Origin: Rhizobium leguminosarum
GTDB lineage: Bacteria; Pseudomonadota; Alphaproteobacteria; Rhizobiales; Rhizobiaceae
Length of the DNA: 64,000 bases
Reading direction: 5' to 3'
Assembly (NCBI RefSeq): GCF_001652265.1
Contig: NZ_LWBS01000450.1
Span: 1-64,000, forward strand
Positions 1-64,000 of this stretch are shown here, in pieces. Both the position numbers and the translations under genes were made by a program. Under the pieces are notes generated by a model. It saw nothing but the letters and a program-made list of their open reading frames with translations. It had not been told where the DNA came from and searched no databases. How positions within the stretch are numbered: the first letter of the stretch is position 1; each line of letters begins with the position of its first letter.

Positions 1-104
1 GGCGGGGGCGCGGCTTCGTCGAGATCGCAGTTCAAACGGGCTTCACCCGCTTGCCTCTCTGATCTCCCGGACACTTCCGGCATCTGACGCATGGCCTTGC
101 TCAT
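1..104 (-). CDS. Group II intron-encoded protein (reverse transcriptase/maturase), N-terminal fragment
   Basis: This is an open frame on the minus strand from an ATG at 104 to the window edge (about 34 codons). It contains MPEVSGRSERQAGEA, which resembles the amino terminus of group II intron maturases. A second in-frame ATG at 92 could be the true start. No RT motifs are reached inside the window, so the function rests on the N-terminal similarity and on the intron-like RNA sequence upstream. Confidence 0.5.
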   Translation of the reverse strand, partial: MSKAMRQMPEVSGRSERQAGEARLNCDLDEAAPP

Positions 105-490
105 CCTCGGGGAAACTTCACTCTCTCGTTCGGCCCTTCGTTCGCGCCAAAGCGCTCCCTACTACGGCCTCTGCTGACTTCTCGCGCCGGCTCGACACCG
201 TCGCCCTTTCAGGCGCAAAGCGAGATCTCCCCAGGTAAGAACGCACTCCTTCCCTGCACGACCGCCGGATTTACGCCACCGCCCCTTGGTCACAAGAGCT
301 TCGCGGTTCGTTGCCCGCTCGCCCTGGTCGGCACCGCCTCATATCCGGTTCTTGTCCATCGGCCCGCAGTTTCGATCCACGCTTCCTCCCCACGGTTGGT
401 CGCCCTTCCGCAGTTGCGCTTCTCTTCGCTCGCTATGACCAGCTTACGGTGGGACTTCCACCCACAAGAGTACGCCCATGCTGGGCGCAC
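1..490 (-). mobile_element. Group II intron, 5' part (truncated by window edge), probably class C
   Basis: Read on the minus strand, the segment starting at 490 begins GTGCGCCC, matching the GUGYG 5' consensus of group II introns. It continues with the GC-rich structured leader expected of domain I and then an open frame resembling the N-terminus of intron reverse transcriptase/maturase proteins (104 to 1). The first intron base directly abuts a T-tract (TTTTTGTT, 499 to 491) and a GC stem-loop (500-520), which is the terminator of the upstream L,D-transpeptidase gene. Insertion just behind a rho-independent terminator in the same orientation is the known habit of bacterial class C introns. 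The class is inferred from the target only. Domains V-VI and the 3' end lie outside the window. Confidence 0.7.
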
Positions 491-520
491 AACAAAAACG
501 GGCGGCCCAAAGACCGCCCG
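491..520 (-). terminator. Rho-independent terminator of the L,D-transpeptidase gene, target of the intron
   Basis: On the minus strand a 7-bp stem CGGGCGG / CCGCCCG with an 8-nt loop is followed by TTTTTGTT. It lies 26 bases behind the stop codon of the L,D-transpeptidase gene. The group II intron begins at the very next base. Confidence 0.75.
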
Positions 521-546
521 CCAGCATCGCTAATCCGATCCGATTA

Positions 547-2460
547 TCAGATCTGCGCTCCACGTGCCTTGGTCGTCGCGTCGAAGGCCTTGTCGACATA
601 ATCGTCGCGGCCGTAGACGTCGTCGAAATATTCCACCACGCCGTCCTTGTTCGGCCAAGCCGTGAAGTAGGAGACGTAGACCGGGATCTTCTGCGGCACG
701 CGCACCGCATGGTTCTGCCCGCTGGCGATCTGCTTGGCGACATCGTCGACGGTCGTGCCGAGCACCGCGGCCGCCATCGCACGCGGATCGGCAAGGCGCA
801 CGCAACCGTGGCTCAGCGCCCGCATGTCGCGCTTGAAGAAGCTCTTCGACGGCGTGTCGTGCATGTAGATCGCGTGGCTATTCGGGAACAGGATCTTGAG
901 TTCGCCGAGCGCATTGTCGCTGCTCGGCGGCTGGCGCACCGAGACGTTATCGGTCGAGCCGTACCAGTCGACGCTTGAAGAGGCGACGGCATGGCCGTTC
1001 ACCTCGACTTCATAACCGAGTTGATCGAGATAGTTCGGATCCGAGCGCAGCTTCGGCAGCATCTCGTTGATGATGATCGACTGCGGAACGCCCCAGAAAG
1101 GGTTGAATTCCACCGTCTCGATCTCGTCGTCGAAGAAATAGGTCTGGTTGTTCTTGCCGCCGACCACCACGCGCATCGACAGCTGTTCCTTGCCGTCATT
1201 GTGGTAGTAGACCATGTAGGCGGGCTGGTTGATCATAACGTAGCGGGAACCAAGATCTTCCGGCAGCCAGCGCGCCTGCTCCATAGCGACGACGAGCTTG
1301 TCGATCTTCGAGGCATTGGTGTCGCCGCCGGTCATGGCGCGCACGGTCGCCTGGCCGATAACGCCATCGGGCTTCAGCCCGCGCTCCTTCTGGAAGTCCT
1401 CGACCAGCGAAACGATATCAGGCGAATAGTCGCTGCTGCCTGCGTAAGCGGCAAGCGTTGCCGCATGATCGGTCCTCAACGCTTCGGAGCCGTGCTTGCC
1501 GATCGCCTTGACGATATTGGCAATCTCGGGCGAGCTGTCGCCAGGCCTCAGCAAATTGTCGAGCGAAACGACGATTCGCTCCTCATTGCCGCCATCGGCG
1601 GCGCGAAGCTTTGCAAGCTCCGCCTTGAGCGCCAGGAACTGCGGACTATCAGGCGAGCGACTGGCGATGTAGGCGCCGACATCGGGGCTCATGCGGGCAA
1701 GCTTCAGCACCGGGGCCAGATTGACCACCTTGCGTTGGAAGTCGTGATAGCCGGAGATCTTGTTCGGATCGATGCGGCCGCGCACCGTATCCTGCACAAA
1801 GGCGAGCACTTTGGCGGAGAGTTCGAGCTCGAACTGTGTCAGCGCGCGGTCGCGGAAGGCGGGATCGGGATTGGCCGGGTCGATATCAGGAGCCTGGACG
1901 GCGTAATCTTCTGGGTCGAGGCCGACGAAGGCCGCATCGGCAAGAACTGACATCGCCGACTTGGCGCGGTCGTTGATCCGGTTGCCCTCGACCCAGACGA
2001 GCGGATTGCGGCTGTCGCCGTAATAGGCTTCGAGCGCCTTTGCGACGTCGGCATTGGCGCGCACCTTGGCCTGCGCCAGGAAACGGCGCTGTACGGCGGG
2101 TTCGGCGCTGGCATCGCCGCTGCCCGAAACATCGGCGACTGCGCCGGTGACGACGGGATCGGCGAACTTGCCGGTATCGACGAACTGCAGCGTCTCGGTT
2201 TTGTAGGTATAATAACGCGGACCGCTCACCTTCGGCAGCGGCGCCTCAGGGTCGAGCCCGCCAAGCGATCCGCCGATGCCGCCGCGCTGGCCTACACGGC
2301 CGGGCGGCATCTGGTCCATGAAGATGGTGCTCTGGGTCCGCTGCCTGTCGCCGCGCAGCATATCCATCAGCGTATAGGCATGCGCGGGAGCAGCACTCAT
2401 CACTGCCAGGCCGCAGGAGAGTGCCAATGCGGATACCGCGCTTTTCAAAACGAACGTCAT
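547..2460 (-). CDS. L,D-transpeptidase, YkuD family, with peptidoglycan-binding domain
   Basis: Predicted periplasmic enzyme that makes 3-3 cross-links in peptidoglycan or attaches proteins to it. The 637-residue product starts with a signal peptide (hydrophobic SALALSCGLAVMSAAPAHA). A PG_binding_1-like repeat lies at about residues 350-380 (VEDFQKERGLKPDGVIGQAT). The YkuD catalytic domain has the SHGCVRL motif with the active Cys near residue 551. The long family form (YcbB/LdtD-like) fits this size. The gene stands alone, with its own terminator at 491-520 and about 420 bases shared upstream with fumC. The family is clear; the exact cross-linking role is inferred. Confidence 0.92.
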   Translation of the reverse strand: MTFVLKSAVSALALSCGLAVMSAAPAHAYTLMDMLRGDRQRTQSTIFMDQMPPGRVGQRGGIGGSLGGLDPEAPLPKVSGPRYYTYKTETLQFVDTGKFADPVVTGAVADVSGSGDASAEPAVQRRFLAQAKVRANADVAKALEAYYGDSRNPLVWVEGNRINDRAKSAMSVLADAAFVGLDPEDYAVQAPDIDPANPDPAFRDRALTQFELELSAKVLAFVQDTVRGRIDPNKISGYHDFQRKVVNLAPVLKLARMSPDVGAYIASRSPDSPQFLALKAELAKLRAADGGNEERIVVSLDNLLRPGDSSPEIANIVKAIGKHGSEALRTDHAATLAAYAGSSDYSPDIVSLVEDFQKERGLKPDGVIGQATVRAMTGGDTNASKIDKLVVAMEQARWLPEDLGSRYVMINQPAYMVYYHNDGKEQLSMRVVVGGKNNQTYFFDDEIETVEFNPFWGVPQSIIINEMLPKLRSDPNYLDQLGYEVEVNGHAVASSSVDWYGSTDNVSVRQPPSSDNALGELKILFPNSHAIYMHDTPSKSFFKRDMRALSHGCVRLADPRAMAAAVLGTTVDDVAKQIASGQNHAVRVPQKIPVYVSYFTAWPNKDGVVEYFDDVYGRDDYVDKAFDATTKARGAQI

Positions 2461-2591
2461 ATATCTTCCAGTCCCGGTGTCATGCTGTTCTTGTCACGAG
2501 CGCAAGGCTCAAGCTCAAATCCCGCGAAACTCAAGCAGCGTAGGGCCTCATTGATCAGAAACCGGCCTGCGCCGCCAGCGCCGGCGGACTC

Positions 2592-2645
2592 AATTTTGTG
2601 TGACGGAGACCCTGCACGGCGCCGCGCAGCAGTTCACACAAAATT
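2592..2645. repeat. Interrupted 12-bp perfect inverted repeat in the LDT/fumC intergenic region
   Basis: The arms AATTTTGTGTGA (2592-2603) and TCACACAAAATT (2634-2645) are exact reverse complements separated by a 30-base GC-rich spacer. The element lies in the 420-base divergent promoter region between the L,D-transpeptidase and fumC genes. It could be a pair of regulator half-sites or an RNA hairpin. The rest of the 2461-2881 gap shows no gene. Confidence 0.6.
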
Positions 2646-2881
2646 ATGAAATTATTAGTTAATTTTTTACCGAATTCTCGCTCCCAGACCAGTGTGGCGA
2701 AAACGCCCGGACGCATAAAATTTCCAAAGTGGCTTAAAAAGCACGCCGAAAAGCTTGCGCAAACATGACTTCCGATTTCAATATTTCGCACGGCGTCCAG
2801 TTTTCTTGTTCGGCTTTCCAACCTATAAGACCTCATCTTTCGAAGATGCCCGAAAACAGCATGTAAGGGAAGGCAAGGCTG

Positions 2882-4273
2882 ATGACCGCAACCCGCACCG
2901 AAACCGATACTTTTGGCCCGATCGACGTCGCCGCCGACCGATACTGGGGCGCCCAGGCCGAGCGTTCACTCGGCAATTTCAAGATCGGCTGGGAAAAGCA
3001 GCCGCTGTCGATCGTGCGTGCGCTCGGCATCGTCAAACAGGCAGCCGCCCGCGCCAACGTGTCGCTCGGCCAGCTCGATCCTGCCCTCGGCAAAGCGATC
3101 GGCGACGCCGCCCAGGAGGTGATCGACGGCAAGCTGAACGACCACTTTCCGCTGGTCGTCTGGCAGACCGGTTCGGGCACACAGTCCAATATGAATGCCA
3201 ACGAAGTAATCTCCAATCGTGCAATAGAAATGCTTGGCGGCGTCATGGGTTCCAAGAGGCCGGTGCATCCGAACGACCACGTCAATATGAGCCAGTCGTC
3301 GAACGACACCTATCCGACGGCCATGCACATCGCCTGCGCCGAACGGATCGCCCATCACCTGCTGCCAGCCCTGAAGCACCTGCATGCCGCCCTCGACATG
3401 AAGGTCACCGAATTCAGCCACATCATCAAGATCGGCCGCACCCACACCCAGGATGCGACGCCGTTGACGCTCGGCCAGGAATTTTCGGGATATGCCGCTC
3501 AGGTCGGCTCCGCCATCAAGCGCATCGAAATGACCCTGCCCGGCCTCTGCGAACTCGCCCAGGGCGGCACTGCCGTCGGCACTGGCCTCAACGCGCCGGT
3601 GGGGTTTGCCGAAAAGGTCGCCGAAGAGATCGCTGCCATCACAGGCATGCCCTTTGTCACCGCGCCGAACAAATTCGAGGCGCTCGCCTCGCATGACAGC
3701 ATGGTCTTTTCCCATGGTGCCATCAATGCGGCTGCTGCCGCCCTCTTCAAGATCGCCAACGATATCCGCCTGCTCGGTTCCGGCCCGCGCGCCGGCCTCG
3801 GCGAGCTGGCCTTGCCGGAAAACGAGCCCGGCTCCTCGATCATGCCCGGCAAGGTCAATCCGACCCAGTGCGAGGCGCTGACGCAGGTCTGCATCCATAT
3901 CTTCGGCAACAACGCGGCTCTGACCTTTGCCGACAGCCAGGGCCATTTCGAACTCAACGTCTACAATCCGATGATGGCCTATAATTTCCTGCAGTCGGTA
4001 CAGCTGCTCGCCGACGCCGCCGTCTCCTTCACCGACAATTGCGTCGTCGGCATCGAGGCGCGCGAAGAGAATATCAAGGCCGGCCTCGAACGCTCGCTGA
4101 TGCTGGTCACCGCACTTGCCCCGAAGATCGGCTACGACGCAGCCGCCAAGATCGCCAAGACCGCGCACAAGAACGGCACGACGCTGAAAGAGGAGGCGCT
4201 CGCCAGCGGCCTTGTTTCATCGGAAGAATATGACGCGATCGTGCGGCCGGAAACGATGATCGGACCTAAGTAG
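2882..4273 (+). CDS. fumC: Fumarate hydratase, class II
   Basis: Iron-independent fumarase interconverting fumarate and L-malate in the TCA cycle, cytoplasmic homotetramer. The 463-residue length is normal for FumC. It carries the superfamily signature [13 protein letters not shown] at about residue 318 (catalytic-loop Ser), [11 protein letters not shown] near residue 137 and the [16 protein letters not shown] block. The start is preceded by an AAGG-type ribosome site. A class I fumarase lies 2.6 kb downstream, so the organism carries an oxygen-stable and a probable iron-sulfur isozyme side by side. Confidence 0.97.
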
Positions 4274-4302
4274 GATGGTTGAGGTGGTCTGCTGCCTCCC
4301 AT

Positions 4303-4356
4303 CTCGCTCCCTCTTCTCCCCAGCGGGGAGCAAGGTGGCCCGAAGGGTCGGATGAG
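4303..4356. repeat. Rhizobial palindromic repeat, left half, cut by the IS110 element
   Basis: The sequence CTTCTCCCCAGCGGGGAG followed by a GGCCCGAAGGGTCGGATGAG block matches the first half of the complete copies at 10138-10312 and 18470-18639. It stops at GGATGAG, where the insertion sequence begins. The second half resumes at 5528. Confidence 0.8.
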
Positions 4357-4371
4357 CATCTGTGTTTGGTG

Positions 4372-5358
4372 TCAAGGTGGATTTGGTGTCCAGATGCGGT
4401 TTTTGGTGATGAGGGTGTTTGCCAGGACGATGAGCTTTCTCATGACGGCGACGAGGACGACCTTATTGGGTTTTCCGACTTTCTTCAGCCTTTCGGCGAA
4501 GCGCGCGAGGTCTGGGTTGTGACGGGAGGCGGACAGGGCGGCCATGTAGATGGCGTTCCTGGGTGCTGGGCGTCCGCCCCTGATGGAGCGATGTCCGGCC
4601 CGCTCGCCACTTTCGCAGGCGAGCGGCGCAAGGCCGGTCAGCATGGCGGCCTGCTTGCCGGAGCAGGCGCCAAGTTCGCAAAGGCCAGCGATCAGGCTTG
4701 CGGCGGTGACGGCTCCGATGCCGGGAATGGAGATGAGGATGTCGAGGCGGCGGCGCAGCTCGGGATCGGCGCAGATGCTGCGTTCGATCTCGGCGTCCAG
4801 TCTTGCGATATGGGTGTCGAGCGCGGCAAGCCGGCGCGTCAGTTCCTTGCGCAGGAAGGCGGTCACGGCCGTCTTCATCCGGTTGGACAGGGCGGTGCGT
4901 TCACCATTGGCCGCAGATCGGGCATTGACCAGTTCCTGCAGGGTTTCCAGCGCTTGGTCCGGCGGTGGGGTCTGTGCCGGCTTGAGGGCTTCTCCCATGA
5001 TGGCCAGAAGCCGCGCATCGAGCCGATCGGTCTTGGCGAGAAAGCCGCAGGCTTTGGCAAACAGCCGGGCGCGCAGCGGATCGACGACCGACACGTAAAA
5101 GCCATCGGCATGCAGCGAGCGCTGGACGGCGCGATGCCACTTGCCGGTCGCTTCCATGACGATACGCAGCGCCGAGCGCGGCATCTGGTCAAGCGCATCG
5201 AGCTCCCGCTTGAGGCGGCGCAGGCCGGCCGTGTCGTTGGTCACCCGAAAACTGCGGCCGAGAGGATGCAGATGAATGTCCAGCCACTCTTTACAGACAT
5301 CGATGCCGACATAAACTGTCGCCATCGCGGTGCGTTCGGACGATACCTTGCCTTGCAT
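4372..5358 (-). CDS. IS110-family transposase (DEDD recombinase)
   Basis: RuvC-like DEDD transposase that, in this family, is guided by a bridge RNA. The 328-residue reading from the ATG at 5358 is preferred because GGAG/CAGG lies just upstream; an ATG at 5325 (MATVYVGID) is the alternative. The N-terminal domain shows GIDVCKEWLD (first Asp), VMEATGKWH (Glu) and KTDRLDARLLA (last acidic residues). The C-terminal Transposase_20 domain has SIPGIGAVTAASLIA and the serine-containing block GACSGKQAAMLTGLAP. The frame is intact, so the element may be active. Confidence 0.93.
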   Translation of the reverse strand: MQGKVSSERTAMATVYVGIDVCKEWLDIHLHPLGRSFRVTNDTAGLRRLKRELDALDQMPRSALRIVMEATGKWHRAVQRSLHADGFYVSVVDPLRARLFAKACGFLAKTDRLDARLLAIMGEALKPAQTPPPDQALETLQELVNARSAANGERTALSNRMKTAVTAFLRKELTRRLAALDTHIARLDAEIERSICADPELRRRLDILISIPGIGAVTAASLIAGLCELGACSGKQAAMLTGLAPLACESGERAGHRSIRGGRPAPRNAIYMAALSASRHNPDLARFAERLKKVGKPNKVVLVAVMRKLIVLANTLITKNRIWTPNPP

Positions 5359-5399
5359 ACGGGACCTGCTCCCCACTATCTGTTCAGGACAAACGCGAA

Positions 5400-5527
5400 G
5401 GACGGGCGGACCAGGCTCATCCCCGGTTCAAGCCAAGGGGGTTACGGTCCCGCCCGTCCGACCCCTGGGGGATGGCCATCCCCCAGGGGTCGCACCCATC
5501 ATCAATGGATGCAGTTTGAACATGCGA
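5400..5527 (-). ncRNA. Candidate bridge RNA region of the IS110 element
   Basis: This non-coding stretch lies between the transposase start and the element end. It contains a perfect 14-bp stem (GACCCCTGGGGGAT at 5460-5473 pairing with 5478-5491, GGCC loop). IS110-group elements are known to express a bispecific guide RNA from the end upstream of the transposase. Position and structure fit, but the internal donor and target loops were not assigned. Confidence 0.4.
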
Positions 5528-5655
5528 GGGGGCCGCACGGCACACCGTTCATTGCCCTTCGCTTGCGCTCCGAGCATTCGCGGCTCTGCCGCTCACCCCC
5601 TCATCGCCTCGCTAGCGCTCCGGCACTTCTCTCCGCTGGGGAGAAGAGACGTGTA
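5528..5655. repeat. Rhizobial palindromic repeat, right half, beyond the IS110 element
   Basis: It begins GGGGCCGCACGGCACACCG and ends CTCTCCGCTGGGGAGAAGAG, the second half of the repeat seen intact at 18470-18639. It was separated from its left half by the IS. No gene was seen between here and 5773. Confidence 0.75.
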
Positions 5656-5773
5656 GCAACGCCGTGCCTATCTCCTCAGCCGGAGCAAGATATATCGGAC
5701 CAAGTTGCTGTCCTGCCAACGCAGAAAAAACCCGCATCCGCCTGCCGGCAACCCTCGCCATACCCGGCAAGCG

Positions 5774-6601
5774 TCAGACCAACAGCGAAAAATTATCCAT
5801 CACCACCGAATTGCCCATGAAATCAAACCGGATTTCATCGATGTCTTCGATGCTGACTTCGAGGTTGGGGTCGGTGATCTCGAGTTCATGCTGATAGACG
5901 ATCAAGCCGTCGTTCAGGGCAGTCAGCGTGAGGTGAAACGGCGATGCCGACAATTCGGCGATTGAAACGCCCTGAAAAGTGAAGTCCCCGCCATCGACCA
6001 ATTTCAAGGTTACGGGCGCCGAGCCTGGGGAGAGAACGGTATCGCTGAAACCGTCTTCGGTGATAGCGTCGACGCCGGGGATAGTGTCATAGACATACCC
6101 GTTCAGAAGCGTGAACTCGTGACTGCCGTTCACCGAGAGCGCAAAGCCCCGATAGTCAGGGAGGGAGAAATTATCTGCCCTCGATGTGACGCCAAGGTCA
6201 TCGAAGTCAAGGACTTCGTGGTATTTGTCCTCTTCGTTGACGCCGTCGATCGCCTGGGTGAAAACGCCGACATCCGTCCCGCCTGCGCCATCGGAGATCT
6301 TGTAACTGATCTTTTCGATCAGCTGTTCGTGCGCCCGCAGGTTCTTCACCACGTCGAGCGTGTAATCCAGCTCGTAGGTAAAATGACCGTCGGGCCGCAC
6401 GGTGAAGGTGCCGTAGTCCCCTCTTATGATCGTTTCCTGCGTCAAACCGTGTTTCGCATCGACCCGGACACCGTCGAAAGAGCGAAGATAAAGGGTCGCC
6501 CCCTCAGGATCGCTATCGTTGGACAGCAGATTCCCGCTGATCGGGTCATGCTCGAAGGAAATGAAGAGGTCGTCGTTAGCAGTTGGCTTTGCATTCGTCA
6601 T
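5774..6601 (-). CDS. VCBS/cadherin-like Ig-fold protein of unknown role
   Basis: The 275-residue acidic protein begins TNAKPTANDDLFISFEHDPISGNLLSNDSDPEGATL, the opening typical of VCBS/tandem-95 (cadherin-like) repeats found in large secreted adhesins. The first about 110 residues form one such repeat. The remainder (a DFDDL... segment to the C-terminal SVVMDNFSLLV) is not recognised but looks like a beta-sandwich. There is no signal peptide and no RTX nonapeptide, so type I secretion is only a possibility. The start at 6601 has GGAG six bases upstream; a longer reading from 6646 is less likely. It stands alone between the IS110/repeat region and the class I fumarase. Confidence 0.6.
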   Translation of the reverse strand: MTNAKPTANDDLFISFEHDPISGNLLSNDSDPEGATLYLRSFDGVRVDAKHGLTQETIIRGDYGTFTVRPDGHFTYELDYTLDVVKNLRAHEQLIEKISYKISDGAGGTDVGVFTQAIDGVNEEDKYHEVLDFDDLGVTSRADNFSLPDYRGFALSVNGSHEFTLLNGYVYDTIPGVDAITEDGFSDTVLSPGSAPVTLKLVDGGDFTFQGVSIAELSASPFHLTLTALNDGLIVYQHELEITDPNLEVSIEDIDEIRFDFMGNSVVMDNFSLLV

Positions 6602-6847
6602 CGGAAGCTCCAGCAAGTTAACGCCGCTGGGACTATGAACGGGCATTGAACCGAAGGCAACTTGGAGTCGTCGTTTTCGAGGCTATCGCCGATTTCGACG
6701 CTTCGTCTTATCAACCGCAGGCAATGCACCGGCTACGCAAGTCCGACGCGGCCGTGGCCGAACTCCGGCCCATCCCGATTGCATTTGCCGGGCAGCGGAT
6801 TTAGACCGGTTCCAATCTAGCGACGCCCCACCAGAAAGGTCACTTCG

Positions 6848-8455
6848 ATGGCTGACGATCTCTTCCCCCTCGGCAAGGATGCCACCCCCTATCGCAAGGT
6901 CAGTGGCGACCATGTCTCGGTCGATACGTTCAAGGGCCAGGAGATCCTGACCGTCGAGCCGGAAGGCATCCGCCTGCTTGCCGAAACCGCCTTTGCCGAC
7001 ATCAACCATCTGCTGCGCCCCGGCCATCTGAAGCAGCTTGCCTCGATCCTCGACGACCCCGAGGCCACGGACAATGACCGTTTCGTCGCCTACGATCTCC
7101 TGAAGAACGCCAATATTGCTGCTGGCGGCGTGCTGCCCATGTGCCAGGATACCGGCACCGCGATCATCATGGGCAAGAAGGGCCGCAGGGTGTGGACCGA
7201 AGGCGAGGATACGGCGGCGCTGGCCCGCGGCGTCATGGATGCCTATGAGAAGAAGAACCTGCGTTACTCGCAGCTCGCGCCGGTCAAAATGTTCGAGGAG
7301 AAGAATACCAGGAACAATCTGCCTGCCCAGATCGACATCTACGAGGAAGGCACCGACGCCTATGAATTCCTCTTCGTCGCCAAAGGCGGTGGCTCGGCCA
7401 ACAAGACCTTTCTCTACCAGGGCACGCCCTCGCTCTTGACGCACGACCGGATGATCGACTTCCTCAAGGAGAAGATCCTGACGTTAGGGACGGCGGCCTG
7501 TCCCCCCTACCATCTGGCGATCGTCATCGGCGGCACCTCGGCCGAGATGAACCTGAAAACGGTCAAGCTCGCCTCCACCCGCTATCTCGACGAGCTGCCG
7601 ACCGAAGGGTCCGAGAGCGGCCACGCCTTCCGCGACATCGAGATGGAGAAGGAAATCCACCGACTGACGCAGCAGATGGGCGTCGGTGCCCAGTTCGGCG
7701 GCAAGTATTTCTGTCATGACGTGCGCGTCATCCGCCTGCCCCGCCACGGCGCCTCGCTGCCGATCGGCCTCGGAGTCTCCTGTTCCGCCGACCGTCAGGC
7801 CAAGGGCCGCATCACCCGCGACGGCATTTTCGTCGAGCAGCTCGAAACCGATCCGTCGAAATACATGCCCGAGATTGACGAGGCCAAACTGTCGGAATCG
7901 ACGGTGCGCATTGATCTCAACCGGCCAATGGCCGAGGTGCTCGCCGAACTCTCCAGGCATCCCGTCAAGACGCGGCTGTCCTTGACCGGCACCATCATCG
8001 TTGCCCGCGACCTGGCTCATGCCAAGATCCGCGAGCGGCTGGAAAAGGGCGAAGGCATGCCGGATTACCTGAAGAACCACCCGGTCTATTATGCCGGTCC
8101 TGCCAAGACGCCTGCCGGTTACGCCTCCGGCTCCTTCGGCCCGACGACGGCCGGGCGCATGGACAGCTACGTCGACCAATTCCAGTCCTTCGGCGGCTCG
8201 ATGGTTATGCTCGCCAAGGGCAACCGTTCGCGCGCCGTGCGCGAGGCCTGCAAGAAACATGGCGGCTTCTATCTCGGCTCGATCGGCGGCCCCGCCGCCC
8301 GTCTTGCCCAGGACTGTATCCGCAAGGTCGAAGTGTTCGAATATCCCGAGCTCGGCATGGAAGCCGTCTGGAAGATCGACGTCGAAGACTTCCCTGCCTT
8401 CATCGTCATCGACGACAAGGGCAATGATTTTTTCCAGGAGCTAAATTTGGGGTGA
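6848..8455 (+). CDS. Fumarate hydratase, class I (iron-sulfur)
   Basis: 535-residue [4Fe-4S] fumarase of the FumA/FumB type, converting fumarate and malate in the TCA cycle. N-terminal Fumerase and C-terminal Fumerase_C domains are both present. Candidate cluster cysteines lie in PMCQDTGTA (about residue 98), KYFCHDVR (about 287) and GVSCSADRQ (about 312). The C-terminal swivel domain includes [31 protein letters not shown]. An AGAAAGG-type ribosome site precedes the ATG. Together with fumC it gives two unrelated fumarases within 6 kb. Confidence 0.95.
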
Positions 8456-8656
8456 GTGGCGGGCTGCGTTGCCGCCTGCTTTACCGAGCCGACGCCTTAT
8501 CCGACGCGCTGTGTTCTGCGCGCCATCGACCCTTGCCAGGATCTCCGTGCGGAAAGCCCCGGCGAAGAAGCCGGTGTGTTCCAGAAGCAAGGCCCCGGCG
8601 GCGAAAACGGTAAGGGCGAGGATGGTGAAGGAAATAGAGCGGGACGTTTCCATCAT
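8441..8656 (-). CDS. Possible small membrane protein
   Basis: A 71-codon frame overlapping the end of the class I fumarase by 15 bases on the opposite strand. The product has one hydrophobic segment near the N-terminus ([18 protein letters not shown]) and a basic C-terminal half. GGGCGGGAG stands almost directly before the ATG. No family was recognised, and a chance frame cannot be excluded. The remaining 8657-9001 interval is AT-richer and probably holds the promoter of the downstream diguanylate cyclase; no other gene was seen. Confidence 0.35.
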
Positions 8657-9001
8657 CTCCCGCCCTGGTTTGCGAGCTGCGATCGCGTCCGCTGCCCAGG
8701 AAATATCATTGCGAAATATCGGCGCTGCAATACGAAACGACCAAAACCGACTGTCGACAAGATGAATACGCTCTCCGGCACAGAAGAACTGTAAGTTTTT
8801 CAGACACCGCTCCCGCTCAGCGAGTATGCACTGTCTCGCTAAAGATACGTTTTTCCGTGGAGAATCATAGGCCTGATCGAAGTATTGCCTTATGCGGCAT
8901 TTGTCGTATGTAATCTTTGGTATATATCGCTTTAATCTTTTCCCAAGAAATTTAAGCTAACAAATAGAATATTGCCTTTGAATAAATGAGGAGTTCGCCG
9001 G

Positions 9002-10069
9002 ATGAATACGGCTGTCGCGCCCAAGGTGCCGGTTCCCGACGTTGCGGGTCAGATCACCTATGCCATGCGCTCCATGGGCGTCGCGCCGATACCGCGCAAT
9101 TACCAACTCTTCTACGAGGCCTATATCGGCTCCAATCCAGCTCTCACCCGCGAGCTCGCGGCCCTCGGGGGCCAGGTGAGCCAGGCCGAACTCGATGCTC
9201 TCGGCGCGCAGTACTTCACCCACAGCCCGGCCCGCGTCTTCGACGATGCCCATACGCGCATATCAGGCGAACTCGACGGCCTGCTGCGGATCCTGAGGCA
9301 GGAGCAGAGCTCGCTCGAAAGCTATACCAGGCTGCTCGGCGAGACCCACAAGCGCATCACCTCCAAGAGCAATGCCAGCGTCGAACTGATCGAAAACGCC
9401 ATCGATCTCCTGAGCCAGGCGACCGGTGACACCATGGCGCATGGCGAACGCACCGTCGAGGACGTCCTCCAGCGCTCGCACGAGATGGATCAAGTCCGCA
9501 AGGAACTCGACGAATACAAGCGCATCGCCAACACCGACTCGCTGACGCGGCTTTCCAACCGCCGCGCCTTCGACGACCGCCTCGCCGCCATCTTCGACAA
9601 TTCGAGCATGCGACCGGTGACGGCGCTGCTGCTCTGCGACATCGACAATTTCAAGAAGATCAACGACACCTACGGGCATCCCGTCGGCGACAAGGTGCTC
9701 GCCACCGTCGCCTCCGTGATCCGCAGCAATGTCCGCCGCGACGTCTTCGTCGCCCGCACCGGCGGCGAGGAATTCGCCCTCATTGTCGATGGCAATACGC
9801 CCGAGGAAGTCACCGCGATCGCCGAGCGCATTCGTCGCACACTGGAGACGACGCCCTTCAAGAATTCCCGCACGCGGGTGAATTACGGTCCGGTCACCGT
9901 CTCGATCGGCATCTGCATGGCCTCCAATGCCGATGATGCCGGCGAACTCTACAGCAAGACCGACATCGCGCTTTACGGCGCCAAGAATGCCGGCCGCAAC
10001 TGCACCATCCTCTATCAGGATGGCATGCAAAAGGATTTCACCAAGAGCTGGCTGATCTACAAGACGTGA
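9002..10069 (+). CDS. Diguanylate cyclase (GGDEF)
   Basis: Predicted to make cyclic di-GMP from two GTP, influencing the motility/biofilm switch. The 355-residue protein has an all-helical N-terminal region (about 1-165) without predicted membrane segments, so it is cytoplasmic. The GGDEF domain follows, with ANTDSLTRLSNRRAFDDRL at its start and active-site GGEEF near residue 252. The usual RxxD inhibitory site upstream of GGEEF is not evident (VRRD instead). The N-terminal helical part may sense or dimerise but matches no domain I recognise. It is monocistronic, followed by a palindromic repeat. Confidence 0.92.
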   Translation: MNTAVAPKVPVPDVAGQITYAMRSMGVAPIPRNYQLFYEAYIGSNPALTRELAALGGQVSQAELDALGAQYFTHSPARVFDDAHTRISGELDGLLRILRQEQSSLESYTRLLGETHKRITSKSNASVELIENAIDLLSQATGDTMAHGERTVEDVLQRSHEMDQVRKELDEYKRIANTDSLTRLSNRRAFDDRLAAIFDNSSMRPVTALLLCDIDNFKKINDTYGHPVGDKVLATVASVIRSNVRRDVFVARTGGEEFALIVDGNTPEEVTAIAERIRRTLETTPFKNSRTRVNYGPVTVSIGICMASNADDAGELYSKTDIALYGAKNAGRNCTILYQDGMQKDFTKSWLIYKT

Positions 10070-10137
10070 AGTCAGTCGCCGTGCGTGCCTTGACCGATCC
10101 ACAACGGATGAGAATGGCGCAAGGCGGCGCCACATCT

Positions 10138-10312
10138 GTCTTCTCCCCAGCGGGGAGAAGGTGCCGGCTGGCGGATGAGGGGGCTGAGCGACGACAGGAG
10201 CGAATGCACTGAGCGTAAGCGAAGGGCAACAATGGATGGAGTGCCGTGCGGCCCCCTCATCCGACCCTTCGGGCCACCTTCTCCCCGAGGGGAGAAGAGG
10301 GAGCAAGCTGCA
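10138..10312. repeat. Complete rhizobial palindromic repeat
   Basis: Two CTTCTCCCC...GGGGAGAAG palindromes bracket an inner segment containing GCGAATGCACTGAGCGTAAG and CCCTCATCCGACCCTTCGGG. The whole reads as a long imperfect inverted repeat filling the gap between the convergent diguanylate cyclase and PPOX genes. The same element occurs at 18470-18639 and, split, at 4303/5528. Confidence 0.8.
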
Positions 10313-10358
10313 ACGCCAGCAGAAAGTTTAGCCGACACTCGCTTCTCAGTGCCACACC

Positions 10359-10970
10359 CTACCACATCGTTTTCGCCGCCCGCCCCGGCCATTCCCGGTC
10401 GTAGGTCTCCTGGTCGAAATTGCCGGTCGCAGCCTTCAGCATCTGCCCGGGCGTCGGCAGCTTTGCCGGATCGGCGAAGTGCTCTCCATTCCAGAGTTCG
10501 GCCCGCATCACAGCGCGCGCGCATTGGAAATAGACCTCGTCGATCGAAATCACGACAACGGTGCGCGGATGTTTGCCGTCCATCTCGAAGCTCGAAAGCA
10601 GCGCCTCGTCGTCGGAAACGACACCGCGGCCGTTGATGCGCATCGTCGTGTTTGAGCCGGGGATCAGGAACATCAGCGCCAGTCTCGGATCGCGCACAAT
10701 GTTGGACAGTGAATCGACGCGGTTGTTGCCGCGCCAGTCCGGCAGATGCAGCGTCTCGTCGTCGGCGACGCGCACGACGCCGCCAAGATCGCCGCGCGGT
10801 GAACAATCGAGCCCTTCCGGCCCGACGGTCGCAAGCGCTGCGAACGGCGAGATCTCGATCATCTCTCGATAGAGCGGGGTCAATTGCTTCGTCACCTTGG
10901 TGACGGAGGCCGGCGATAAGCCGGCACCATAGATCGTGTTGAGCTCTTCGATGCTGCTGATGATTTTCAT
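10359..10970 (-). CDS. Pyridoxamine 5'-phosphate oxidase family FMN-binding protein
   Basis: 203-residue split-barrel flavoprotein. Recognisable blocks are FAALATVGPEGLDCSPRGD, the RIALM-like LALMFLIPGSNTTMRINGRG and the C-terminal EVYFQCARAVMRAELW. The family (MSMEG_1061-like) binds FMN or F420-type cofactors and its members are mostly of unknown substrate. The start at 10970 is chosen because homology begins there; the same frame runs open upstream to 11432, inside the opposite frame of the hydrolase, and is not coding. The alpha/beta hydrolase gene lies 37 bases upstream on the same strand, so they may be cotranscribed. Confidence 0.85.
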   Translation of the reverse strand: MKIISSIEELNTIYGAGLSPASVTKVTKQLTPLYREMIEISPFAALATVGPEGLDCSPRGDLGGVVRVADDETLHLPDWRGNNRVDSLSNIVRDPRLALMFLIPGSNTTMRINGRGVVSDDEALLSSFEMDGKHPRTVVVISIDEVYFQCARAVMRAELWNGEHFADPAKLPTPGQMLKAATGNFDQETYDREWPGRAAKTMW

Positions 10971-11007
10971 GAGGCGTCCCGCCGTGGCTTGATCTTCGCG
11001 ACGGACG

Positions 11008-11988
11008 CTACAATGCCGCGCGCCTTGCCGGAAGCTCAAAAAACGGAATGATCTCCGCATCTTTTTTGATGTTTTCATCAGGCGCTTCACCCGCGTCCCG
11101 ATCGCCGTCGAGAAACGCCGCAATCGCGGCAAGAACCGGTGCGGCGCCGATGATGCGTCGGTGGCCGAAGCCGTTCGCCCAGAACAGCCGAACGCCCTTT
11201 CCCGCCGCGCCGTAGCGCCTGGCATGGAGAGGCGACACCTCCTTGTCGTCCTCGGCATGGATGACAAGTACCGGGCGGCCGATCTCGCCCGCCGCTTCGC
11301 CGGCGTCGAAGTCTTCAAGCCTCCGTCCGGTGACGCGATGGACCTCGTTCTCCAGTGCCGCTTGCGCCGCAGGGCGAAGACCGACCATCCCGCCGAAATC
11401 GGTAAACAGCCAGCCCATCTCGCTCGGCGCACCGATCAGCACCAGGCGCTCACCGCTGACAGGCGCCACGCCAGGCAGCAGGCCCGCCGCCGAGACCATC
11501 AGTGCCGCACCGCCGAAGGAATGACCGATCGCCGCATCGAATGCGCCGAAGCGCGCCTCGGCCGCCGCGATCGTCTCGACCGCAAGCCCCATATGCAGGA
11601 AGCGTCCGCCTGAACGGCCGTGGCCGGGAAAATCGAGCGCCACGACCTCCGCACCCGTTGCCGCAAGCATCGAGACGAGTTCGGCCATATATGCGGTGCC
11701 CGAGCCCCAGCCATGCGTCACCAGATAGCGCCTGCGCTTGCCCCTCGCCCCGCCGTTCAGCCGGTAGGCATGCGCTTGGCGCCCGCCGGCAAGCCTGAGA
11801 GTGAAGCGTTCGGCGCCGGCAAGCCGGGCCGCACCCGCCGCATGCGCTGCCTTCGCCTTTGCTCCCTTCGGCTTTGCCGATGGCGTCCGGCAGAACAGCT
11901 GGAACGCCGCTCTGCCTGCCAGATCAGGCGAAATCGCCTTCAGAGCCGAGAACCCGAGGCGGGTGACGTCAAGCGCAAAGTTTGCCAT
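11008..11988 (-). CDS. Alpha/beta hydrolase
   Basis: 326-residue serine hydrolase-like protein. The nucleophile elbow GHSFGGAAL (about residue 155), the acid in VLVIHAEDDKEV and the catalytic His in GFGHRRI complete the triad. An Ala/Lys-rich N-terminal extension precedes the fold, with no clear signal peptide. It is divergent from a MarR regulator with only 47 bases between the start codons, and the operator-like palindrome there suggests MarR-controlled expression. The substrate is unknown. Confidence 0.85.
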   Translation of the reverse strand: MANFALDVTRLGFSALKAISPDLAGRAAFQLFCRTPSAKPKGAKAKAAHAAGAARLAGAERFTLRLAGGRQAHAYRLNGGARGKRRRYLVTHGWGSGTAYMAELVSMLAATGAEVVALDFPGHGRSGGRFLHMGLAVETIAAAEARFGAFDAAIGHSFGGAALMVSAAGLLPGVAPVSGERLVLIGAPSEMGWLFTDFGGMVGLRPAAQAALENEVHRVTGRRLEDFDAGEAAGEIGRPVLVIHAEDDKEVSPLHARRYGAAGKGVRLFWANGFGHRRIIGAAPVLAAIAAFLDGDRDAGEAPDENIKKDAEIIPFFELPARRAAL

Positions 11989-12006
11989 AGTGGGATTCCA
12001 AAAGAC

Positions 12007-12022
12007 TGTTCAACACTGAACA
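12007..12022. promoter_or_regulatory. Palindromic operator between hydrolase and MarR genes
   Basis: TGTTCA-ACAC-TGAACA is a perfect inverted repeat centred in the 47-base divergent region; a further half-site TGAACA occurs at 12037-12042 over the marR start. MarR proteins usually bind such 16-20 bp palindromes next to their own gene, so autoregulation and control of the hydrolase are likely. Confidence 0.65.
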
Positions 12023-12035
12023 ATAAAGTACAACG

Positions 12036-12503
12036 ATGAACAAAAATCAATCCCTTCCCTGGGATCATCCGCGTTTTCGCAGCTGGATCGCGGTCGCTCG
12101 CGCCTGCCAGCTGATGCAACAATCGCTCGCCCGCTCGCTTGCCGATCTCGACATCAAGCCGCCGCACCTCGATATCCTGGTCAATCTCTATCGTTTCGAG
12201 GGCATCTCGCAGCAGGAGCTGGCGCGCAAGCTGCTGGTCGGCCGCTCCAATATGAGCATGCTCCTGCCGCAGATGGAGAAGCGCGGCCTGATCCTTCGCC
12301 GCGATGACGAGCGCGACAAGCGCGTGCTGCGCCTCTATTTGACGCCAGAGGGTCGAAAGCTGAGTGAGGAAGCCATGGCCATCCAGACCGGCCTGATCGA
12401 CCGCGTGCTATCGAACGAGCCGATAGAGCAGTGCATGGCGACCGCCGATTCGATGGAGCGGATCATCACCATCCTGCTGAAAGATCTGCGCGACGAAGAC
12501 TGA
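12036..12503 (+). CDS. MarR family transcriptional regulator
   Basis: 155-residue winged-helix repressor. The recognition region is GISQQELARKLLVGRSNMSMLLPQMEKRGLI and the wing is RRDDERDKRVLRLYLTPEGRKL (DxRxxR motif). N- and C-terminal helices would dimerise. It is divergent from the alpha/beta hydrolase, with a TGTTCA-N4-TGAACA palindrome between them. The signal is unknown; MarR proteins commonly respond to phenolic or oxidising ligands. Confidence 0.92.
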   Translation: MNKNQSLPWDHPRFRSWIAVARACQLMQQSLARSLADLDIKPPHLDILVNLYRFEGISQQELARKLLVGRSNMSMLLPQMEKRGLILRRDDERDKRVLRLYLTPEGRKLSEEAMAIQTGLIDRVLSNEPIEQCMATADSMERIITILLKDLRDED

Positions 12504-12682
12504 GGCGAGTTTCATGTCGCCGGCGCGGTCCAATGGTTGCGGCCGCTTAGGCTCGCCACAGCCGCGCGCCAGGCTGACTTTAAGTTGTTGTCTGGACATT
12601 TCAGACTGCTTTGTTTAGCGTTCCCTTAAAGACTAGAAGATGATGTCGTGCTGGACGTTGAATTTACGAGGTTCGACGGTGA

Positions 12683-14257
12683 ATGGCAGTCTCTCCGGAA
12701 GAAAATCGGTTCAGTTTCGGTGCATTTGTGCTGGATCTCCAGACGGGCCTGCTTGCCCGTGACGGTTTCGTGGTGCCGATCCGACCGAAGACCTTCACGC
12801 TTCTGATGCATTTACTCCATAATCCGAACCGAGTGATCTCCAAGGACGAACTGATCGCGGCCGTCTGGGAACGGGCGGTGGTGACGGACGATGCGCTCAC
12901 TCAGACTGTGCGCGATCTGCGCCGCATTCTGGGCGATGAGGGTGCACGCCTGCAATCCCTTCCGAAGCGGGGCTATGTCTTCGCTCATGAACCGGCGATG
13001 GGCAATGGCGCCAAGCCAGGACTGGATGGTCGTCATCCGCCGTCCGTCGACCTCTCCCCGCCCGGGTCGGCCAGTACTCACGCGGCCAGTATTCACGCGG
13101 CGCTTCTGCCGCCGGCGGACCTGTCGCGGATCATCGGTGTCATCTACGATTGCACCCTGGATCCCACCCGCTGGGAGACCGCGCTCTCGGAAATCGCGGC
13201 GGTGATGGATGCCGAATCCGCGATTCTGTCGCTGAACGACCTGCGCCGGCATCGGGTCATCATCCACAAGAATGTCGGTTGGGGAGAAGAGGGCATTGCC
13301 GAACGACAGAAGCATATGCCCGAGATCCACGCCCGCCTCGGGGAATGGTTCGCAACGGCCCCACCCCTCGATGAGCCATATGTCGCCTCCCGCCGGCTTC
13401 CGCCGAGCTACCTGGACAGCTCGCCCTATGTGCAGACCTGCCTGAAGCCGCGCGGCATCGTCGACATCTTGCATCAGTTCCTGATATACACACCGACACA
13501 TCTGTCCGAACTTGTGATCAGCCGCCATTTGAGACACGGCCCGATCACCCATCGCGAGATCGGCATCAGCGCGCTGCTGCTCCCCCATTTGCGGCGCGCC
13601 GTCACCATCACCAATGTCCTCGATGCCCGCAGCGTCGAACGGCTGCGCTTGGCCGAGACGCTCGATCTCCTGCACTATGGCGTGGTTCTGACCAATTCGG
13701 ACGGCCGCATCCTCCACGCCAATGCCCGGGCCGAACGCATGCTTGATGAAGGCAGGTTCGTGACGGGCCGAAACGGCCTGCTTGCAGCAGCGACGACCCG
13801 CGCTTCGCAGGAACTCGCGCGGGCCATCCGCATTGCGGCCAGGGACGAGGCTGCGCTGGACGGGGCCGGCCTATCCGTTCGGCTTGCCAGCGAAAGCGGG
13901 GGCGAACTTGCCGCGCATGTCCTGCCACTCAATGGAAGCGACCTGCGCATCAGCCTGGAGCCCGCAGCCGTGGCCGCCGTCTTCATCGGTGCGCCGCCGC
14001 CGCTCGATCCGATCCACTCGAAAGGCACCCTTGAGAAATTCCTTCGCGAGCGCTTTGGCCTCAGCAAAGCGGAAGCAGACATAGCGCTCGAGGTCGTCTC
14101 CGGCGATGACCGCGCTATGGTCGCTGAGAGGTTGGGCGTCAGTGCAGCTGCGCTTCGCAATGATCTCGGCCGCATCTTCCTGAAAACGGGCGTGCGTCAT
14201 CTGCCCGGCCTAGTCCGTCTGCTGGCCGATGCGGGTCACAATCAGCACGGTCCGTGA
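12683..14257 (+). CDS. Regulator with N-terminal OmpR-type winged helix and C-terminal LuxR-like HTH
   Basis: 524-residue protein. Residues about 5-105 form a Trans_reg_C (OmpR/CadC-type) DNA-binding domain: FGAFVLDLQTGLLARDG, VISKDELIAAVWE, and the wing RLQSLPKRGYVF. The middle (about 150-330) resembles the ligand-domain region of LuxR-type regulators. A PAS-like segment LLHYGVVLTNSDGRILHANARAERML follows, and the C-terminus (FGLSKAEADIALEVVSGDDRAMVAERLGVSAAALRNDLGRIFLKTG) is a LuxR-like helix-turn-helix. There are no membrane segments or receiver domain. Carrying DNA-binding domains at both ends is unusual. No partner gene is evident, and a long palindrome follows the stop codon. Confidence 0.8.
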   Translation: MAVSPEENRFSFGAFVLDLQTGLLARDGFVVPIRPKTFTLLMHLLHNPNRVISKDELIAAVWERAVVTDDALTQTVRDLRRILGDEGARLQSLPKRGYVFAHEPAMGNGAKPGLDGRHPPSVDLSPPGSASTHAASIHAALLPPADLSRIIGVIYDCTLDPTRWETALSEIAAVMDAESAILSLNDLRRHRVIIHKNVGWGEEGIAERQKHMPEIHARLGEWFATAPPLDEPYVASRRLPPSYLDSSPYVQTCLKPRGIVDILHQFLIYTPTHLSELVISRHLRHGPITHREIGISALLLPHLRRAVTITNVLDARSVERLRLAETLDLLHYGVVLTNSDGRILHANARAERMLDEGRFVTGRNGLLAAATTRASQELARAIRIAARDEAALDGAGLSVRLASESGGELAAHVLPLNGSDLRISLEPAAVAAVFIGAPPPLDPIHSKGTLEKFLRERFGLSKAEADIALEVVSGDDRAMVAERLGVSAAALRNDLGRIFLKTGVRHLPGLVRLLADAGHNQHGP

Positions 14258-14260
14258 CTA

Positions 14261-14304
14261 CTGCATAATTCCTTAAATCGGAATCGATTTAAGGAATTAT
14301 GCAG
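14261..14304. repeat. Perfect 20-bp inverted repeat behind the regulator gene
   Basis: The arms 14261-14280 and 14285-14304 are exact reverse complements with a GAAT loop (core TTAAATCG-GAAT-CGATTTAA). It starts three bases after the stop codon, so it can fold as a transcript-end hairpin. It is part of the mosaic repeat continuing to 14464. Confidence 0.8.
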
Positions 14305-14464
14305 CAATTCAAAGTGCTACAGCGTCCTTCGCGCGTCTGAAAAGACGCGCGGCGCTGTAGCGCATAACCCCGAAAATCGGAATCGATTTTCGGAAAGGAT
14401 TATCCGCAGATTCAAAGTGATAGAGCGTCCTTAGCGCGTCTGAAAAGACGCGCGGCGCTCTATC
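14305..14464. repeat. Two tandem copies of a rhizobial mosaic repeat
   Basis: Each unit has the form CTACAGCGTCCTTCGCGCG, TCTGAAAAGACGCGCGGCGC, TGTAG (first unit) or the same with a TAGAGCG arm (second unit). They are separated by a CCGAAAATCGGAATCGATTTTCGG palindrome-like block and CAATTCAAAGTG-type linkers. The same unit recurs reversed at 32735-32794 and in a diverged form at 57111-57204. It overlaps the end of the DMT transporter gene. Confidence 0.8.
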
Positions 14465-15359
14465 CGGCCACCCTCGACGCACGAACCCTCAACAGACTGC
14501 CGATCGGGCCTGCAACGCAGACCAGCAGGATTGCGCAGAAGATGAGGCCGGCACCGGCCAGAGTGGAAAGCCCGGGGCGTTCCTGCAGCACGACAAAGGC
14601 GCCGAGCGCACCGAAAATGCTTTCGGCCGAAACGATGACCGCGGCGCGGGAGGCGGAGGTGTGGCGCTGTGCCCAGGTCTGCAGGCCGAAGGCAGCGCCC
14701 GTCGTGAAGACGCCGAGGATGAAGAGATGCGGCGCTGCCGCGCCGATACTGGCCGGCGCCGGCATCTCGCCGATCGCGAACGGGCTCGAAAACAGGGCAG
14801 CCATCACAAACTGGATGCATGCGGACCGGACAGGGCATCCATGCGCTGCCGCATGCCTGCCAAGCGCGACCATCCAGATCGCATAGAACAGCGCCGCAAC
14901 GAGACAGGCAACATCACCATACTGCATGGTCGGCGCGCCGGAGGAGGCGCCAGACATCTGGAAGATGCCGCCGATGGCGATCACGGTCGCGGCGATCTCA
15001 CTACGGCTCGCAATCTGGCCAAGTGCCAGCCATGCGATCAGGGGCGTCAACACCACACATGTATTGACCAGGAAGCTGGCATTGGTCACGCTCGCGCCGA
15101 GATAGGCATATTGCTGGATGGTGATCGCGGCCGTGAATGCCCCCGAGACCATCAGGATACTCTTCCAGTAGCCTTGGTCTGCCACCGGCTTCTTCTCGAA
15201 TAGAATGAGTGGGATCATGACGGCAGCGGCAATCGCGCACCGGAGACTGACTGCACTGAACGGACCGATATCCGCGAGCACGAGCTTCTGCGACAGATTG
15301 CCGAAACCCCAGAAGGCCGCAGCGAGCAGAAGGGCGAGAGGGGCAAGGCTCGTCGGCAT
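14460..15359 (-). CDS. DMT superfamily (EamA) transporter
   Basis: 299-residue inner-membrane protein with about ten hydrophobic segments in two EamA repeats (about 10-140 and 155-285). The family exports or takes up metabolites by ion coupling; the substrate cannot be told. A short membrane-protein gene sits 14 bases upstream on the same strand and is probably cotranscribed. The C-terminal codons run into the mosaic repeat. Confidence 0.88.
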   Translation of the reverse strand: MPTSLAPLALLLAAAFWGFGNLSQKLVLADIGPFSAVSLRCAIAAAVMIPLILFEKKPVADQGYWKSILMVSGAFTAAITIQQYAYLGASVTNASFLVNTCVVLTPLIAWLALGQIASRSEIAATVIAIGGIFQMSGASSGAPTMQYGDVACLVAALFYAIWMVALGRHAAAHGCPVRSACIQFVMAALFSSPFAIGEMPAPASIGAAAPHLFILGVFTTGAAFGLQTWAQRHTSASRAAVIVSAESIFGALGAFVVLQERPGLSTLAGAGLIFCAILLVCVAGPIGSLLRVRASRVAG

Positions 15360-15373
15360 CGGATAGCCCTCGC

Positions 15374-15517
15374 TCAGCTGTCTTTAACGAGGTTGAACAC
15401 CATACCCAGCAAGACGGCCGACAGCAGGATGCCCGAAATCGGACCGACGGAAATTATCGAGGCGGCGCCCGTGGCGAGGCCGATCCGGAAACCGCTGAGA
15501 CTCGCAAACGCTGACAT
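15374..15517 (-). CDS. Small hydrophobic protein (47 residues)
   Basis: A short frame with ATG at 15517 and TGA at 15374-15376. The product is SAFASLSGFRIGLATGAA followed by a strongly hydrophobic IISVGPISGILLSAVLLGMVFNLV segment and KDS, i.e. one membrane span. GGGGCGGG precedes the start. The stop is 14 bases before the EamA gene, indicating an operon. It is too short for usual gene calls and no family was recognised. The rest of 15518-15655 shows no gene. Confidence 0.5.
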   Translation of the reverse strand: MSAFASLSGFRIGLATGAASIISVGPISGILLSAVLLGMVFNLVKDS

Positions 15518-15655
15518 GACCCGCCCCATCCCACATGGCGGGGGGAGAATCGTTCAAATCGAAATTTTTGTCCGGTAGGCTTTCTGAAATTTTACTGAAA
15601 TCGAACTGCCGATGACAGCGCCACGCCTCTGAAAGGACGCGCGACGCCGGACTCC

Positions 15656-16846
15656 CTAATGCAGCGTCGGCGCCGCCGCCGTACCGGTCAGCGAGCGATA
15701 TTCCCAAGCGGCGACGATAATCAGCACCAGCGTCGCCAGAATGCCCAACAGATAAACCTCGATGAAGGGCGCTGCGAAGGCGAGCAGGATCAGAAACACC
15801 AAGCCGGCAAGATGCGATAGCGGCAGCTGGCCGCTGGTCGCGCCCTTGAACCAGAGATTGCCGATCAGGAACAGGCCGGAGCCGCCGAGCACGGCCGCGG
15901 CGATGCCGAGATTGCCGGTTTCATGCGGATGCGAGAACATGAACTCGACCGCCACCGCATGGACGATGATGCCGGCAAGAATCGGGATATGCCCATAGGT
16001 GAAGGCCTGCCGCGCCAAGCTGCCCGGCGTATCTTCATGCTCGATGCGATGGGCGGCGCGCCCGTGACCGAAGCGGAAATAGAGCCACCACATGGCGACC
16101 GTGCCGACGAAGCCGGTGACGAAGACGATGCTGGTCAGTCCTGAAAACGGCAGTTCCGAAAAGGTGCGGCCGGAAACGAGGATCGCTTCGCCGAGGCAGA
16201 TGATGACGAAGAGTGCGCAGCGCTCGGCCATGTGCGCGCCGGAAACATCCCAGTCCCGCGCCGTCGAGCGCCCGAGCCCAGGCACGGTAAAGCCCGCGGC
16301 CGGCCCGGCATATTCGATCGCCAGCGCAATCACCCAGGCGATCAGCCGGGCTTCATGCTCGAGCAGCCCGCCGGCAATCCAGAAGACCCCGGCAACCACC
16401 AGCCAGGTACTGATGCGGACGAAATTCAGCGTGTTGGGGCGATCGACGCGCGTCATCGCATAAGTCGTAAACAGCGAGCGCCCGACCTGCATCGCCACAT
16501 AGGCGCCGGCAAATAGCAACCCCTTGTCGCCGAAAGCCTCGGGGATGGAGGCAGACAGCAGCAGCCCGAGCATCATCAGCGCTACCAGCATGCCGCGTAC
16601 CGGCATTTTGTCCGGATCAAGCCAGTTCGTCACCCAGGCCGTGAAGATCCACACCCACCAGACGGCAAAGGTCATCAGCGCCGCTTCGGCGGCACCGAGC
16701 GGCGTGTAATGGACGGCAAGCGCGTGCGAAAGCTGCGAGATCGAAAAGACGAAGACCAGGTCGAAAAACAATTCGAGAAAGGTCACCTTGCTGGCGCTTG
16801 CGCTGCCCTTGGCGCGCAGCCAGTTCTTTCTGTTCGTCTTCGCCAT
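15656..16846 (-). CDS. Low-temperature requirement protein A (LtrA) family
   Basis: 396-residue membrane protein with about 10-12 hydrophobic segments. The family opening KVTFLELFFDLVFVFSISQLSHAL is typical of LtrA, followed by the conserved WWVWIFTAWVTNWLDP block. The name comes from a Listeria mutant defective in growth in the cold; the biochemical role is unknown. The gene is alone, preceded by a short intergenic region shared with no obvious operon partner. Confidence 0.9.
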   Translation of the reverse strand: MAKTNRKNWLRAKGSASASKVTFLELFFDLVFVFSISQLSHALAVHYTPLGAAEAALMTFAVWWVWIFTAWVTNWLDPDKMPVRGMLVALMMLGLLLSASIPEAFGDKGLLFAGAYVAMQVGRSLFTTYAMTRVDRPNTLNFVRISTWLVVAGVFWIAGGLLEHEARLIAWVIALAIEYAGPAAGFTVPGLGRSTARDWDVSGAHMAERCALFVIICLGEAILVSGRTFSELPFSGLTSIVFVTGFVGTVAMWWLYFRFGHGRAAHRIEHEDTPGSLARQAFTYGHIPILAGIIVHAVAVEFMFSHPHETGNLGIAAAVLGGSGLFLIGNLWFKGATSGQLPLSHLAGLVFLILLAFAAPFIEVYLLGILATLVLIIVAAWEYRSLTGTAAAPTLH

Positions 16847-16905
16847 ATAGCCCCCGATGGCTGGATTATGCGTGGATTGAAAGTGTAGCGGCGCTTAGGT
16901 GAGCT

Positions 16906-17283
16906 TCAGCGCGGCTTTTCCGCCGTGTCGCGGTTCATGCCCTTTTCGCGGAGTTCGTCCTCGTAGGCGGAAAACAGCTCATCGCCCCGCTCGCCGAGCT
17001 CGCGCAGATAGGTCCAGGTGTAGATGCCGGTATCGTGCATGTCGTCGAAGCCGATGCGGACCGCGTAATTGCCGGTCGGCATCATCGAGATGATCGCAAC
17101 ATTGCGTTTGCCGGGCACTGTCACCTTCTGTCCTGGCCCGTGGCCTTGCACCTCCGCCGAGGGCGACAGAACGCGCAAGAGCTCAGCCGACAGGTCGAAG
17201 CTCTGACCGTCATCGAAGGTTACCACCAGCCGCTGCCTGTCTTTCGAGACGCGAAGTTCACTCGGCCAGATATCGCTCATCAT
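16906..17283 (-). CDS. DUF971 (GBBH-like N-terminal domain) protein
   Basis: 125-residue protein composed of one DUF971 domain, also found at the N-terminus of gamma-butyrobetaine hydroxylase. Typical blocks are WPSELRVSKDRQRLVVTFDDGQSFDLSAELLRVLSPSAEVQGHG and YAVRIGFDDMHDTGIYTWTYL. Stand-alone members are often linked to iron-sulfur or molybdenum-cofactor genes. Here moaA is divergent from it, which fits. Confidence 0.88.
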   Translation of the reverse strand: MMSDIWPSELRVSKDRQRLVVTFDDGQSFDLSAELLRVLSPSAEVQGHGPGQKVTVPGKRNVAIISMMPTGNYAVRIGFDDMHDTGIYTWTYLRELGERGDELFSAYEDELREKGMNRDTAEKPR

Positions 17284-17416
17284 TTTGTCCTCTTCTCATG
17301 CGAGGAGTAGGCGCTGATCTTTTTCGGCGCAAGCTGAAATTGGCATGCTCGTGCGGGCTGTTTCCCTTGACGCGACAATAGCATATGCCCACATTGATGG
17401 GAGTACGGAGATACAG

Positions 17417-18463
17417 GTGAACACCAGAGTTGGAACGATAGGCAATGCATCGCCGCTGGTGGCAGGTGCGCACCCAATGATCGACCCCTTCGGGCGGGCG
17501 GTCACCTATCTCCGTGTCTCCGTCACCGACCGCTGCGATTTCCGCTGCACCTATTGCATGGCGGAAAACATGACCTTCCTGCCAAAGAAGGATCTCTTGA
17601 CGCTGGAAGAGCTCGACCGGCTCTGTTCCGCCTTCATCGCCAAGGGTGTCAGCAAGATCAGGCTGACCGGCGGCGAGCCCTTGGTGCGCAAGAACATCAT
17701 GTATCTGGTTCGCCAGCTCGGCCAGAAGATCGGCTCCGGCCTCGACGAGTTGACGCTGACGACCAACGGTTCGCAGCTTTCCCGCTACGCCGAGGAGCTC
17801 TACGATTGCGGCGTGCGCCGCATCAACGTTTCGCTGGATACGCTCGATCCCGACAAGTTCCGCAAGATCACCCGCTGGGGCGATTTCGCCAAGGTCATGG
17901 AAGGCATCGACGCCGCGCAGAAGGCAGGGTTGAAGATCAAGCTCAACGCCGTGGCGCTGAAGGATTTCAACGATGCCGAGATGCCGGAGCTGCTGCGCTT
18001 CGCCCATGGCCGCGGCATGGATCTCACCGTCATCGAAACCATGCCGATGGGCGAGATCGAAGAAGACCGCACCGACCAGTATCTGCCGCTTTCAAAGCTG
18101 CGTGCCGATCTCGAGGACCAATTCACGCTTGCGGACATCGATTACCAGACCGGCGGCCCGGCGCGTTACGTCAGGGTCGAAGAAACCGGCGGCCGCCTTG
18201 GCTTCATCACCCCGATGACCCATAATTTCTGCGAAAGCTGCAACCGCGTGCGCCTCACCTGCACCGGCACGCTCTACATGTGCCTCGGCCAGAACGATGC
18301 CGCCGATCTCCGCGCCGCACTCCGCGCCACCGAAGACGACGCCCTCCTCCACGCCGCCATCGACGAGGCCATCACCCGCAAACCCAAAGGCCACGACTTC
18401 ATCATCGACCGCACGCATAACAGGCCGGCGGTGGCGCGGCATATGAGTGTCACCGGAGGGTGA
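17417..18463 (+). CDS. moaA: GTP 3',8-cyclase (molybdenum cofactor biosynthesis protein A)
   Basis: Radical-SAM enzyme for the first step of molybdopterin synthesis (GTP to 3',8-cH2GTP, used by MoaC). The 348-residue protein has CDFRCTYC binding the SAM [4Fe-4S] cluster. The second cluster is bound by the C-terminal [18 protein letters not shown]. The C-terminal Gly-Gly needed for activity is present (MSVTGG). The start chosen is GTG at 17417 with GGAG upstream; an ATG at 17345 in the same frame would add 24 atypical residues. mobA/mobB lie 18 kb downstream. Confidence 0.95.
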
Positions 18464-18469
18464 TACTTG

Positions 18470-18639
18470 CTCCCTCTTCTCCCCAGCGGGGAGAAGGTGG
18501 CCCGAAGGGTCGGATGAGGGGGCCACACGGCACCGCCATTCATTGCCCTTCGCTTACGCTCAGCGCATTCGCTCCTGACGTCGCTCACCCCCTCATCTGC
18601 CCTGACGGGCATCTTCTCCCCGCTGGGGAGAAGATGGAG
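18470..18639. repeat. Complete rhizobial palindromic repeat
   Basis: Bounded by CTTCTCCCCAGCGGGGAGAAG at the left and TTCTCCCCGCTGGGGAGAAG at the right, with the internal CCCGAAGGGTCGGATGAGGG and CCCTCATCTGCCCTGACGGG blocks. It occupies the whole gap between convergent moaA and the methyltransferase gene. It served as the reference for the IS110 insertion boundaries. Confidence 0.82.
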
Positions 18640-18649
18640 CCAGTCCCCA

Positions 18650-19444
18650 TCACCCAGGTTTGCGCGCGCAAATCGCAAACCGGTCTTGCACCATGCGCTC
18701 CAGCCCACGCAGGAACGGCATCTTGCGCGCCTGCGCCCAATGGATGTCGGCGAGTTTGCGGTCGATGACGATATCCATAAAACCGGCTTGGCGCAGAAGA
18801 TCGACGACTGCTTCGGCCGGCATCTGGCTGGAGAAATGCACGCGTGAGCGGATCTTCTGGTGCCGCGCCATCATCTCCGGCGACATGTGGCTCGCCGGCG
18901 GTTTTCCAGTCACCTTCGTCCAGAGCTTCTGCAGGCCCTTGACCCAGGTTTCCTTACCCATATTGCCGTCGAGGATCAGCACCTTGCCGCCGGGCTTCAA
19001 TACCGAGAACCATTCCTTAAACGCCGAAGCCGGGTCCACAAGTGTCCAGACGAGATGGCGGTTGGTGATGACGTCGTAGCTGTCCTTGGGCTCCATGGTG
19101 TTTTCGGCGTCGCCGGACACGAAGCGGATATCGGTGCCGCGCTTCTTCGCCTTGGCGCGTGCCTGCGCCAGCATCGCATCCGACCAGTCGAGGCCGGTGA
19201 CCGCAAAGCCGGCAGCATGCATCAGATGCGAGATGACGGCGGTGCCGCAGGCGAGATCGAGGGCCGCGCGCCCCTGGCCCTCGCCCAGATGTTTTCTGAT
19301 CAGCCGCTGCCAGCCTTTCCGCTCCGCTTCCGAAAAGATTTCATGGCCGACGCTCTGGTCGAAGGTCGCCGCCCGTTCCGACCAGAAGTCGCGGATTTCG
19401 TCGCGGATCGAGTAGTTCGTTTTCATGGAATTCATCTGAGGCAT
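18650..19444 (-). CDS. Class I SAM-dependent methyltransferase
   Basis: 264-residue Rossmann-fold methyltransferase. Motif I is LDLACGTAVISHLM (about residue 62), followed by GLDWSDAML, the DAENTMEP region and a post-motif LKPGGKVLILDGN. The start at 19444 could also be the ATG of MKTNYSIRDE, six codons inside. It is divergent from the iron-chelate ABC importer across a 106-base region with an iron-responsive box. A role in modifying or releasing a metallophore is therefore plausible but unproven. Confidence 0.82.
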   Translation of the reverse strand: MPQMNSMKTNYSIRDEIRDFWSERAATFDQSVGHEIFSEAERKGWQRLIRKHLGEGQGRAALDLACGTAVISHLMHAAGFAVTGLDWSDAMLAQARAKAKKRGTDIRFVSGDAENTMEPKDSYDVITNRHLVWTLVDPASAFKEWFSVLKPGGKVLILDGNMGKETWVKGLQKLWTKVTGKPPASHMSPEMMARHQKIRSRVHFSSQMPAEAVVDLLRQAGFMDIVIDRKLADIHWAQARKMPFLRGLERMVQDRFAICARKPG

Positions 19445-19487
19445 CCCGGCTTTGGATCACTTTGGAAAGGCTCTAAAACATAAAACT

Positions 19488-19502
19488 TGATTCACAAAGT
19501 CA
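19488..19502. promoter_or_regulatory. Putative iron-responsive operator (IRO, TGA-N9-TCA)
   Basis: TGA-TTCACAAAG-TCA lies 49 bases before the binding-protein start, between the divergent methyltransferase and importer genes. TGA-N9-TCA is the core of the IRO element bound by RirA in Rhizobium and relatives. The motif is short and could occur by chance; its place before an iron-type importer raises the likelihood. Confidence 0.5.
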
Positions 19503-19550
19503 TATTTCATATGGCTGCGGACATTATTCAGACACCGGGGGAATTTCCAG

Positions 19551-20687
19551 ATGAATTTCGTGAAAATACTCGCAGTCTCCGCGGCTGCGATTGCCGGCCT
19601 GATGCCACTTTCGGCGTGGGCGCAATCCTTCACCGTCAAGGATGTCGCGGGCCGCGAAGTGACCTTCGACAAGCCGGTCGAGCGTGTGATCCTTGGGGAA
19701 GGTCGCATGCTCTATGCCGTAGCACCCATTGAGAAGGAAGATCCCTTCGCCAAGATCGTCGGGTGGCGCAACGATCTCTGGACCACCGACAAGGACGGCT
19801 TCAAAGCCTATGTCGAGAAGTTTCCGAAGGGCAAGGACCTGCCCTTCCTCGGTAACCTCACAGATGGCACGCTGCAGACCGAATCAGTCGTCAAGCTTCA
19901 TCCCGATGTGCTGCTGCTGCCGATCGGCAACAAGGCGGCCGCTGACGAGGTGAAGCTCGAAGACATGCTGAACGGCATCGGCGTGAAGATCGTCTATATC
20001 GATTTCCGCGAGCATATCCTCGCCAACACTGAGCCGAGCCTGAAGATCCTCGGCCGGATCTTCGGCCATGAGGACCGCGCCGAAGCAGTCGTCAGCTTCT
20101 GGAAAGAGCAGATGGCGCGTGTCACCGACAGACTGAAGGCGGCCAATCCGCCGAAGCCGAATGTGTTCATGTACCGCGCCGCAGGCCTGGTGGAGTGCTG
20201 CGGCACCTTCGGCCCCGACAATTTCGGCCTGATGGTCGATTGGGCCGGCGGCCACAATCTCGGCTCCGATTTCCTGCCGGGCTATACCGGCTCGATCAAT
20301 GCCGAGCAGGTTGTCACCTCCAATCCCGATGTCATCGTTGTCACCGGCTCCAACTGGAGCGAGAGCAAGAACGCCAAGGACTTTGTGAATGTCGGCCCGA
20401 ATGCCGCCGTCACCTTTGACGACAGCCGCAAGTCGCTGAACACGCTGATGGAAAACCCTGCTTTCACCGGCTCCAGGGCGGTTGCCGGCGGCAATGTCCA
20501 TGCGATCTGGCACCAGTTCTATACCAGCCCTTACCAGTTCGTCGCCGTCCAGCAACTGGCCAAGTGGTTCCATCCGAACCTCTTTGCCGATCTCGATCCG
20601 GACGCCACCTTCAAGGAATTCCACGAAAAATTCCTGCCGGTCGCCTACCAGCCGGGTTACTGGGTCGACGCCAAGGCGGGTCAGTAA
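19551..20687 (+). CDS. Iron-chelate ABC transporter substrate-binding protein
   Basis: 378-residue periplasmic protein with signal peptide (KILAVSAAAIAGLMPLSAWAQ). The class III (TroA/BtuF-like) fold is shown by FTVKDVAGREVTFDKPVERVI at the N-terminus, LKLHPDVLLL-like SVVKLHPDVLLLPIG, and DVIVVTGSNW in the C-lobe. It binds a ferric siderophore, haem or cobalamin-type ligand; the permease type favours iron chelates. First gene of a three-gene operon with permease and ATPase, preceded by a TGA-N9-TCA box. Confidence 0.88.
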   Translation: MNFVKILAVSAAAIAGLMPLSAWAQSFTVKDVAGREVTFDKPVERVILGEGRMLYAVAPIEKEDPFAKIVGWRNDLWTTDKDGFKAYVEKFPKGKDLPFLGNLTDGTLQTESVVKLHPDVLLLPIGNKAAADEVKLEDMLNGIGVKIVYIDFREHILANTEPSLKILGRIFGHEDRAEAVVSFWKEQMARVTDRLKAANPPKPNVFMYRAAGLVECCGTFGPDNFGLMVDWAGGHNLGSDFLPGYTGSINAEQVVTSNPDVIVVTGSNWSESKNAKDFVNVGPNAAVTFDDSRKSLNTLMENPAFTGSRAVAGGNVHAIWHQFYTSPYQFVAVQQLAKWFHPNLFADLDPDATFKEFHEKFLPVAYQPGYWVDAKAGQ

Positions 20688-20693
20688 TCCGAA

Positions 20694-21764
20694 ATGGCCG
20701 AGATCGCCGCGATATCGATTGATGCCGAAGCCGGGCGGGAGCGCTACCGCGCCCTCGCCCGGCGCAAGCTGCTGATCCTTGCCGCCATGACGGCAGCGCT
20801 CTGCCTGTCCTTTGCCGTCGATCTCGCCTGGGGGCCGGCCCGCTACGGCCTCGGTGAGGTCGTCGCAGCCCTTCTCGACCCCTCCTCCGTATCCGATCAG
20901 GTGCGGGCCGTCGTTTGGGACATCCGCATGCCGGTTGCCGTAATGGCGATCGTCGTCGGCGCATCGCTCTCCGTCGCCGGCGCGCAGATGCAGACGATCC
21001 TCGCCAATCCGCTCGCCAGCCCCTTCACGCTCGGCATCTCGGCGGCGGCAAGCTTTGGCGCGGCACTGGCGATCGTCACCAGCGTTCCGCTTCTGCCTGT
21101 CGCGGCCGGCCTGCTCGTGCCGGTCAATGCCTTCATCATGGCGTTGATCGCCACGCTCTTCATCCATTTCGTCTCGCAGGCCCGCGGCGTCTCGGTGCAG
21201 ACGGTGGTGCTGCTCGGCATCGCGCTGGTCTTCACCTTCAATGCGGCTCTCGCCTTCCTGCAATATCTCGCTTCCGAACAGGCGCTGTCGGCCGTCGTCT
21301 TCTGGACGATGGGCAGCCTCACCAAGGCCACATGGCCGAAGATCTGGGTAGCGCTCGCCGTGCTGCTGGCAGCGCTTCCCCACTTTGCCCGAAATGCCTG
21401 GGCGCTGACGGCCATCCGCCTCGGCGAGGACAAGGCCGCAAGCTTCGGCGTCAATGTCCGTCGCATCCGGCTCGAAACCATGCTTGTTGTCTCGCTGCTC
21501 GCCGCAGTGCCGGTCAGCTTCGTCGGTACGATCGGTTTCGTCGGCCTCGTCGGGCCGCATATCGCACGCATGATCCTCGGCGAGGATCAGCGCTTCTTCC
21601 TGCCGGGCTCGATCCTGTCGGGCGCCCTGCTCCTGTCGCTGACCTCGATCGTCTCGAAGTCGATCATCCCCGGTGTCGTCTTCCCGATCGGCATCATCAC
21701 CGCGCTGGTCGGCGTGCCCTTTTTCTTCTCACTCATCCTCTCGAACAGGAGCCGGTCGTGGTAG
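20694..21764 (+). CDS. Iron-chelate ABC transporter permease (FecCD/BtuC family)
   Basis: 356-residue inner-membrane protein with about ten spans. FecCD hallmarks are WDIRMPVAVMAIVVGASLSVAGAQMQTILANPLASPFTLGIS, the cytoplasmic coupling region GEDKAASFGVNVRRIRL and FVGLVGPHIARMILGEDQRFFLPGS. It forms the channel of the importer and is expected to be a homodimer since only one permease gene is present. It starts six bases after the binding-protein gene and overlaps the ATPase gene by seven bases. Confidence 0.92.
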   Translation: MAEIAAISIDAEAGRERYRALARRKLLILAAMTAALCLSFAVDLAWGPARYGLGEVVAALLDPSSVSDQVRAVVWDIRMPVAVMAIVVGASLSVAGAQMQTILANPLASPFTLGISAAASFGAALAIVTSVPLLPVAAGLLVPVNAFIMALIATLFIHFVSQARGVSVQTVVLLGIALVFTFNAALAFLQYLASEQALSAVVFWTMGSLTKATWPKIWVALAVLLAALPHFARNAWALTAIRLGEDKAASFGVNVRRIRLETMLVVSLLAAVPVSFVGTIGFVGLVGPHIARMILGEDQRFFLPGSILSGALLLSLTSIVSKSIIPGVVFPIGIITALVGVPFFFSLILSNRSRSW

Positions 21765-22510
21765 CGCTTCAGTTGCAATCGGTCGGCGCCTATCACGGCC
21801 GCAAGCTCTTCATCGAAGACGTGACGACACCGGTGATGAAATCAGGCGAGGTCATCGCGGTGATCGGCCCGAACGCCGCCGGCAAGTCGACGCTCTTCAA
21901 GCGCATCACCGGTCTGCTCAAAGGGCCGGGCCACGTCGTCGTCGAAGGCTCGAAAACGAAAAACGCCATCAGCTACATGCCGCAGGATACCTCGGCCAAC
22001 GCGGTGCTGACGGTCTATGAATCCATCCTGCTCGCCCGCAAGCAGGGCCAGTCCTGGGCCGTCAGCGACAGCGACCTGCGCTTCATCGACGAGGTCATGA
22101 AGGCGCTTGATATCACCGCCATCGCCTTCCGCGATCTCGGCGCGCTCTCCGGCGGCCAGCGCCAGCTCGTCTCGATCGCTCAGGCCCTGGTGCGCGAACC
22201 TGAGATCATGCTGATGGACGAGCCGACCAGCGCGCTCGACCTCCACCGCCAGGTCGAGGTTCTCGACTTCATGCGCCGCCAGGCCCGCACCAAGGGCATG
22301 ATCGTGCTGATCGCCATCCACGATCTTAACCAGGCGCTGCGATTTGCCGACAAGGTTCTCGTCATCGCCAACGGCCGCATGCACGCCTGCGGCACCCCGA
22401 GCGATGTCGTCACCACAGAGATGCTGCGGGAGATCTACCGGGTCGAGGCGCGAGTGGAAAAATGCTCGCTGGAGCATGACCATGTGATTGTGGATGGGAC
22501 GGCGCATTGA
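21758..22510 (+). CDS. Iron-chelate ABC transporter ATP-binding protein
   Basis: 250-residue ATPase of the FepC/BtuD type. Walker A is GPNAAGKST, the signature LSGGQRQLVSIAQAL, Walker B LMDEPTSALD and the H-loop IHDLNQAL. The start is GTG at 21758 overlapping the permease stop, with CAGGA upstream; the frame is open far upstream but that part lies inside the permease gene. It ends 21 bases from the convergent SorC regulator gene. Confidence 0.92.
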   Translation: MVALQLQSVGAYHGRKLFIEDVTTPVMKSGEVIAVIGPNAAGKSTLFKRITGLLKGPGHVVVEGSKTKNAISYMPQDTSANAVLTVYESILLARKQGQSWAVSDSDLRFIDEVMKALDITAIAFRDLGALSGGQRQLVSIAQALVREPEIMLMDEPTSALDLHRQVEVLDFMRRQARTKGMIVLIAIHDLNQALRFADKVLVIANGRMHACGTPSDVVTTEMLREIYRVEARVEKCSLEHDHVIVDGTAH

Positions 22511-22531
22511 GGCTGGCAACAGTCTGCTTCG

Positions 22532-23482
22532 TCAGTTGATCAATCGCTGCGCGGTAAACTTGTCGGTAACAAGCATGTCGATGACCCCCACGCGGAGCGC
22601 GCCTGCAATCGCGTCAGTCTTTTTGGATCCGCCGGCAAGAGCAATGACCCGGTCCACTCGTTCGAGATCCTCAAGTGGAAGGCCGATAACCCGGTCGTCC
22701 AGAGGTGTCTTGACCGGCTTGCCGTTCTTGTCGAAGAAGCGAAGAGAAATATCGCCGACGGCTCCCGCTTCGGCGAGATCAGACAGTTCACGAGACGAAA
22801 AGATGTTGCCGGACCGTGCGAGAAGTTCGGAGGGTTCGACTGCTCCGATTCCGACAATCGCAAGCGTTATGCTGCCGAACAGGTCTATCGTCTCGCGAAC
22901 GAACGGGTCGGCCTGCATCAGAAGCTTTGCCTCTCTGGACGACGTAACGCCCTGCACGGCGAGCAGTTTCGGCTCGGCGCCAGTCAGCCGTGCAAGCCGC
23001 GTGGTAAGCTGCGTCGCATGCGTCTGCACTGAAGGATCCCCCATGCCTCCAAGGGTCTGGACGACGTATTTCGCCTGAGCGCTCTTCTGAGGATGAATAT
23101 TCTCGACCATCTTGAAAATGGTCTGGCTCCAACTCGAAACGCCGATGATCTCCCCTGGCGCAAGCGTCACCTCCAAGAGATGAGCCGCTGCCTCTCCGAT
23201 ACGGGCCATGATCGCTCCGTCCCGATCTTCCGTGCACTCAACGACGATCGCCTCCGGCAGATCGTATTTCTCGCGAAGCGCGCCCTCGAGCTCGCTGTAG
23301 GTGCCGGCGGGAGGGATCACGCTCGTTCGCACGATATCTTCAGCCTCGGCGCGCTTGAGCATGCGCGACACCGTCGCCTGCGACAGGCGAAGGTGCTGTG
23401 CGATCTCCGCCTGTCGCCGTCCCTCCATATGGTACATCTGGGCGACCCTTGAAATCAGGCGGAGTTCGTTAAGGCGAGTCAT
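22532..23482 (-). CDS. SorC/DeoR-type sugar-binding transcriptional regulator
   Basis: 316-residue regulator. The N-terminal HTH is VAQMYHMEGRRQAEIAQHLRLSQATVSRMLKRAEAEDIVR. The rest is the SorC sugar-phosphate-binding domain (about 60-315) with GSSKKTDAIAGALRVGVIDMLVTD at the end. It is the last gene of the minus-strand operon transketolase subunits-kinase-regulator. It probably senses a phosphorylated intermediate of that pathway and controls the divergent promoter region at 26863-27072. Confidence 0.9.
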   Translation of the reverse strand: MTRLNELRLISRVAQMYHMEGRRQAEIAQHLRLSQATVSRMLKRAEAEDIVRTSVIPPAGTYSELEGALREKYDLPEAIVVECTEDRDGAIMARIGEAAAHLLEVTLAPGEIIGVSSWSQTIFKMVENIHPQKSAQAKYVVQTLGGMGDPSVQTHATQLTTRLARLTGAEPKLLAVQGVTSSREAKLLMQADPFVRETIDLFGSITLAIVGIGAVEPSELLARSGNIFSSRELSDLAEAGAVGDISLRFFDKNGKPVKTPLDDRVIGLPLEDLERVDRVIALAGGSKKTDAIAGALRVGVIDMLVTDKFTAQRLIN

Positions 23483-23503
23483 CGCTAATCCCAGAGTGAA
23501 TTT

Positions 23504-24970
23504 TTATTCACCTTTAGCCTTTGTTTCGCGGGCCGTCGAGCGGGCAAGCGCATCATCCCAGGTATCGAGAAGCACTGCGCGATCCACGGGTTGCGGCTCA
23601 ATGATTTGCGTGTTTCGCGGCAACTCCGAGATAATCTGGAGATCGCTCCAAAAGCCGAGTGAAAGCCCCGCCAGATAAGCAGCCCCCAATGCCGACGCCT
23701 CGGGTGCTTCGCATTGGATTACCGGATGTTCGATGAGGTTCGAGACACACTGCATCAGAAAGCGGTTCTGGCTCGGTCCACCATCCACATAGAGCGCGCC
23801 AAGCTGGCCGCCGCTCTGTTCCCGCATGGCCGCTATCACGTCATGCACCTGAAAAGCGATGGAGTCGGTGACCGACCGAGCCATTTGCGCACGTGTCGTA
23901 TTGAAGTTGATCTGGGAGAACAGGGCACGGGCGTCGGCATTCCAGTAAGGTGCGCCCAGTCCCACGAATGCCGGCACGAAGCCAGGTCCGCCCGGCTCAG
24001 CGCTCGCCGCAAGTTCGACAAGGGCCGCTACATCCGCCAGGCCGAGAATCTCCGCCATCCAGGGAAGACTGGCGGCGCAAACGAGAATATTGCCTTCGAA
24101 AGCGAAAGTCGGCTTTCCCTCGATACGCCATGCGACGGTGGTTGTGACGCCGTTACGTGGAGGAATGAATCGCGGCAGCGTCGTCATTACCGAAGAGCCG
24201 GTTCCAAAGGTCACCTTCCCGTCGCCCGGCTTGAATGCTCCATGACCGAACAGGGCTGCGTGGCTGTCTCCGATCGCAGCCATTATCGGAGTGCCATCCG
24301 GCACCCCTGGCAATCCTTGCGTTCGGCCGAAATCGGCCGAACTGTCGAGTACCTTGGGCAGGAGCGCGATATCGACGCCGAAGATCTCGCCAAGTTCATC
24401 GCTCCATCTCTGCTCCCGGAGATCGAACAATTGGCTCCTGGCGGCATTCGAAGCGTCGCAAACATGCCGACGCCCGCCGGTCAAGCAGTGGACGAGCCAA
24501 CTGTCGACCGTTCCCAGCCGCACCGATCGCCCGGCCGGAATACGGTCGAGCAGCCATCGGAATTTCGAACCCGGAAACATCGGATCCAATGGCAGGCCTG
24601 TGAGCGCCTGCACACGGTCAAGGTGGCCTTCGGCAATGAGACGCTCGCAATCCTGTGCCGTACGACGGCACTGCCAGCTTACCACCGGTCCAAGCGCGTC
24701 TCCCGTTTCGGCGTCCCAGGCAGTGGCAGATTCGCGCTGGTTGGAAATGGCCACCGCCTCGATAGCCACATCGGGGCCAGCCTTCAGGCAGGCGTCGATC
24801 GCTTCGCAGACCGATGCGTAGAGCCTATTTGGGTCTTGCTCGACCCAACCCGGCTTCGGATAGGAAATGCCGACAGGAGCCGAACCTCTGCCGACGATTT
24901 CTCCCCTTTCGGAAACCAGAACCGCCTTTGAATTGGTCGTGCCCTGGTCGATTGCCAGAATTGCCCGCAT
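23504..24970 (-). CDS. FGGY-family carbohydrate kinase
   Basis: 488-residue sugar/polyol kinase most like glycerol kinase-type FGGY enzymes. The N-terminal phosphate loop is LAIDQGTTNSKAVL, with SNQRESATAWD and, in the second domain, the catalytic Asp in AAIGDSHAALFGHG and FGTGSSVM; YVDGGPSQNRFLMQ is near the C-terminus. The substrate is not evident: candidates are a ketose such as xylulose or apulose, or a tetrulose. It lies between transketolase subunits and the SorC regulator and should feed a ketose phosphate to the transketolase. Confidence 0.9.
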   Translation of the reverse strand: MRAILAIDQGTTNSKAVLVSERGEIVGRGSAPVGISYPKPGWVEQDPNRLYASVCEAIDACLKAGPDVAIEAVAISNQRESATAWDAETGDALGPVVSWQCRRTAQDCERLIAEGHLDRVQALTGLPLDPMFPGSKFRWLLDRIPAGRSVRLGTVDSWLVHCLTGGRRHVCDASNAARSQLFDLREQRWSDELGEIFGVDIALLPKVLDSSADFGRTQGLPGVPDGTPIMAAIGDSHAALFGHGAFKPGDGKVTFGTGSSVMTTLPRFIPPRNGVTTTVAWRIEGKPTFAFEGNILVCAASLPWMAEILGLADVAALVELAASAEPGGPGFVPAFVGLGAPYWNADARALFSQINFNTTRAQMARSVTDSIAFQVHDVIAAMREQSGGQLGALYVDGGPSQNRFLMQCVSNLIEHPVIQCEAPEASALGAAYLAGLSLGFWSDLQIISELPRNTQIIEPQPVDRAVLLDTWDDALARSTARETKAKGE

Positions 24971-25020
24971 TCTATCCTCCCCAGATCAGGTGGCGGCCGA
25001 GGCGACAAAAAGCGTCCCGG

Positions 25021-25083
25021 CTAGAGCAATTCCAGGAAAAGTGCCAAGCGGTTTTCCGTCCGGAATTGCGTAAGAACAAAAGT
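25021..25083. repeat. Dispersed rhizobial palindrome between transketolase and kinase genes
   Basis: GCAATTCC near 25026 and GGAATTGC near 25063 flank a GGAAAA...TTTTCC inner palindrome. The layout is typical of a repeat seen in many Rhizobium intergenic regions. Being inside the operon, its hairpin could process or attenuate the message. Confidence 0.55.
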
Positions 25084-25096
25084 CGCGCGATCCCAG

Positions 25097-26053
25097 TTAC
25101 TTGCGCCTGATCAGCGACTGCGCGGCGTCGGCGATTGCGGACGGCGCCATTCCGAATTCGTCGAGCAGGAACTCTGCCGAACCGGTCGGGGCGTAGACGC
25201 CGGGAACTCCAAGACGTTTCATCGGGACTGGGGCATTATCGACGACCACTTCGGCTACCGCGGAACCGAGCCCGCCAAAAATCGAATGCTCTTCGGCTGT
25301 GACGATCGCTCCGGTTTCCTTCGCCGCGGCGATAATAGCCTCCTCGTCGATCGGACGAACCGTTGCAAGGTTGAGCACCCTGGCATTGATGTCGCGGTCT
25401 GCGAGGATCTCGGCAGCCTTCAAGATGCGATGAGTCAAAGTGCCATTGGCAATAAGGGTGACGTCGGAACCCTGGCGAAGGAGGTTTGCCTTGCCGAGTT
25501 CGAACTTGTGATCCTCCGGAAGCAGATCCGGTACACCAACGCGAGACAGACGCAGGAAACAGGGCCCGTTGTAGGCCGCGGCCCACTCAACCGCAGCAGC
25601 GGTTTCGATGCGGTCACAAGGCGCAATGACCGGAAGATTTGGCAGAACCCGCAGCCAGGCGAAGTCTTCGATCGAGTGATGGGTCGGGCCGAGTTCGCCG
25701 TATGCCATTCCGGAAGAAATGCCGACCAGCTTGACGTTGGCATTCGAATACGAAATATCGGCCTTGATCTGCTCCAGCGACCGTCCCGTGAGAAACGGAG
25801 CAGCAGCGCACACGAACGGAAGGCGTCCGCCATTGGCGAGGCCTGCACCAACCCCCACCATGTTCTGCTCGGCGATGCCGACATTGACGAGGCGCCCTGC
25901 AAACTTCGCCTTGAAGCCGCCGAGCTTGGACGAACCGACGGAGTCGTTGCAGACGGCAACGACCGTCTCGTTTTCGGCTGCCAGCCGCTCAAGCGTAGCA
26001 GCGAATGCGTCGCGGCAATCGTAGAGCTTGGGTGGGTTTATTGGCGCGTTCAT
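25097..26053 (-). CDS. Transketolase, C-terminal subunit
   Basis: 318-residue protein carrying the pyrimidine-binding and C-terminal domains of transketolase. The catalytic glutamate region is VNVGIAEQNMVGVGAGLA and the C-terminal part VTAEEHSIFGGLGSAVAEVV. It pairs with the N-terminal subunit encoded just upstream, with TAATG stop/start overlap (1 base), implying translational coupling and a heteromeric enzyme. Split transketolases of this kind occur in sugar-specific loci such as D-apiose (apulose-4-phosphate transketolase). Confidence 0.93.
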   Translation of the reverse strand: MNAPINPPKLYDCRDAFAATLERLAAENETVVAVCNDSVGSSKLGGFKAKFAGRLVNVGIAEQNMVGVGAGLANGGRLPFVCAAAPFLTGRSLEQIKADISYSNANVKLVGISSGMAYGELGPTHHSIEDFAWLRVLPNLPVIAPCDRIETAAAVEWAAAYNGPCFLRLSRVGVPDLLPEDHKFELGKANLLRQGSDVTLIANGTLTHRILKAAEILADRDINARVLNLATVRPIDEEAIIAAAKETGAIVTAEEHSIFGGLGSAVAEVVVDNAPVPMKRLGVPGVYAPTGSAEFLLDEFGMAPSAIADAAQSLIRRK

Positions 26054-26862
26054 TACAGTGCCTCCGACAATTCTGCCAATGCAATTTCGTATTGTTCCTT
26101 ACTCGGTACCTTGTGGTGCCAGTCGACGCGGTCCTGCATGAACGATATTCCATGGCCTTTGTTGGTATGGGCGACGATGCAATGTGGTCTTGACCCCCGG
26201 TGTTCGAGCGCAGGAACGATTTCGCTCATATTGTTCCCGTTGATTTCGCTGACTTCCCAATCGAACGCTTCAAGCTTCGGACGAAGCGGGGCGAGATCGT
26301 TGGTTTCGGCCAGGGCGGCGCCCTGCTGGAACCTGTTGTGATCGATGACCAACGTCAAGTTATCGAGCTTGAACTGAGCTGCCGCCATGATCGCTTCCCA
26401 GTTTGAGCCCTCCTGCATCTCACCGTCGCCGGTGACGACATAGGTGTGATATTTCGCGCCTGAGAGCTTGGCGGCTATCGCCATTCCTACTGCGACCGGA
26501 AGACCGTGGCCGAGCGGCCCGGTATTCGTTTCGACGCCAGGAACCTTGTTGCAATTTGGATGCCCGTTCAGCCTCGAATGCGGCTGCAAGAAGGTGGAAA
26601 TCTCATCCTCCGGGATGAAGCCGCGTTTTGCGAGCGTTACATACAGCGCGCATGCCGTATGCCCCTTTGAAAGAACGAACCTGTCGCGGTCGGGATGTTT
26701 GGGCTGATCCGGCCAGACATTCAGCACACGAAAATAGAGAGCCGTCAAAATGTCGATGACCGACATCTCGCCGCCAATATGGCCGGCGCCCGCTTCAAAG
26801 ACCGCCTGGAGATCGCGCAATCGGATCTGGCGGGCGATGCGCTCAAGTTCTGTCGGATCCAT
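26053..26862 (-). CDS. Transketolase, N-terminal (thiamine diphosphate-binding) subunit
   Basis: 269-residue half of transketolase. It has the GHIGGEMS substrate loop, LSKGHTACALYVTLA, and the thiamine diphosphate motif GDGEMQEGSNWEAIMAA ending with DHNRFQQ. The start at 26862 is fixed by GGAGG five bases upstream; a longer frame to 26895 lacks this. It is the first gene of the minus-strand operon, so the transketolase is the most promoter-proximal enzyme of the locus. Confidence 0.93.
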   Translation of the reverse strand: MDPTELERIARQIRLRDLQAVFEAGAGHIGGEMSVIDILTALYFRVLNVWPDQPKHPDRDRFVLSKGHTACALYVTLAKRGFIPEDEISTFLQPHSRLNGHPNCNKVPGVETNTGPLGHGLPVAVGMAIAAKLSGAKYHTYVVTGDGEMQEGSNWEAIMAAAQFKLDNLTLVIDHNRFQQGAALAETNDLAPLRPKLEAFDWEVSEINGNNMSEIVPALEHRGSRPHCIVAHTNKGHGISFMQDRVDWHHKVPSKEQYEIALAELSEAL

Positions 26863-26873
26863 GAATTCCTCCG

Positions 26874-26905
26874 TGCATAAATATTCAATCATCAATATTT
26901 TTGCA
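26874..26905. promoter_or_regulatory. Operator-like inverted repeat upstream of the transketolase operon
   Basis: TGCATAAATATT (26874-26885) and AATATTTTTGCA (26894-26905) match as inverted repeats at 11 of 12 positions, with an 8-base spacer. It lies 11 bases upstream of the transketolase start, overlapping where its leader must be, and is a good candidate SorC-regulator site. Confidence 0.55.
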
Positions 26906-26969
26906 TAACAAGCCGATTAGTCAAGCCCCTTAAGGCGACCCTCAAGAGCACATGCCCGAAGAAACCTTA

Positions 26970-26998
26970 TTGACAGCTGAATAGCAAGTTGTTAATGA
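26970..26998 (+). promoter_or_regulatory. Probable promoter of the sugar ABC importer operon
   Basis: TTGACA (26970-26975) is followed after 17 bases by TAATGA (26993-26998). A perfect GAATAATTATTC palindrome at 27015-27026 sits just downstream and could be an operator. The importer permease gene starts at 27073 behind GGGAGGAG. Confidence 0.5.
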
Positions 26999-27072
26999 AT
27001 TTTCCAGCAGGCATGAATAATTATTCTACCCTGAGCAAATATCGGATACAAGCCTACGCATAGGGAGGAGCA

Positions 27073-28053
27073 ATGGTGGCGCTCGATATCAATGAACACA
27101 GGCTTTCGTCCGGCGCCTGGCTGAGCAAGCTCAAGGGAGCTACCGGCCCACTCGTGGGACTGCTCGCGCTGTGCGTCTTTCTGAGCCTCAGCACAGACAC
27201 GTTTCTTTCGGTTCGAAACGGCCTCAACATCCTCGACCAGATCACTGTTCTCGGCATCATGGCGGTGGGAATGACGTTCGTCATCCTGATCGGCGGCATC
27301 GATCTTTCCGTCGGCTCGGCACTTGCTCTCGCGATGATGGTCATGGGCTGGACTGCCAACGTCGCCGGTCTACCGTTGCCCGTCGGGATCGCCTTTGCGC
27401 TGCTCGCCTCGGCGGTATCAGGGCTGATCGTCGGACTTCTGGTGACGCAGTTCAGGGTTCCAGCCTTTATTGCCACCCTTGCGATGATGTCCGCGGCTCG
27501 CGGCGTTGCAAACATGATCACGGACGGCCAGCAAATCGTCGGCTTCCCCGACTGGTTCATGATGCTGGCGATCGATCGCCATTTCGGCATCATGACTGCC
27601 ACGGTATTCCTCATGCTTGCAGTTGTTCTTGCCGCGTGGCTTTTCCTGCACTTCCGGTCCGAAGGTCGCATGCTCTATGCGGTGGGCGGAAACGCCGAAG
27701 TCGCACGCCTGGCCGGTATCAACGTCCCGCTCGTGACGATAGCCGTCTATGTCGTAAGTGCCGTCCTTGCGGGGCTCGCAGGCATCGTGCTCGCCGCGCG
27801 GCTGGATTCCGTCCAGCCGTCCAGTGGTCTGGGTTATGAACTGGACACCATCGCTGCAGTCGTCATCGGCGGGACGTCGCTCTCCGGCGGCACGGGCGGC
27901 ATCGGTGGAACGCTGATCGGCGTCCTTATCATCGGTGTGCTTCGCAACGGTCTCAATCTTCTCAACGTCTCGCCGTTCCTGCAGCAGGTGATCATCGGCA
28001 TCGTCATCGTGCTCGCGGTCGGCGCGGAGACTATTCGTCGGCGTCGCGCCTGA
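27073..28053 (+). CDS. Sugar ABC transporter permease (RbsC-like)
   Basis: 326-residue inner-membrane protein of the BPD_transp_2 family with about ten spans. Typical blocks are DQITVLGIMAVGMTFVILIGGIDLSVGSALAL and YAVGGNAEVARLAGINV, with ELDTIAAVVIGGTSLSGGTGGIGGTLIGVLIIGVLRNGLNLLNV near the end. It forms the channel of a ribose/galactose-type importer and is the first gene of the plus-strand operon. The order permease-binding protein-ATPase differs from the usual rbs order. Confidence 0.93.
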   Translation: MVALDINEHRLSSGAWLSKLKGATGPLVGLLALCVFLSLSTDTFLSVRNGLNILDQITVLGIMAVGMTFVILIGGIDLSVGSALALAMMVMGWTANVAGLPLPVGIAFALLASAVSGLIVGLLVTQFRVPAFIATLAMMSAARGVANMITDGQQIVGFPDWFMMLAIDRHFGIMTATVFLMLAVVLAAWLFLHFRSEGRMLYAVGGNAEVARLAGINVPLVTIAVYVVSAVLAGLAGIVLAARLDSVQPSSGLGYELDTIAAVVIGGTSLSGGTGGIGGTLIGVLIIGVLRNGLNLLNVSPFLQQVIIGIVIVLAVGAETIRRRRA

Positions 28054-28171
28054 CGAGCAGGGTCCGCCGCGTTGGCGGACCCGGAATTCCGCCCCAAGAA
28101 TTTGGGTCGGATCAATACCCCGAGGGGGAGGACATACCCGAGGGTTCCATCAAACAACGGAGGAAAATACA

Positions 28172-29101
28172 ATGAAAATAGCGCGCACCATGCTCGCGTC
28201 TGCTGCACTGCTCGGCCTCATGCTCGGCCCCGTACATGCGGCGGAACTGAAGAAGCTCGGTCTGGCCGTTGCCAACCTTCAGGCAAACTTCTTCAACCAG
28301 ATCAAGCAATCGGTCGAAGCCGAAGCCAAGAAGCGCGGCATCGAAGTCATCACCGTCGACGCAAAGGGCGACGGGCCGACGCAGGTCAACCAGATCCAGG
28401 ACCTCCTGACCCAGAAAATCGACGCGCTGATCTACATTCCGGCAGGTGCGGCGGCTGCGACCGTTCCGGTCAAGCTCGCGAAGAGCGCTGGTATTCCGGT
28501 CGTGAACGTGGACCGCAACGCCGAGGGTGCACCCGGCGATACCTTCCTTGCAACGGATTCCGTCGCGTCTGCCAAGGCCGTGTGCGACTACATTCTGAAG
28601 GAAGCCGGCGGCAAGGGGAAGATGGTCATCATCCACGGCCAGAAGGGCACGACGCCGGAAGTCGATCGCTCGAAGGGCTGCGCTGAATCTCTCAAGGCAT
28701 ATCCGGACGTCAAGGTCGTCGCCGAACAGTTCTCGAACATCTGGAGCCAGGACGAAGGCTTCCAGATCATGCAGAATATGCTGCAGGCAAATCCTGATGT
28801 TTCCATCGTGTTCGCACAGGCCGACGGCCTCGCACTTGGCGCCGCGCAGGCGATCAAGGTCGCCAATCCGTCGCAGAAGATCGTGGTTGGCGGCTTCGAT
28901 GGCGACACCGCGGCTCTCGAAGCGCTCAGCAAGGGCGTCTTCAACGTAACGGCGACACAGCAGACGCAGAAGATGGGCCGCGATGCGGTCGAAAATGCCG
29001 CCAAGCTTGTTGCCGGAGAAAAGGTGCCCCCGGTGCAGCTTATGGATGCCACGCTGACCACCAAGGAAAACGTCGCAGGCTTCATCGCCACCCATCCGTA
29101 A
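28172..29101 (+). CDS. Sugar ABC transporter substrate-binding protein (RbsB-like)
   Basis: 309-residue periplasmic binding protein with a signal peptide (MLASAALLGLMLGPVHA). The Peripla_BP_4 fold shows LGLAVANLQANFFNQIKQSVEAEAKKRGIEV, PVVNVDRNAEGAPGDTFLATDS and VVGGFDGDTAALEAL. The ligand is a pentose-sized sugar or polyol, not further resolved. GGAGG precedes the start. It is cotranscribed with the permease and ATPase genes. Confidence 0.94.
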   Translation: MKIARTMLASAALLGLMLGPVHAAELKKLGLAVANLQANFFNQIKQSVEAEAKKRGIEVITVDAKGDGPTQVNQIQDLLTQKIDALIYIPAGAAAATVPVKLAKSAGIPVVNVDRNAEGAPGDTFLATDSVASAKAVCDYILKEAGGKGKMVIIHGQKGTTPEVDRSKGCAESLKAYPDVKVVAEQFSNIWSQDEGFQIMQNMLQANPDVSIVFAQADGLALGAAQAIKVANPSQKIVVGGFDGDTAALEALSKGVFNVTATQQTQKMGRDAVENAAKLVAGEKVPPVQLMDATLTTKENVAGFIATHP

Positions 29102-29129
29102 TGAAGTCGAGGTCTTGAGGAGGTGTGCC

Positions 29130-30608
29130 GTGACTGATCCAGTTCTTTCCCTGAGGGGCATATCCAAATGGTATGGGCCGCTCCAGGTTCTGAAGAATGT
29201 CAGCTTGGACGTCCATCCGGGCGAAGTGGTTGCACTTCTCGGTGAAAACGGAGCGGGCAAGTCAACGCTATCCGGCATCATCGCCGGGTCACGCACGCCG
29301 TCCGAAGGATCAATGACATGGCTGGGGCAGCCTTATGCCCCGGCCACCCCAAGGGAAGCGATCGACAAGGGCGTTGTCCTGATCCATCAGGAGCTGCAGC
29401 TTCTGCCGCAACTGTCGATCGCGGAAAACGTCTTCATCGGACGCTGGCCGATGAAGAACGGCGTCGTCGACCGCGCCCAGATGGTTCGCCGGGCCCAGGA
29501 CCAGCTCGCTCGCTTGAACCTTCACATCCCCGCAACGCGGACGGTCGCCGGCCTTTCCACGGCAAATCAGCAACTCATCGAGATCGCCAAGGCGCTGGCT
29601 CTCAACGCAAAGCTCCTGATCCTCGATGAGCCGACAGCCGCCCTTGGCGGCGCAGAGACGGAAGCTCTCTTCGAACAGGTTCGGAAGCTTCGCTCGGAAG
29701 GCGTCGGCATCATCTACATTTCCCACCGTATGGAAGAGATCAAGCAGATAACCGACCGGATCGTCGTTCTTCGTGACGGAGAGCGGGTGCAAGAATTCTC
29801 AGACAGCGCGACCCCGGTGCGAACGATTGTCGAGAGCATGGTCGGGCGCCCGCTTGACCGCCTGTTCCCTACCCTGCCGGTTCCGACAGATCGTCCGGTA
29901 CTCCAGGTGTCCGGGCTGAGCTCGCCGGACAACTCGTTCCGTGACGTTACCTTCGAGGTCCGGGCCGGGGAAATTCTGGGGATCGCCGGATTGGTCGGCG
30001 CCGGCCGCACCGAACTGGTGCGTGCGATTTCGGGAGCAGATCCAATCAGTGCTGGTTCGATCAAGCTGGAAGGCGAGGAACTCAGGCTGCGCGATCCAGC
30101 GGACGCGATCGCCAAGGGTATCGTGATGGTTCCGGAAGACCGCAAGGAGCAGGGCCTGATCGTCGGGCACCGGATCAGCGAGAACATTATCTACGCCAAT
30201 CTTGACAAACTCGGCGGCGGTTGGATCACGCCGCGCGTCAAGCGCTCCTTTGCAGAAAAAGCAGTTGCCAAGTTCGGGGTAAAGGGCCGTGCTGAACAGC
30301 ACGCCTCGGACCTGTCCGGCGGCAACCAGCAGAAGGTCGTGATCGCGAAATGGCTGATGCGCGATCCCAAGGTCGTCGTGCTCGACGAACCGACGAGAGG
30401 CATCGACGTCGGCGCCCGTGCGGGCATCTACGACATCATCGTCAATCTTGCCAAACAGGGCGTGGCGGTCATCGTCGTAAGTTCGGACCTCGAAGAAGTT
30501 CTCGGAGTCTCCAATCGCATTCTCGTGCTTGCGCAAGGCAAGCAGGCGGGGATTCTCAATCGTGACCAGGCAAATGACGTTTCGGTCATGGAGCTGGCTA
30601 CCATCTAA
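29130..30608 (+). CDS. Sugar ABC transporter ATP-binding protein (RbsA-like, two cassettes)
   Basis: 492-residue protein with two fused ABC domains. The first has GENGAGKST and a degenerate signature region LSTANQQLIEIAKAL with LLILDEPTAAL. The second has GLVGAGRTE and LSGGNQQKVVIAKWLM with VVLDEPTRGIDVGAR. The start is GTG at 29130 with GAGGAGG six bases upstream; an ATG at 29115 is less well placed. It energises the importer encoded by the two preceding genes. Confidence 0.94.
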   Translation: MTDPVLSLRGISKWYGPLQVLKNVSLDVHPGEVVALLGENGAGKSTLSGIIAGSRTPSEGSMTWLGQPYAPATPREAIDKGVVLIHQELQLLPQLSIAENVFIGRWPMKNGVVDRAQMVRRAQDQLARLNLHIPATRTVAGLSTANQQLIEIAKALALNAKLLILDEPTAALGGAETEALFEQVRKLRSEGVGIIYISHRMEEIKQITDRIVVLRDGERVQEFSDSATPVRTIVESMVGRPLDRLFPTLPVPTDRPVLQVSGLSSPDNSFRDVTFEVRAGEILGIAGLVGAGRTELVRAISGADPISAGSIKLEGEELRLRDPADAIAKGIVMVPEDRKEQGLIVGHRISENIIYANLDKLGGGWITPRVKRSFAEKAVAKFGVKGRAEQHASDLSGGNQQKVVIAKWLMRDPKVVVLDEPTRGIDVGARAGIYDIIVNLAKQGVAVIVVSSDLEEVLGVSNRILVLAQGKQAGILNRDQANDVSVMELATI

Positions 30609-30630
30609 ACAGACAGAGAAAGGAAGAGCG

Positions 30631-31419
30631 GTGTCCGACATCACTCTGAACGCCCCGAAGCTTTTCGATCTCAGCGGCCAGGTTGCCATCGTTACCGGAG
30701 CCGGAAGCGGTATTGGGCAGCGCATTGCCATCGGCCTTGCGCAATGCGGCGCCGACGTAGCGCTGCTCGACCGTCGAACCGACGACGGGCTGGCCAGGAC
30801 GGCTGAACATATTCGCGCCGCCGGCCGCCGCTCGATCCAGATCGCAGCGGATGTCACGAGCAAGTCTTCCCTTGGAGAGGCCGTAGCACGTACCGAAGCG
30901 GATCTCGGCATGCTGACGCTTGCAGTCAACGCTGCAGGCATCGCTAACGCGAACCCGGCGGAAGAGATGGAGGAGGATCAATATCAGACGTTGATGGATA
31001 TCAACCTCAAAGGCATCTTTCTTTCCTGCCAGGCCGAGACCCGCGCCATGTTGAAGAATGGACGCGGCTCCATCGTCAACATCGCCTCCATGTCGGGTGT
31101 GATCGTAAACCGGGGGCTGAACCAAGCGCACTATAACGCCTCCAAGGCGGGCGTGATCCATATGTCGAAGTCTATGGCGATGGAATGGGTCGACCGCGGC
31201 ATTCGCGTCAACACCATCTCCCCCGGATACACGGCAACGCCCATGAACACCCGCCCGGAGATGGTCCACCAGACCAAGCTCTTCGAAGAGCAGACGCCGA
31301 TGCAGCGCATGGCAACGGTCGATGAGATGGTCGGTCCGGCTGTGTTCCTGCTGTCGAATGCGGCAAGTTTCGTGACCGGCGTCGATCTTCTGGTCGACGG
31401 CGGTTTCTGCTGCTGGTGA
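30631..31419 (+). CDS. SDR-family oxidoreductase, probable sugar-alcohol dehydrogenase
   Basis: 262-residue classical short-chain dehydrogenase: VTGAGSGIGQRIA nucleotide loop, NAAG, catalytic Ser in VNIASMSG, and YNASKAG. The C-terminal ending GVDLLVDGGFCCW resembles polyol (sorbitol/xylitol/threitol-type) dehydrogenases. The start is GTG at 30631 behind AAAGGAAG. As the last intact gene of the importer operon it likely oxidises the imported polyol to a ketose, which the kinase and transketolase then process. Confidence 0.9.
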   Translation: MSDITLNAPKLFDLSGQVAIVTGAGSGIGQRIAIGLAQCGADVALLDRRTDDGLARTAEHIRAAGRRSIQIAADVTSKSSLGEAVARTEADLGMLTLAVNAAGIANANPAEEMEEDQYQTLMDINLKGIFLSCQAETRAMLKNGRGSIVNIASMSGVIVNRGLNQAHYNASKAGVIHMSKSMAMEWVDRGIRVNTISPGYTATPMNTRPEMVHQTKLFEEQTPMQRMATVDEMVGPAVFLLSNAASFVTGVDLLVDGGFCCW

Positions 31420-31594
31420 TGAGAAAGCTCATTGCCGCCGCTGGAAAGTGACCGGTCTCGCTTCCTCCCTGGCTGAGACCGAGGCGCTGAAGGGACTAAC
31501 GGGTACGACGGCGTGCGATATCGCCGTCTGCCCGCCCTTCGCGCTGATCGAACGGACGGAGGGCTCGGGCGTCGTCATCGGCGCTCAAGACTAC
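31419..31594 (+). pseudogene. tpiA: Truncated, frameshifted triose-phosphate isomerase remnant
   Basis: The ATG overlaps the SDR stop (TGATG). The frame reads MRKLIAA and is then shifted by one missing base near 31441. In the new frame WKVTGLASSLAETEALK and TACDIAVCPPFALIER with VIGAQD follow, matching residues about 1-70 of rhizobial TpiA (WKMNGL..., CDIAICPPF..., IGAQD). The remaining about 185 codons are absent. The remnant shows that this operon once ended with an isomerase gene, as tetritol (erythritol-type) loci of rhizobia do. Confidence 0.8.
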
Positions 31595-31684
31595 CTGAAT
31601 TCACGACGACCCGTTGAGTTCCAATAATGATCGCCTGCTAGGTCGCACCCAGATTTGCTGTTTATCGACGGACAAGGAAAGAGC

Positions 31685-32467
31685 ATGAAACGCTTTGAGC
31701 AGAAGACTGTCGTCATTACTGGGGGTAGCCGCGGCATCGGCGCCGCCATCGCACAACGTTTTGCGCGCGAGGGCGCCAATCTCGTCGTCTCGGCCAACGA
31801 GGAGCTGGTTCACGGCGTTGCCGAACAGATCCGGGCCGAAGGCGGCAAGGCGATCTCCTTCATCGGCGACGTCACCGACAAGGCGAGCGTCACCGCCCTC
31901 TACGATGCCGCCGAAAAGGAATTCGGCTCGGTCGACGTCTCGATTCAGAATGCCGGCGTCATCACCATTGCCCGCGTCGAGGACCTGACCGAAAGCGAGT
32001 GGGACAAGGTCATGGCCGTCAACACCAAGGGCGTCTTCCTCTGTGCCCAGGAGGCGATATCAAGAATGCGCAAGCACAAGCGCGGCGGTCGCATTATCAA
32101 CACCGCTTCCGGCCAGGCCCGTGACGGCTTCATCTACACCCCGCATTACGCCGCCTCGAAAATGGGGGTCGTCGGCATCACCCAGAGCCTGGCCAAGGAA
32201 GTCGCGACCGAGAAGATCACCGTCAACGCCTTCTGCCCCGGGATCATCGAGACCGACATGTGGGCCTATAACGACCAGGCCTGGGGCAAGCTGCTCGGCA
32301 ACTACTCCCCCGGCGAGCTGATGAAGGAATGGGTCGAAGGCATCCCGATGAAACGGGCCGGCTCCGGCGAGGATGTCGCCGGCCTGGTCACCTTCCTCGC
32401 CAGCGATGACGCCGCCTATATCACCGGCCAGACGATCAATGTCGACGGCGGCCTGATCATGTCCTGA
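31685..32467 (+). CDS. SDR-family oxidoreductase
   Basis: 260-residue classical short-chain dehydrogenase with TGGSRGIGAAIA, NAG, NTASGQ and YAASKMG; it ends TGQTINVDGGLIMS. It resembles meso-butanediol/sorbitol dehydrogenases. AAGGAAAG precedes the ATG at 31685. It follows the tpiA remnant on the same strand and may belong to the sugar locus as a second polyol dehydrogenase, or be independent. Confidence 0.88.
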   Translation: MKRFEQKTVVITGGSRGIGAAIAQRFAREGANLVVSANEELVHGVAEQIRAEGGKAISFIGDVTDKASVTALYDAAEKEFGSVDVSIQNAGVITIARVEDLTESEWDKVMAVNTKGVFLCAQEAISRMRKHKRGGRIINTASGQARDGFIYTPHYAASKMGVVGITQSLAKEVATEKITVNAFCPGIIETDMWAYNDQAWGKLLGNYSPGELMKEWVEGIPMKRAGSGEDVAGLVTFLASDDAAYITGQTINVDGGLIMS

Positions 32468-32662
32468 TGCAGGTCGCCCAAAAGTGCGCAGCTGTTTTGG
32501 GACAACGACATGTATGGAACAACAAACCACCAACGAAGCGCGGAACGCGACACGGTCGTCGCCTCCGTGTGAACAGTGTGTCCATCGGCGTTAGGGCAGC
32601 TTTGCATTTTTGCCCGGTCGAGAGACCTTGCCATCTGCCTGTTTTTGATCCTATCTTTGAAA

Positions 32663-32855
32663 TGTTCTCAGGGCGGGGTGCAATTCCCCACCGGCGGTAT
32701 CAGGAGCAATCCTGGAGCCCGCGAGCGCTTCCGGCACTACAGCGCCGCGCGTCTTTCAGACGCGCAAAGGACGCTGTAGAATTTTGAATTGCTGGAAGGT
32801 CAGCAGATCCGGTGAGATGCCGGAGCCGACGGTATAGTCCGGATGGAAGAGGACA
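32663..32855 (+). promoter_or_regulatory. FMN riboswitch (RFN element) upstream of ribB
   Basis: All conserved RFN blocks are present in order: CTCAGGGCGGGGTG, CCCCACCGGCGGT, GGAGCCCGCGAGCG, GGTCAGCAGATCCGGTG, GCCGGAGCCGACGGTATAGTC and CGGATGGAAGAGG. The terminal helix pairs TGTTCTC (32663) with GAGGACA (32849-32855). FMN binding should repress ribB, located 130 bases downstream; no clear T-tract terminator is seen, so control at translation initiation is more likely. A dispersed repeat occupies the variable arm. Confidence 0.92.
32735..32794. repeat. Rhizobial mosaic repeat nested in the FMN riboswitch
   Basis: CTACAGCG (32737-32744) pairs with CGCTGTAG (32772-32779) around a perfect GCGCGTCT-TTC-AGACGCGC hairpin (32747-32765), followed by TTTTGAATTGCTG. 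This is the reverse complement of the unit at 14305-14350. It sits in the variable stem between the conserved GCGAGCG and GTCAGCAG blocks and so should leave the aptamer core foldable. Confidence 0.82.
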
Positions 32856-32984
32856 ATACGGGCAGTCGCACTCCATCCCGGAGTCGGCTGACGTTTGTTC
32901 GCCCAAGGGCAGAAGGCTCGCTCACGGATTGAGCCGAGCAGACCATGTCAGCCCGCTGACATAACCCTTGAAAGGCTAGACAGC

Positions 32985-33620
32985 ATGACTATCGCAACAA
33001 TTGAAGATGCCATATCAGCCATTGCCAGCGGCAAGATGGTCGTCGTCGTCGACGACCAGAACCGGGAAAACGAAGGCGATATCGTGGTCGCGGCCGATGC
33101 CGTCACCCCGGAAACAATCGCCTTCATGATGACCCACGCCCGCGGTCTCGTCTGCATCGCCATGGAAGGCGAGCGTCTCGATGCGCTCGATATTCCGCTG
33201 ATGGTGCCCAACAACACGGAATCGCACAAAACTGCCTTCACGGTCTCCGTCGACTATCTCAAGGACACAACGACCGGCATCTCGGCAGCCGACCGCGCCG
33301 CCACTGTCCGCGCCCTGGTCGACGATCGGGCACAGCCCGCCGATTTCGCTCGCCCCGGCCATATCTTTCCGCTGCGAGCCAATCCCCGCGGCGTGCTCGG
33401 CCGCCCTGGCCACACCGAAGCCGCCGTCGATCTCGCCCGCCTCGCCGGCAAGACCGCGGCTGGCGTCATCTGCGAAGTCGCCAATGACGACGGAACCATG
33501 TCCCGCCTCCCCGACCTCACTCTTTTCGCCAAACGCCATAACCTCCTCCTCGTCACCATAGAGGACCTGGTTGCCTATCTCGAACGCCAGGCGGCAAAAG
33601 ACATACGCGAAGTCGCCTGA
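32985..33620 (+). CDS. ribB: 3,4-dihydroxy-2-butanone 4-phosphate synthase
   Basis: Makes the four-carbon unit of riboflavin from ribulose 5-phosphate. The 211-residue length fits a stand-alone RibB without the GTP cyclohydrolase II domain. Conserved DDQNRENEGDIV, FMMTHARGLVC, TGISAADRA, RPGHIFPLRA and GHTEAAVDLARLAG are all present. The start at 32985 follows GAAAGG; the frame is open upstream through the riboswitch but homology begins here. Expression should fall at high FMN through the upstream riboswitch. Confidence 0.96.
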   Translation: MTIATIEDAISAIASGKMVVVVDDQNRENEGDIVVAADAVTPETIAFMMTHARGLVCIAMEGERLDALDIPLMVPNNTESHKTAFTVSVDYLKDTTTGISAADRAATVRALVDDRAQPADFARPGHIFPLRANPRGVLGRPGHTEAAVDLARLAGKTAAGVICEVANDDGTMSRLPDLTLFAKRHNLLLVTIEDLVAYLERQAAKDIREVA

Positions 33621-33654
33621 TCGGCGCAAAGCGGCCAACCCCGTCCTTAGAGGC

Positions 33655-33790
33655 CCCTGAGGGGCGCCTCAGGATGAGGCTGGAGAGAGGTTGCGGCCTG
33701 GTTCAACGGGAAGCGCAGCGGCAAGTCACGCCGACCAGCCCTCATCCTGAGGCGCGCAGGCCGCAGGCCGGAGCCTCGAAAGACGAGGGC
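33655..33790. repeat. Palindromic GC-rich repeat
   Basis: CGCCTCAGGATGAGG near 33665 and CCCTCATCCTGAGGCG near 33740 are inverted copies flanking a non-coding segment, with GGCCGCAGGCCGGAGCCTCG beyond. It resembles another repeat common in Rhizobiales intergenic DNA and fills the gap between convergent ribB and SDR genes. Confidence 0.6.
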
Positions 33791-33842
33791 GGGTGTCCCA
33801 GACACGCACGGCTGGTTGCCACAGCACACCCTATTTCCCGCC

Positions 33843-34610
33843 TTATGTCCGGCTGATCGAAACCCCACCGTCCGCCAGCATCGCCGTGCCGGTCACGAAG
33901 CTCGACATGTCGGAGGCGAGGAAGAGCGCCGCATTGGCGATCTCTTCGGGTTGCGCCATGCGTTTCAGCGCATGCAGTCCCTCCACGAAGGCCAGGACTT
34001 CCGGCGTGGCGTCCGGCGCGTTGGTGATGCTCATCGGCGTGTCGGTGCCGCCGGGAAGCAGTGCGTTGACGCGGATGTTCTGCCTCCCGAGTTCGGCGGC
34101 GAGCACCTGCACGAGACCAATCAGCCCCGCCTTGCTGGCGGCATAAGCGGCCATGCCCGGCATGCCGGCAGTGTGGCCGACGAAAGTCGAGGTGAAGATC
34201 AGCGATCCCCCGCGCGCTCCCATCGCCGCCGCTTGGTGCTTGGCGCCGAGGAAGGCGGCGGTGAGGTTGGTCTCGATCGTCTCGCGCCAGGCCTCCAGCG
34301 AAAGTCCCGTCACCGGCCCCATCTCGCCGATGACGCCGGCATTGTTGAAGGCGATATCGAGCCCGCCGAAGCGCGAGACCGCCGTTTCGGTAAGCCTCGC
34401 CTGGAGCGCCTCGTCCTTGACATCGCCTGATATGGCGACTGCCTGCCCGCCCTCCGCTTCGATTTCGGCAATGACGGCATTAAGTGCTTCCTGCCGCCGG
34501 CCGTTGACCACGAGTTTCGCGCCTTCCCGGGCAAAGAGTTTCGCCGCCGCGCGGCCGATGCCGGAGCTTGCGCCGGTGATGATGGCGATCTTGCCGTTCA
34601 GAAGTGTCAT
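33843..34610 (-). CDS. SDR-family oxidoreductase
   Basis: 255-residue classical short-chain dehydrogenase: ITGASSGIGRAAA, NNAG, IFTSTFVG (Ser) and YAASKAG, ending GTAMLADGGVSISRT. The substrate is unknown; similar proteins are often named glucose 1-dehydrogenase or 3-oxoacyl reductase-like. It is divergent from the DMT transporter across 340 bases (34611-34950), in which no gene or clear motif was seen. Confidence 0.88.
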   Translation of the reverse strand: MTLLNGKIAIITGASSGIGRAAAKLFAREGAKLVVNGRRQEALNAVIAEIEAEGGQAVAISGDVKDEALQARLTETAVSRFGGLDIAFNNAGVIGEMGPVTGLSLEAWRETIETNLTAAFLGAKHQAAAMGARGGSLIFTSTFVGHTAGMPGMAAYAASKAGLIGLVQVLAAELGRQNIRVNALLPGGTDTPMSITNAPDATPEVLAFVEGLHALKRMAQPEEIANAALFLASDMSSFVTGTAMLADGGVSISRT

Positions 34611-34950
34611 GTCGGTTTCTCCTTCGTTGTTGCGGCATTTGAGATCTCAAACATCAGGCGATGCAGCCACCCGTTTCCCGCGCGGCAAAGGAAAAACCCG
34701 CCCATGGCCGATAATTTCGATGAAAGCGACGGCGCCAGCCGCGGGTCAGGTTGAACTTGATCGTAGCGTCGGAAATATCGAAATTCAGCTTATAAAACGG
34801 TGATTTGCTGTGACCTCCACGCACACGCCTGCGTTGACGTCAGCGTTATTGTGCACCGCATCATCGATTTATGCTTTGTGTGACATTCATCCGATTCCCT
34901 TGATGCATCTTCGCGACTAAAAGGAGCGCACAGGTAATGGGAATCTCTTC

Positions 34951-35859
34951 ATGCAGCGGTCACGCAATACTGAGGGCGCCATCTATATGAGCATGGCGAT
35001 GGCTGGCTTTTCCGCGAGCGACGCCCTGTCCAAATCGGTGATCGCCTATATGAATGCCGGCGAAATCATGTTCCTGCGCGGCCTCTTCACCAGCCTGCTT
35101 ATCTATCTGATCGCCTGGAAAATGGGCGCGCTGCGCTCCTGGCGCATCATGCTGCAGCCGATGATCATCTTCAGGATCATCTGCGAGACGCTCTCCGCCG
35201 TCACCTATATCACCGCGCTTGGCATGATGCCGATCGCCAATGCCTCGGCGATCCTGCAATCGCTGCCGTTGGTCGTTACCTTCGGGGCTGCGCTCTTCTT
35301 CGGCGAGCCGGTCGGTTGGCGGCGCTGGTCGGCGATCCTCGTCGGCCTCGTCGGCGTGCTGATCATCATCCGCCCCGGCCCTGATGGATTCACCGCCGCC
35401 GCCCTCCTCTGCGTCGCCGCGGTGCTGACGACGGCTGGCCGCGATCTTGCCACGCGGACCATCAGTCCGGAGATTCCCTCGCTGATGATAACCGTCATCA
35501 CCGCCATATCGGCCTCGTTCTTCGGCGCGGTGCTCATTCCGGTGCTCGGCGGCTGGCAGCCGGTCAGCGCTAACGCCCTTGGGCATCTCGTGCTCGCATC
35601 GGTGCTGGTGCTCGTCGGCTACCAGTCGGTCATCCTCGCCATGCGCACCGGCGAAATTTCTTTCGTCGCGCCGTTCCGCTATACCAGCCTGATCTTCTCA
35701 TCTCTGCTCGGCTTCATCTTCTTCGCCGAAGTGCCTGATAGCTGGACGCTCGTGGGGGCTGCGATCGTCATCGCCTCCGGCCTCTATACGTTCTATCGTG
35801 AGGCCAAGCGCCGTGTATCGCCGATCGCGCAGGAATCCGCGCCGCGCGCGCCCGTCTGA
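34951..35859 (+). CDS. DMT superfamily (EamA) transporter
   Basis: 302-residue inner-membrane protein with about ten spans forming two EamA repeats. It is similar in layout to S-adenosylmethionine/RhaT-like members, with GEIMFLRGLFTSLLIYLIAWKMG and FVAPFRYTSLIFSSLLGFIFFAEVPDSWTLVGAAIVIASGLY. The first in-frame ATG is used because a stop lies 30 bases upstream; the best ribosome site (AAAGGAG, 34919) is unusually far. Substrate unknown. mobA begins 24 bases downstream. Confidence 0.88.
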   Translation: MQRSRNTEGAIYMSMAMAGFSASDALSKSVIAYMNAGEIMFLRGLFTSLLIYLIAWKMGALRSWRIMLQPMIIFRIICETLSAVTYITALGMMPIANASAILQSLPLVVTFGAALFFGEPVGWRRWSAILVGLVGVLIIIRPGPDGFTAAALLCVAAVLTTAGRDLATRTISPEIPSLMITVITAISASFFGAVLIPVLGGWQPVSANALGHLVLASVLVLVGYQSVILAMRTGEISFVAPFRYTSLIFSSLLGFIFFAEVPDSWTLVGAAIVIASGLYTFYREAKRRVSPIAQESAPRAPV

Positions 35860-35882
35860 AGCAAGATGATGGCTGAGGAAGG

Positions 35883-36515
35883 ATGATGGCTGAATTCTCG
35901 TTGGATAAATCTCATATAGCAGGCGTCGTGCTGGCCGGCGGCCGTTCGCAGCGCATGGGCCGCGACAAGGCGGGGGTGATGCTTGGGGCCGAGAGCCTGC
36001 TCCACCATGTGCTGACCCGCCTCTCGCAGCAGGCCCCGCTCGTTGCCGTCAATGCCGATGCCGCCGCCGAGGACCTGCCTGTCGTTCCCGATCGTTTTCG
36101 CGGCAAGGCCGGGCCGATGGCCGGCATCCATGCGGCCATGGTCTATGCCGCCAGCCTGCCCTCGATCACCCATGTCGTCACCGTCTCGGTGGATTGCCCG
36201 TTCTTCCCGGCCGATCTCGTCGCCCGGCTGGCGGCAGCGATCGAGCACCCGTCGCAGATCGCCATTGCCGCCTCCGAGGGCCGCAGCCATCCCGTCTTCG
36301 GGCTCTGGCCGGTGACACTGGCCGCCGATCTCGAAGCCTGGATCGCCACCGACGAGAAGCGCCGCGTACGCGACTTCCTGTTACGACATGACGTTACGGA
36401 AGTGGCGTTTCCATTGCATCCGACCCGTGCCAGCTTGCTCGATCCCTTCTTCAACATCAACACGCCTGACGATCTCGTCGAGGCGGAACGCTGGCTGGAG
36501 GCCCTTCGCGGATGA
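35883..36515 (+). CDS. mobA: Molybdenum cofactor guanylyltransferase
   Basis: Attaches GMP to molybdopterin to form the MGD cofactor of DMSO reductase-type enzymes. The 210-residue protein has the nucleotidyltransferase signature VVLAGGRSQRMGRDKAGV, the DCPFFP metal-binding region and the C-terminal FFNINTPDDL. Adjacent ATGs at 35883 and 35886 are both possible; the second has better spacing from GAGGAA. Overlaps mobB by four bases (ATGA). Confidence 0.95.
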   Translation: MMAEFSLDKSHIAGVVLAGGRSQRMGRDKAGVMLGAESLLHHVLTRLSQQAPLVAVNADAAAEDLPVVPDRFRGKAGPMAGIHAAMVYAASLPSITHVVTVSVDCPFFPADLVARLAAAIEHPSQIAIAASEGRSHPVFGLWPVTLAADLEAWIATDEKRRVRDFLLRHDVTEVAFPLHPTRASLLDPFFNINTPDDLVEAERWLEALRG

Positions 36516-37033
36516 CCGCACCGAAAATCTTCGGCATCGCCGGCTGGAAGAACTCGGGCAAGACAGGCCTCGCCGTCCGACTGGTGATGGAGTTCACCCG
36601 CCGCGGCTACACGATCTCGACGATCAAGCACGCCCATCATGATTTCGACATCGACAAGGTCGGGGCCGACAGCTACCGCCACCGCCAGGCCGGCGCCCAC
36701 GAGGTCACCATCGTCTCCGGCACCCGCTACGCCATCATGCACGAGCTGCGCGGTGCGCCGGAACCTGAATTCGAGGAGATCCTCGCCCGTCTCGCCCCCT
36801 GCGACCTCGTGCTGATCGAAGGCTACAAGCGCGAGCCGATCCCGAAGATCGAGGCCCGCCGCCTGGAGGCGGCAAATCGCGAACCGTTGGCGCCGAGCGA
36901 TCCCCATATCTGCGCCATCGCCGCCGATCATGCCGTAACCGATACGGCCCTGCCGGTCTTCGATCTAGACGACACAGGCGCCATCGCCGATTTCATCGCC
37001 GACATCGTCGACCTTGGACAGTCGAGGCTTTGA
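36512..37033 (+). CDS. mobB: Molybdopterin-guanine dinucleotide biosynthesis adaptor protein
   Basis: 173-residue P-loop GTPase-like partner of MobA. GIAGWKNSGKTGLAVRLV is the Walker A loop, followed by STIKHAHHDFDIDKVGADSYRHRQAGA and ELIEGYK-like VLIEGYKREPIPKIE. It starts inside the mobA stop (ATGA) and is translationally coupled to it. Together with moaA at 17.4 kb this covers early and late molybdenum cofactor steps in the window. Confidence 0.95.
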   Translation: MTAPKIFGIAGWKNSGKTGLAVRLVMEFTRRGYTISTIKHAHHDFDIDKVGADSYRHRQAGAHEVTIVSGTRYAIMHELRGAPEPEFEEILARLAPCDLVLIEGYKREPIPKIEARRLEAANREPLAPSDPHICAIAADHAVTDTALPVFDLDDTGAIADFIADIVDLGQSRL

Positions 37034-37149
37034 ACCACCTGCGTCGTCGCCGGATCTAAGAAGTGGGGAGGCATGATTTCCTTCCGGCAAGAGCCCATCA
37101 CCAGTAGCTCGGACATATGCCTGTCCGGGCGGCCCGAAACGGTGGGCGT

Positions 37150-38043
<894 letters not shown>

Positions 38044-38164
38044 TCATGAAACCTTCTCATGGGTTCTTGCCGTTTATACCATCTAATCGCGACCAGGCGC
38101 ACGCGCTAAATACCTTGCTACTCGAGTGAACATATCCACCCCGACATTGGAAAGGATGACAAAG

Positions 38165-39563
<1,399 letters not shown>

Positions 39564-39619
39564 AAGCGGCCGACGGCCATGAAGGCGACGTCTTATCGCC
39601 AAGACTAGAGCACGAGAAG

Positions 39620-39655
39620 AGAATCGGCCGCAGTCGCTTGCGGCCGATTCTTCTT
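39620..39655. terminator. Bidirectional terminator between aldo/keto reductase and GST genes
   Basis: GAATCGGCCGCA (39621-39632) pairs perfectly with TGCGGCCGATTC (39639-39650), followed by TTCTT on the plus strand. It is preceded by AAGA, giving a T-containing tail on the other strand as well. It serves the two convergent genes. Confidence 0.75.
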
Positions 39656-39663
39656 AGATTGGA

Positions 39664-40299
39664 TCATCGTCTCGGCGCCGGCGCGTTCTCGTGAAAAGCC
39701 GGTATCGCCTCGAGCTTTGCGACGACCTCCGCGATATTAGGCCATCGGGTGAGATCGAAGCCGAGGCGACGGGCGCCGATCGACTGCGGGAACAGGAAGA
39801 TATCGGCAATGCTCGGGCGATCGCCGACGGCGAAGGCCCCTTGCCTGCGGCCGGCGATCATCGTCTCGACCGCGGCCATTCCCTCGCCGACCCAATGACG
39901 ATCCCAGGCGGTGATAGCATCGGCATCAGCCTGGAACGTGGCGCGAAGATGCAGGCCGATGCGTGGCGGCAACAGCGCATGGATCTCTGCTGTGATCGCA
40001 AGCGCGATCGACCGCGCCAGCGCCCTATCTTCCGCTGTACCAGACAGCAATGGCGGCTCAGGCTGAAGCTCATCGAGATATTCGACGATCGCCAGTGACT
40101 GGGTGAGGAGAACGCCGCTATCCGTCAGCAAGGCGGGCACAAGTCCCTGCGGATTGACACTGCGATATCCGGCCTGCCGGCTCTCGGCATCTTCGCCGAG
40201 GATGGTGACCGGCAGCGCTTCGGCCGTCAGTCCTTTCAGGGCGAGTGCGATGCGGACTCGAGATGTCGCCGAGGAAATTTCGTTCTGATAGAGTTTCAC
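39664..40299 (-). CDS. Glutathione S-transferase, zeta/maleylacetoacetate isomerase type
   Basis: 211-residue GST. The N-terminal thioredoxin-like domain has the zeta-type SSATSRVRIALALKGL motif, NPQGLVPAL and the glutathione-binding TQSLAIVEYLDE. A helical C-terminal domain follows. Zeta GSTs isomerise maleylacetoacetate in tyrosine breakdown, but no hmgA or fahA lies nearby, so the role is open. The small exported peptide gene lies 14 bases upstream on the same strand. Confidence 0.88.
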   Translation of the reverse strand: MKLYQNEISSATSRVRIALALKGLTAEALPVTILGEDAESRQAGYRSVNPQGLVPALLTDSGVLLTQSLAIVEYLDELQPEPPLLSGTAEDRALARSIALAITAEIHALLPPRIGLHLRATFQADADAITAWDRHWVGEGMAAVETMIAGRRQGAFAVGDRPSIADIFLFPQSIGARRLGFDLTRWPNIAEVVAKLEAIPAFHENAPAPRR

Positions 40300-40313
40300 T
40301 GTCTTTCTCCGAT

Positions 40314-40475
40314 CTAAAAGAGCAGTTGGAGCGGCGGCCGCTCCCCTGAGGATGAAGCTGCGGATGCCGCCGTCACGAGGCCGGCAAGCGGCGACGGCTC
40401 CTGTGAGCTTACATCGTAGATGCAGGGCGCTGCGAAAATCGTCGCCCCCAGAATGCAGATGATCATCAGTTTCAT
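40314..40475 (-). CDS. Small exported or membrane peptide (53 residues)
   Basis: ATG at 40475 is preceded by a near-perfect GGAGG with five-base spacing. The product begins KLMIICILGATIFAAPCIYDVSS, a signal-like hydrophobic segment, and then a short Ser/Ala/Pro-rich tail. It lies between the Ohr and GST genes on the same strand, which are linked to oxidative or electrophile stress. No family was recognised. Confidence 0.5.
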   Translation of the reverse strand: MKLMIICILGATIFAAPCIYDVSSQEPSPLAGLVTAASAASSSGERPPLQLLF

Positions 40476-40541
40476 TGGTTCCTCCATCGACGAGGCCCGA
40501 CCGGCCTCGTCACATTTTGTTTTGGCGATCGATCCCATCTG

Positions 40542-40958
40542 TCAGGCAATGCTCAATTCGACATTGATATTGCCGCGGGTTGCTTTCGAATAGGGGCAGG
40601 TGCGGTGCGCTTCATCCACAAGCGCCCTTGCCAAATCCGCTTCGATGCCCGGCAGGCTGACCTTGAGGCGAGCCTGCAGGAAATAGTTGCCGTCGGTCGC
40701 CCCGAGATCGACCTCGGCGTTGACGGCGGCATCTGCAGGGAGCCTGACCTTCAGCTTGCCGGCAGCAATGCCGATCGCGCCGATGAAGCAGGCAGACCAG
40801 CCGGCGGCGAAAAGCTGTTCGGGATTGGTGCCGGCACGGTTGCTGCCTGGAGGCGAAAGTTTGATGTCCAATTCGCCGTCGTCGCTTTGCGAAGCGCCGT
40901 CGCGCCCGCCTGTCGTGTGGGTCTTGCCGGTATAGAGAACCTTGTCGATCTTTATCAT
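40542..40958 (-). CDS. Organic hydroperoxide resistance protein (Ohr/OsmC)
   Basis: 138-residue thiol peroxidase reducing organic hydroperoxides with lipoyl or thiol donors. The two redox cysteines are in GWSACFIGAIG (about residue 56) and AHRTCPYSKATRGN (about 122). The start at 40958 follows AAGGAGTG; the frame upstream to 41231 is not homologous. A CGGATATATCCG palindrome 100 bases upstream (41055-41066) may be regulatory. No ohrR gene is adjacent. Confidence 0.93.
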   Translation of the reverse strand: MIKIDKVLYTGKTHTTGGRDGASQSDDGELDIKLSPPGSNRAGTNPEQLFAAGWSACFIGAIGIAAGKLKVRLPADAAVNAEVDLGATDGNYFLQARLKVSLPGIEADLARALVDEAHRTCPYSKATRGNINVELSIA

Positions 40959-41166
40959 GGAACACTCCTTTGTTGCGTCGCTAAAGGCGACTGGGTCGCT
41001 CAGCGCGACTGGTCGCGGTGCGCGGCCGGGTTGACGGAGTGTGGTTTGACCGACGGATATATCCGCCATGTTTCCAAAATCGCCCGAAATGTCACAAAGC
41101 GTAGCATCCGCTATCGAGGACATCTTCGCATACAAAACGTCTCGAAATTTTGCAGCGCCCCTGATG

Positions 41167-42489
41167 TCAACGGATAGTGATTTCCGCGGCCAGCCCACCG
41201 CCGGCGCGATTGTAGAGCCGGAGCGACCCACCGATCTTGGTCGTCAGCTGCTGGGCGATCGCAAGACCGAGACCGGTGCCGCCGGTTTCCCGGTTGCGGG
41301 ATTGCTCCAGCCGGAAGAAAGGCTGCATGGCGGCTTCCAGCATATCGTCCGGAATTCCCGGCCCGTGGTCCATAACTGATATGACGATATCGTTCTCGGC
41401 GCTGCGCTCGACGCTGATCTCGGCAGCACCGGCAAACTTCAGCGCATTGTCGATGAAGTTCGACAGGATACGGCGAAGCGCATGCGGCTTGGTGAAGGCA
41501 GCGCCCTGAACCAGGCCGACGACGGTCACGGCCTTTCCAGTATCCTGGTAGTCGTAGGCTATGCTGTCGATGAACGAGGCGAGATCGATGCGGGCGCTCT
41601 TCTCGCCATTGCCATGCGCACTGCGTGCATAGGTAATGCCGTCCTGAACGAGGCGCTGGATCTCACCGAGATCGTGCACCAGCTTGTCTTTGTCAGGCGA
41701 ATCCTCCGCCATGTCGGCGCGCAGCCGCATGCGGGTGATCGGCGTCTGCAGGTCATGCGAGATGGCCGCCAGTATCTGAACGCGCTCTTCGAGGTAATGG
41801 CCGATTCTCTCCCGCATTGCATTGAACGCCCGCGCCGCATGCGCGACCTCCCTCGGCCCCGCCTCACTCAAAGCAGGACCGTCCTTGTTCGGGTCGAGGG
41901 CATCGGCAGCGGCGGCGAGCTCGCCGAGCGGCCGGATCGCCTGGCGAACCGCAAACCAGGTACAGAGGATGAGCAGCACCATCTGGACGACGAAGACATA
42001 AGGCAGCCACGCGGCGATCGGCATGACGCCCTTCGGTGTGACGTCGATCGTCAAGGGGCTTCCGTCGCTCAGCGTCAGATGTGCCTGCAATCGGTTCACA
42101 TCGCCAGGAATCCGCTCGATCCGGATCGGAAAGCGGTGCCCGATGGCCTCCTCGATCTTTCCTGAGATTTCCGCCCCTTTGCTTGACGTGTCAGGCACGC
42201 CGGGAAGGCCGGGTCCGAGCACGAAACGATAGTTGCCGCGGCTCAGCCGGTCGAGCAGATCACCACGCTCGCCGGGCGGAAGCCGATCGAGAACGGCAAT
42301 CGATGTTGCCACGTCATTTTCCAGCGTGCCGAGCATCACCGCCTTGGCCGACATGTACCGCTCCATATAGAGCACACTGAAGGACAGACCGTAGGCTAAG
42401 GCCAGTCCGATCAGCAGGATCAGGAAGATCCGCGACCGCAACGTGCTCGGCCACGTCAGGCCCGAACGCAAGGGGATTGCCGCCTTCAT
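41167..42489 (-). CDS. Two-component sensor histidine kinase
   Basis: 440-residue membrane kinase. An N-terminal span (FLILLIGLALAYGLSFSVL), a periplasmic region of about 130 residues, a second span (YVFVVQMVLLILCTWFAV) and a HAMP segment lead to HisKA with ISHDLQTPITRMRLRADM (phosphorylated His about residue 246). HATPase_c has NFIDNALKFAG, DHGPGIPDDML and GTGLGLAIA. It overlaps the upstream response-regulator gene by four bases. The signal is unknown, presumably periplasmic. Confidence 0.94.
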   Translation of the reverse strand: MKAAIPLRSGLTWPSTLRSRIFLILLIGLALAYGLSFSVLYMERYMSAKAVMLGTLENDVATSIAVLDRLPPGERGDLLDRLSRGNYRFVLGPGLPGVPDTSSKGAEISGKIEEAIGHRFPIRIERIPGDVNRLQAHLTLSDGSPLTIDVTPKGVMPIAAWLPYVFVVQMVLLILCTWFAVRQAIRPLGELAAAADALDPNKDGPALSEAGPREVAHAARAFNAMRERIGHYLEERVQILAAISHDLQTPITRMRLRADMAEDSPDKDKLVHDLGEIQRLVQDGITYARSAHGNGEKSARIDLASFIDSIAYDYQDTGKAVTVVGLVQGAAFTKPHALRRILSNFIDNALKFAGAAEISVERSAENDIVISVMDHGPGIPDDMLEAAMQPFFRLEQSRNRETGGTGLGLAIAQQLTTKIGGSLRLYNRAGGGLAAEITIR

Positions 42490-43226
42490 TGGCGCGGCTC
42501 CGATATTTCGACTGGAACCGAAAACACATAGCCTTCGCTGCGCACCGTCTTGATATAGGTCGGTTCGCGCGCATCGTCGCCCAGCCGCTGACGCAGGCGA
42601 CTGACCAAAAGATCGATCGAGCGATCGAAGAGATCGGCGTCGCGACCCTGTGTTAGGCTCAGAAGCTGGTCGCGATTGAGCACACGCTGCGGGTGATCGA
42701 TGAAGACGCGGAGCAGACGGTATTCGGCGCCGCTCAGCGCAATCGCGGTCCCTTCCCTGTCGAGAAGGTGCCGGGCGACCGTATCAAGCCGCCAGTCGCC
42801 GAAGGTAAGCAATTGTCCGGCTTCGCTGATCTGCAGGTTGGGCGGCAGCATCCGCGTCCGCCGCAGCACTGCCTTGATGCGGGCGAGCAGCTCGCGCGCA
42901 GCAAAGGGCTTCGGAAGATAATCATCAGCGCCCATCTCCAGCCCGAGGATCCTGTCCATCTCGTCGGTACGGGCGGTCAGCATCAGGATCGGGATCGCCT
43001 TGTGTCGGCCGGCGCGCAGTTCGCGGCACAGCACCAGCCCGTCGTCACCGGGCATCATCACGTCGAGCACGATTAGGTCGACCGCATTGGCGTCGACAAA
43101 ACTGCGCATCTGCCGTCCGTCCGCGGCAACGCTCGTGCGCAGGCCATTCTTCTGCAGGTAGCCCGATACCAGCTCGCGGATTTCGCGATCGTCATCGACG
43201 ATCAGGATGTGATCGACATGATCCAT
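42486..43226 (-). CDS. OmpR-family response regulator
   Basis: 246-residue regulator. The receiver domain has ILIVDDDREIRELV and the phosphoryl-accepting Asp in VLDVMMPGDDGLVLC (about residue 54). The C-terminal Trans_reg_C winged helix spans about 140-240 (SGAEYRLLRVFIDHPQRVLNRDQLL, wing YIKTVRSEGYVF). It is cotranscribed with the kinase. Tandem TGTATC repeats at 10-base spacing in the nearby divergent promoter region (44449-44616) are plausible targets. Confidence 0.95.
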   Translation of the reverse strand: MDHVDHILIVDDDREIRELVSGYLQKNGLRTSVAADGRQMRSFVDANAVDLIVLDVMMPGDDGLVLCRELRAGRHKAIPILMLTARTDEMDRILGLEMGADDYLPKPFAARELLARIKAVLRRTRMLPPNLQISEAGQLLTFGDWRLDTVARHLLDREGTAIALSGAEYRLLRVFIDHPQRVLNRDQLLSLTQGRDADLFDRSIDLLVSRLRQRLGDDAREPTYIKTVRSEGYVFSVPVEISEPRQ

Positions 43227-43257
43227 ATTTCCCTGTTCCTTATCGATAGAATCGGCC

Positions 43258-43295
43258 GCGTCTGTCGCTTCGTTGCTGACCGAAGCGACAGACGC
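43258..43295. terminator. 15-bp perfect stem-loop between hydrolase and response-regulator genes
   Basis: GCGTCTGTCGCTTCG (43258-43272) and its exact complement (43281-43295) flank an 8-base loop. It lies between the end of the minus-strand hydrolase gene and the start of the response regulator on the same strand. There is no T-tract, so it may be a rho-dependent stop, a processing site or a leader hairpin of the two-component mRNA. Confidence 0.5.
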
Positions 43296-43352
43296 GAGCT
43301 ACGCATATTCCGCCGGCCGGAGCAACGAGGCTCTGCAACCGGCATCGTCGAC

Positions 43353-44402
43353 CTAGAAGCGATCGACGTCTATGACCGCCTGCGCAAAAGCCTGCGGCGC
43401 TTCCTGAGGCAGGTTATGGCCGATGCCGCCGCCGATCGTGCGATGCTCGTATTTGCCGGAGAATTTTCCGGCATAAGCGGAAGGCTCCGGATGCGGCGCA
43501 CCGTTTGCATCGCCCTCCATGGTGATGGTCGGCACCGAAATGACAGGCGTTGCGGCGAGCGTCGTCTCGTAGGCATCGTACTTGGCCTCGCCTTCGACAA
43601 GCCCCAGGCGCCAGCGGTAATTGTGAATGACGATCGCGACGTGGTCTGGATTGTCGAAGGCAGCGGCCGACCTCTCGAATGTCGCATCGTCGAAGTTCCA
43701 CTTCGGCGAAGCCGTCTGCCAGATCAGCTTTGCGAAATCATGGGTGTTGCTCTCGTAACCCAGACGGCCGCGTTCGGTGGCAAAATAGAACTGGTACCAC
43801 CAGGCAAGTTCGGCCTTCGGCGGAAGCGGTTTCTTGTTGGCCTCCTGGCTGCCGATCAGATAGCCGCTCACCGATACCATCGCCTTGCAGCGCTCCGGCC
43901 AGAGCGCCGCCATGATATTGGCGGTCCGCCCGCCCCAGTCGTAACCGGCAATCACGGCCTTCTCGATATCGAGCGCATCGAGCAGCGCGATCATATCGGC
44001 GGCGAGCGCTGACGGCTGGCCGTTGCGAGGTGTGCCGTCGTCCAGGAAGCGCGTCGTCCCGTAACCGCGCAGATAAGGCACGATCACCCTGTAGCCAGCC
44101 GAGGCAAGCAGCGGCGCGACATCGACGAAACTATAGATGTCATAGGGCCAGCCATGCAGCAGCAATACCACAGGGGCATCCGCCTTTCCCGCCTCGGCAT
44201 AACCGATGTCGAGCACGCCTGCCTTGACCTGTTTCAGCGCTTCGAAGGACGTGTTGGTTCCAGGCTTTATAGCTGGCACCGATGCAGCCGTCGCAGGCGA
44301 CTGGGCGGTGGCCGTGCCGGCCACGCCGAATTCGACGGCTGCAAGGGCGATTGCCGTCATGCCGAAGAAACGGCGGCGGTGATGGTTGATTTGCTCTGAC
44401 AT
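43353..44402 (-). CDS. Exported alpha/beta hydrolase (epoxide hydrolase-like), Tat signal
   Basis: 349-residue protein with a twin-arginine signal (HHRRRFFGMTAIALAAVEFGVAGTATA). The hydrolase fold has the oxyanion motif LLLHGWPYD, nucleophile region IAGYDWGGRTANIMA (Asp nucleophile, as in epoxide or dehalogenase-type enzymes) and the His in GGGIGHNLPQEAP. The substrate is unknown. It is divergent from the CcdA-thioredoxin fusion gene; TGTATC-type repeats lie between them. It is followed by the two-component genes on the same strand. Confidence 0.9.
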   Translation of the reverse strand: MSEQINHHRRRFFGMTAIALAAVEFGVAGTATAQSPATAASVPAIKPGTNTSFEALKQVKAGVLDIGYAEAGKADAPVVLLLHGWPYDIYSFVDVAPLLASAGYRVIVPYLRGYGTTRFLDDGTPRNGQPSALAADMIALLDALDIEKAVIAGYDWGGRTANIMAALWPERCKAMVSVSGYLIGSQEANKKPLPPKAELAWWYQFYFATERGRLGYESNTHDFAKLIWQTASPKWNFDDATFERSAAAFDNPDHVAIVIHNYRWRLGLVEGEAKYDAYETTLAATPVISVPTITMEGDANGAPHPEPSAYAGKFSGKYEHRTIGGGIGHNLPQEAPQAFAQAVIDVDRF

Positions 44403-44448
44403 CGGTCTCTCCTGTCGAATGGATTACAGTGCGGATATGACGCGGCGC

Positions 44449-44616
44449 TTGTATCGACCATATGTCGCAAGTCCTCGGTTTTTGAATACGGATGTAGCTT
44501 CCGGCCATCGGGATACATTCTGATACAATCGCGCCGACGGAGCAAAGCATCGCACCGGCAGCAGCCACCTCACCGCGGCCCGCCGCCGGGACAGTAGTTT
44601 GTATCGCTTTGTATCG
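44449..44616. promoter_or_regulatory. Tandem TGTATC repeats, predicted response-regulator binding sites
   Basis: GATACA occurs at 44512 and 44522, and TTTGTATCG at 44598 and 44608. Both pairs are direct repeats with a 10-base period, and the pairs face opposite directions, one towards each divergent gene. A single TTGTATC lies at 44449. Direct hexamers at one helical turn are the usual target layout for OmpR-family regulators. The rest of 44403-44758 shows no gene. Confidence 0.55.
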
Positions 44617-44758
44617 TCCGCGCCTCATCGCAATAGTTCGGTACATTTCCCCGCCAAACCCGACACATCGGGGATACGTCCGCCCGGCCATATCCCCGCC
44701 GTTGCTGGTTCAGGCTCCATCGCCGTCCAGAGCCCGATCAATCGGTTCAAAGGAAACG

Positions 44759-46537
44759 ATGATGACACTTCTGATCATTGCCTATCTCGGAGGCGCGCTG
44801 ACGATCCTCAGCCCGTGCATCCTCCCCATCCTCCCCTTCGTCTTCGCGCGTGCCGGACAGCCCTTCGTCAGAAGCACGCTGCCCATGCTGGCGGGCATGG
44901 CCGCCACCTTCGCGCTGGTCGCCACACTGGCCGCGGTCGGCGGCAGCTGGGCCATTCGGGCCAATGAATATGGCCGGCTTGCCGCCATCGTTCTGCTTGC
45001 TCTCTTCGGCGCCAGCCTGCTTTCACCGCGTTTCGCAAGCACGCTTGCCCGGCCGATCGTCGACCTTGGCAACAATCTTATCAACGCCACCGGCGGTGGA
45101 CGCGGCACCACGACTGTGAAAAGCGCGCTTCTTCTCGGCGTCGCCACCGGACTGCTCTGGGCGCCCTGCGCCGGTCCGATTCTCGGCCTTGTGCTGACCG
45201 GAGCCGCATTACAGGGCGCTAATCTGCAAACGACCTTCCTACTGATCGCTTATGCCGCTGGTGCTGCAAGTTCGCTTGCGGTCGCCCTGCTTGTCGGTGG
45301 CCGGATATTCACCGCCATGAAGCGTTTGCTCGGTGTTGGCGACCGGATTCGTCAGGGGCTCGGCGCTGCCGTGCTGGCGGGCGTCGCCGTCATCGCGCTC
45401 GGCCTCGACACCAGCCTGCTCGCCCGGCTCTCCTACGCCAGCACCGCATCGCTGGAACAGGCCGTGCTCGACAGGCTGCATGCAAAGCCGCTCAGCGGCA
45501 CATCTTCCGAGCTGGCGAGCAACGAGGTGATGATCGCCGGAGCCGATGCGAAGAACCCCTTCCGTAGCGACTTGCCCGTCGAAGGCCCCGCCCCTTCGCT
45601 CGACGGCGCGGTCGAATGGCTGAACTCTGCGCCACTCACCACGGAACAGCTGCGCGGCAAGGTCGTGCTCGTCGATTTCTGGACCTATTCCTGCATCAAC
45701 TGCATTCGTACCATCCCCTATGTCAGAGCATGGGCCGAAAAATATGCGGATCAGGGTCTCGTGGTGATCGGCGTGCACGCCCCGGAATTTGCCTTCGAGA
45801 AGAAGATCGGCAACGTCAAGAAGGCGATTGGCGACTTCCAGATCGGCTATCCCGTTGCGATCGACAATGATTACAGCATCTGGCGCGCCTTCGAAAACAG
45901 CTACTGGCCTGCCGCCTATCTGATCGATGCCAAGGGCCAGATCCGCTACCACCATTTCGGCGAAGGCAACTACGGCAGGACCGAAAAGGCCATTCAGGAC
46001 CTGCTGCGCGAAGCCGGCAGCCAAACGACGGCAAGCGCGCCGGTCGTGCCGGATGCCAGGAGCGTGGAAGCAGGTCCTGATCTCGGCAATATCCGCTCCG
46101 GCGAAACCTATCTCGGCTACGAACAAGCGGCGAACTTCACCTCTCCCGAAGGGCTGCAGGCCGACACGGCACGCAACTATTCGATCGCCGAACCCGGCCT
46201 CAATGGATGGGGCCTGTCTGGAACCTGGACCGTCGGCCGGGATCAGGCGACGCTTGATCAGCCGGGCGGCGGCATCAACTATCGCTTCAGCGCCCGCGAT
46301 CTGCATCTCGTTCTTGGGCCTGGCGCCGGCGACAAGCCGATCCGCTTCCAGGTGAAGATCGACGGCAAGGTGCCAGGACCCGACCACGGCTCCGACATCG
46401 ATGCCGATGGCAATGGCACGGTGACCACGACGAGGCTTTATCAACTCGTCCGCCAGTCCGGCACGGTCGCCGCCCGCAACTTCGAGATCCGCTTCCTCGA
46501 TCCGGGCGTGCAGGCTTACGCCTTCACATTCGGCTGA
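44759..46537 (+). CDS. CcdA-thioredoxin-like fusion protein (DipZ type)
   Basis: 592-residue membrane protein that moves reducing power across the inner membrane to a periplasmic thioredoxin domain. The CcdA-like part (about 1-240, six or more spans) has the redox cysteines in LSPCILPILPFVF and LLWAPCAGPILGLV. The TlpA/thioredoxin domain (about 300-440) has the active site SCINCIRTIPYV. The C-terminal about 140 residues match the carbohydrate-binding-like domain of DipZ proteins (YLGYEQAANFTSPEG, ARDLHLVLGPG). The start at 44759 follows AAAGGAAAC; the frame upstream to 44609 is not homologous. Confidence 0.9.
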   Translation: MMTLLIIAYLGGALTILSPCILPILPFVFARAGQPFVRSTLPMLAGMAATFALVATLAAVGGSWAIRANEYGRLAAIVLLALFGASLLSPRFASTLARPIVDLGNNLINATGGGRGTTTVKSALLLGVATGLLWAPCAGPILGLVLTGAALQGANLQTTFLLIAYAAGAASSLAVALLVGGRIFTAMKRLLGVGDRIRQGLGAAVLAGVAVIALGLDTSLLARLSYASTASLEQAVLDRLHAKPLSGTSSELASNEVMIAGADAKNPFRSDLPVEGPAPSLDGAVEWLNSAPLTTEQLRGKVVLVDFWTYSCINCIRTIPYVRAWAEKYADQGLVVIGVHAPEFAFEKKIGNVKKAIGDFQIGYPVAIDNDYSIWRAFENSYWPAAYLIDAKGQIRYHHFGEGNYGRTEKAIQDLLREAGSQTTASAPVVPDARSVEAGPDLGNIRSGETYLGYEQAANFTSPEGLQADTARNYSIAEPGLNGWGLSGTWTVGRDQATLDQPGGGINYRFSARDLHLVLGPGAGDKPIRFQVKIDGKVPGPDHGSDIDADGNGTVTTTRLYQLVRQSGTVAARNFEIRFLDPGVQAYAFTFG

Positions 46538-46592
46538 ACCTGAAACGCGTCAAAATCCCGACCATCAACAACGACCCAAAGGAGTAATACAC

Positions 46593-47351
46593 ATGAACAA
46601 ACGTCTTCTTTTCACTGCAGCGCTTGCATTTGCCACCACCGCCACTGCATTCGCCGCAGAGGCTGCCGCGGTCAAGAACATCGTGATCGTCCACGGCGCG
46701 CTGGCCGATGGCTCGGGATGGCGCAAGGCGACGGACATTCTCGAGAAGCGCGGCTTCAACGTCACCATCGTCCAGCAGCCCATTACCTCGCTCGACGACG
46801 ATGTAGCGGCGACCAAGCGGGTTCTCGACCTTCAGGCTGGACCGGTCCTGCTCGTCGGCCACAGCTACGGCGGCATGGTCATCACCGAAGCCGGCAACGA
46901 TCCCGCCGTCGCGGGCCTGGTCTATGTCGCGGCATTCCAGCCCGACAAGGGCGAAAGCCTACTGAGCCTCGCCAGCTCGAAGCCCGCGGGCAGCATGGAT
47001 ATAAAGGAAACGAAGGACGGCAAATACCTCTATCTCGATCCTAGCGCCTTCGCCGCAGCTTTCGCAGCCGACCTTCCGCCAGCCGAAGCCGATTTCATGG
47101 CAAAATCACAGGTCTTCGCCGCAAAGCAGGCATTCTCCGCCAAGATCACTCAGCCGGCATGGCGGACCAAGAAAAGCTGGTCGATCGTCGCCACCGAGGA
47201 TCGCTCCATCAACCCCGAGCTTGAACGCGACATGGCAAAACGTGCCGGAAGCGACGTGACTGAAATCAAGGCAAGCCACGCCGTCTTCGCATCCCAACCG
47301 GAAAAGGTTGCCGATGCGATCGAAACTGCAGCACGGAAAGCCGGCGAGTAG
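46593..47351 (+). CDS. Exported alpha/beta hydrolase
   Basis: 252-residue protein with a signal peptide (FTAALAFATTATAFAAEAAA). VIVHGALADGSGWRKATDIL, the nucleophile elbow LVGHSYGGMVITEAG, and the C-terminal His in KASHAVFASQPEKVADAI match the salicylate-esterase/hydroxynitrile-lyase-like hydrolases common in rhizobia. It lies 55 bases behind the DipZ-type gene with AAAGGAG before the ATG, so probably in the same operon. Substrate unknown. Confidence 0.9.
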   Translation: MNKRLLFTAALAFATTATAFAAEAAAVKNIVIVHGALADGSGWRKATDILEKRGFNVTIVQQPITSLDDDVAATKRVLDLQAGPVLLVGHSYGGMVITEAGNDPAVAGLVYVAAFQPDKGESLLSLASSKPAGSMDIKETKDGKYLYLDPSAFAAAFAADLPPAEADFMAKSQVFAAKQAFSAKITQPAWRTKKSWSIVATEDRSINPELERDMAKRAGSDVTEIKASHAVFASQPEKVADAIETAARKAGE

Positions 47352-47755
47352 CGCGCGCAGCCAGGAATGTCCTCAGCAGTCGCGAGGATGAAGCATCTGG
47401 TCGGAAGGTGCCACCCCGACCAGAGGCGTGACCAACTCGCCCTGCCGGCCGAGAATGTCGATCTCGTCGTCACCCGCTTCCCCGCAGCCGAAGTGAGGCA
47501 CCATCTATGCAGTTTTGTGACTATTCCATCACACAAATGGAAGATTGGTCACAAATTCTCATTTCAAATTGCGGGGTTTCCCTGTAAAATTGTGACGATA
47601 TGCCATGTTGCGCGCAACTGGCTGGTGCAGAAGCTGTAGCTCGGCGCAAATGCCGAATCGTAGATCGAGGAGCAAACGAGATGAGAATGGCAGTCCCTTG
47701 TTAAATTTTCATCAGAACACTATTCCAGGTGTAAACGATAAGGGAGAGATGCGAT
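47352..47755. other. Intergenic region without a supported gene, holding TTGTGA-type repeats
   Basis: No convincing coding frame. The left half has protein-like composition in one frame (a stretch reading VDLVVTRFPAAE) that could be a decayed gene, but this is weak. The right half contains TTGTGA/TCACAA motifs at 47515-47520, 47549-47554 and 47590-47595, likely operators for the downstream DeoR gene. Confidence 0.5.
47513..47595. promoter_or_regulatory. TTGTGA/TCACAA repeats upstream of the DeoR gene
   Basis: TTTTGTGAC (47513), GGTCACAAAT (47547) and AATTGTGAC (47588) form inverted and direct copies of one motif. The same hexamers occur before deoC (48545, 48581). Shared sites at the regulator and its target operon suggest the DeoR binding motif. 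Confidence 0.55.
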
Positions 47756-48478
47756 ATGGATAGTCGCAAGGGCCGGCGCATCGCAGTCTTATCCGAGGCC
47801 CTTTCACAACATCGCATTCTGCACATCAAGAATGCTGCGGAGATCCTGGGCGTCTCGGAGATGACGGTTCGGCGTGATGTCAGCGCCAATGCAGACCAAT
47901 TCGCGTTTCTCGGCGGCCATATCGTCGCGGCTGTCGAAGCGGAAAACGATCCCTATGAAATTTCCAAGGCAGCCGACAGTCATGCCGCTGCAAAACGGCA
48001 AGTTTGCACACAAGCCATTGATTATATTCACCATGACGATACGGTGTTTTTCGATTGCGGCACCACCTTACCCTATCTGGTCGATCTTCTCCCAGACCAG
48101 ATTCACATAACGGCGATCTGTTACGCCATGAATGTCGCCGATCGTCTGACGCGAAAACCCAACGTTCGCCTTGTTATGCTCGGTGGTCTTTACCACCCAG
48201 CATCGGCGAGCTTTTCCGGTGCCTCGGGGCTGGAAATGCTCGATCAGCTTGTGATCAACGTGGCTTTTCTTTCTGCAGCCGGTGTCGATACCCGGCGTGG
48301 CGCGACCTGCGCGCATTTTCACGAAGCGGAGATCAAGAAAAAGGCGATGTCCCGGGCGCGAAAGAATATTCTTCTCGCCGACAGCAGCAAAATCGGCAAG
48401 CTGAAGCCAGCCTTTTTCAGCGACATGAAGTCATTCGATGTGGTCATCACCGAAAACGGTATGAACGATTTCGACTGA
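47756..48478 (+). CDS. DeoR/GlpR family transcriptional regulator
   Basis: 240-residue repressor. The N-terminal HTH_DeoR is RRIAVLSEALSQHRILHIKNAAEILGVSEMTVRRDVSAN. The DeoRC sugar-phosphate sensor domain has DDTVFFDCGTTLPYLVDLLP, GGLYHPASASFSG and LLADSSKIGKLKPAFF. It is followed on the same strand by the deoC operon, which it most likely represses until deoxyribose 5-phosphate or a related effector accumulates. The closest functional analogue is a deoxyribose operon repressor (inference from context). Confidence 0.93.
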   Translation: MDSRKGRRIAVLSEALSQHRILHIKNAAEILGVSEMTVRRDVSANADQFAFLGGHIVAAVEAENDPYEISKAADSHAAAKRQVCTQAIDYIHHDDTVFFDCGTTLPYLVDLLPDQIHITAICYAMNVADRLTRKPNVRLVMLGGLYHPASASFSGASGLEMLDQLVINVAFLSAAGVDTRRGATCAHFHEAEIKKKAMSRARKNILLADSSKIGKLKPAFFSDMKSFDVVITENGMNDFD

Positions 48479-48544
48479 GAAATCCGCATTTTTTCTGCGT
48501 CTGTCGAAATCTAAACTTGACGCGGCGGCACGGTGATGCAAACC

Positions 48545-48586
48545 TCACAAACAATGAAAAAAAAATCACATTTGAGCCAGTTGTGA
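48545..48586. promoter_or_regulatory. Putative DeoR operator before deoC
   Basis: TCACAA (48545-48550), TCACA (48566-48570) and TTGTGA (48581-48586) lie 70-110 bases before the deoC start, matching the motif seen before the DeoR gene. A poly-A tract (48557-48565) separates them. Confidence 0.5.
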
Positions 48587-48654
48587 AAGTTCCGCTGCTT
48601 GCATCTGCACTTGATGGCAACAGGACCTTCACGCTCTGACCGGGAGGATTCTAT

Positions 48655-49683
48655 TTGGAAACCGTTGCTGTTCACAATGCGGCAAACACGGCGCATCATG
48701 GAGCCCCTTCGCGATCGCCGGACAGCACCCATAACCGGCCGCGCAATAGCGGTATGGAACTCGATCTGTCTTGGGTGCTTGACACCCGGGTCAACCTGTC
48801 TGCCACCGAGCGCCGCGTAGCCTCGCTTCCTGGACGCCGCACCGTCAAAAAAGACGCACAGGCGGCTTGGCTCCTGAAGGCGGTGACCTGCATCGACCTG
48901 ACGACGTTGAACGGCGACGATACCCCCGAACGCGTCAAGCGGTTGTGCGCGAAGGCGATGAATCCGATACGCGCCGACATTCTGGATTCCCTTGGCATGA
49001 GCGGCCGTTCGATCACCACCGGCGCCATCTGCGTCTACCATCGTTTTGTTGCAACGGCCGTCGAGGCGCTCGGAGATTCCGGCATTCCGGTCGCCGCGGT
49101 TTCGACCGGTTTCCCTGCCGGCCTCAGCCCGCACCACCTCAAGGTCAAGGAAATCGAGGCGTCAGTTGCCGATGGCGCGAAGGAAATCGACATCGTCATC
49201 ACCCGCGAGCATGTGCTGACGGGCAACTGGACAGCACTCTACGAGGAAATGAAAGAATATCGCGCCGCCTGCGGTGATGCGCATGTCAAAGCCATTCTGG
49301 CGACCGGCGACCTGAAGACGCTCCGCAATGTCACCAGGGCCTCGCTGGTCTGCATGATGGCGGGAGCCGATTTCATCAAGACCTCGACCGGCAAGGAAGG
49401 CGTCAATGCGACGCTGGCCGTGACATTGACCATGCTGCGGGCGATCCGCGCCTATCAGGAGCGCACCGGTATCAAGATCGGCTACAAGCCGGCCGGAGGC
49501 ATTTCCGCGGCGAAGGACGTGTTGAACTACCAGTTCCTGATGAAGGACGAACTGGGGCGCGAGTGGTTGGAGTCCGATCTCTTCCGCATCGGTGCATCAA
49601 GCTTGCTTGCGGATATCGAGCGGCAGTTGGAGCATCACGTCACCGGTGCCTATTCGGCCCTCAACAGACACCCGATTGGATGA
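48655..49683 (+). CDS. deoC: Deoxyribose-phosphate aldolase
   Basis: Class I aldolase splitting 2-deoxy-D-ribose 5-phosphate into glyceraldehyde 3-phosphate and acetaldehyde. The 342-residue protein has the Schiff-base region VKAILATGDLKT, FIKTSTGKEGVNATL and KPAGGISAAKD (catalytic lysines). The start is TTG at 48655, supported by GGGAGGA six bases upstream; the first about 40 residues are poorly conserved, so an internal ATG at 48754 is possible. The stop overlaps the aldehyde dehydrogenase start (ATGA). Confidence 0.94.
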   Translation: METVAVHNAANTAHHGAPSRSPDSTHNRPRNSGMELDLSWVLDTRVNLSATERRVASLPGRRTVKKDAQAAWLLKAVTCIDLTTLNGDDTPERVKRLCAKAMNPIRADILDSLGMSGRSITTGAICVYHRFVATAVEALGDSGIPVAAVSTGFPAGLSPHHLKVKEIEASVADGAKEIDIVITREHVLTGNWTALYEEMKEYRAACGDAHVKAILATGDLKTLRNVTRASLVCMMAGADFIKTSTGKEGVNATLAVTLTMLRAIRAYQERTGIKIGYKPAGGISAAKDVLNYQFLMKDELGREWLESDLFRIGASSLLADIERQLEHHVTGAYSALNRHPIG

Positions 49684-52076
49684 TCCAGATGACTGTTGCA
49701 AAGTATTTCGACGAAATGTCCTACGGCCCCGCCCCTGAATCCGATATCGAAGCTCGCGACTGGCTGGCGCGCCACGCTTCCGGTTTCGGTCACTTCATCA
49801 ATGGCGCGTTCGTACCCTCCGTGTCGGGCAAGAACTTCGACACGTTCGAGCCAGCCACCGGCAAGGTCCTGGCGAAGCTCGCGAATGGCGGCGCGGCGGA
49901 TGTCGACAATGCGGTTGCTGCGGCCCGCAAGGCACAGGCGTCATGGGGGCGACTGCCGGGCCACGCGCGGGCGCGCCATCTCTATGCGCTTGCCCGGATG
50001 ATCCAGCGCCATGCGCGTCTGATTGCTGTGGTCGAGGCAATCGACAACGGCAAGCCGATCCGCGAAACCCGCGATCTCGACGTGCCCCTGGCAGCCCGTC
50101 ATTTCTATCATCACGCCGGATGGGCGCAAATCCAGGACACGGAATTTGCCGATCATGTGCCGGTGGGCGTCGTCGGCCAGATCATCCCGTGGAATTTCCC
50201 ATTCCTGATGCTGGCCTGGAAAGTGGCGCCGGCTTTGGCGCTCGGCAACGCCGTCATCCTGAAGCCTGCCGAATTCACGTCGCTGACGGCGCTTCTCTTT
50301 GCCGAACTAGCATCTGCGGCGGGCCTTCCGCCGGGCATACTCAATATCGTGACGGGAGAAGGCGAAACAGGCGCGCTTCTCGTCGGGCATGAGGATATCG
50401 ACAAAATTGCCTTTACCGGATCGACCGAAGTCGGGCGCGTTATTCGCGAGCGTACCGCAGGCAGCGGTAAATCGTTGACGCTGGAACTCGGCGGCAAGTC
50501 ACCTTTCGTCGTTTTTGACGACGCCGATATCGACGGCGCCGTGGAAGGCGTAGTCGACGCGATCTGGTTCAACCAGGGACAGGTCTGCTGCGCGGGTTCG
50601 CGGCTTCTGGTCCAGGAAGGCATTGCCGATCTTTTCCATGAGCGGCTGAAGCGCCGGATGGAGACATTGCGGGTCGGTCAGCCTTTGGACAAGTGCATCG
50701 ATATGGGTGCGATCATTGCGCCCGTGCAATTGACGCGTATCGAAGCGCTGGTGAAAAAGGGAGTTTCAGAAGGCGCGACTCTGCATCAGGCTAAGATCGA
50801 CCTGCCGAAGGGCGGCAGCTTCTACCCGCCGACGCTTCTCAGCGGCGTGCAGCCGACATCGATCGTCGCGACCGAGGAAATTTTCGGGCCGGTTGCGGTC
50901 TCCATGACTTTCCGCACGCCGGAAGAGGCTATCCAGCTTGCCAATCACACCCGCTACGGCCTCGCCGCCAGCGTCTGGAGCGAGACGATCGGCTTGGCGC
51001 TGAACGTTGCGGCAAAGCTCGCAGCCGGCGTGGTCTGGGTGAATGCCACCAATCTTTTCGATGCCGCCGTCGGTTTTGGCGGCAAGCGAGAATCCGGATT
51101 CGGCCGCGAAGGCGGACGGGAGGGTTGCTACGAATATCTGAAGCCGAAGGCTTGGGTCGGTCGCAAGGCGCGCGCAGCAATGCCCGCACTTTCGCAAGTA
51201 AAGCCGGTTGCCGGCGATTTTGCCCTGCCAACCATCGACCGGACGGCAAAGCTCTTCATCGGCGGCAAGCAGGCGCGCCCAGACAGCAATTATTCCCGTG
51301 TCATCGCCTCGCCCAAGGGCAAGGCGATCGGGGAGGTCGGCGAAGGCAACCGCAAGGACATCCGCAATGCGGTGGTTGCCGCGCAGGCCGCCTCCGCCTG
51401 GTCGAATGCGACCACTCATAACCGCGCCCAGATTCTTTATTACATCGCCGAAAACCTCAGTGGCCGCGCCGACGAGTTCGCCTCGCGGATAACAGCGATG
51501 ACCGGAGCTTCCGCAGCCAATGCAAAAGCCGAGGTCGACGCCGCGATTTCCCGTCTCTTCACCTACGCAGCCTGGGCGGACAAATATGAAGGCGGCATTC
51601 ACCAGCCGCCGCTTCGCGGCGTTGCCCTGGCCATGCCGGAAGCCATCGGCGTCGTTGGCGTCATTTGCCCGCCGGAAGCGCCGCTGCTCGGTTTTATCAG
51701 TCTCATTGCGCCGTTGATTGCCGCCGGCAATCGTGTCGTCGTGGTGCCGAGTGAGACCTTCCCGCTTTCGGCCACGGATTTCTATTCCGTTCTGGAAACG
51801 TCGGATCTGCCTGCCGGTATCGTCAATATCGTCACCGGGTCGGCGATCGAACTGGCAAAGATCCTTGCCGCGCACAATGACGTTGATGCGGTGTGGGCCT
51901 TCGGCTCTGTGGAGCTTTCGACGACGGTGGAGAAGCTGTCTTCGGGCAATCTCAAGCGAACCTTCGTGGACAATGGCAAGGCGACGGACTGGACGGACAG
52001 AGCCGCCGCCGAAGGCGCGCTATACCTTCGCCGCGCTGTGGATGTGAAGAATATCTGGATCCCCTACGGAGAATAG
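49680..52076 (+). CDS. Two-domain aldehyde dehydrogenase (ALDH16 type)
   Basis: 798-residue protein with two ALDH folds in tandem. The first domain (about 1-500) is complete: the substrate/NAD region IPWNFPFLMLAWKVAPALALGN, GSTEVGR, the general-base Glu in LELGGKSPFVVFDDAD and the catalytic Cys in FNQGQVCCAGSRLL. The second (about 520-798) resembles an ALDH NAD-binding domain (VGVICPPEAPLLGFISLIAPLIAAGN) but lacks the Cys motif, as in the ALDH16 family. It starts within the deoC stop codon. In this context it should oxidise acetaldehyde released by DeoC to acetate. Confidence 0.88.
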   Translation: MIQMTVAKYFDEMSYGPAPESDIEARDWLARHASGFGHFINGAFVPSVSGKNFDTFEPATGKVLAKLANGGAADVDNAVAAARKAQASWGRLPGHARARHLYALARMIQRHARLIAVVEAIDNGKPIRETRDLDVPLAARHFYHHAGWAQIQDTEFADHVPVGVVGQIIPWNFPFLMLAWKVAPALALGNAVILKPAEFTSLTALLFAELASAAGLPPGILNIVTGEGETGALLVGHEDIDKIAFTGSTEVGRVIRERTAGSGKSLTLELGGKSPFVVFDDADIDGAVEGVVDAIWFNQGQVCCAGSRLLVQEGIADLFHERLKRRMETLRVGQPLDKCIDMGAIIAPVQLTRIEALVKKGVSEGATLHQAKIDLPKGGSFYPPTLLSGVQPTSIVATEEIFGPVAVSMTFRTPEEAIQLANHTRYGLAASVWSETIGLALNVAAKLAAGVVWVNATNLFDAAVGFGGKRESGFGREGGREGCYEYLKPKAWVGRKARAAMPALSQVKPVAGDFALPTIDRTAKLFIGGKQARPDSNYSRVIASPKGKAIGEVGEGNRKDIRNAVVAAQAASAWSNATTHNRAQILYYIAENLSGRADEFASRITAMTGASAANAKAEVDAAISRLFTYAAWADKYEGGIHQPPLRGVALAMPEAIGVVGVICPPEAPLLGFISLIAPLIAAGNRVVVVPSETFPLSATDFYSVLETSDLPAGIVNIVTGSAIELAKILAAHNDVDAVWAFGSVELSTTVEKLSSGNLKRTFVDNGKATDWTDRAAAEGALYLRRAVDVKNIWIPYGE

Positions 52077-52235
52077 GGGATCCAACTCTGGTCATCCGGG
52101 CGGGAGGAGAACCGCACCGGCAGGCGAGAACAACCGAATTTGAGGGAATCGCAGAGCTGTAACGGTGCTGCGGTTTTCGGGCTCTGTTTTGCGGCACGAG
52201 GTGCTGCGAAATGGTGCAATTAAGGGAGGATTTTC

Positions 52236-52691
52236 ATGCTGAAGAATATCGATCCGGCTCTGAATGCGGATGTGCTGCACGCGCTCCGGTCCATGGGGCA
52301 TGGCGACACGGTCGTCGTTTCCGACACCAATTTTCCTTCGGATTCCATTGCCCGGCAAACGGTGCTCGGCAAGCTGTTACGCATAGACAATGTGTCCTCC
52401 GCCCGAGCCATCAAAGCTATTCTTTCGGTAATGCCGCTGGATACGCCGCTGCAGCCGTCTGCCGGGCGAATGGAAATCATGGGCGCGCCGGACGAGATCC
52501 CTCCCGTGCAGCAGGAAGTCCAGGCCGTTATCGACGGCGCCGAGGGCAAGCCGGCGCCGATGTACGGCATCGAGCGTTTCGCGTTCTATGAGGAAGCCCA
52601 AAAGGCCTACTGCGTCATCACCACGGGCGAAAACCGCTTCTACGGCTGCTTCCTGTTCACCAAAGGCGTGATTCCGCCGGAAGCCGTTTGA
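52236..52691 (+). CDS. RbsD/FucU family sugar mutarotase
   Basis: 151-residue RbsD/FucU-type protein: LKNIDPALNADVLHALRSMGHGDTVVVSDTNFPSDSIA carries the conserved His/Asp of the family, and the C-terminal ENRFYGCFLFTKGVI the Tyr. These proteins interconvert pyranose/furanose anomers (ribose pyranase or fucose mutarotase). Placed before a sugar kinase and an importer, it likely readies imported deoxyribose for the kinase. GGGAGGA precedes the ATG. The 160-base gap upstream (52077-52235) holds no gene. Confidence 0.9.
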   Translation: MLKNIDPALNADVLHALRSMGHGDTVVVSDTNFPSDSIARQTVLGKLLRIDNVSSARAIKAILSVMPLDTPLQPSAGRMEIMGAPDEIPPVQQEVQAVIDGAEGKPAPMYGIERFAFYEEAQKAYCVITTGENRFYGCFLFTKGVIPPEAV

Positions 52692-52703
52692 AGGGAAACG
52701 ATA

Positions 52704-53636
52704 ATGAAGGTGGGTGTTTCGATCCTCGGGATTTTCGTCGCCGACACGGCCTATCTGGCCAAGCGCATGCCAAACGTTGGCGAGACCATCACCGGGACCG
52801 GTTTTGCAGTAGGCCCGGGCGGCAAGGGATCCAACCAGGCTGTCGCTGCTGCCCGCGCCGGTGGAACAGTCTCCTTCATCTCGAAGATCGGCCGCGACAC
52901 GTTTGGCGATATGGCGCTGAAGACCTATGCGGAAGCAGGCGTGACGCCGAAGGTTGTACAGATGGACGATATGCCGACCGGCGCTGCCTTCATCTACGTC
53001 AATGACGGTAACGGCGACAATGCGATCATCGTCTATCCAGGTGCCGCAGGCACCATCGGCGTTGGTGATGTTGAGGCGGCACGCGAAACCATCGAGCAAT
53101 CGGCTGTTTTCGTGACCCAGCTCGAACAACCGGCCGAAGCGGCGCAGCGCGCCCTCGAAATTGCCCATGCGGCCGGCGTTACCACTGTTTTCAATCCGGC
53201 GCCGGCCGAGCCGTTTCCGGACACGATCTATCCGCTCTGCGACTATATCATCCCAAACGAGACCGAGGCGGCGGCTATCGTCGGCTTTCCGCTCGACACG
53301 CTCGACGACGCCAGACGGGCTGGCGACGCCTTTCTTGCCCAAGGCGTGAAAGCCGCGCTGATCACACTTGGTGGTCGCGGTGTGTTGTATCATACGGCCG
53401 GGCAATCGGTTCACGTTCCGGCGGTCTCGGCGGGAGCAGTCATTGATACCACCGGCGCCGGCGACGCATTTGTCGGTGGTTTCTCGGCAGCGCTCTCGCG
53501 GGGCTTTAGTCCGGTCGAGGCCGTGCGTTTCGGCTGCGCGACCGCCGGTATTGCGGTGACGCGGCGGGGTACCGCGCCCGCAATGCCGAAGATCGAGGAA
53601 ATCGAGGCGCTTCTCCAGAAAGGAGGCGCAGCGTGA
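52704..53636 (+). CDS. PfkB-family carbohydrate kinase (ribokinase/deoxyribokinase-like)
   Basis: 310-residue ribokinase. The opening GIFVADTAYLAKRMPNVGETITGTGFAVGPGGKGSNQAVAAARAGG is the first PfkB signature, and DTTGAGDAFVGGFSAALSRG, with the catalytic Asp, the second. It would phosphorylate ribose or 2-deoxyribose at C5. Linkage to deoC argues for deoxyribokinase activity. It overlaps the first permease gene by four bases. Confidence 0.92.
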   Translation: MKVGVSILGIFVADTAYLAKRMPNVGETITGTGFAVGPGGKGSNQAVAAARAGGTVSFISKIGRDTFGDMALKTYAEAGVTPKVVQMDDMPTGAAFIYVNDGNGDNAIIVYPGAAGTIGVGDVEAARETIEQSAVFVTQLEQPAEAAQRALEIAHAAGVTTVFNPAPAEPFPDTIYPLCDYIIPNETEAAAIVGFPLDTLDDARRAGDAFLAQGVKAALITLGGRGVLYHTAGQSVHVPAVSAGAVIDTTGAGDAFVGGFSAALSRGFSPVEAVRFGCATAGIAVTRRGTAPAMPKIEEIEALLQKGGAA

Positions 53637-54508
53637 CCCGCAACGATCCGATCAAACATTTCTTCATCTGGCCGGCGTTGCTGATCGTGCTGGTGATCTC
53701 GATCTTCCCGCTGATCTACTCGCTAACCACCAGCTTCATGAGCCTGCGGCTCGTGCCGCCGATCCCCGCGCATTTCGTCGGCTTCGGCAACTATGCGGAA
53801 CTGCTTCAGAATCCGCGCTTCTGGAGTGTCACCTGGACGACGACGATCATCGCTTCTGTCGCGGTGACGCTGCAGTATGTCATCGGTTTTTCCGTGGCGC
53901 TGGCGCTCAACCGTCGGGTGCCCGGAGAAGGTTTGTTCCGGGTCAGCTTCCTGGTGCCAATGCTGGTGGCGCCCGTTGCCGTTGCACTCATTGCCCGCCA
54001 GATCCTCAATCCCACGATGGGGCCGCTCAATGAGCTGATGACCGCCTTCGGTTTTCCCAACCTGCCGTTTCTGACGCAGACCAGATGGGCTATCGGCGCC
54101 ATCATTTCCGTCGAAGTGTGGCAGTGGACACCCTTCGTCATCCTGATGCTTCTTGCCGGGCTGCAAACCCTGCCGGAAGACGTCTACGAGGCTGCCGCGC
54201 TTGAAAATGCCAGCCCCTGGCAGCAGTTCTGGGGGATCACTTTTCCGATGATGCTTCCGATTTCGGTGGCTGTGGTCTTCATCCGCCTCATCGAGAGCTA
54301 CAAGATCATCGACACGGTGTTCGTCATGACAGGTGGAGGCCCCGGCATTTCGACCGAAACGCTCACCTTGTTCGCGTATCAGGAGGGCTTCAAGAAGTTC
54401 AACCTCGGCTACACATCCGCCCTGTCCTTCCTGTTCCTGATCGTCATGACCGTGATCGGGCTCGTCTATCTCGCCATCCTGAAGCCCTATCTGGAGAAGC
54501 ACAAATGA
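53633..54508 (+). CDS. Sugar ABC transporter permease (MalF/UgpA-like)
   Basis: 291-residue inner-membrane protein with six spans. The EAA coupling loop is DVYEAAALENASPWQQFWGITFPMMLPISV. It starts within the end of the kinase gene and overlaps the second permease by four bases, so it is tightly coupled. It is one half of the importer channel. Confidence 0.93.
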   Translation: MTRNDPIKHFFIWPALLIVLVISIFPLIYSLTTSFMSLRLVPPIPAHFVGFGNYAELLQNPRFWSVTWTTTIIASVAVTLQYVIGFSVALALNRRVPGEGLFRVSFLVPMLVAPVAVALIARQILNPTMGPLNELMTAFGFPNLPFLTQTRWAIGAIISVEVWQWTPFVILMLLAGLQTLPEDVYEAAALENASPWQQFWGITFPMMLPISVAVVFIRLIESYKIIDTVFVMTGGGPGISTETLTLFAYQEGFKKFNLGYTSALSFLFLIVMTVIGLVYLAILKPYLEKHK

Positions 54509-55533
54509 GCGTGCGTGACCTCAAAGGATCCGGCCGCTGGTGGGCGCTCGCAGGCTGCCTGCTGTGGCTGGCCTTCACCTTCTTTCCGCTTTACTGGGTC
54601 GCGATCACGTCGTTCAAGTCGCCGCTCGGCGTCGTCGGCGGGCCGACCTATATTCCATTTGTCGACTTCGACCCAACGCTGACAGCGTGGAGCGAGCTTC
54701 TGTCGGGCGCGCGCGGCCAGTTCTACAACACATTCATCGCCTCCACGATTGTCGGGCTTTCCGCATCGGTGCTGGCCACCTTCATCGGATCGATGGCAGC
54801 CTATGCGCTGGTGCGCTTCACCTTCGAGGTCAAGCTGCTGTCCGGCGTGATTTTCGTCGTTGTTGCCTTCGGCGGATATCTGCTTGGCCGTCATGTACTG
54901 GGCTACGGGCAGGCTATTTCGCTGATCTTTGCCTTTGTTGCAGCGCTTGCGCTCGCCATCGGCTCCAGCCGAATGAAGCTTCCAGGGCCGCTCCTCGGCA
55001 ATGATGATATCGTCTTCTGGTTTGTCAGCCAGCGCATGTTTCCGCCGATCGTCGCTGCCTTTGCCTTGTTCCTGATGTACACGGAAATGGGCAAGTTGGG
55101 GTTCAAGCTGGTGGACACCTATACGGGCCTCACCTTCGCCTATGTCGCCTTCTCGCTGCCGATCGTGATCTGGCTGATGCGCGATTTCTTTGCGGCACTG
55201 CCGGTGGAAGTCGAAGAGGCGGCGATGGTCGACAATGTGCCGTCGTGGAGAATTTTCTTCGGTATCGTCCTGCCCATGTCCAAGCCGGGCCTGATCGCGA
55301 CGTTCATGATCACGCTCGCCTTCGTCTGGAACGAGTTTCTGTTCGCACTCTTCCTGACCAGTTCCAAATGGCAGACACTTCCCATTCTCGTCGCAGGGCA
55401 AAACAGCCAGCGCGGCGACGAGTGGTGGTCGATATCGGCAGCCGCCCTGGTCGCGATCATACCCATGGTCGTCATGGCGGGCATTTTGAGCAGGCTGATG
55501 CGGTCTGGCCTGCTTTTAGGAGCAATAAAGTGA
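54505..55533 (+). CDS. Sugar ABC transporter permease (MalG-like) with extra membrane segments
   Basis: 342-residue inner-membrane protein with EAA loop PVEVEEAAMVDNVPSWRIFFGIVLPMSKPGL. MalG-type permeases are usually about 275-300 residues. Here about 60 additional residues after the second span (LSGVIFVVVAFGGYLLGRHVLGYGQAISLIFAFVAALALAIG) add two hydrophobic segments before the conserved MFPPIVAAFALFLMY part. The insertion is in frame, and the gene is intact and coupled to its neighbour. Confidence 0.9.
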   Translation: MSVRDLKGSGRWWALAGCLLWLAFTFFPLYWVAITSFKSPLGVVGGPTYIPFVDFDPTLTAWSELLSGARGQFYNTFIASTIVGLSASVLATFIGSMAAYALVRFTFEVKLLSGVIFVVVAFGGYLLGRHVLGYGQAISLIFAFVAALALAIGSSRMKLPGPLLGNDDIVFWFVSQRMFPPIVAAFALFLMYTEMGKLGFKLVDTYTGLTFAYVAFSLPIVIWLMRDFFAALPVEVEEAAMVDNVPSWRIFFGIVLPMSKPGLIATFMITLAFVWNEFLFALFLTSSKWQTLPILVAGQNSQRGDEWWSISAAALVAIIPMVVMAGILSRLMRSGLLLGAIK

Positions 55534-55577
55534 CCGTTCGACAAGCCTAGTCATTGTTCAATTCCGGGGAGGAAAAC

Positions 55578-57032
55578 ATGAGAAGATTGCTACTGAGTTC
55601 AACGGCCGCAGGACTACTTGCTGTGGCGGGCGTCACATCCGCGCTCGCGTGCGAACCGGACTACAGCGGTGTCACGCTCACCGCCACGACGCAGACAGGC
55701 CCCTATATTGCGTCTGCGCTGCAACTCGCGGCCAAGGGCTGGGAAGAAAAGACCTGCGGCAAGGTGAATGTCGTCGAATTTCCGTGGTCGGAACTCTATC
55801 CGAAAATCGTAACCTCGTTGACCTCGGGTGAAGACACGTTCGACGTGGTCGCCTTTGCGCCGGCCTGGGCACCGGACTTCACCGACTTTCTCTCGGAAAT
55901 GCCGAAGAATATGCAATCAGGTGCCGACTGGGAGGACATCGCGCCGGTTTACCGCGAGCAACTGATGGTCTGGAACGGCAAGGTCCTGTCGCAGACCATG
56001 GACGGTGATGCCCATACCTATACCTACCGCATTGATCTGTTTGAAAACGCGGAAAACCAGAGCGCCTTCAAGGCGAAGTATGGCTACGATCTGGCCCCGC
56101 CGAAGACATGGAAGCAGTATCTCGACATCGCCGAGTTCTTCCAGCAGCCGGACAAGGGCCTTTGGGGCACGGCGGAAGCCTTCCGCCGTGGTGGCCAGCA
56201 ATTCTGGTTCCTGTTCAGTCACGTGGCGGGATACACCAGCCATCCCGACAATCCCGGCGGCATGTTCTTCGATCCTGACACGATGGATGCGCAGGTCAAC
56301 AATCCGGGCTGGGTGCGCGGCCTTGAGGAATATATCCGCGCCTCCAAACTGGCACCGCCAAATGCGCTGAACTTCTCGTTCGGCGAAGTGAACGCGGCCT
56401 TTGCCGGTGGCCAGGTCGCGGAATCGATCGGCTGGGGCGATACCGGCGTCATCGCCGCCGACCCGAAGCAGTCGAAGGTTGCTGGTAGCGTCGGCTCGGC
56501 ATCCCTACCGGGATCCGACGAGATCTGGAACTACAAGACCAAAAAGTGGGACAAGCAGCCCGAGGTCGTCCAGACTTCCTTCATGGCCTTCGGCGGTTGG
56601 CAGGCAGCCGTACCGTCGTCCTCCAAGAACCAAGAGGCCGCCTGGAACTATATCCAGTTCCTGACAAGCCCGGCGGTTTCCAGTCAGGCGGCCATCACCG
56701 GCGGCACAGGCGTCAATCCTTACCGTCTTTCGCACACGACAAATACGGCGTTGTGGTCGAAGATCTTTTCCGAGCGTGAAGCCAAGGAATATCTTGGAAG
56801 CCAGAAGGACGCGGTGACCGCCAAAAACACGGCGCTCGACATGCGCCTGCCGGGCTATTTCTCCTATACAGAAATTCTCGAAATCGAGCTTTCCAAGGCA
56901 TTGGCTGGAGAGGTGACGCCGCAGCAGGCGCTGGATACCGTGGCTGCCGGATGGAACAAGCTGACGGACGAGTTCGGCCGCGACAAGCAACTGGCAGCCT
57001 ATCGTTCGTCGATGGGTCTGCCTGCAAAGTAA
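55578..57032 (+). CDS. Sugar ABC transporter substrate-binding protein
   Basis: 484-residue periplasmic protein of the family 1 (MalE/UgpB) fold with a signal peptide (LLLSSTAAGLLAVAGVTSALA). The start at 55578 follows GGGGAGG. Typical parts are EFPWSELYPKIVTSLTSGEDTFDVVAFAPAWAPDF and AAWNYIQFLTSPAVSSQAA. It probably binds deoxyribose or a deoxynucleoside, judged only from its neighbours. A strong hairpin follows the stop codon. Confidence 0.92.
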   Translation: MRRLLLSSTAAGLLAVAGVTSALACEPDYSGVTLTATTQTGPYIASALQLAAKGWEEKTCGKVNVVEFPWSELYPKIVTSLTSGEDTFDVVAFAPAWAPDFTDFLSEMPKNMQSGADWEDIAPVYREQLMVWNGKVLSQTMDGDAHTYTYRIDLFENAENQSAFKAKYGYDLAPPKTWKQYLDIAEFFQQPDKGLWGTAEAFRRGGQQFWFLFSHVAGYTSHPDNPGGMFFDPDTMDAQVNNPGWVRGLEEYIRASKLAPPNALNFSFGEVNAAFAGGQVAESIGWGDTGVIAADPKQSKVAGSVGSASLPGSDEIWNYKTKKWDKQPEVVQTSFMAFGGWQAAVPSSSKNQEAAWNYIQFLTSPAVSSQAAITGGTGVNPYRLSHTTNTALWSKIFSEREAKEYLGSQKDAVTAKNTALDMRLPGYFSYTEILEIELSKALAGEVTPQQALDTVAAGWNKLTDEFGRDKQLAAYRSSMGLPAK

Positions 57033-57045
57033 ACCCATCCTCAAC

Positions 57046-57074
57046 ATCCCATCCCGGCGGTGCCGGGATGGGAT
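57046..57074 (+). terminator. 13-bp perfect stem-loop behind the binding-protein gene
   Basis: ATCCCATCCCGGC (57046-57058) pairs exactly with 57062-57074 around a GGT loop; no T-tract follows. Behind an ABC binding-protein gene such a hairpin commonly protects the upstream message and reduces read-through, here into the ATPase gene. Confidence 0.6.
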
Positions 57075-57110
57075 TAGACATCGTTGGAAGAAGAAGCAAA
57101 CCATCGCCGC

Positions 57111-57204
57111 TTAGAGCGCCGTGCGTCCTTTCGGCCACACAAAGGACGCTCTAACACTTTGAATCTACGTATCGTGCTTTCCGAAAATCGATTCCGATTT
57201 TCGG
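57111..57204. repeat. Diverged rhizobial mosaic repeat inside the ABC operon
   Basis: TTAGAGCG (57111) and CGCTCTAA (57147-57154) bracket the CCTTTCGGCC core, followed by CACTTTGAATC and the CCGAAAATCGATTCCGATTTTCGG-like palindrome at 57181-57204. It is the same family as 14305-14464. It fills the 220-base gap between the binding-protein and ATPase genes. Confidence 0.75.
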
Positions 57205-57252
57205 GCCGATGCGCTGGGCCAGGCGATGGAATTCTCATGAAAAGGTTACAGC

Positions 57253-58341
57253 ATGTCCCAGGTGCGGTTGGATCAGGTCACCAAATCCTTTGGCAGCGTT
57301 GAGGTCATTCCTCCGCTCGATTTGGCAATTGCCGACAAGGAATTCGTGGTTCTTGTCGGGCCTTCCGGCTGCGGGAAGACAACCACCCTGCGGATGATCG
57401 CGGGGCTGGAACAGACGACATCAGGGGAAATCCGTATCGGCGAGCGGGACGTTACCACGTTGCGCCCGGGTCTGCGCAATTGCTCGATGGTGTTTCAGAA
57501 TTACGCGCTCTATCCGCATATGACAGTCGCCGAAAACATCGGCTACGGCATGAAGGTGCGCGGAACGCCGAAGCAGGACATCGATGCCGCCGTTGCAAAT
57601 GCGGCGCGCATTCTCAATCTCGGTGCCTATTTGAAGCGCAAACCGAACGCGCTCTCAGGTGGCCAACGCCAACGCGTGGCGATTGGCCGGGCGATCGTTC
57701 GCCAGCCGGATGTGTTCCTGTTCGACGAACCGTTGTCCAACCTCGACGCTAAGTTGCGCATTGAAATGCGAACAGAAATCAAGCTCTTACACCGCAGGCT
57801 CAAAACCACGATCGTGTACGTTACCCACGATCAGGTAGAGGCGATGACGATGGCAGATCGGGTCGTGGTTATGAATCAAGGGCGGATCGAACAGGCGGCT
57901 GATCCAATCACCCTTTATGAATCCCCGAAGAATCTCTTTGTCGCTGCCTTCATCGGCTCGCCAAGCATGAACTTCATCGAGGGGCAACTTGTACAAAACG
58001 CCGGTGGAATTGCCTTCCAAGCCGAGGGTGGGGTCGACATTCCGGTTCCTACACAAAGAGCCGAGCGCCTTTCGGCGGCAGCGGGGCAGTCAGTGGTTCT
58101 CGGGATCCGACCGGAACATACTATGGTTGGGGATTCCAACGTTTCAACCGTGAGCCTTCATGTCGCCGATATCGAGCCCCTCGGTCCGTACACACTGGCG
58201 ATCGGCAAAGTCGGGTCAGCGGCCTTTACTGCCCAGATCCACGCGTCATCGCGCGTTGGCCCGGATGACAGGATTAGTGTTCCAATTGATACCCAAAAAA
58301 TGCACTTTTTCCTTAAAAGTACCGGAGACATGGTGGGCTAA
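57253..58341 (+). CDS. Sugar ABC transporter ATP-binding protein (MalK/UgpC-like)
   Basis: 362-residue ATPase. Walker A is [17 protein letters not shown], the signature [16 protein letters not shown], Walker [16 protein letters not shown] and the switch His [11 protein letters not shown]-terminal TOBE regulatory domain occupies about residues 240-360. It energises the two permeases encoded upstream. It lies 220 bases after the binding-protein gene, beyond a hairpin and a repeat, so it may have a weaker or separate transcript. Confidence 0.93.
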
Positions 58342-58614
58342 AAAGCACCGCGAACTTATACGGCAATCCCCCAAGAGGGCATTCGGAGATCGCGATCTGC
58401 GCAGGATGAGTTCAAAGATACGGGGGGTCGGCAGCGCCGTATAGGCGCTAAAGGGCGTCGCAATGCCTCGATGATCGACGACAATCCCTCTCCTGCCGGC
58501 ACCTCCCCTCTGGGGAAAAGAGGGAGCGAGCCACACGTCTCATCCTTCAAGCCACCTGGAAAGCAGAAGCAAGACCGAAATGCCCCTCCCCATAATGGAG
58601 AGGGGCAACGATAT
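58342..58614. other. Intergenic region with a degenerate palindrome and a terminator hairpin
   Basis: CACCTCCCCTCTGGGGAAAAGAGGGAG (about 58500-58527) is a worn half of the CTTCTCCCC repeat. TGCCCCTC (58581-58588) and GAGGGGCA (58600-58607) form a terminator-like stem for the minus-strand OmpA-family gene. No coding frame is supported. Confidence 0.55.
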
Positions 58615-60870
58615 TTACTGGTTGGCAGCCACCGGCCGAACCAGCGCCGTCACGCGGCGGACGGTGACGCGGCGGTTTTCCTGTTCGGGGCCTGACGTGT
58701 TGACCTTCAGATATTGCTCGCCATAGCCCTGGGTCGCCAAGTTCTCCGGCGGGATGCCGTAGACGTCGGAGAGCACGTTCGCGACCGATTCCGCCCGCTG
58801 GTCGGAGAGGACCAGGTTGCTCTGATCGGTTCCGACGGCATCCGTATGACCCTCAATCAGGAAGGTTTCGCTCGGATCCTTTTTCAGCACCTGGCTGATC
58901 GCGTCGGCAACCTTACGCAGGGTGCGCGCCTGGGTCATCGGAATATCGGCGCTGCCGGTCGCGAAGGTGATCGTGTCGAGATCGATGCGGCGCACCTTGT
59001 CGCGGATACGGGCCGAATACTTCACCTCATCCAGCGAGTAGACGCGTTCCACCGGCTCGACGGGCGGCTCGCTCAGGAACTCGTAATAATCCCGGTCCGG
59101 GTCACTGCGAGTATCGATGATGTAATCGTTGAGTGGCACGCGCAGCCGCATCGGCGGGAGGTCGGCACCCGGATCCTCGAAATAGTCGCGGTCCGGATCG
59201 TCATAGAGGTCCTGCGAATAATAGAGCACGTCTTCGCGTCCACGGGCATCGACGCGGGACCGCTGGATGATGTCACCGTAGCGGTTACGGATCGTCACGA
59301 TGCGATAGCCTTCCGGCCGCACGATCGTCTCGCGGTAGCGGTCGCCCGAAAGCTCCTCGTAGCTCGGCCGCTCGCCGTCGCGCAGGAAGCGCCTGTCGTC
59401 GTCGCCGCGCACGATCGTCCTGTTGTCGTACTGGATGATGACGCGGTTGTCGTCATGGCTGTCGCTGACCTGCGCGCCGTCAGGACGCTGGAATTGCGGT
59501 CGCTCGTCAAGCTTCCTGCCCTTCTCGCTGGTCACCGCTTCGAGCTTGACCGGCGCCGGCGCTTTGGCGCCGGTAGCGGCCTGCGCATCCGCATCCGAGG
59601 TCGGCATTTTCACCTCCTGGGTCTCGGCGCGCATCTTGTCGCGGTCGCGGCGGCCTTCCCGGCCCTTGCTGCGGTCGGCATCCTTGTCGCTGTCGAGCAC
59701 GGCCGCACCGTTCTCGACCGGCAGCACGACGGTCTCGTTGCTCTTGGCCGGATCCGCGGCAATCTTCTTGCGGCGCTCCAGCTCTTCGGGCGAAACTTTT
59801 TCCGGCGCCGGAATGGCCTGCTCCACCTGCTGGCCGCCCTTGGCATCGGGCAGTGGCTGCGCAGTGTCGGTCGCGGGCGCAGCCGGCTGTTCGCCGGCGG
59901 GCTGTTCGCCGGCGGGCTGTTTTCCGGCAGGCTGTTTTCCGGCAGGCTTTGCCGCGGTGCCGTCCTTCGGCTTTTCGGCGGGTGCGGCCTCGGGTACCGC
60001 CGCCTTATCTTCGGTCGCCTTGCCTTCAGTCGCCTTATCTTCAGTTGCCTTGTCTTCGGTCGGCTTAGCCGCGGGTACTGCCGTTTCGCCCTTTGCCGGC
60101 TTCTTCTCTGCCGGTGCTTCGGCGGCGGGTTTTGCCTTCGGCTTGACTTCGGGTTTGGCCTGCTCCTCGGCCGGCGTCACGGCTTCGGGAGCCGCAGTCT
60201 CGGCCTTGCCCTTGCCCTTGCCCTTGCCTTTATCCTTGCCCTGGGCCTTGCCCTGCCCTTTGGCCCGCTTGCCGCCTTCCGGCTTGGCTTCCGGCTGCGC
60301 CTGCTCCGTCTCCGGCTGCGCTTCCTTTGCCGCCGGCTGCTGTTCGGGCTGCGGCTGAGCCTCCGGCTCGGCCTGCTTCTTCGGCTTCCTCGGCTTCTCC
60401 TGCGTTACCGGCTGCTCCTGCTGCGGCGCGGGCTCCGGCTTGGCTTCGGGCTGGGCTTCCTGCTTGGCCTTCCGCTCGGGTTTGCTTTCGGCCTGCGGGG
60501 CGGGTTTTTCCTTCGGCGCTTCGGCCTTCGGCGGTTCCGGCTCTGCCTTGGGTTCGGGCGCCGGCGCCTCCTTGCGCTCGGCCTTCGGCTTTTCGGCGGG
60601 CGCCTCCTTCGGCTGCTCGGCGGCCGGTGCCTGTTCGGCCGGAGCCTCTCCCTTCTGCTTGCGCTTCTTCTTCAGCAACTCCTCCTCGGAAGGCGCATCC
60701 TGAGGCGCATCCTGCACCACTTCGAAACTGCCTTGTTCGACTTGCCGCACGGCCTGAGCCTGCGTCGCGACGTCGCGCACGGCAGCCATTGCCGATGCCG
60801 GCTGGAACGCCAGCGAGAGGGAAAGCAGCGGAAAAGCCGCGCTTGCGAACAATCTTGATTTCATGCCCAT
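58615..60870 (-). CDS. OmpA-family protein with very long Pro/Ala/Lys/Glu-rich linker
   Basis: 751-residue cell-envelope protein. A signal peptide (ASAAFPLLSLSLAFQPASAMA) is followed by about 400 residues of low-complexity, charged, Pro/Ala-rich sequence with short repeats (GKQPA, GEQPA, KATEDKATEGKATEDK, GKGKGKGKGK). A basic/acidic Arg/Asp-rich region (about 470-600) comes next, then a C-terminal OmpA/peptidoglycan-binding domain (about 635-745: ITFATGSADIPMTQARTLRKVAD, IEGHTDAVGTDQSNLVLSDQRAESV, GYGEQYL). It could span the periplasm, tethered to peptidoglycan. GAGGAAA precedes the ATG. Confidence 0.88.
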   Translation of the reverse strand: MGMKSRLFASAAFPLLSLSLAFQPASAMAAVRDVATQAQAVRQVEQGSFEVVQDAPQDAPSEEELLKKKRKQKGEAPAEQAPAAEQPKEAPAEKPKAERKEAPAPEPKAEPEPPKAEAPKEKPAPQAESKPERKAKQEAQPEAKPEPAPQQEQPVTQEKPRKPKKQAEPEAQPQPEQQPAAKEAQPETEQAQPEAKPEGGKRAKGQGKAQGKDKGKGKGKGKAETAAPEAVTPAEEQAKPEVKPKAKPAAEAPAEKKPAKGETAVPAAKPTEDKATEDKATEGKATEDKAAVPEAAPAEKPKDGTAAKPAGKQPAGKQPAGEQPAGEQPAAPATDTAQPLPDAKGGQQVEQAIPAPEKVSPEELERRKKIAADPAKSNETVVLPVENGAAVLDSDKDADRSKGREGRRDRDKMRAETQEVKMPTSDADAQAATGAKAPAPVKLEAVTSEKGRKLDERPQFQRPDGAQVSDSHDDNRVIIQYDNRTIVRGDDDRRFLRDGERPSYEELSGDRYRETIVRPEGYRIVTIRNRYGDIIQRSRVDARGREDVLYYSQDLYDDPDRDYFEDPGADLPPMRLRVPLNDYIIDTRSDPDRDYYEFLSEPPVEPVERVYSLDEVKYSARIRDKVRRIDLDTITFATGSADIPMTQARTLRKVADAISQVLKKDPSETFLIEGHTDAVGTDQSNLVLSDQRAESVANVLSDVYGIPPENLATQGYGEQYLKVNTSGPEQENRRVTVRRVTALVRPVAANQ
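59885..60065. repeat. Short in-frame tandem repeats within the OmpA-family gene
   Basis: Fifteen-base units encoding GKQPA/GEQPA recur around 59885-59950, and units encoding K-A-T-E-D/G recur around 60005-60065. Unit lengths are multiples of three, so copy-number change would lengthen or shorten the linker without a frameshift. Confidence 0.7.
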
Positions 60871-61201
60871 CGGGTTTCCTCGATCCTGTTTGAGCGTCCT
60901 GAAGGCCGACAGGCCCTGCTTCCGCCCCTAGCGTCGCAATGAGGCGAAACGGCGAAATGGCAATCGCCGAGCCGCCGATTTGTTCCAGTTCTAGGAAGCC
61001 GCGGATTAACCTCGCGTGAATGTTGCAGTCTGCCGACGTTCATCTCGACTGCTATTTGCACTGCCCAATTGCGATGGGATTTGTGTTGCAATTCCATGAA
61101 AAAAAGTCTGATTATCGCCGCAAGGCGGTCTCAGCACCGTTGAACTGCGGCCGTCAGCCCAAGAGAAAAAGGAGCGACGGCTACCAACAGAGAGGATCCT
61201 C

Positions 61202-61975
61202 ATGCTTAACCCTACCCGTATCTTCGCGGCAGCCTCGATCGCGGCGATGTCCCTTTTCGCCGGATCGGCCATGGCCGATAGCGAGAAATATGTGATCGGC
61301 ACCGATTCGACCTATCCGCCCTTCGAATTCGTCGATGCCAGCGGCACGATCCAGGGCTTCGACATCGACATCACCAAGGCGCTCTGCGCTGAAATGAAGG
61401 CCGAATGCTCCTTCGTCAGCACCGACTGGGATGGCATCATCCCGGCGCTCAACGCCAAGAAGTTCGACATGATCGTCTCCTCCATGTCGATCACGCCGGA
61501 GCGTCTGAAGCTCGTCGACTTCTCAAACAAGTACTACAACACCCCGCCGGCCATTGCCGTGCCGAAGGATTCGACGATATCGGACGTCGCCGGCCTCAAG
61601 GGCAAGGTGATCGGCGCGCAGACCTCAACGACGCACGCCAATTACGCCGAGAAGCATCTCGCCGACACTGAACTCAAGCTCTATCCGACTGCTGACGAAT
61701 ACAAGCTCGACGTTGCAAGCGGCCGTGTCGACGCCGTCATCGACGACGTGGTCGTTCTTTCCGAATGGGTTAAGTCCGACGCCGGCGCCTGCTGCAAGAT
61801 CCTGACGACCCTGCCGGTCGACAAGGAAATCAACGGCAACGGCGCAGGCATTGCCATCCGCAAGGGCGACCCGTTGAAGGAAAAGCTGAACACGGCAATC
61901 GCTGCGATCCGCGCCAGCGGTGAATACAAGAAGATCCAGGACAAGTACTTCGACTTCGACGTTTACGGCGAATAA
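61202..61975 (+). CDS. Polar amino-acid ABC transporter substrate-binding protein
   Basis: 257-residue periplasmic protein of the HisJ/ArgT (SBP_bac_3) family with a signal peptide (IFAAASIAAMSLFAGSAMA). YVIGTDSTYPPFEFVDASGTIQGFDIDITKALCAEM is the family opening, with DGIIPALNAKKFDMIVSSMSITPERL and GAQTSTTHANYAEKHL following. It resembles lysine/arginine/ornithine or octopine-type binding proteins. A strong terminator-like hairpin separates it from the permease genes. GAGAGGA precedes the ATG. Confidence 0.93.
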   Translation: MLNPTRIFAAASIAAMSLFAGSAMADSEKYVIGTDSTYPPFEFVDASGTIQGFDIDITKALCAEMKAECSFVSTDWDGIIPALNAKKFDMIVSSMSITPERLKLVDFSNKYYNTPPAIAVPKDSTISDVAGLKGKVIGAQTSTTHANYAEKHLADTELKLYPTADEYKLDVASGRVDAVIDDVVVLSEWVKSDAGACCKILTTLPVDKEINGNGAGIAIRKGDPLKEKLNTAIAAIRASGEYKKIQDKYFDFDVYGE

Positions 61976-62003
61976 GAAAATCGTTATCTGGCCGATGAAG
62001 GTA

Positions 62004-62038
62004 ATGGCGGAAGGCTTGCTCTTCCGCCATTTTTGTTT
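62004..62038 (+). terminator. Rho-independent terminator/attenuator after the binding-protein gene
   Basis: ATGGCGGAAG (62004-62013) pairs exactly with CTTCCGCCAT (62021-62030), with a 7-base loop, followed by TTTTTGTTT. It stops part of transcription after the binding-protein gene, giving more binding protein than permease. Confidence 0.85.
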
Positions 62039-62088
62039 GACAAAGATGGCAAGATCAAAACGGCAAAAGCCGTGAGGGGAATTCTCGC

Positions 62089-62895
62089 ATGGGCGGATTA
62101 TTTTCCGCGCTGGGCTCCTTTTGGAGCTGGATTGTGCAAATTTTCGATCCGCTATGCGGACCCGTTGGCATCTTCACTTGGTTGGGTCAGTCGACGATCC
62201 TTGCCTGTGGCGATACCGGCTGGGGCGACGAGATCGCGCTTGGCCTGCAAGTCACCGTTTCGGTGGCGATCGTCACGCTGCCGATCGGCCTCGCCATCGG
62301 CTTCCTGGTGGCGCTCGGCCAGCAGTCGGAGGAAAAGCCGCTGCGGCTGGCGGCCGGCATCTACACGACGATCTTCCGCGGCTTGCCGGAGCTTCTGACG
62401 CTCTTCATCATCTACTACGGTTTGCAGATGCTGATCCAGTCTCTGCTGACCTTCGTCGGTTATGACGGGCCGCCGATCGAGATCAACGCCTTCCTCGCCG
62501 GCGTCATCGCGCTTTCGGTCGTCTTCTCCGCCTACTGTTCGGAAGTGCTGCTCTCGGCCTTCCGCGCCATTCCCAAGGGTCAATATGAGGCAGGCGACGC
62601 GCTTGGGCTGCACAGCGGCCGCACGCTGCGCCTGATCATCCTGCCGCAGCTTGTGCGCATCGCGTTGCCGGGCTTGACGAACCTCTGGATGGTGCTGCTG
62701 AAGGACACCTCCTACGTCTCGATCATCAGCCTTGCCGATATCCTGCGCCAGACGAGCGTCGCGGTGCGGGTGACCAAAGAACCGTTCTTTTTCTATGGTC
62801 TGGCCTGTTGCCTCTATCTGGTGCTCGCCATCCTCTCCTCCTTTCTGCTCGTCTATGTCGAGCGTTGGGCCAAGCGTTCGGAGATCCGTCGATGA
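62089..62895 (+). CDS. Polar amino-acid ABC transporter permease
   Basis: 268-residue inner-membrane protein of the HisQ/HisM (HEQRo) family with about five spans. The coupling loop is EAGDALGLHSGRTLRLIILPQLVRIALPGL, and IYTTIFRGLPELLTLFIIYYGLQ is typical. It overlaps the second permease by four bases (ATGA). It pairs with that permease to form the channel. Confidence 0.94.
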   Translation: MGGLFSALGSFWSWIVQIFDPLCGPVGIFTWLGQSTILACGDTGWGDEIALGLQVTVSVAIVTLPIGLAIGFLVALGQQSEEKPLRLAAGIYTTIFRGLPELLTLFIIYYGLQMLIQSLLTFVGYDGPPIEINAFLAGVIALSVVFSAYCSEVLLSAFRAIPKGQYEAGDALGLHSGRTLRLIILPQLVRIALPGLTNLWMVLLKDTSYVSIISLADILRQTSVAVRVTKEPFFFYGLACCLYLVLAILSSFLLVYVERWAKRSEIRR

Positions 62896-63722
62896 GCTAC
62901 GCCGAAACGCTGATCCAACCGCAGCCCGCGCCCCGCGCGGTGATGAAGCCGATGACGCCGGCCCGCATGGCCGGCTATATTCTCGTGGCCATCTGGGCTG
63001 TGCTCGCAGCACTTCTCGTCATTTCCGTCATCAATGGCTGGGATCCGGATAAATTCATCCGCTACGGGCCTCGTTACCTCCACGGCCTCGGGGTCACGCT
63101 GAGCCTCGTTTTCATTTCCGTCATCTGCGGCGCCATCCTGTCGCTGCCGCTTGCCGTGGCGCGCATGTCAAAGAGCCGGCTGCTGAATGCGCTGGCCTAC
63201 GGCTACATCTATTTCTTCCGCGGCACGCCGCTGCTTGCCCAGCTGTTCCTGGTCTATTACGGCCTCGGCATATTCCGGCCGCAGCTTGAGGCCGTCGGCA
63301 TCTGGTGGTTCTTCCGCGATGCCTGGTATTGTGGCCTCTTTGCCATGACCATCAACACCGCGGCCTACCAGGCGGAAATCCTGCGCGGCGCCATCGAAAG
63401 TGTGTCGCATGGCCAGCACGAGGCGGCCGCCGCTCTCGGCATCCACAAATTCATCGCCTTCCGCAAGATCATCTTGCCGCAGGCTCTCATCGTCGCACTT
63501 CGTCCTTACGGCAACGAGATCATCCTTTTGATCAAGGGCTCGGCGGTCGTCGCCATCATCACCGTGCTCGACTTGATGGGCGAAACCCGCTATGCCTTCT
63601 CCCGCACTTTCGACTACCAGACTTATCTCTGGGCGGCGATATTCTACCTCACCATCGTCGAGGCCTTGCGTCATCTCTGGGCCTGGTTCGAGCGCCGCCT
63701 GACCCGGCATCTCAAGCGCTGA
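62892..63722 (+). CDS. Polar amino-acid ABC transporter permease
   Basis: 276-residue HisM-type permease. YIYFFRGTPLLAQLFLVYYGLG and the coupling loop EAAAALGIHKFIAFRKIILPQALIVALRPYGNEIILLIKGSAVV are present. The start at 62892 overlaps the preceding stop. No ATP-binding gene follows in the window, so the ATPase must be encoded elsewhere or borrowed from another importer. Confidence 0.94.
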   Translation: MSYAETLIQPQPAPRAVMKPMTPARMAGYILVAIWAVLAALLVISVINGWDPDKFIRYGPRYLHGLGVTLSLVFISVICGAILSLPLAVARMSKSRLLNALAYGYIYFFRGTPLLAQLFLVYYGLGIFRPQLEAVGIWWFFRDAWYCGLFAMTINTAAYQAEILRGAIESVSHGQHEAAAALGIHKFIAFRKIILPQALIVALRPYGNEIILLIKGSAVVAIITVLDLMGETRYAFSRTFDYQTYLWAAIFYLTIVEALRHLWAWFERRLTRHLKR

Positions 63723-63942
63723 TGCGTGACGCCAAAAACTGTGTCGCGGCTTTGGGACAACGGCATTCATCAAACAAAGGCCAATTGGCAGCACTCTCGG
63801 AACGCTGCTGCCAAACCATTGATATTAAAAATAAATTGTCCTTTTACGAAGTATCTGTAAAGCTTCCGTTAACCACTCGCATGCTTCCATATCATCTAGC
63901 GCTAATAAGCGCGCGAGTGGGAACAAGAAGAAGTGGAATACG

Positions 63943-64000
63943 ATGCACAAGGACATGGAAAAACAACTGAAGGGCTATGGTCTGACGACCGCCCAGATCC
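63943..64000 (+). CDS. Usg-family protein, N-terminal fragment
   Basis: ATG at 63943, reading HKDMEKQLKGYGLTTAQI up to the window edge. This matches the start of the short Usg proteins of alphaproteobacteria (function unknown, named from a trp-linked gene). An ATG at 63955 is the alternative start. The 220-base gap before it (63723-63942) shows no gene. Confidence 0.65.
   Translation, partial: MHKDMEKQLKGYGLTTAQI

Follow-up and report, generated by a model that had tools for sequence, protein, structure and literature searches.

A candidate apiose or apiitol locus of Rhizobium leguminosarum in which a dehydrogenase pair may take the place of an isomerase

What substrate is served by a divergent sugar locus that joins an FGGY kinase to a split transketolase, and how would that substrate be turned into the ketose that these enzymes use? 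The locus lies in a window of 64,000 nucleotides of Rhizobium leguminosarum contig NZ_LWBS01000450.1. The initial annotation had described it, at 22532-31594, as a divergent arrangement of split transketolase, FGGY kinase, SorC regulator, Rbs importer, SDR and dead tpiA, and all of these are present by profile matches and coordinates (Table 1). The locus extends beyond that box, for it also includes a second SDR (31685-32467). The earlier interpretation holds for the split transketolase, the kinase and the use of an SDR rather than an isomerase. The second SDR escaped it, and it left the substrate unassigned; on the latter point we part from it, since the whole enzyme set matches the apiose cluster of E. 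coli SE15, as the accessible text of PMC13001218 describes it. In our judgment the balance of the sequence comparisons tips towards a locus for import and catabolism of the branched pentose apiose and/or apiitol, with the SDR pair replacing an isomerase.

Table 1. Features of the locus and its riboflavin neighbours (window coordinates)
Feature	Position	Strand	Basis or remark
SorC/DeoR-type sugar-binding transcriptional regulator (REG)	22532..23482	-	Pfam PF04198, 218 bits
FGGY kinase, GlpK branch, likely apulose kinase (AplK-like, KIN)	23504..24970	-	PF00370/PF02782
Transketolase C-terminal half (AptB-like, TKC)	25097..26053	-	PF02779 and PF02780
Transketolase N-terminal half (AptA-like, TKN)	26053..26862	-	PF00456; start from ribosome site GGAGGAATTC
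Divergent intergenic region, possible operator	26863..27072	.	imperfect inverted repeats
Rbs-type ABC permease	27073..28053	+	PF02653
Rbs-type periplasmic binding protein	28172..29101	+	PF13407; nearest solved structure 2ioy
Double ABC ATPase (RbsA/AraG type)	29115..30608	+	two PF00005 stretches
SDR1, NAD-type dehydrogenase	30631..31419	+	NF004774 above cut-off; GTG start behind AAGGAAGAG
tpiA remnant, truncated, early stop	31419..31591	+	tblastn with tpiA of relatives
SDR2, NADP-type dehydrogenase	31685..32467	+	outside the initially annotated box; SDR identity to ECSF_RS02675
FMN riboswitch (RF00050)	32660..32858	+	113.2 bits (gathering 66.2); precedes neighbouring ribB
Stand-alone ribB	32985..33620	+	TIGR00506 over cut-off; recurrent neighbour, putative pathway member

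The cluster ECSF_RS02670-RS02715 of E. coli ST131/ST14 resembles the window locus in its two orthologous SDRs, FGGY kinase, split transketolase, SorC-type regulator and Rbs-type ABC importer. SDR1 is 65% identical to ECSF_RS02670 and SDR2 63% to ECSF_RS02675, the kinase 40% to AplK, TKN 48% to AptA, TKC 41% to AptB and the regulator 44% to that of the SE15 apiose cluster. Because the whole enzyme set has such counterparts, the branched-pentose assignment has good support, and tetritols or linear pentitols, whose loci had been offered as analogues, are not favoured as substrates. The two clusters differ in the binding protein, which here belongs to another clade (25% identity), in the DUF2291 gene, which the window locus lacks, in the tpiA remnant carried in the operon and in gene order. 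According to the accessible text of PMC13001218, tested strains with the SE15-type cluster grow on D-apiose and have two SDRs where Pectobacterium has an isomerase; replacement of the isomerase by two oxidoreductases is put forward there as a hypothesis only, and that text reports no SDR knock-out. Among the matches listed, Pectobacterium proteins share 79-81% identity with E. coli AptA. The D-apiose degradation I pathway of Pectobacterium, as Carter et al. reportedly described it in 2018, consists of the ApsI isomerase, AplK and AptA/AptB; it shares the kinase and the split transketolase with the window locus, which has two SDRs for the isomerase. We found no apiose isomerase among the genes of the locus, and the SDR pair stands there instead, as in E. 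coli.

The two transketolase halves adjoin the kinase, as in AptAB-type apiose pathways, and bear out the suggestion of a dedicated enzyme of the apulose-4-phosphate kind. Two full-length transketolases are encoded elsewhere in the genome, so the split pair is neither its sole transketolase nor its housekeeping one. The kinase is also 40% identical to GlpK of its own genome, and raw similarity places AplK no nearer. All 58 kinases compared have S-H at the positions of GlpK Q246/Q247 and M or L at Y135, at which 3 of 3 GlpK differ. These three form a clade of their own, and a single clade for all 58 kinases is not rejected (p-AU 0.48) but also not proven; the kinase likely belongs with the AplK clade rather than with GlpK.

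To follow the gene set we used the best 80 of 578 loci anchored on SDR1. SDR2 is present in 80/80, and both transketolase halves, the kinase and the regulator also occur in 78; the two exceptions are a locus that ends at a contig end (L089) and one in which the TKN match is split in two pieces (L126). By this recurrence the gene set is no chance assembly. SDR1 has the NAD signature, an Asp at the end of beta-2, in 113/113 sequences, while SDR2 has the NADP signature, with R or K before GIG in 112/113 and an acidic residue at the strand end in 1/113. The only NCBIfam models passed, among the matches listed, are generic SDR models (SDR1, SDR2) and that of ribB. From orthology and cofactor signatures, SDR2 would be an apiose reductase giving apiitol, and SDR1 an apiitol 2-dehydrogenase giving apulose.

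From the observed gene content, orthology, exchange of SDR pair and isomerase, and cofactor signatures we infer a pathway in all its reactions, the order of its two SDRs, its regulation and its ligand. The SorC-type regulator would control the two divergent operons, between which inverted-repeat arms of 12 nt (26874-26885/26894-26905; 92% complementary) form a possible operator. In the cytoplasm, SDR2 would use NADPH to reduce apiose to apiitol, whose C2 SDR1 would then oxidise with NAD+, yielding apulose. The two redox steps would thus do what an isomerase does elsewhere. The same logic governs the fungal xylose reductase/xylitol dehydrogenase route, in which NADPH reduction and then NAD+ oxidation take the place of isomerisation, on another substrate and with partly other enzyme families. 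The kinase would convert apulose to apulose-4-phosphate, from which the split transketolase would transfer a C2 unit onto glyceraldehyde-3-phosphate, with xylulose-5-phosphate and dihydroxyacetone phosphate as products. The acceptor would be regenerated by triose-phosphate isomerase, whose gene is operon-borne in some relatives and lost here.

The tpiA remnant overlaps the stop of SDR1 and meets its own stop after 10 codons, with about 55-70 of about 254 codons recognisable. Queried by tblastn with tpiA of 21 relatives, it gave 54-66% identity over 54-70 codons for 18 of them and 35-41% for the other three (L133, L153, L159). A tpiA frame stands at the same place in 19 of the best 80 of 578 SDR1-anchored loci, near full length in 17, short in L108 (167 aa) and cut by the contig end in L133; L036 likewise has a tpiA frame there, and in L159 tpiA also follows SDR1. 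This position behind SDR1 fits dihydroxyacetone phosphate as a product of the pathway. Two triose-phosphate isomerase copies lie elsewhere in the genome.

How firmly the SDR pair is tied to isomerisation can be judged from 69 loci fetched besides the window: 56 that have the kinase, and 13 that lack it and served as a control. Thirteen match rows stayed outside this set, twelve from one search and one from another; ten of the twelve are at 43-46% identity, and the twelve also include another G175 copy (51%) and an incomplete G005 match (55%). In the 56 loci, all of which share the kinase and the split transketolase, the entry module is the SDR pair in 31, a FucI-like isomerase in 16 and a TIM-barrel isomerase in 5, with none nearby in 4; two module types occur together in 0/56. 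The tree of kinase and transketolase shows six or more exchanges of the entry module, in which two unrelated isomerase families take part; a sign test on independent pairs, run without L185, gave a borderline result (median p 0.0625). Genome-wide, at E <= 1e-30, no FucI-like isomerase was detected in 32 SDR genomes, and a close TIM-barrel isomerase (62%) was found in one (G435), outside its SDR locus. Three of the four genomes with neither module beside the locus have an isomerase elsewhere, and the genome studied here has a 35% paralogue of the TIM-barrel isomerase away from the locus. Against this pattern, L146 has the SDR pair, FucI and importers of both types, and in L120, too, FucI stands at the edge of the locus. 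The comparison establishes only the locus and the swap pattern, from which the reactions are read.

The binding protein departs from the E. coli ribose binder at contact positions, two of which, N13 and N190, are Ala in 21/21 aligned sequences of the window type; the pocket is unlike those of ribose and apiose binders, and the protein falls outside the 5ibq/4ry0 clade of binders that accompanies isomerases and the E. coli SDRs. The window-type binder occurs in 28/31 SDR-pair loci, in 0/25 other loci and in 80/80 SDR1-anchored loci (best 80 of 578), and three loci (L048, L173, L146) carry both importer types. Apiose may already be served by a separate locus of the same genome (C439), which encodes a protein closely related to the R. 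etli binder 5ibq/4ry0, whose 5ibq structure reportedly holds apiose, along with a gene set of the RuBisCO-like, apionate type. An oxidative apiose/apionate pathway with a RuBisCO-like protein is of the R. etli type; it shares the apiose-type substrate, whereas the genes scanned at C439 include neither a transketolase nor an FGGY kinase, and C439 lies apart from the window locus. The ligand imported here may be apiose or apiitol.

The binder's departure from ribose- and apiose-type proteins, its tie to the SDR pair, the apiose-type importer already in the genome and the loci with both importers are what one would expect if the substrate were apiitol, wholly or mainly; SDR1 alone would then supply apulose, and SDR2 would act on a side substrate or a different stereoisomer. 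D- and L-apiitol alike would yield apulose, since this ketose is achiral. We regard this reading as somewhat unlikely, given that SDR2 accompanies SDR1 in all of the best 80 of 578 loci and that the pair stands in for isomerases, whose substrates are aldoses; moreover, apiose supports growth of E. coli that has the pair together with an apiose-type binder (PMC13001218). Less likely again is another sugar or polyol, such as a different branched or C4-C6 aldose, handled by the same logic of aldose to ketose, kinase and transketolase. The kinase and transketolase are only 39-48% identical to the E. coli apiose enzymes and the binder clade differs, but SDR1, SDR2 and the regulator reach 65%, 63% and 44%, and the kinase shares its signature with AplK. 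That the locus simply takes up ribose or xylose, its enzymes being housekeeping accessories, is very improbable: ribose systems are the best-scoring matches of binder and permease, and arabinose, xylose and ribose systems those of the ATPase, but neither ribokinase nor xylose isomerase is among the locus genes, the genome has its two other transketolases, and the binder has lost N13 and N190. A role in sulfoquinovose breakdown through a SqwGH-type split sulfo-transketolase can hardly be entertained. That enzyme, too, is two-subunit, and the FucI-like isomerase of a sister locus has sulfoquinovose isomerase as nearest NCBIfam model (83.7 of 700 bits, far under the cut-off). But the route in the accessible text of PMC11659671 has no kinase step, whereas the window locus has a kinase, and the ten proteins scanned gave no Pfam or NCBIfam match to sulfonate metabolism and include no sulfosugar isomerase.

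For the apiose reading, then, we count the SE15 counterparts, module exclusivity, the genome-wide isomerase search, the swaps, the NAD/NADP and kinase signatures, tpiA and the two other transketolases. Against it count the binder clade with its loss of N13/N190, the C439 locus, L146 and L120, G435, the 35% paralogue, the kinase's equal nearness to GlpK, the generic NCBIfam matches, the borderline sign test and the fact that kinase and transketolase reach only 39-48% identity with their E. coli counterparts.

A further link concerns riboflavin. Genes for RibB or RibH lie 65-645 bp from the core in 13 of the 56 loci (11 family codes) and near 0/13 kinase-less split-transketolase loci, a small and unmatched control. 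Each of the 8 genomes with ribH at the locus has a second ribH elsewhere, and the genome studied here has a second PF00926 gene and a short fragment elsewhere. A scan of 7 of the 13 rib-flanked loci found the FMN riboswitch in five (L048 and L040 were negative), and the window is positive as well. RibB (DHBP synthase) turns ribulose-5-phosphate into a branched intermediate similar to apulose-4-phosphate, which through this likeness could inhibit the DHBP step. It is conceivable, and we think it a long shot, that the pathway collides with riboflavin synthesis and that an extra DHBP enzyme under FMN-riboswitch control (RibB, or a second RibH) is kept alongside as self-protection.

Apiose is a widespread sugar of plant cell walls and flavonoids. 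The locus most likely specifies a variant of the recently described apiose pathway, with a dehydrogenase pair where other bacteria use an isomerase. The pair occurs in many rhizobia, Rhodobacteraceae and further groups, and this spread, together with the six or more exchanges and the complementary cofactor signatures, makes apiose-type isomerisation by a reductase and a dehydrogenase a concrete hypothesis that can be assigned enzyme by enzyme; the link to riboflavin genes adds a fresh, testable puzzle.

By sequence, the locus encodes a variant form of the AptAB route for apiose, a known pathway from which it differs in the isomerase and the binding protein; membership is assigned by orthology of the kinase, transketolase and SDRs. 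Compared with the apiose cluster fetched from E. coli SE15, SDR1 is 65% identical to RS02670 and SDR2 63% to RS02675, the transketolase N half (TKN) is 48% identical to AptA and the C half (TKC) 41% to AptB, the kinase and regulator stand at 40% (AplK) and 44%, and the importer is at 35% for the permease, 37% for the ATPase and just 25% for the binding protein. Among the matches listed, E. coli AptA shares 79-81% identity with Pectobacterium proteins, and the closest SDR1 relatives are from Rhizobium species. The initial annotation had recognized the divergent operons, which are indeed there, and had set the end of the locus too early, at 31594, leaving SDR2 outside. It had also proposed a dedicated transketolase, and the split enzyme is not the only one in this genome, which encodes two full-length transketolases, as well as two tpiA copies, elsewhere.

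Features of the probable apiose-type locus and its flank in the window
Feature	Position	Strand	Description
Whole locus	22532-32467		Two divergent operons pointing away from a 210-base intergenic region
Minus-strand operon		minus	Transketolase N half, C half, FGGY kinase, SorC/DeoR regulator
Plus-strand operon		plus	Permease, binding protein, double ATPase, SDR1, tpiA remnant, SDR2
Imperfect inverted repeat	26874-26905		TGCATAAATATT / AATATTTTTGCA, immediately upstream of the transketolase start; candidate operator
SDR1	30631-31419	plus
SDR2	31685-32467	plus
FMN riboswitch	32660-32858		3' of SDR2
ribB	ending at 33620		Stand-alone, 3' of the riboswitch
Third SDR	33843-34610	minus	Conserved in locus L035 after SDR2; apparently no member of the larger gene set

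TKN was searched against 297 genomes from the order, 385 from the class and 398 from the phylum, and the E. coli protein against 197 genomes from the order of genome G442, in sets that overlap. These searches yielded 69 fetched loci besides the window, 13 without the kinase and 56 with the kinase and both transketolase halves inside the fetched stretch (mostly 20 kb). The SDR pair occurs in 31 of the 56, a FucI-like isomerase (PF02952) in 16 and a xylose-isomerase-like TIM barrel (PF01261) in 5; four have neither SDR pair nor isomerase within the fetched stretch, and two kinds of entry enzyme occur together in none. In whole-genome searches (E <= 1e-30), a FucI-like isomerase was found in 0/32 SDR genomes, a TIM-barrel isomerase at 62% in one (G435), and TIM-barrel paralogues at 32-35% in four more, this genome among them. 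Where the locus has neither, an isomerase lies elsewhere in G203 (65%), G452 (46%) and G634 (85%), and G1117 has just a 28% match.

On a quick tree of TKN, TKC and kinase (58 rows, including the window and SE15), the SDR label requires 7 changes against a shuffled mean of 19, SDR versus isomerase requires 6, and two FucI loci, L042 and L064, sit nested among SDR loci. In six independent pairs on starred branches, the isomerase ran opposite to the SDR pair in a mean of 5.2, was equal in 0.8 and never ran in the same direction (sign test, median p 0.0625). There are counter-cases: among the best 80 of 578 SDR1-anchored loci, FucI is also found in two, at the edge of L120 and beside SDR1 in L146. 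The FucI-like protein, of about 487 aa, which replaces the SDR pair in L055, L060, L062-L066, L176, L177, L180 and others of the 16, probably represents a second family of apiose-type isomerases, as yet without a name. A nucleoside-hydrolase-like gene (PF01156, domain scan on L061) follows the TIM-barrel isomerase in L059 and L061. The 13 kinase-less split transketolases (L067-L074, L175, L181-L183, L186) are at 42-48% identity; in L186 a FucI-like isomerase adjoins, and this could be a sulfo-transketolase locus.

In SDR1, Asp closes the second strand and Ser precedes GIG in all 113 sequences; in SDR2, Arg or Lys precedes GIG in 112/113 and an acidic residue ends the strand in 1/113. The catalytic N, S, Y and K are invariant in both sets (113 each). 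Under the classical SDR rules such signatures indicate NAD(H) or NADP(H) preference, and because of them SDR1 would be expected to use NAD(H) and SDR2 NADP(H). Among the nearest solved relatives of SDR1 are galactitol and sorbitol dehydrogenases as well as putative polyol dehydrogenases. SDR2 would reduce apiose with NADPH to apiitol, which SDR1 would oxidize with NAD+ to apulose; we infer the direction of both steps, reductase then dehydrogenase being the economical order.

The kinase is as similar to the glycerol kinase of this genome (40%) as to AplK. At positions that align with the glycerol site of E. coli GlpK, every one of the 58 kinases from these loci, among them AplK, carries Ser-His in place of the Gln-Gln of three GlpK, and Met or Leu in place of Tyr135 of GlpK. 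The three GlpK form a separate clade (support 100), and a single clade for all 58 kinases was not rejected by the tree test. AptAB is established to convert apulose-4-phosphate and glyceraldehyde-3-phosphate to xylulose-5-phosphate and DHAP, as the split transketolase here would, and the tpiA product would turn DHAP into acceptor again. Of the best 80 of 578 SDR1 loci, 19 have a tpiA frame right behind SDR1, of near full length in 17, and L036 and L159 have one there too, consistent with a requirement to recycle DHAP to acceptor; that of the window is just a fragment with an early stop.

The binding proteins of these loci form two clades. The window type (at least 55%) occurs in 28/31 SDR loci, in all of the best 80 of 578 SDR1-anchored loci and in 0/25 non-SDR loci; the E. 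coli type (at least 40%) occurs in 15/16 FucI, 4/5 TIM-barrel and 4/31 SDR loci and in 2/4 loci with neither SDR pair nor isomerase. Both importer types occur in L048, L173 and L146, the last also with SDR pair and FucI, which suggests two related ligands entering one route. The solved structures nearest the E. coli binder are 4ry0, whose title names the R. etli binder RHE_PF00037, and 5ibq, presumably its apiose complex. A near relative of RHE_PF00037 is encoded on contig C439 of this genome (L195, G000:C439:60000-79999) beside a RuBisCO-like protein, an SBD_N/NBD_C kinase-type protein, DUF2291, a GFO/IDH/MocA dehydrogenase and Dak1/Dak2, and from its gene content this locus looks like an oxidative apionate route apart from that of the window. 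The window-type binder retains most of the ribose-contact residues. At N13 and N190, which are Asn in the two apiose-type binders as in the ribose binder of E. coli, it has Ala in 21/21 aligned sequences. Its predicted model, a confident one (pLDDT 88), matched many Rbs-like structures about equally and points to no single ligand. Given the separate clade, these Ala residues and the apiose-type binder at C439, apiitol deserves serious consideration as the ligand that is imported.

Riboflavin genes are frequent neighbours. Besides the window, 13/56 loci with 11 family codes (L036, L038, L039, L040, L046, L048, L051, L056, L057, L064, L159, L179, L180) carry ribB or ribH at a distance of 65-645 bp from the closest core match. 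These are 10/31 SDR, 3/16 FucI and 0/9 other loci, with the gene tail-to-tail in 9 and downstream on the same strand in 4. Neither gene adjoins the 13 kinase-less loci, a small, lineage-unmatched control. The best 80 of 578 SDR1 loci, many of them close relatives, have ribB in 40 and ribH in 4. All 8 genomes whose locus has ribH possess a second ribH, and this genome, with ribB at the locus, has two ribH away from it. FMN riboswitches were found in 5/7 loci scanned, besides the window. An isolated, RFN-controlled ribH2 of this sort in Brucella and relatives is described in PMC2828483, in which the words 'erythritol', 'neighbor' and 'adjacent' are absent. That these genes provide self-protection against apulose-4-phosphate is speculation only.

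PMC13001218 describes the D-apiose cluster as carried by E. coli ST131/ST14 and by E. fergusonii, with growth on D-apiose in the cluster-positive strains tested and none in K-12; apsI, the isomerase gene of Pectobacterium, is missing from this cluster, and two putative oxidoreductases are proposed as stand-ins. The replacement of the isomerase by SDRs has been published as a hypothesis for E. coli, and what is new here is the spread of the SDR pair, its recurrent swapping with isomerases of two unrelated kinds, and the predicted cofactor split.
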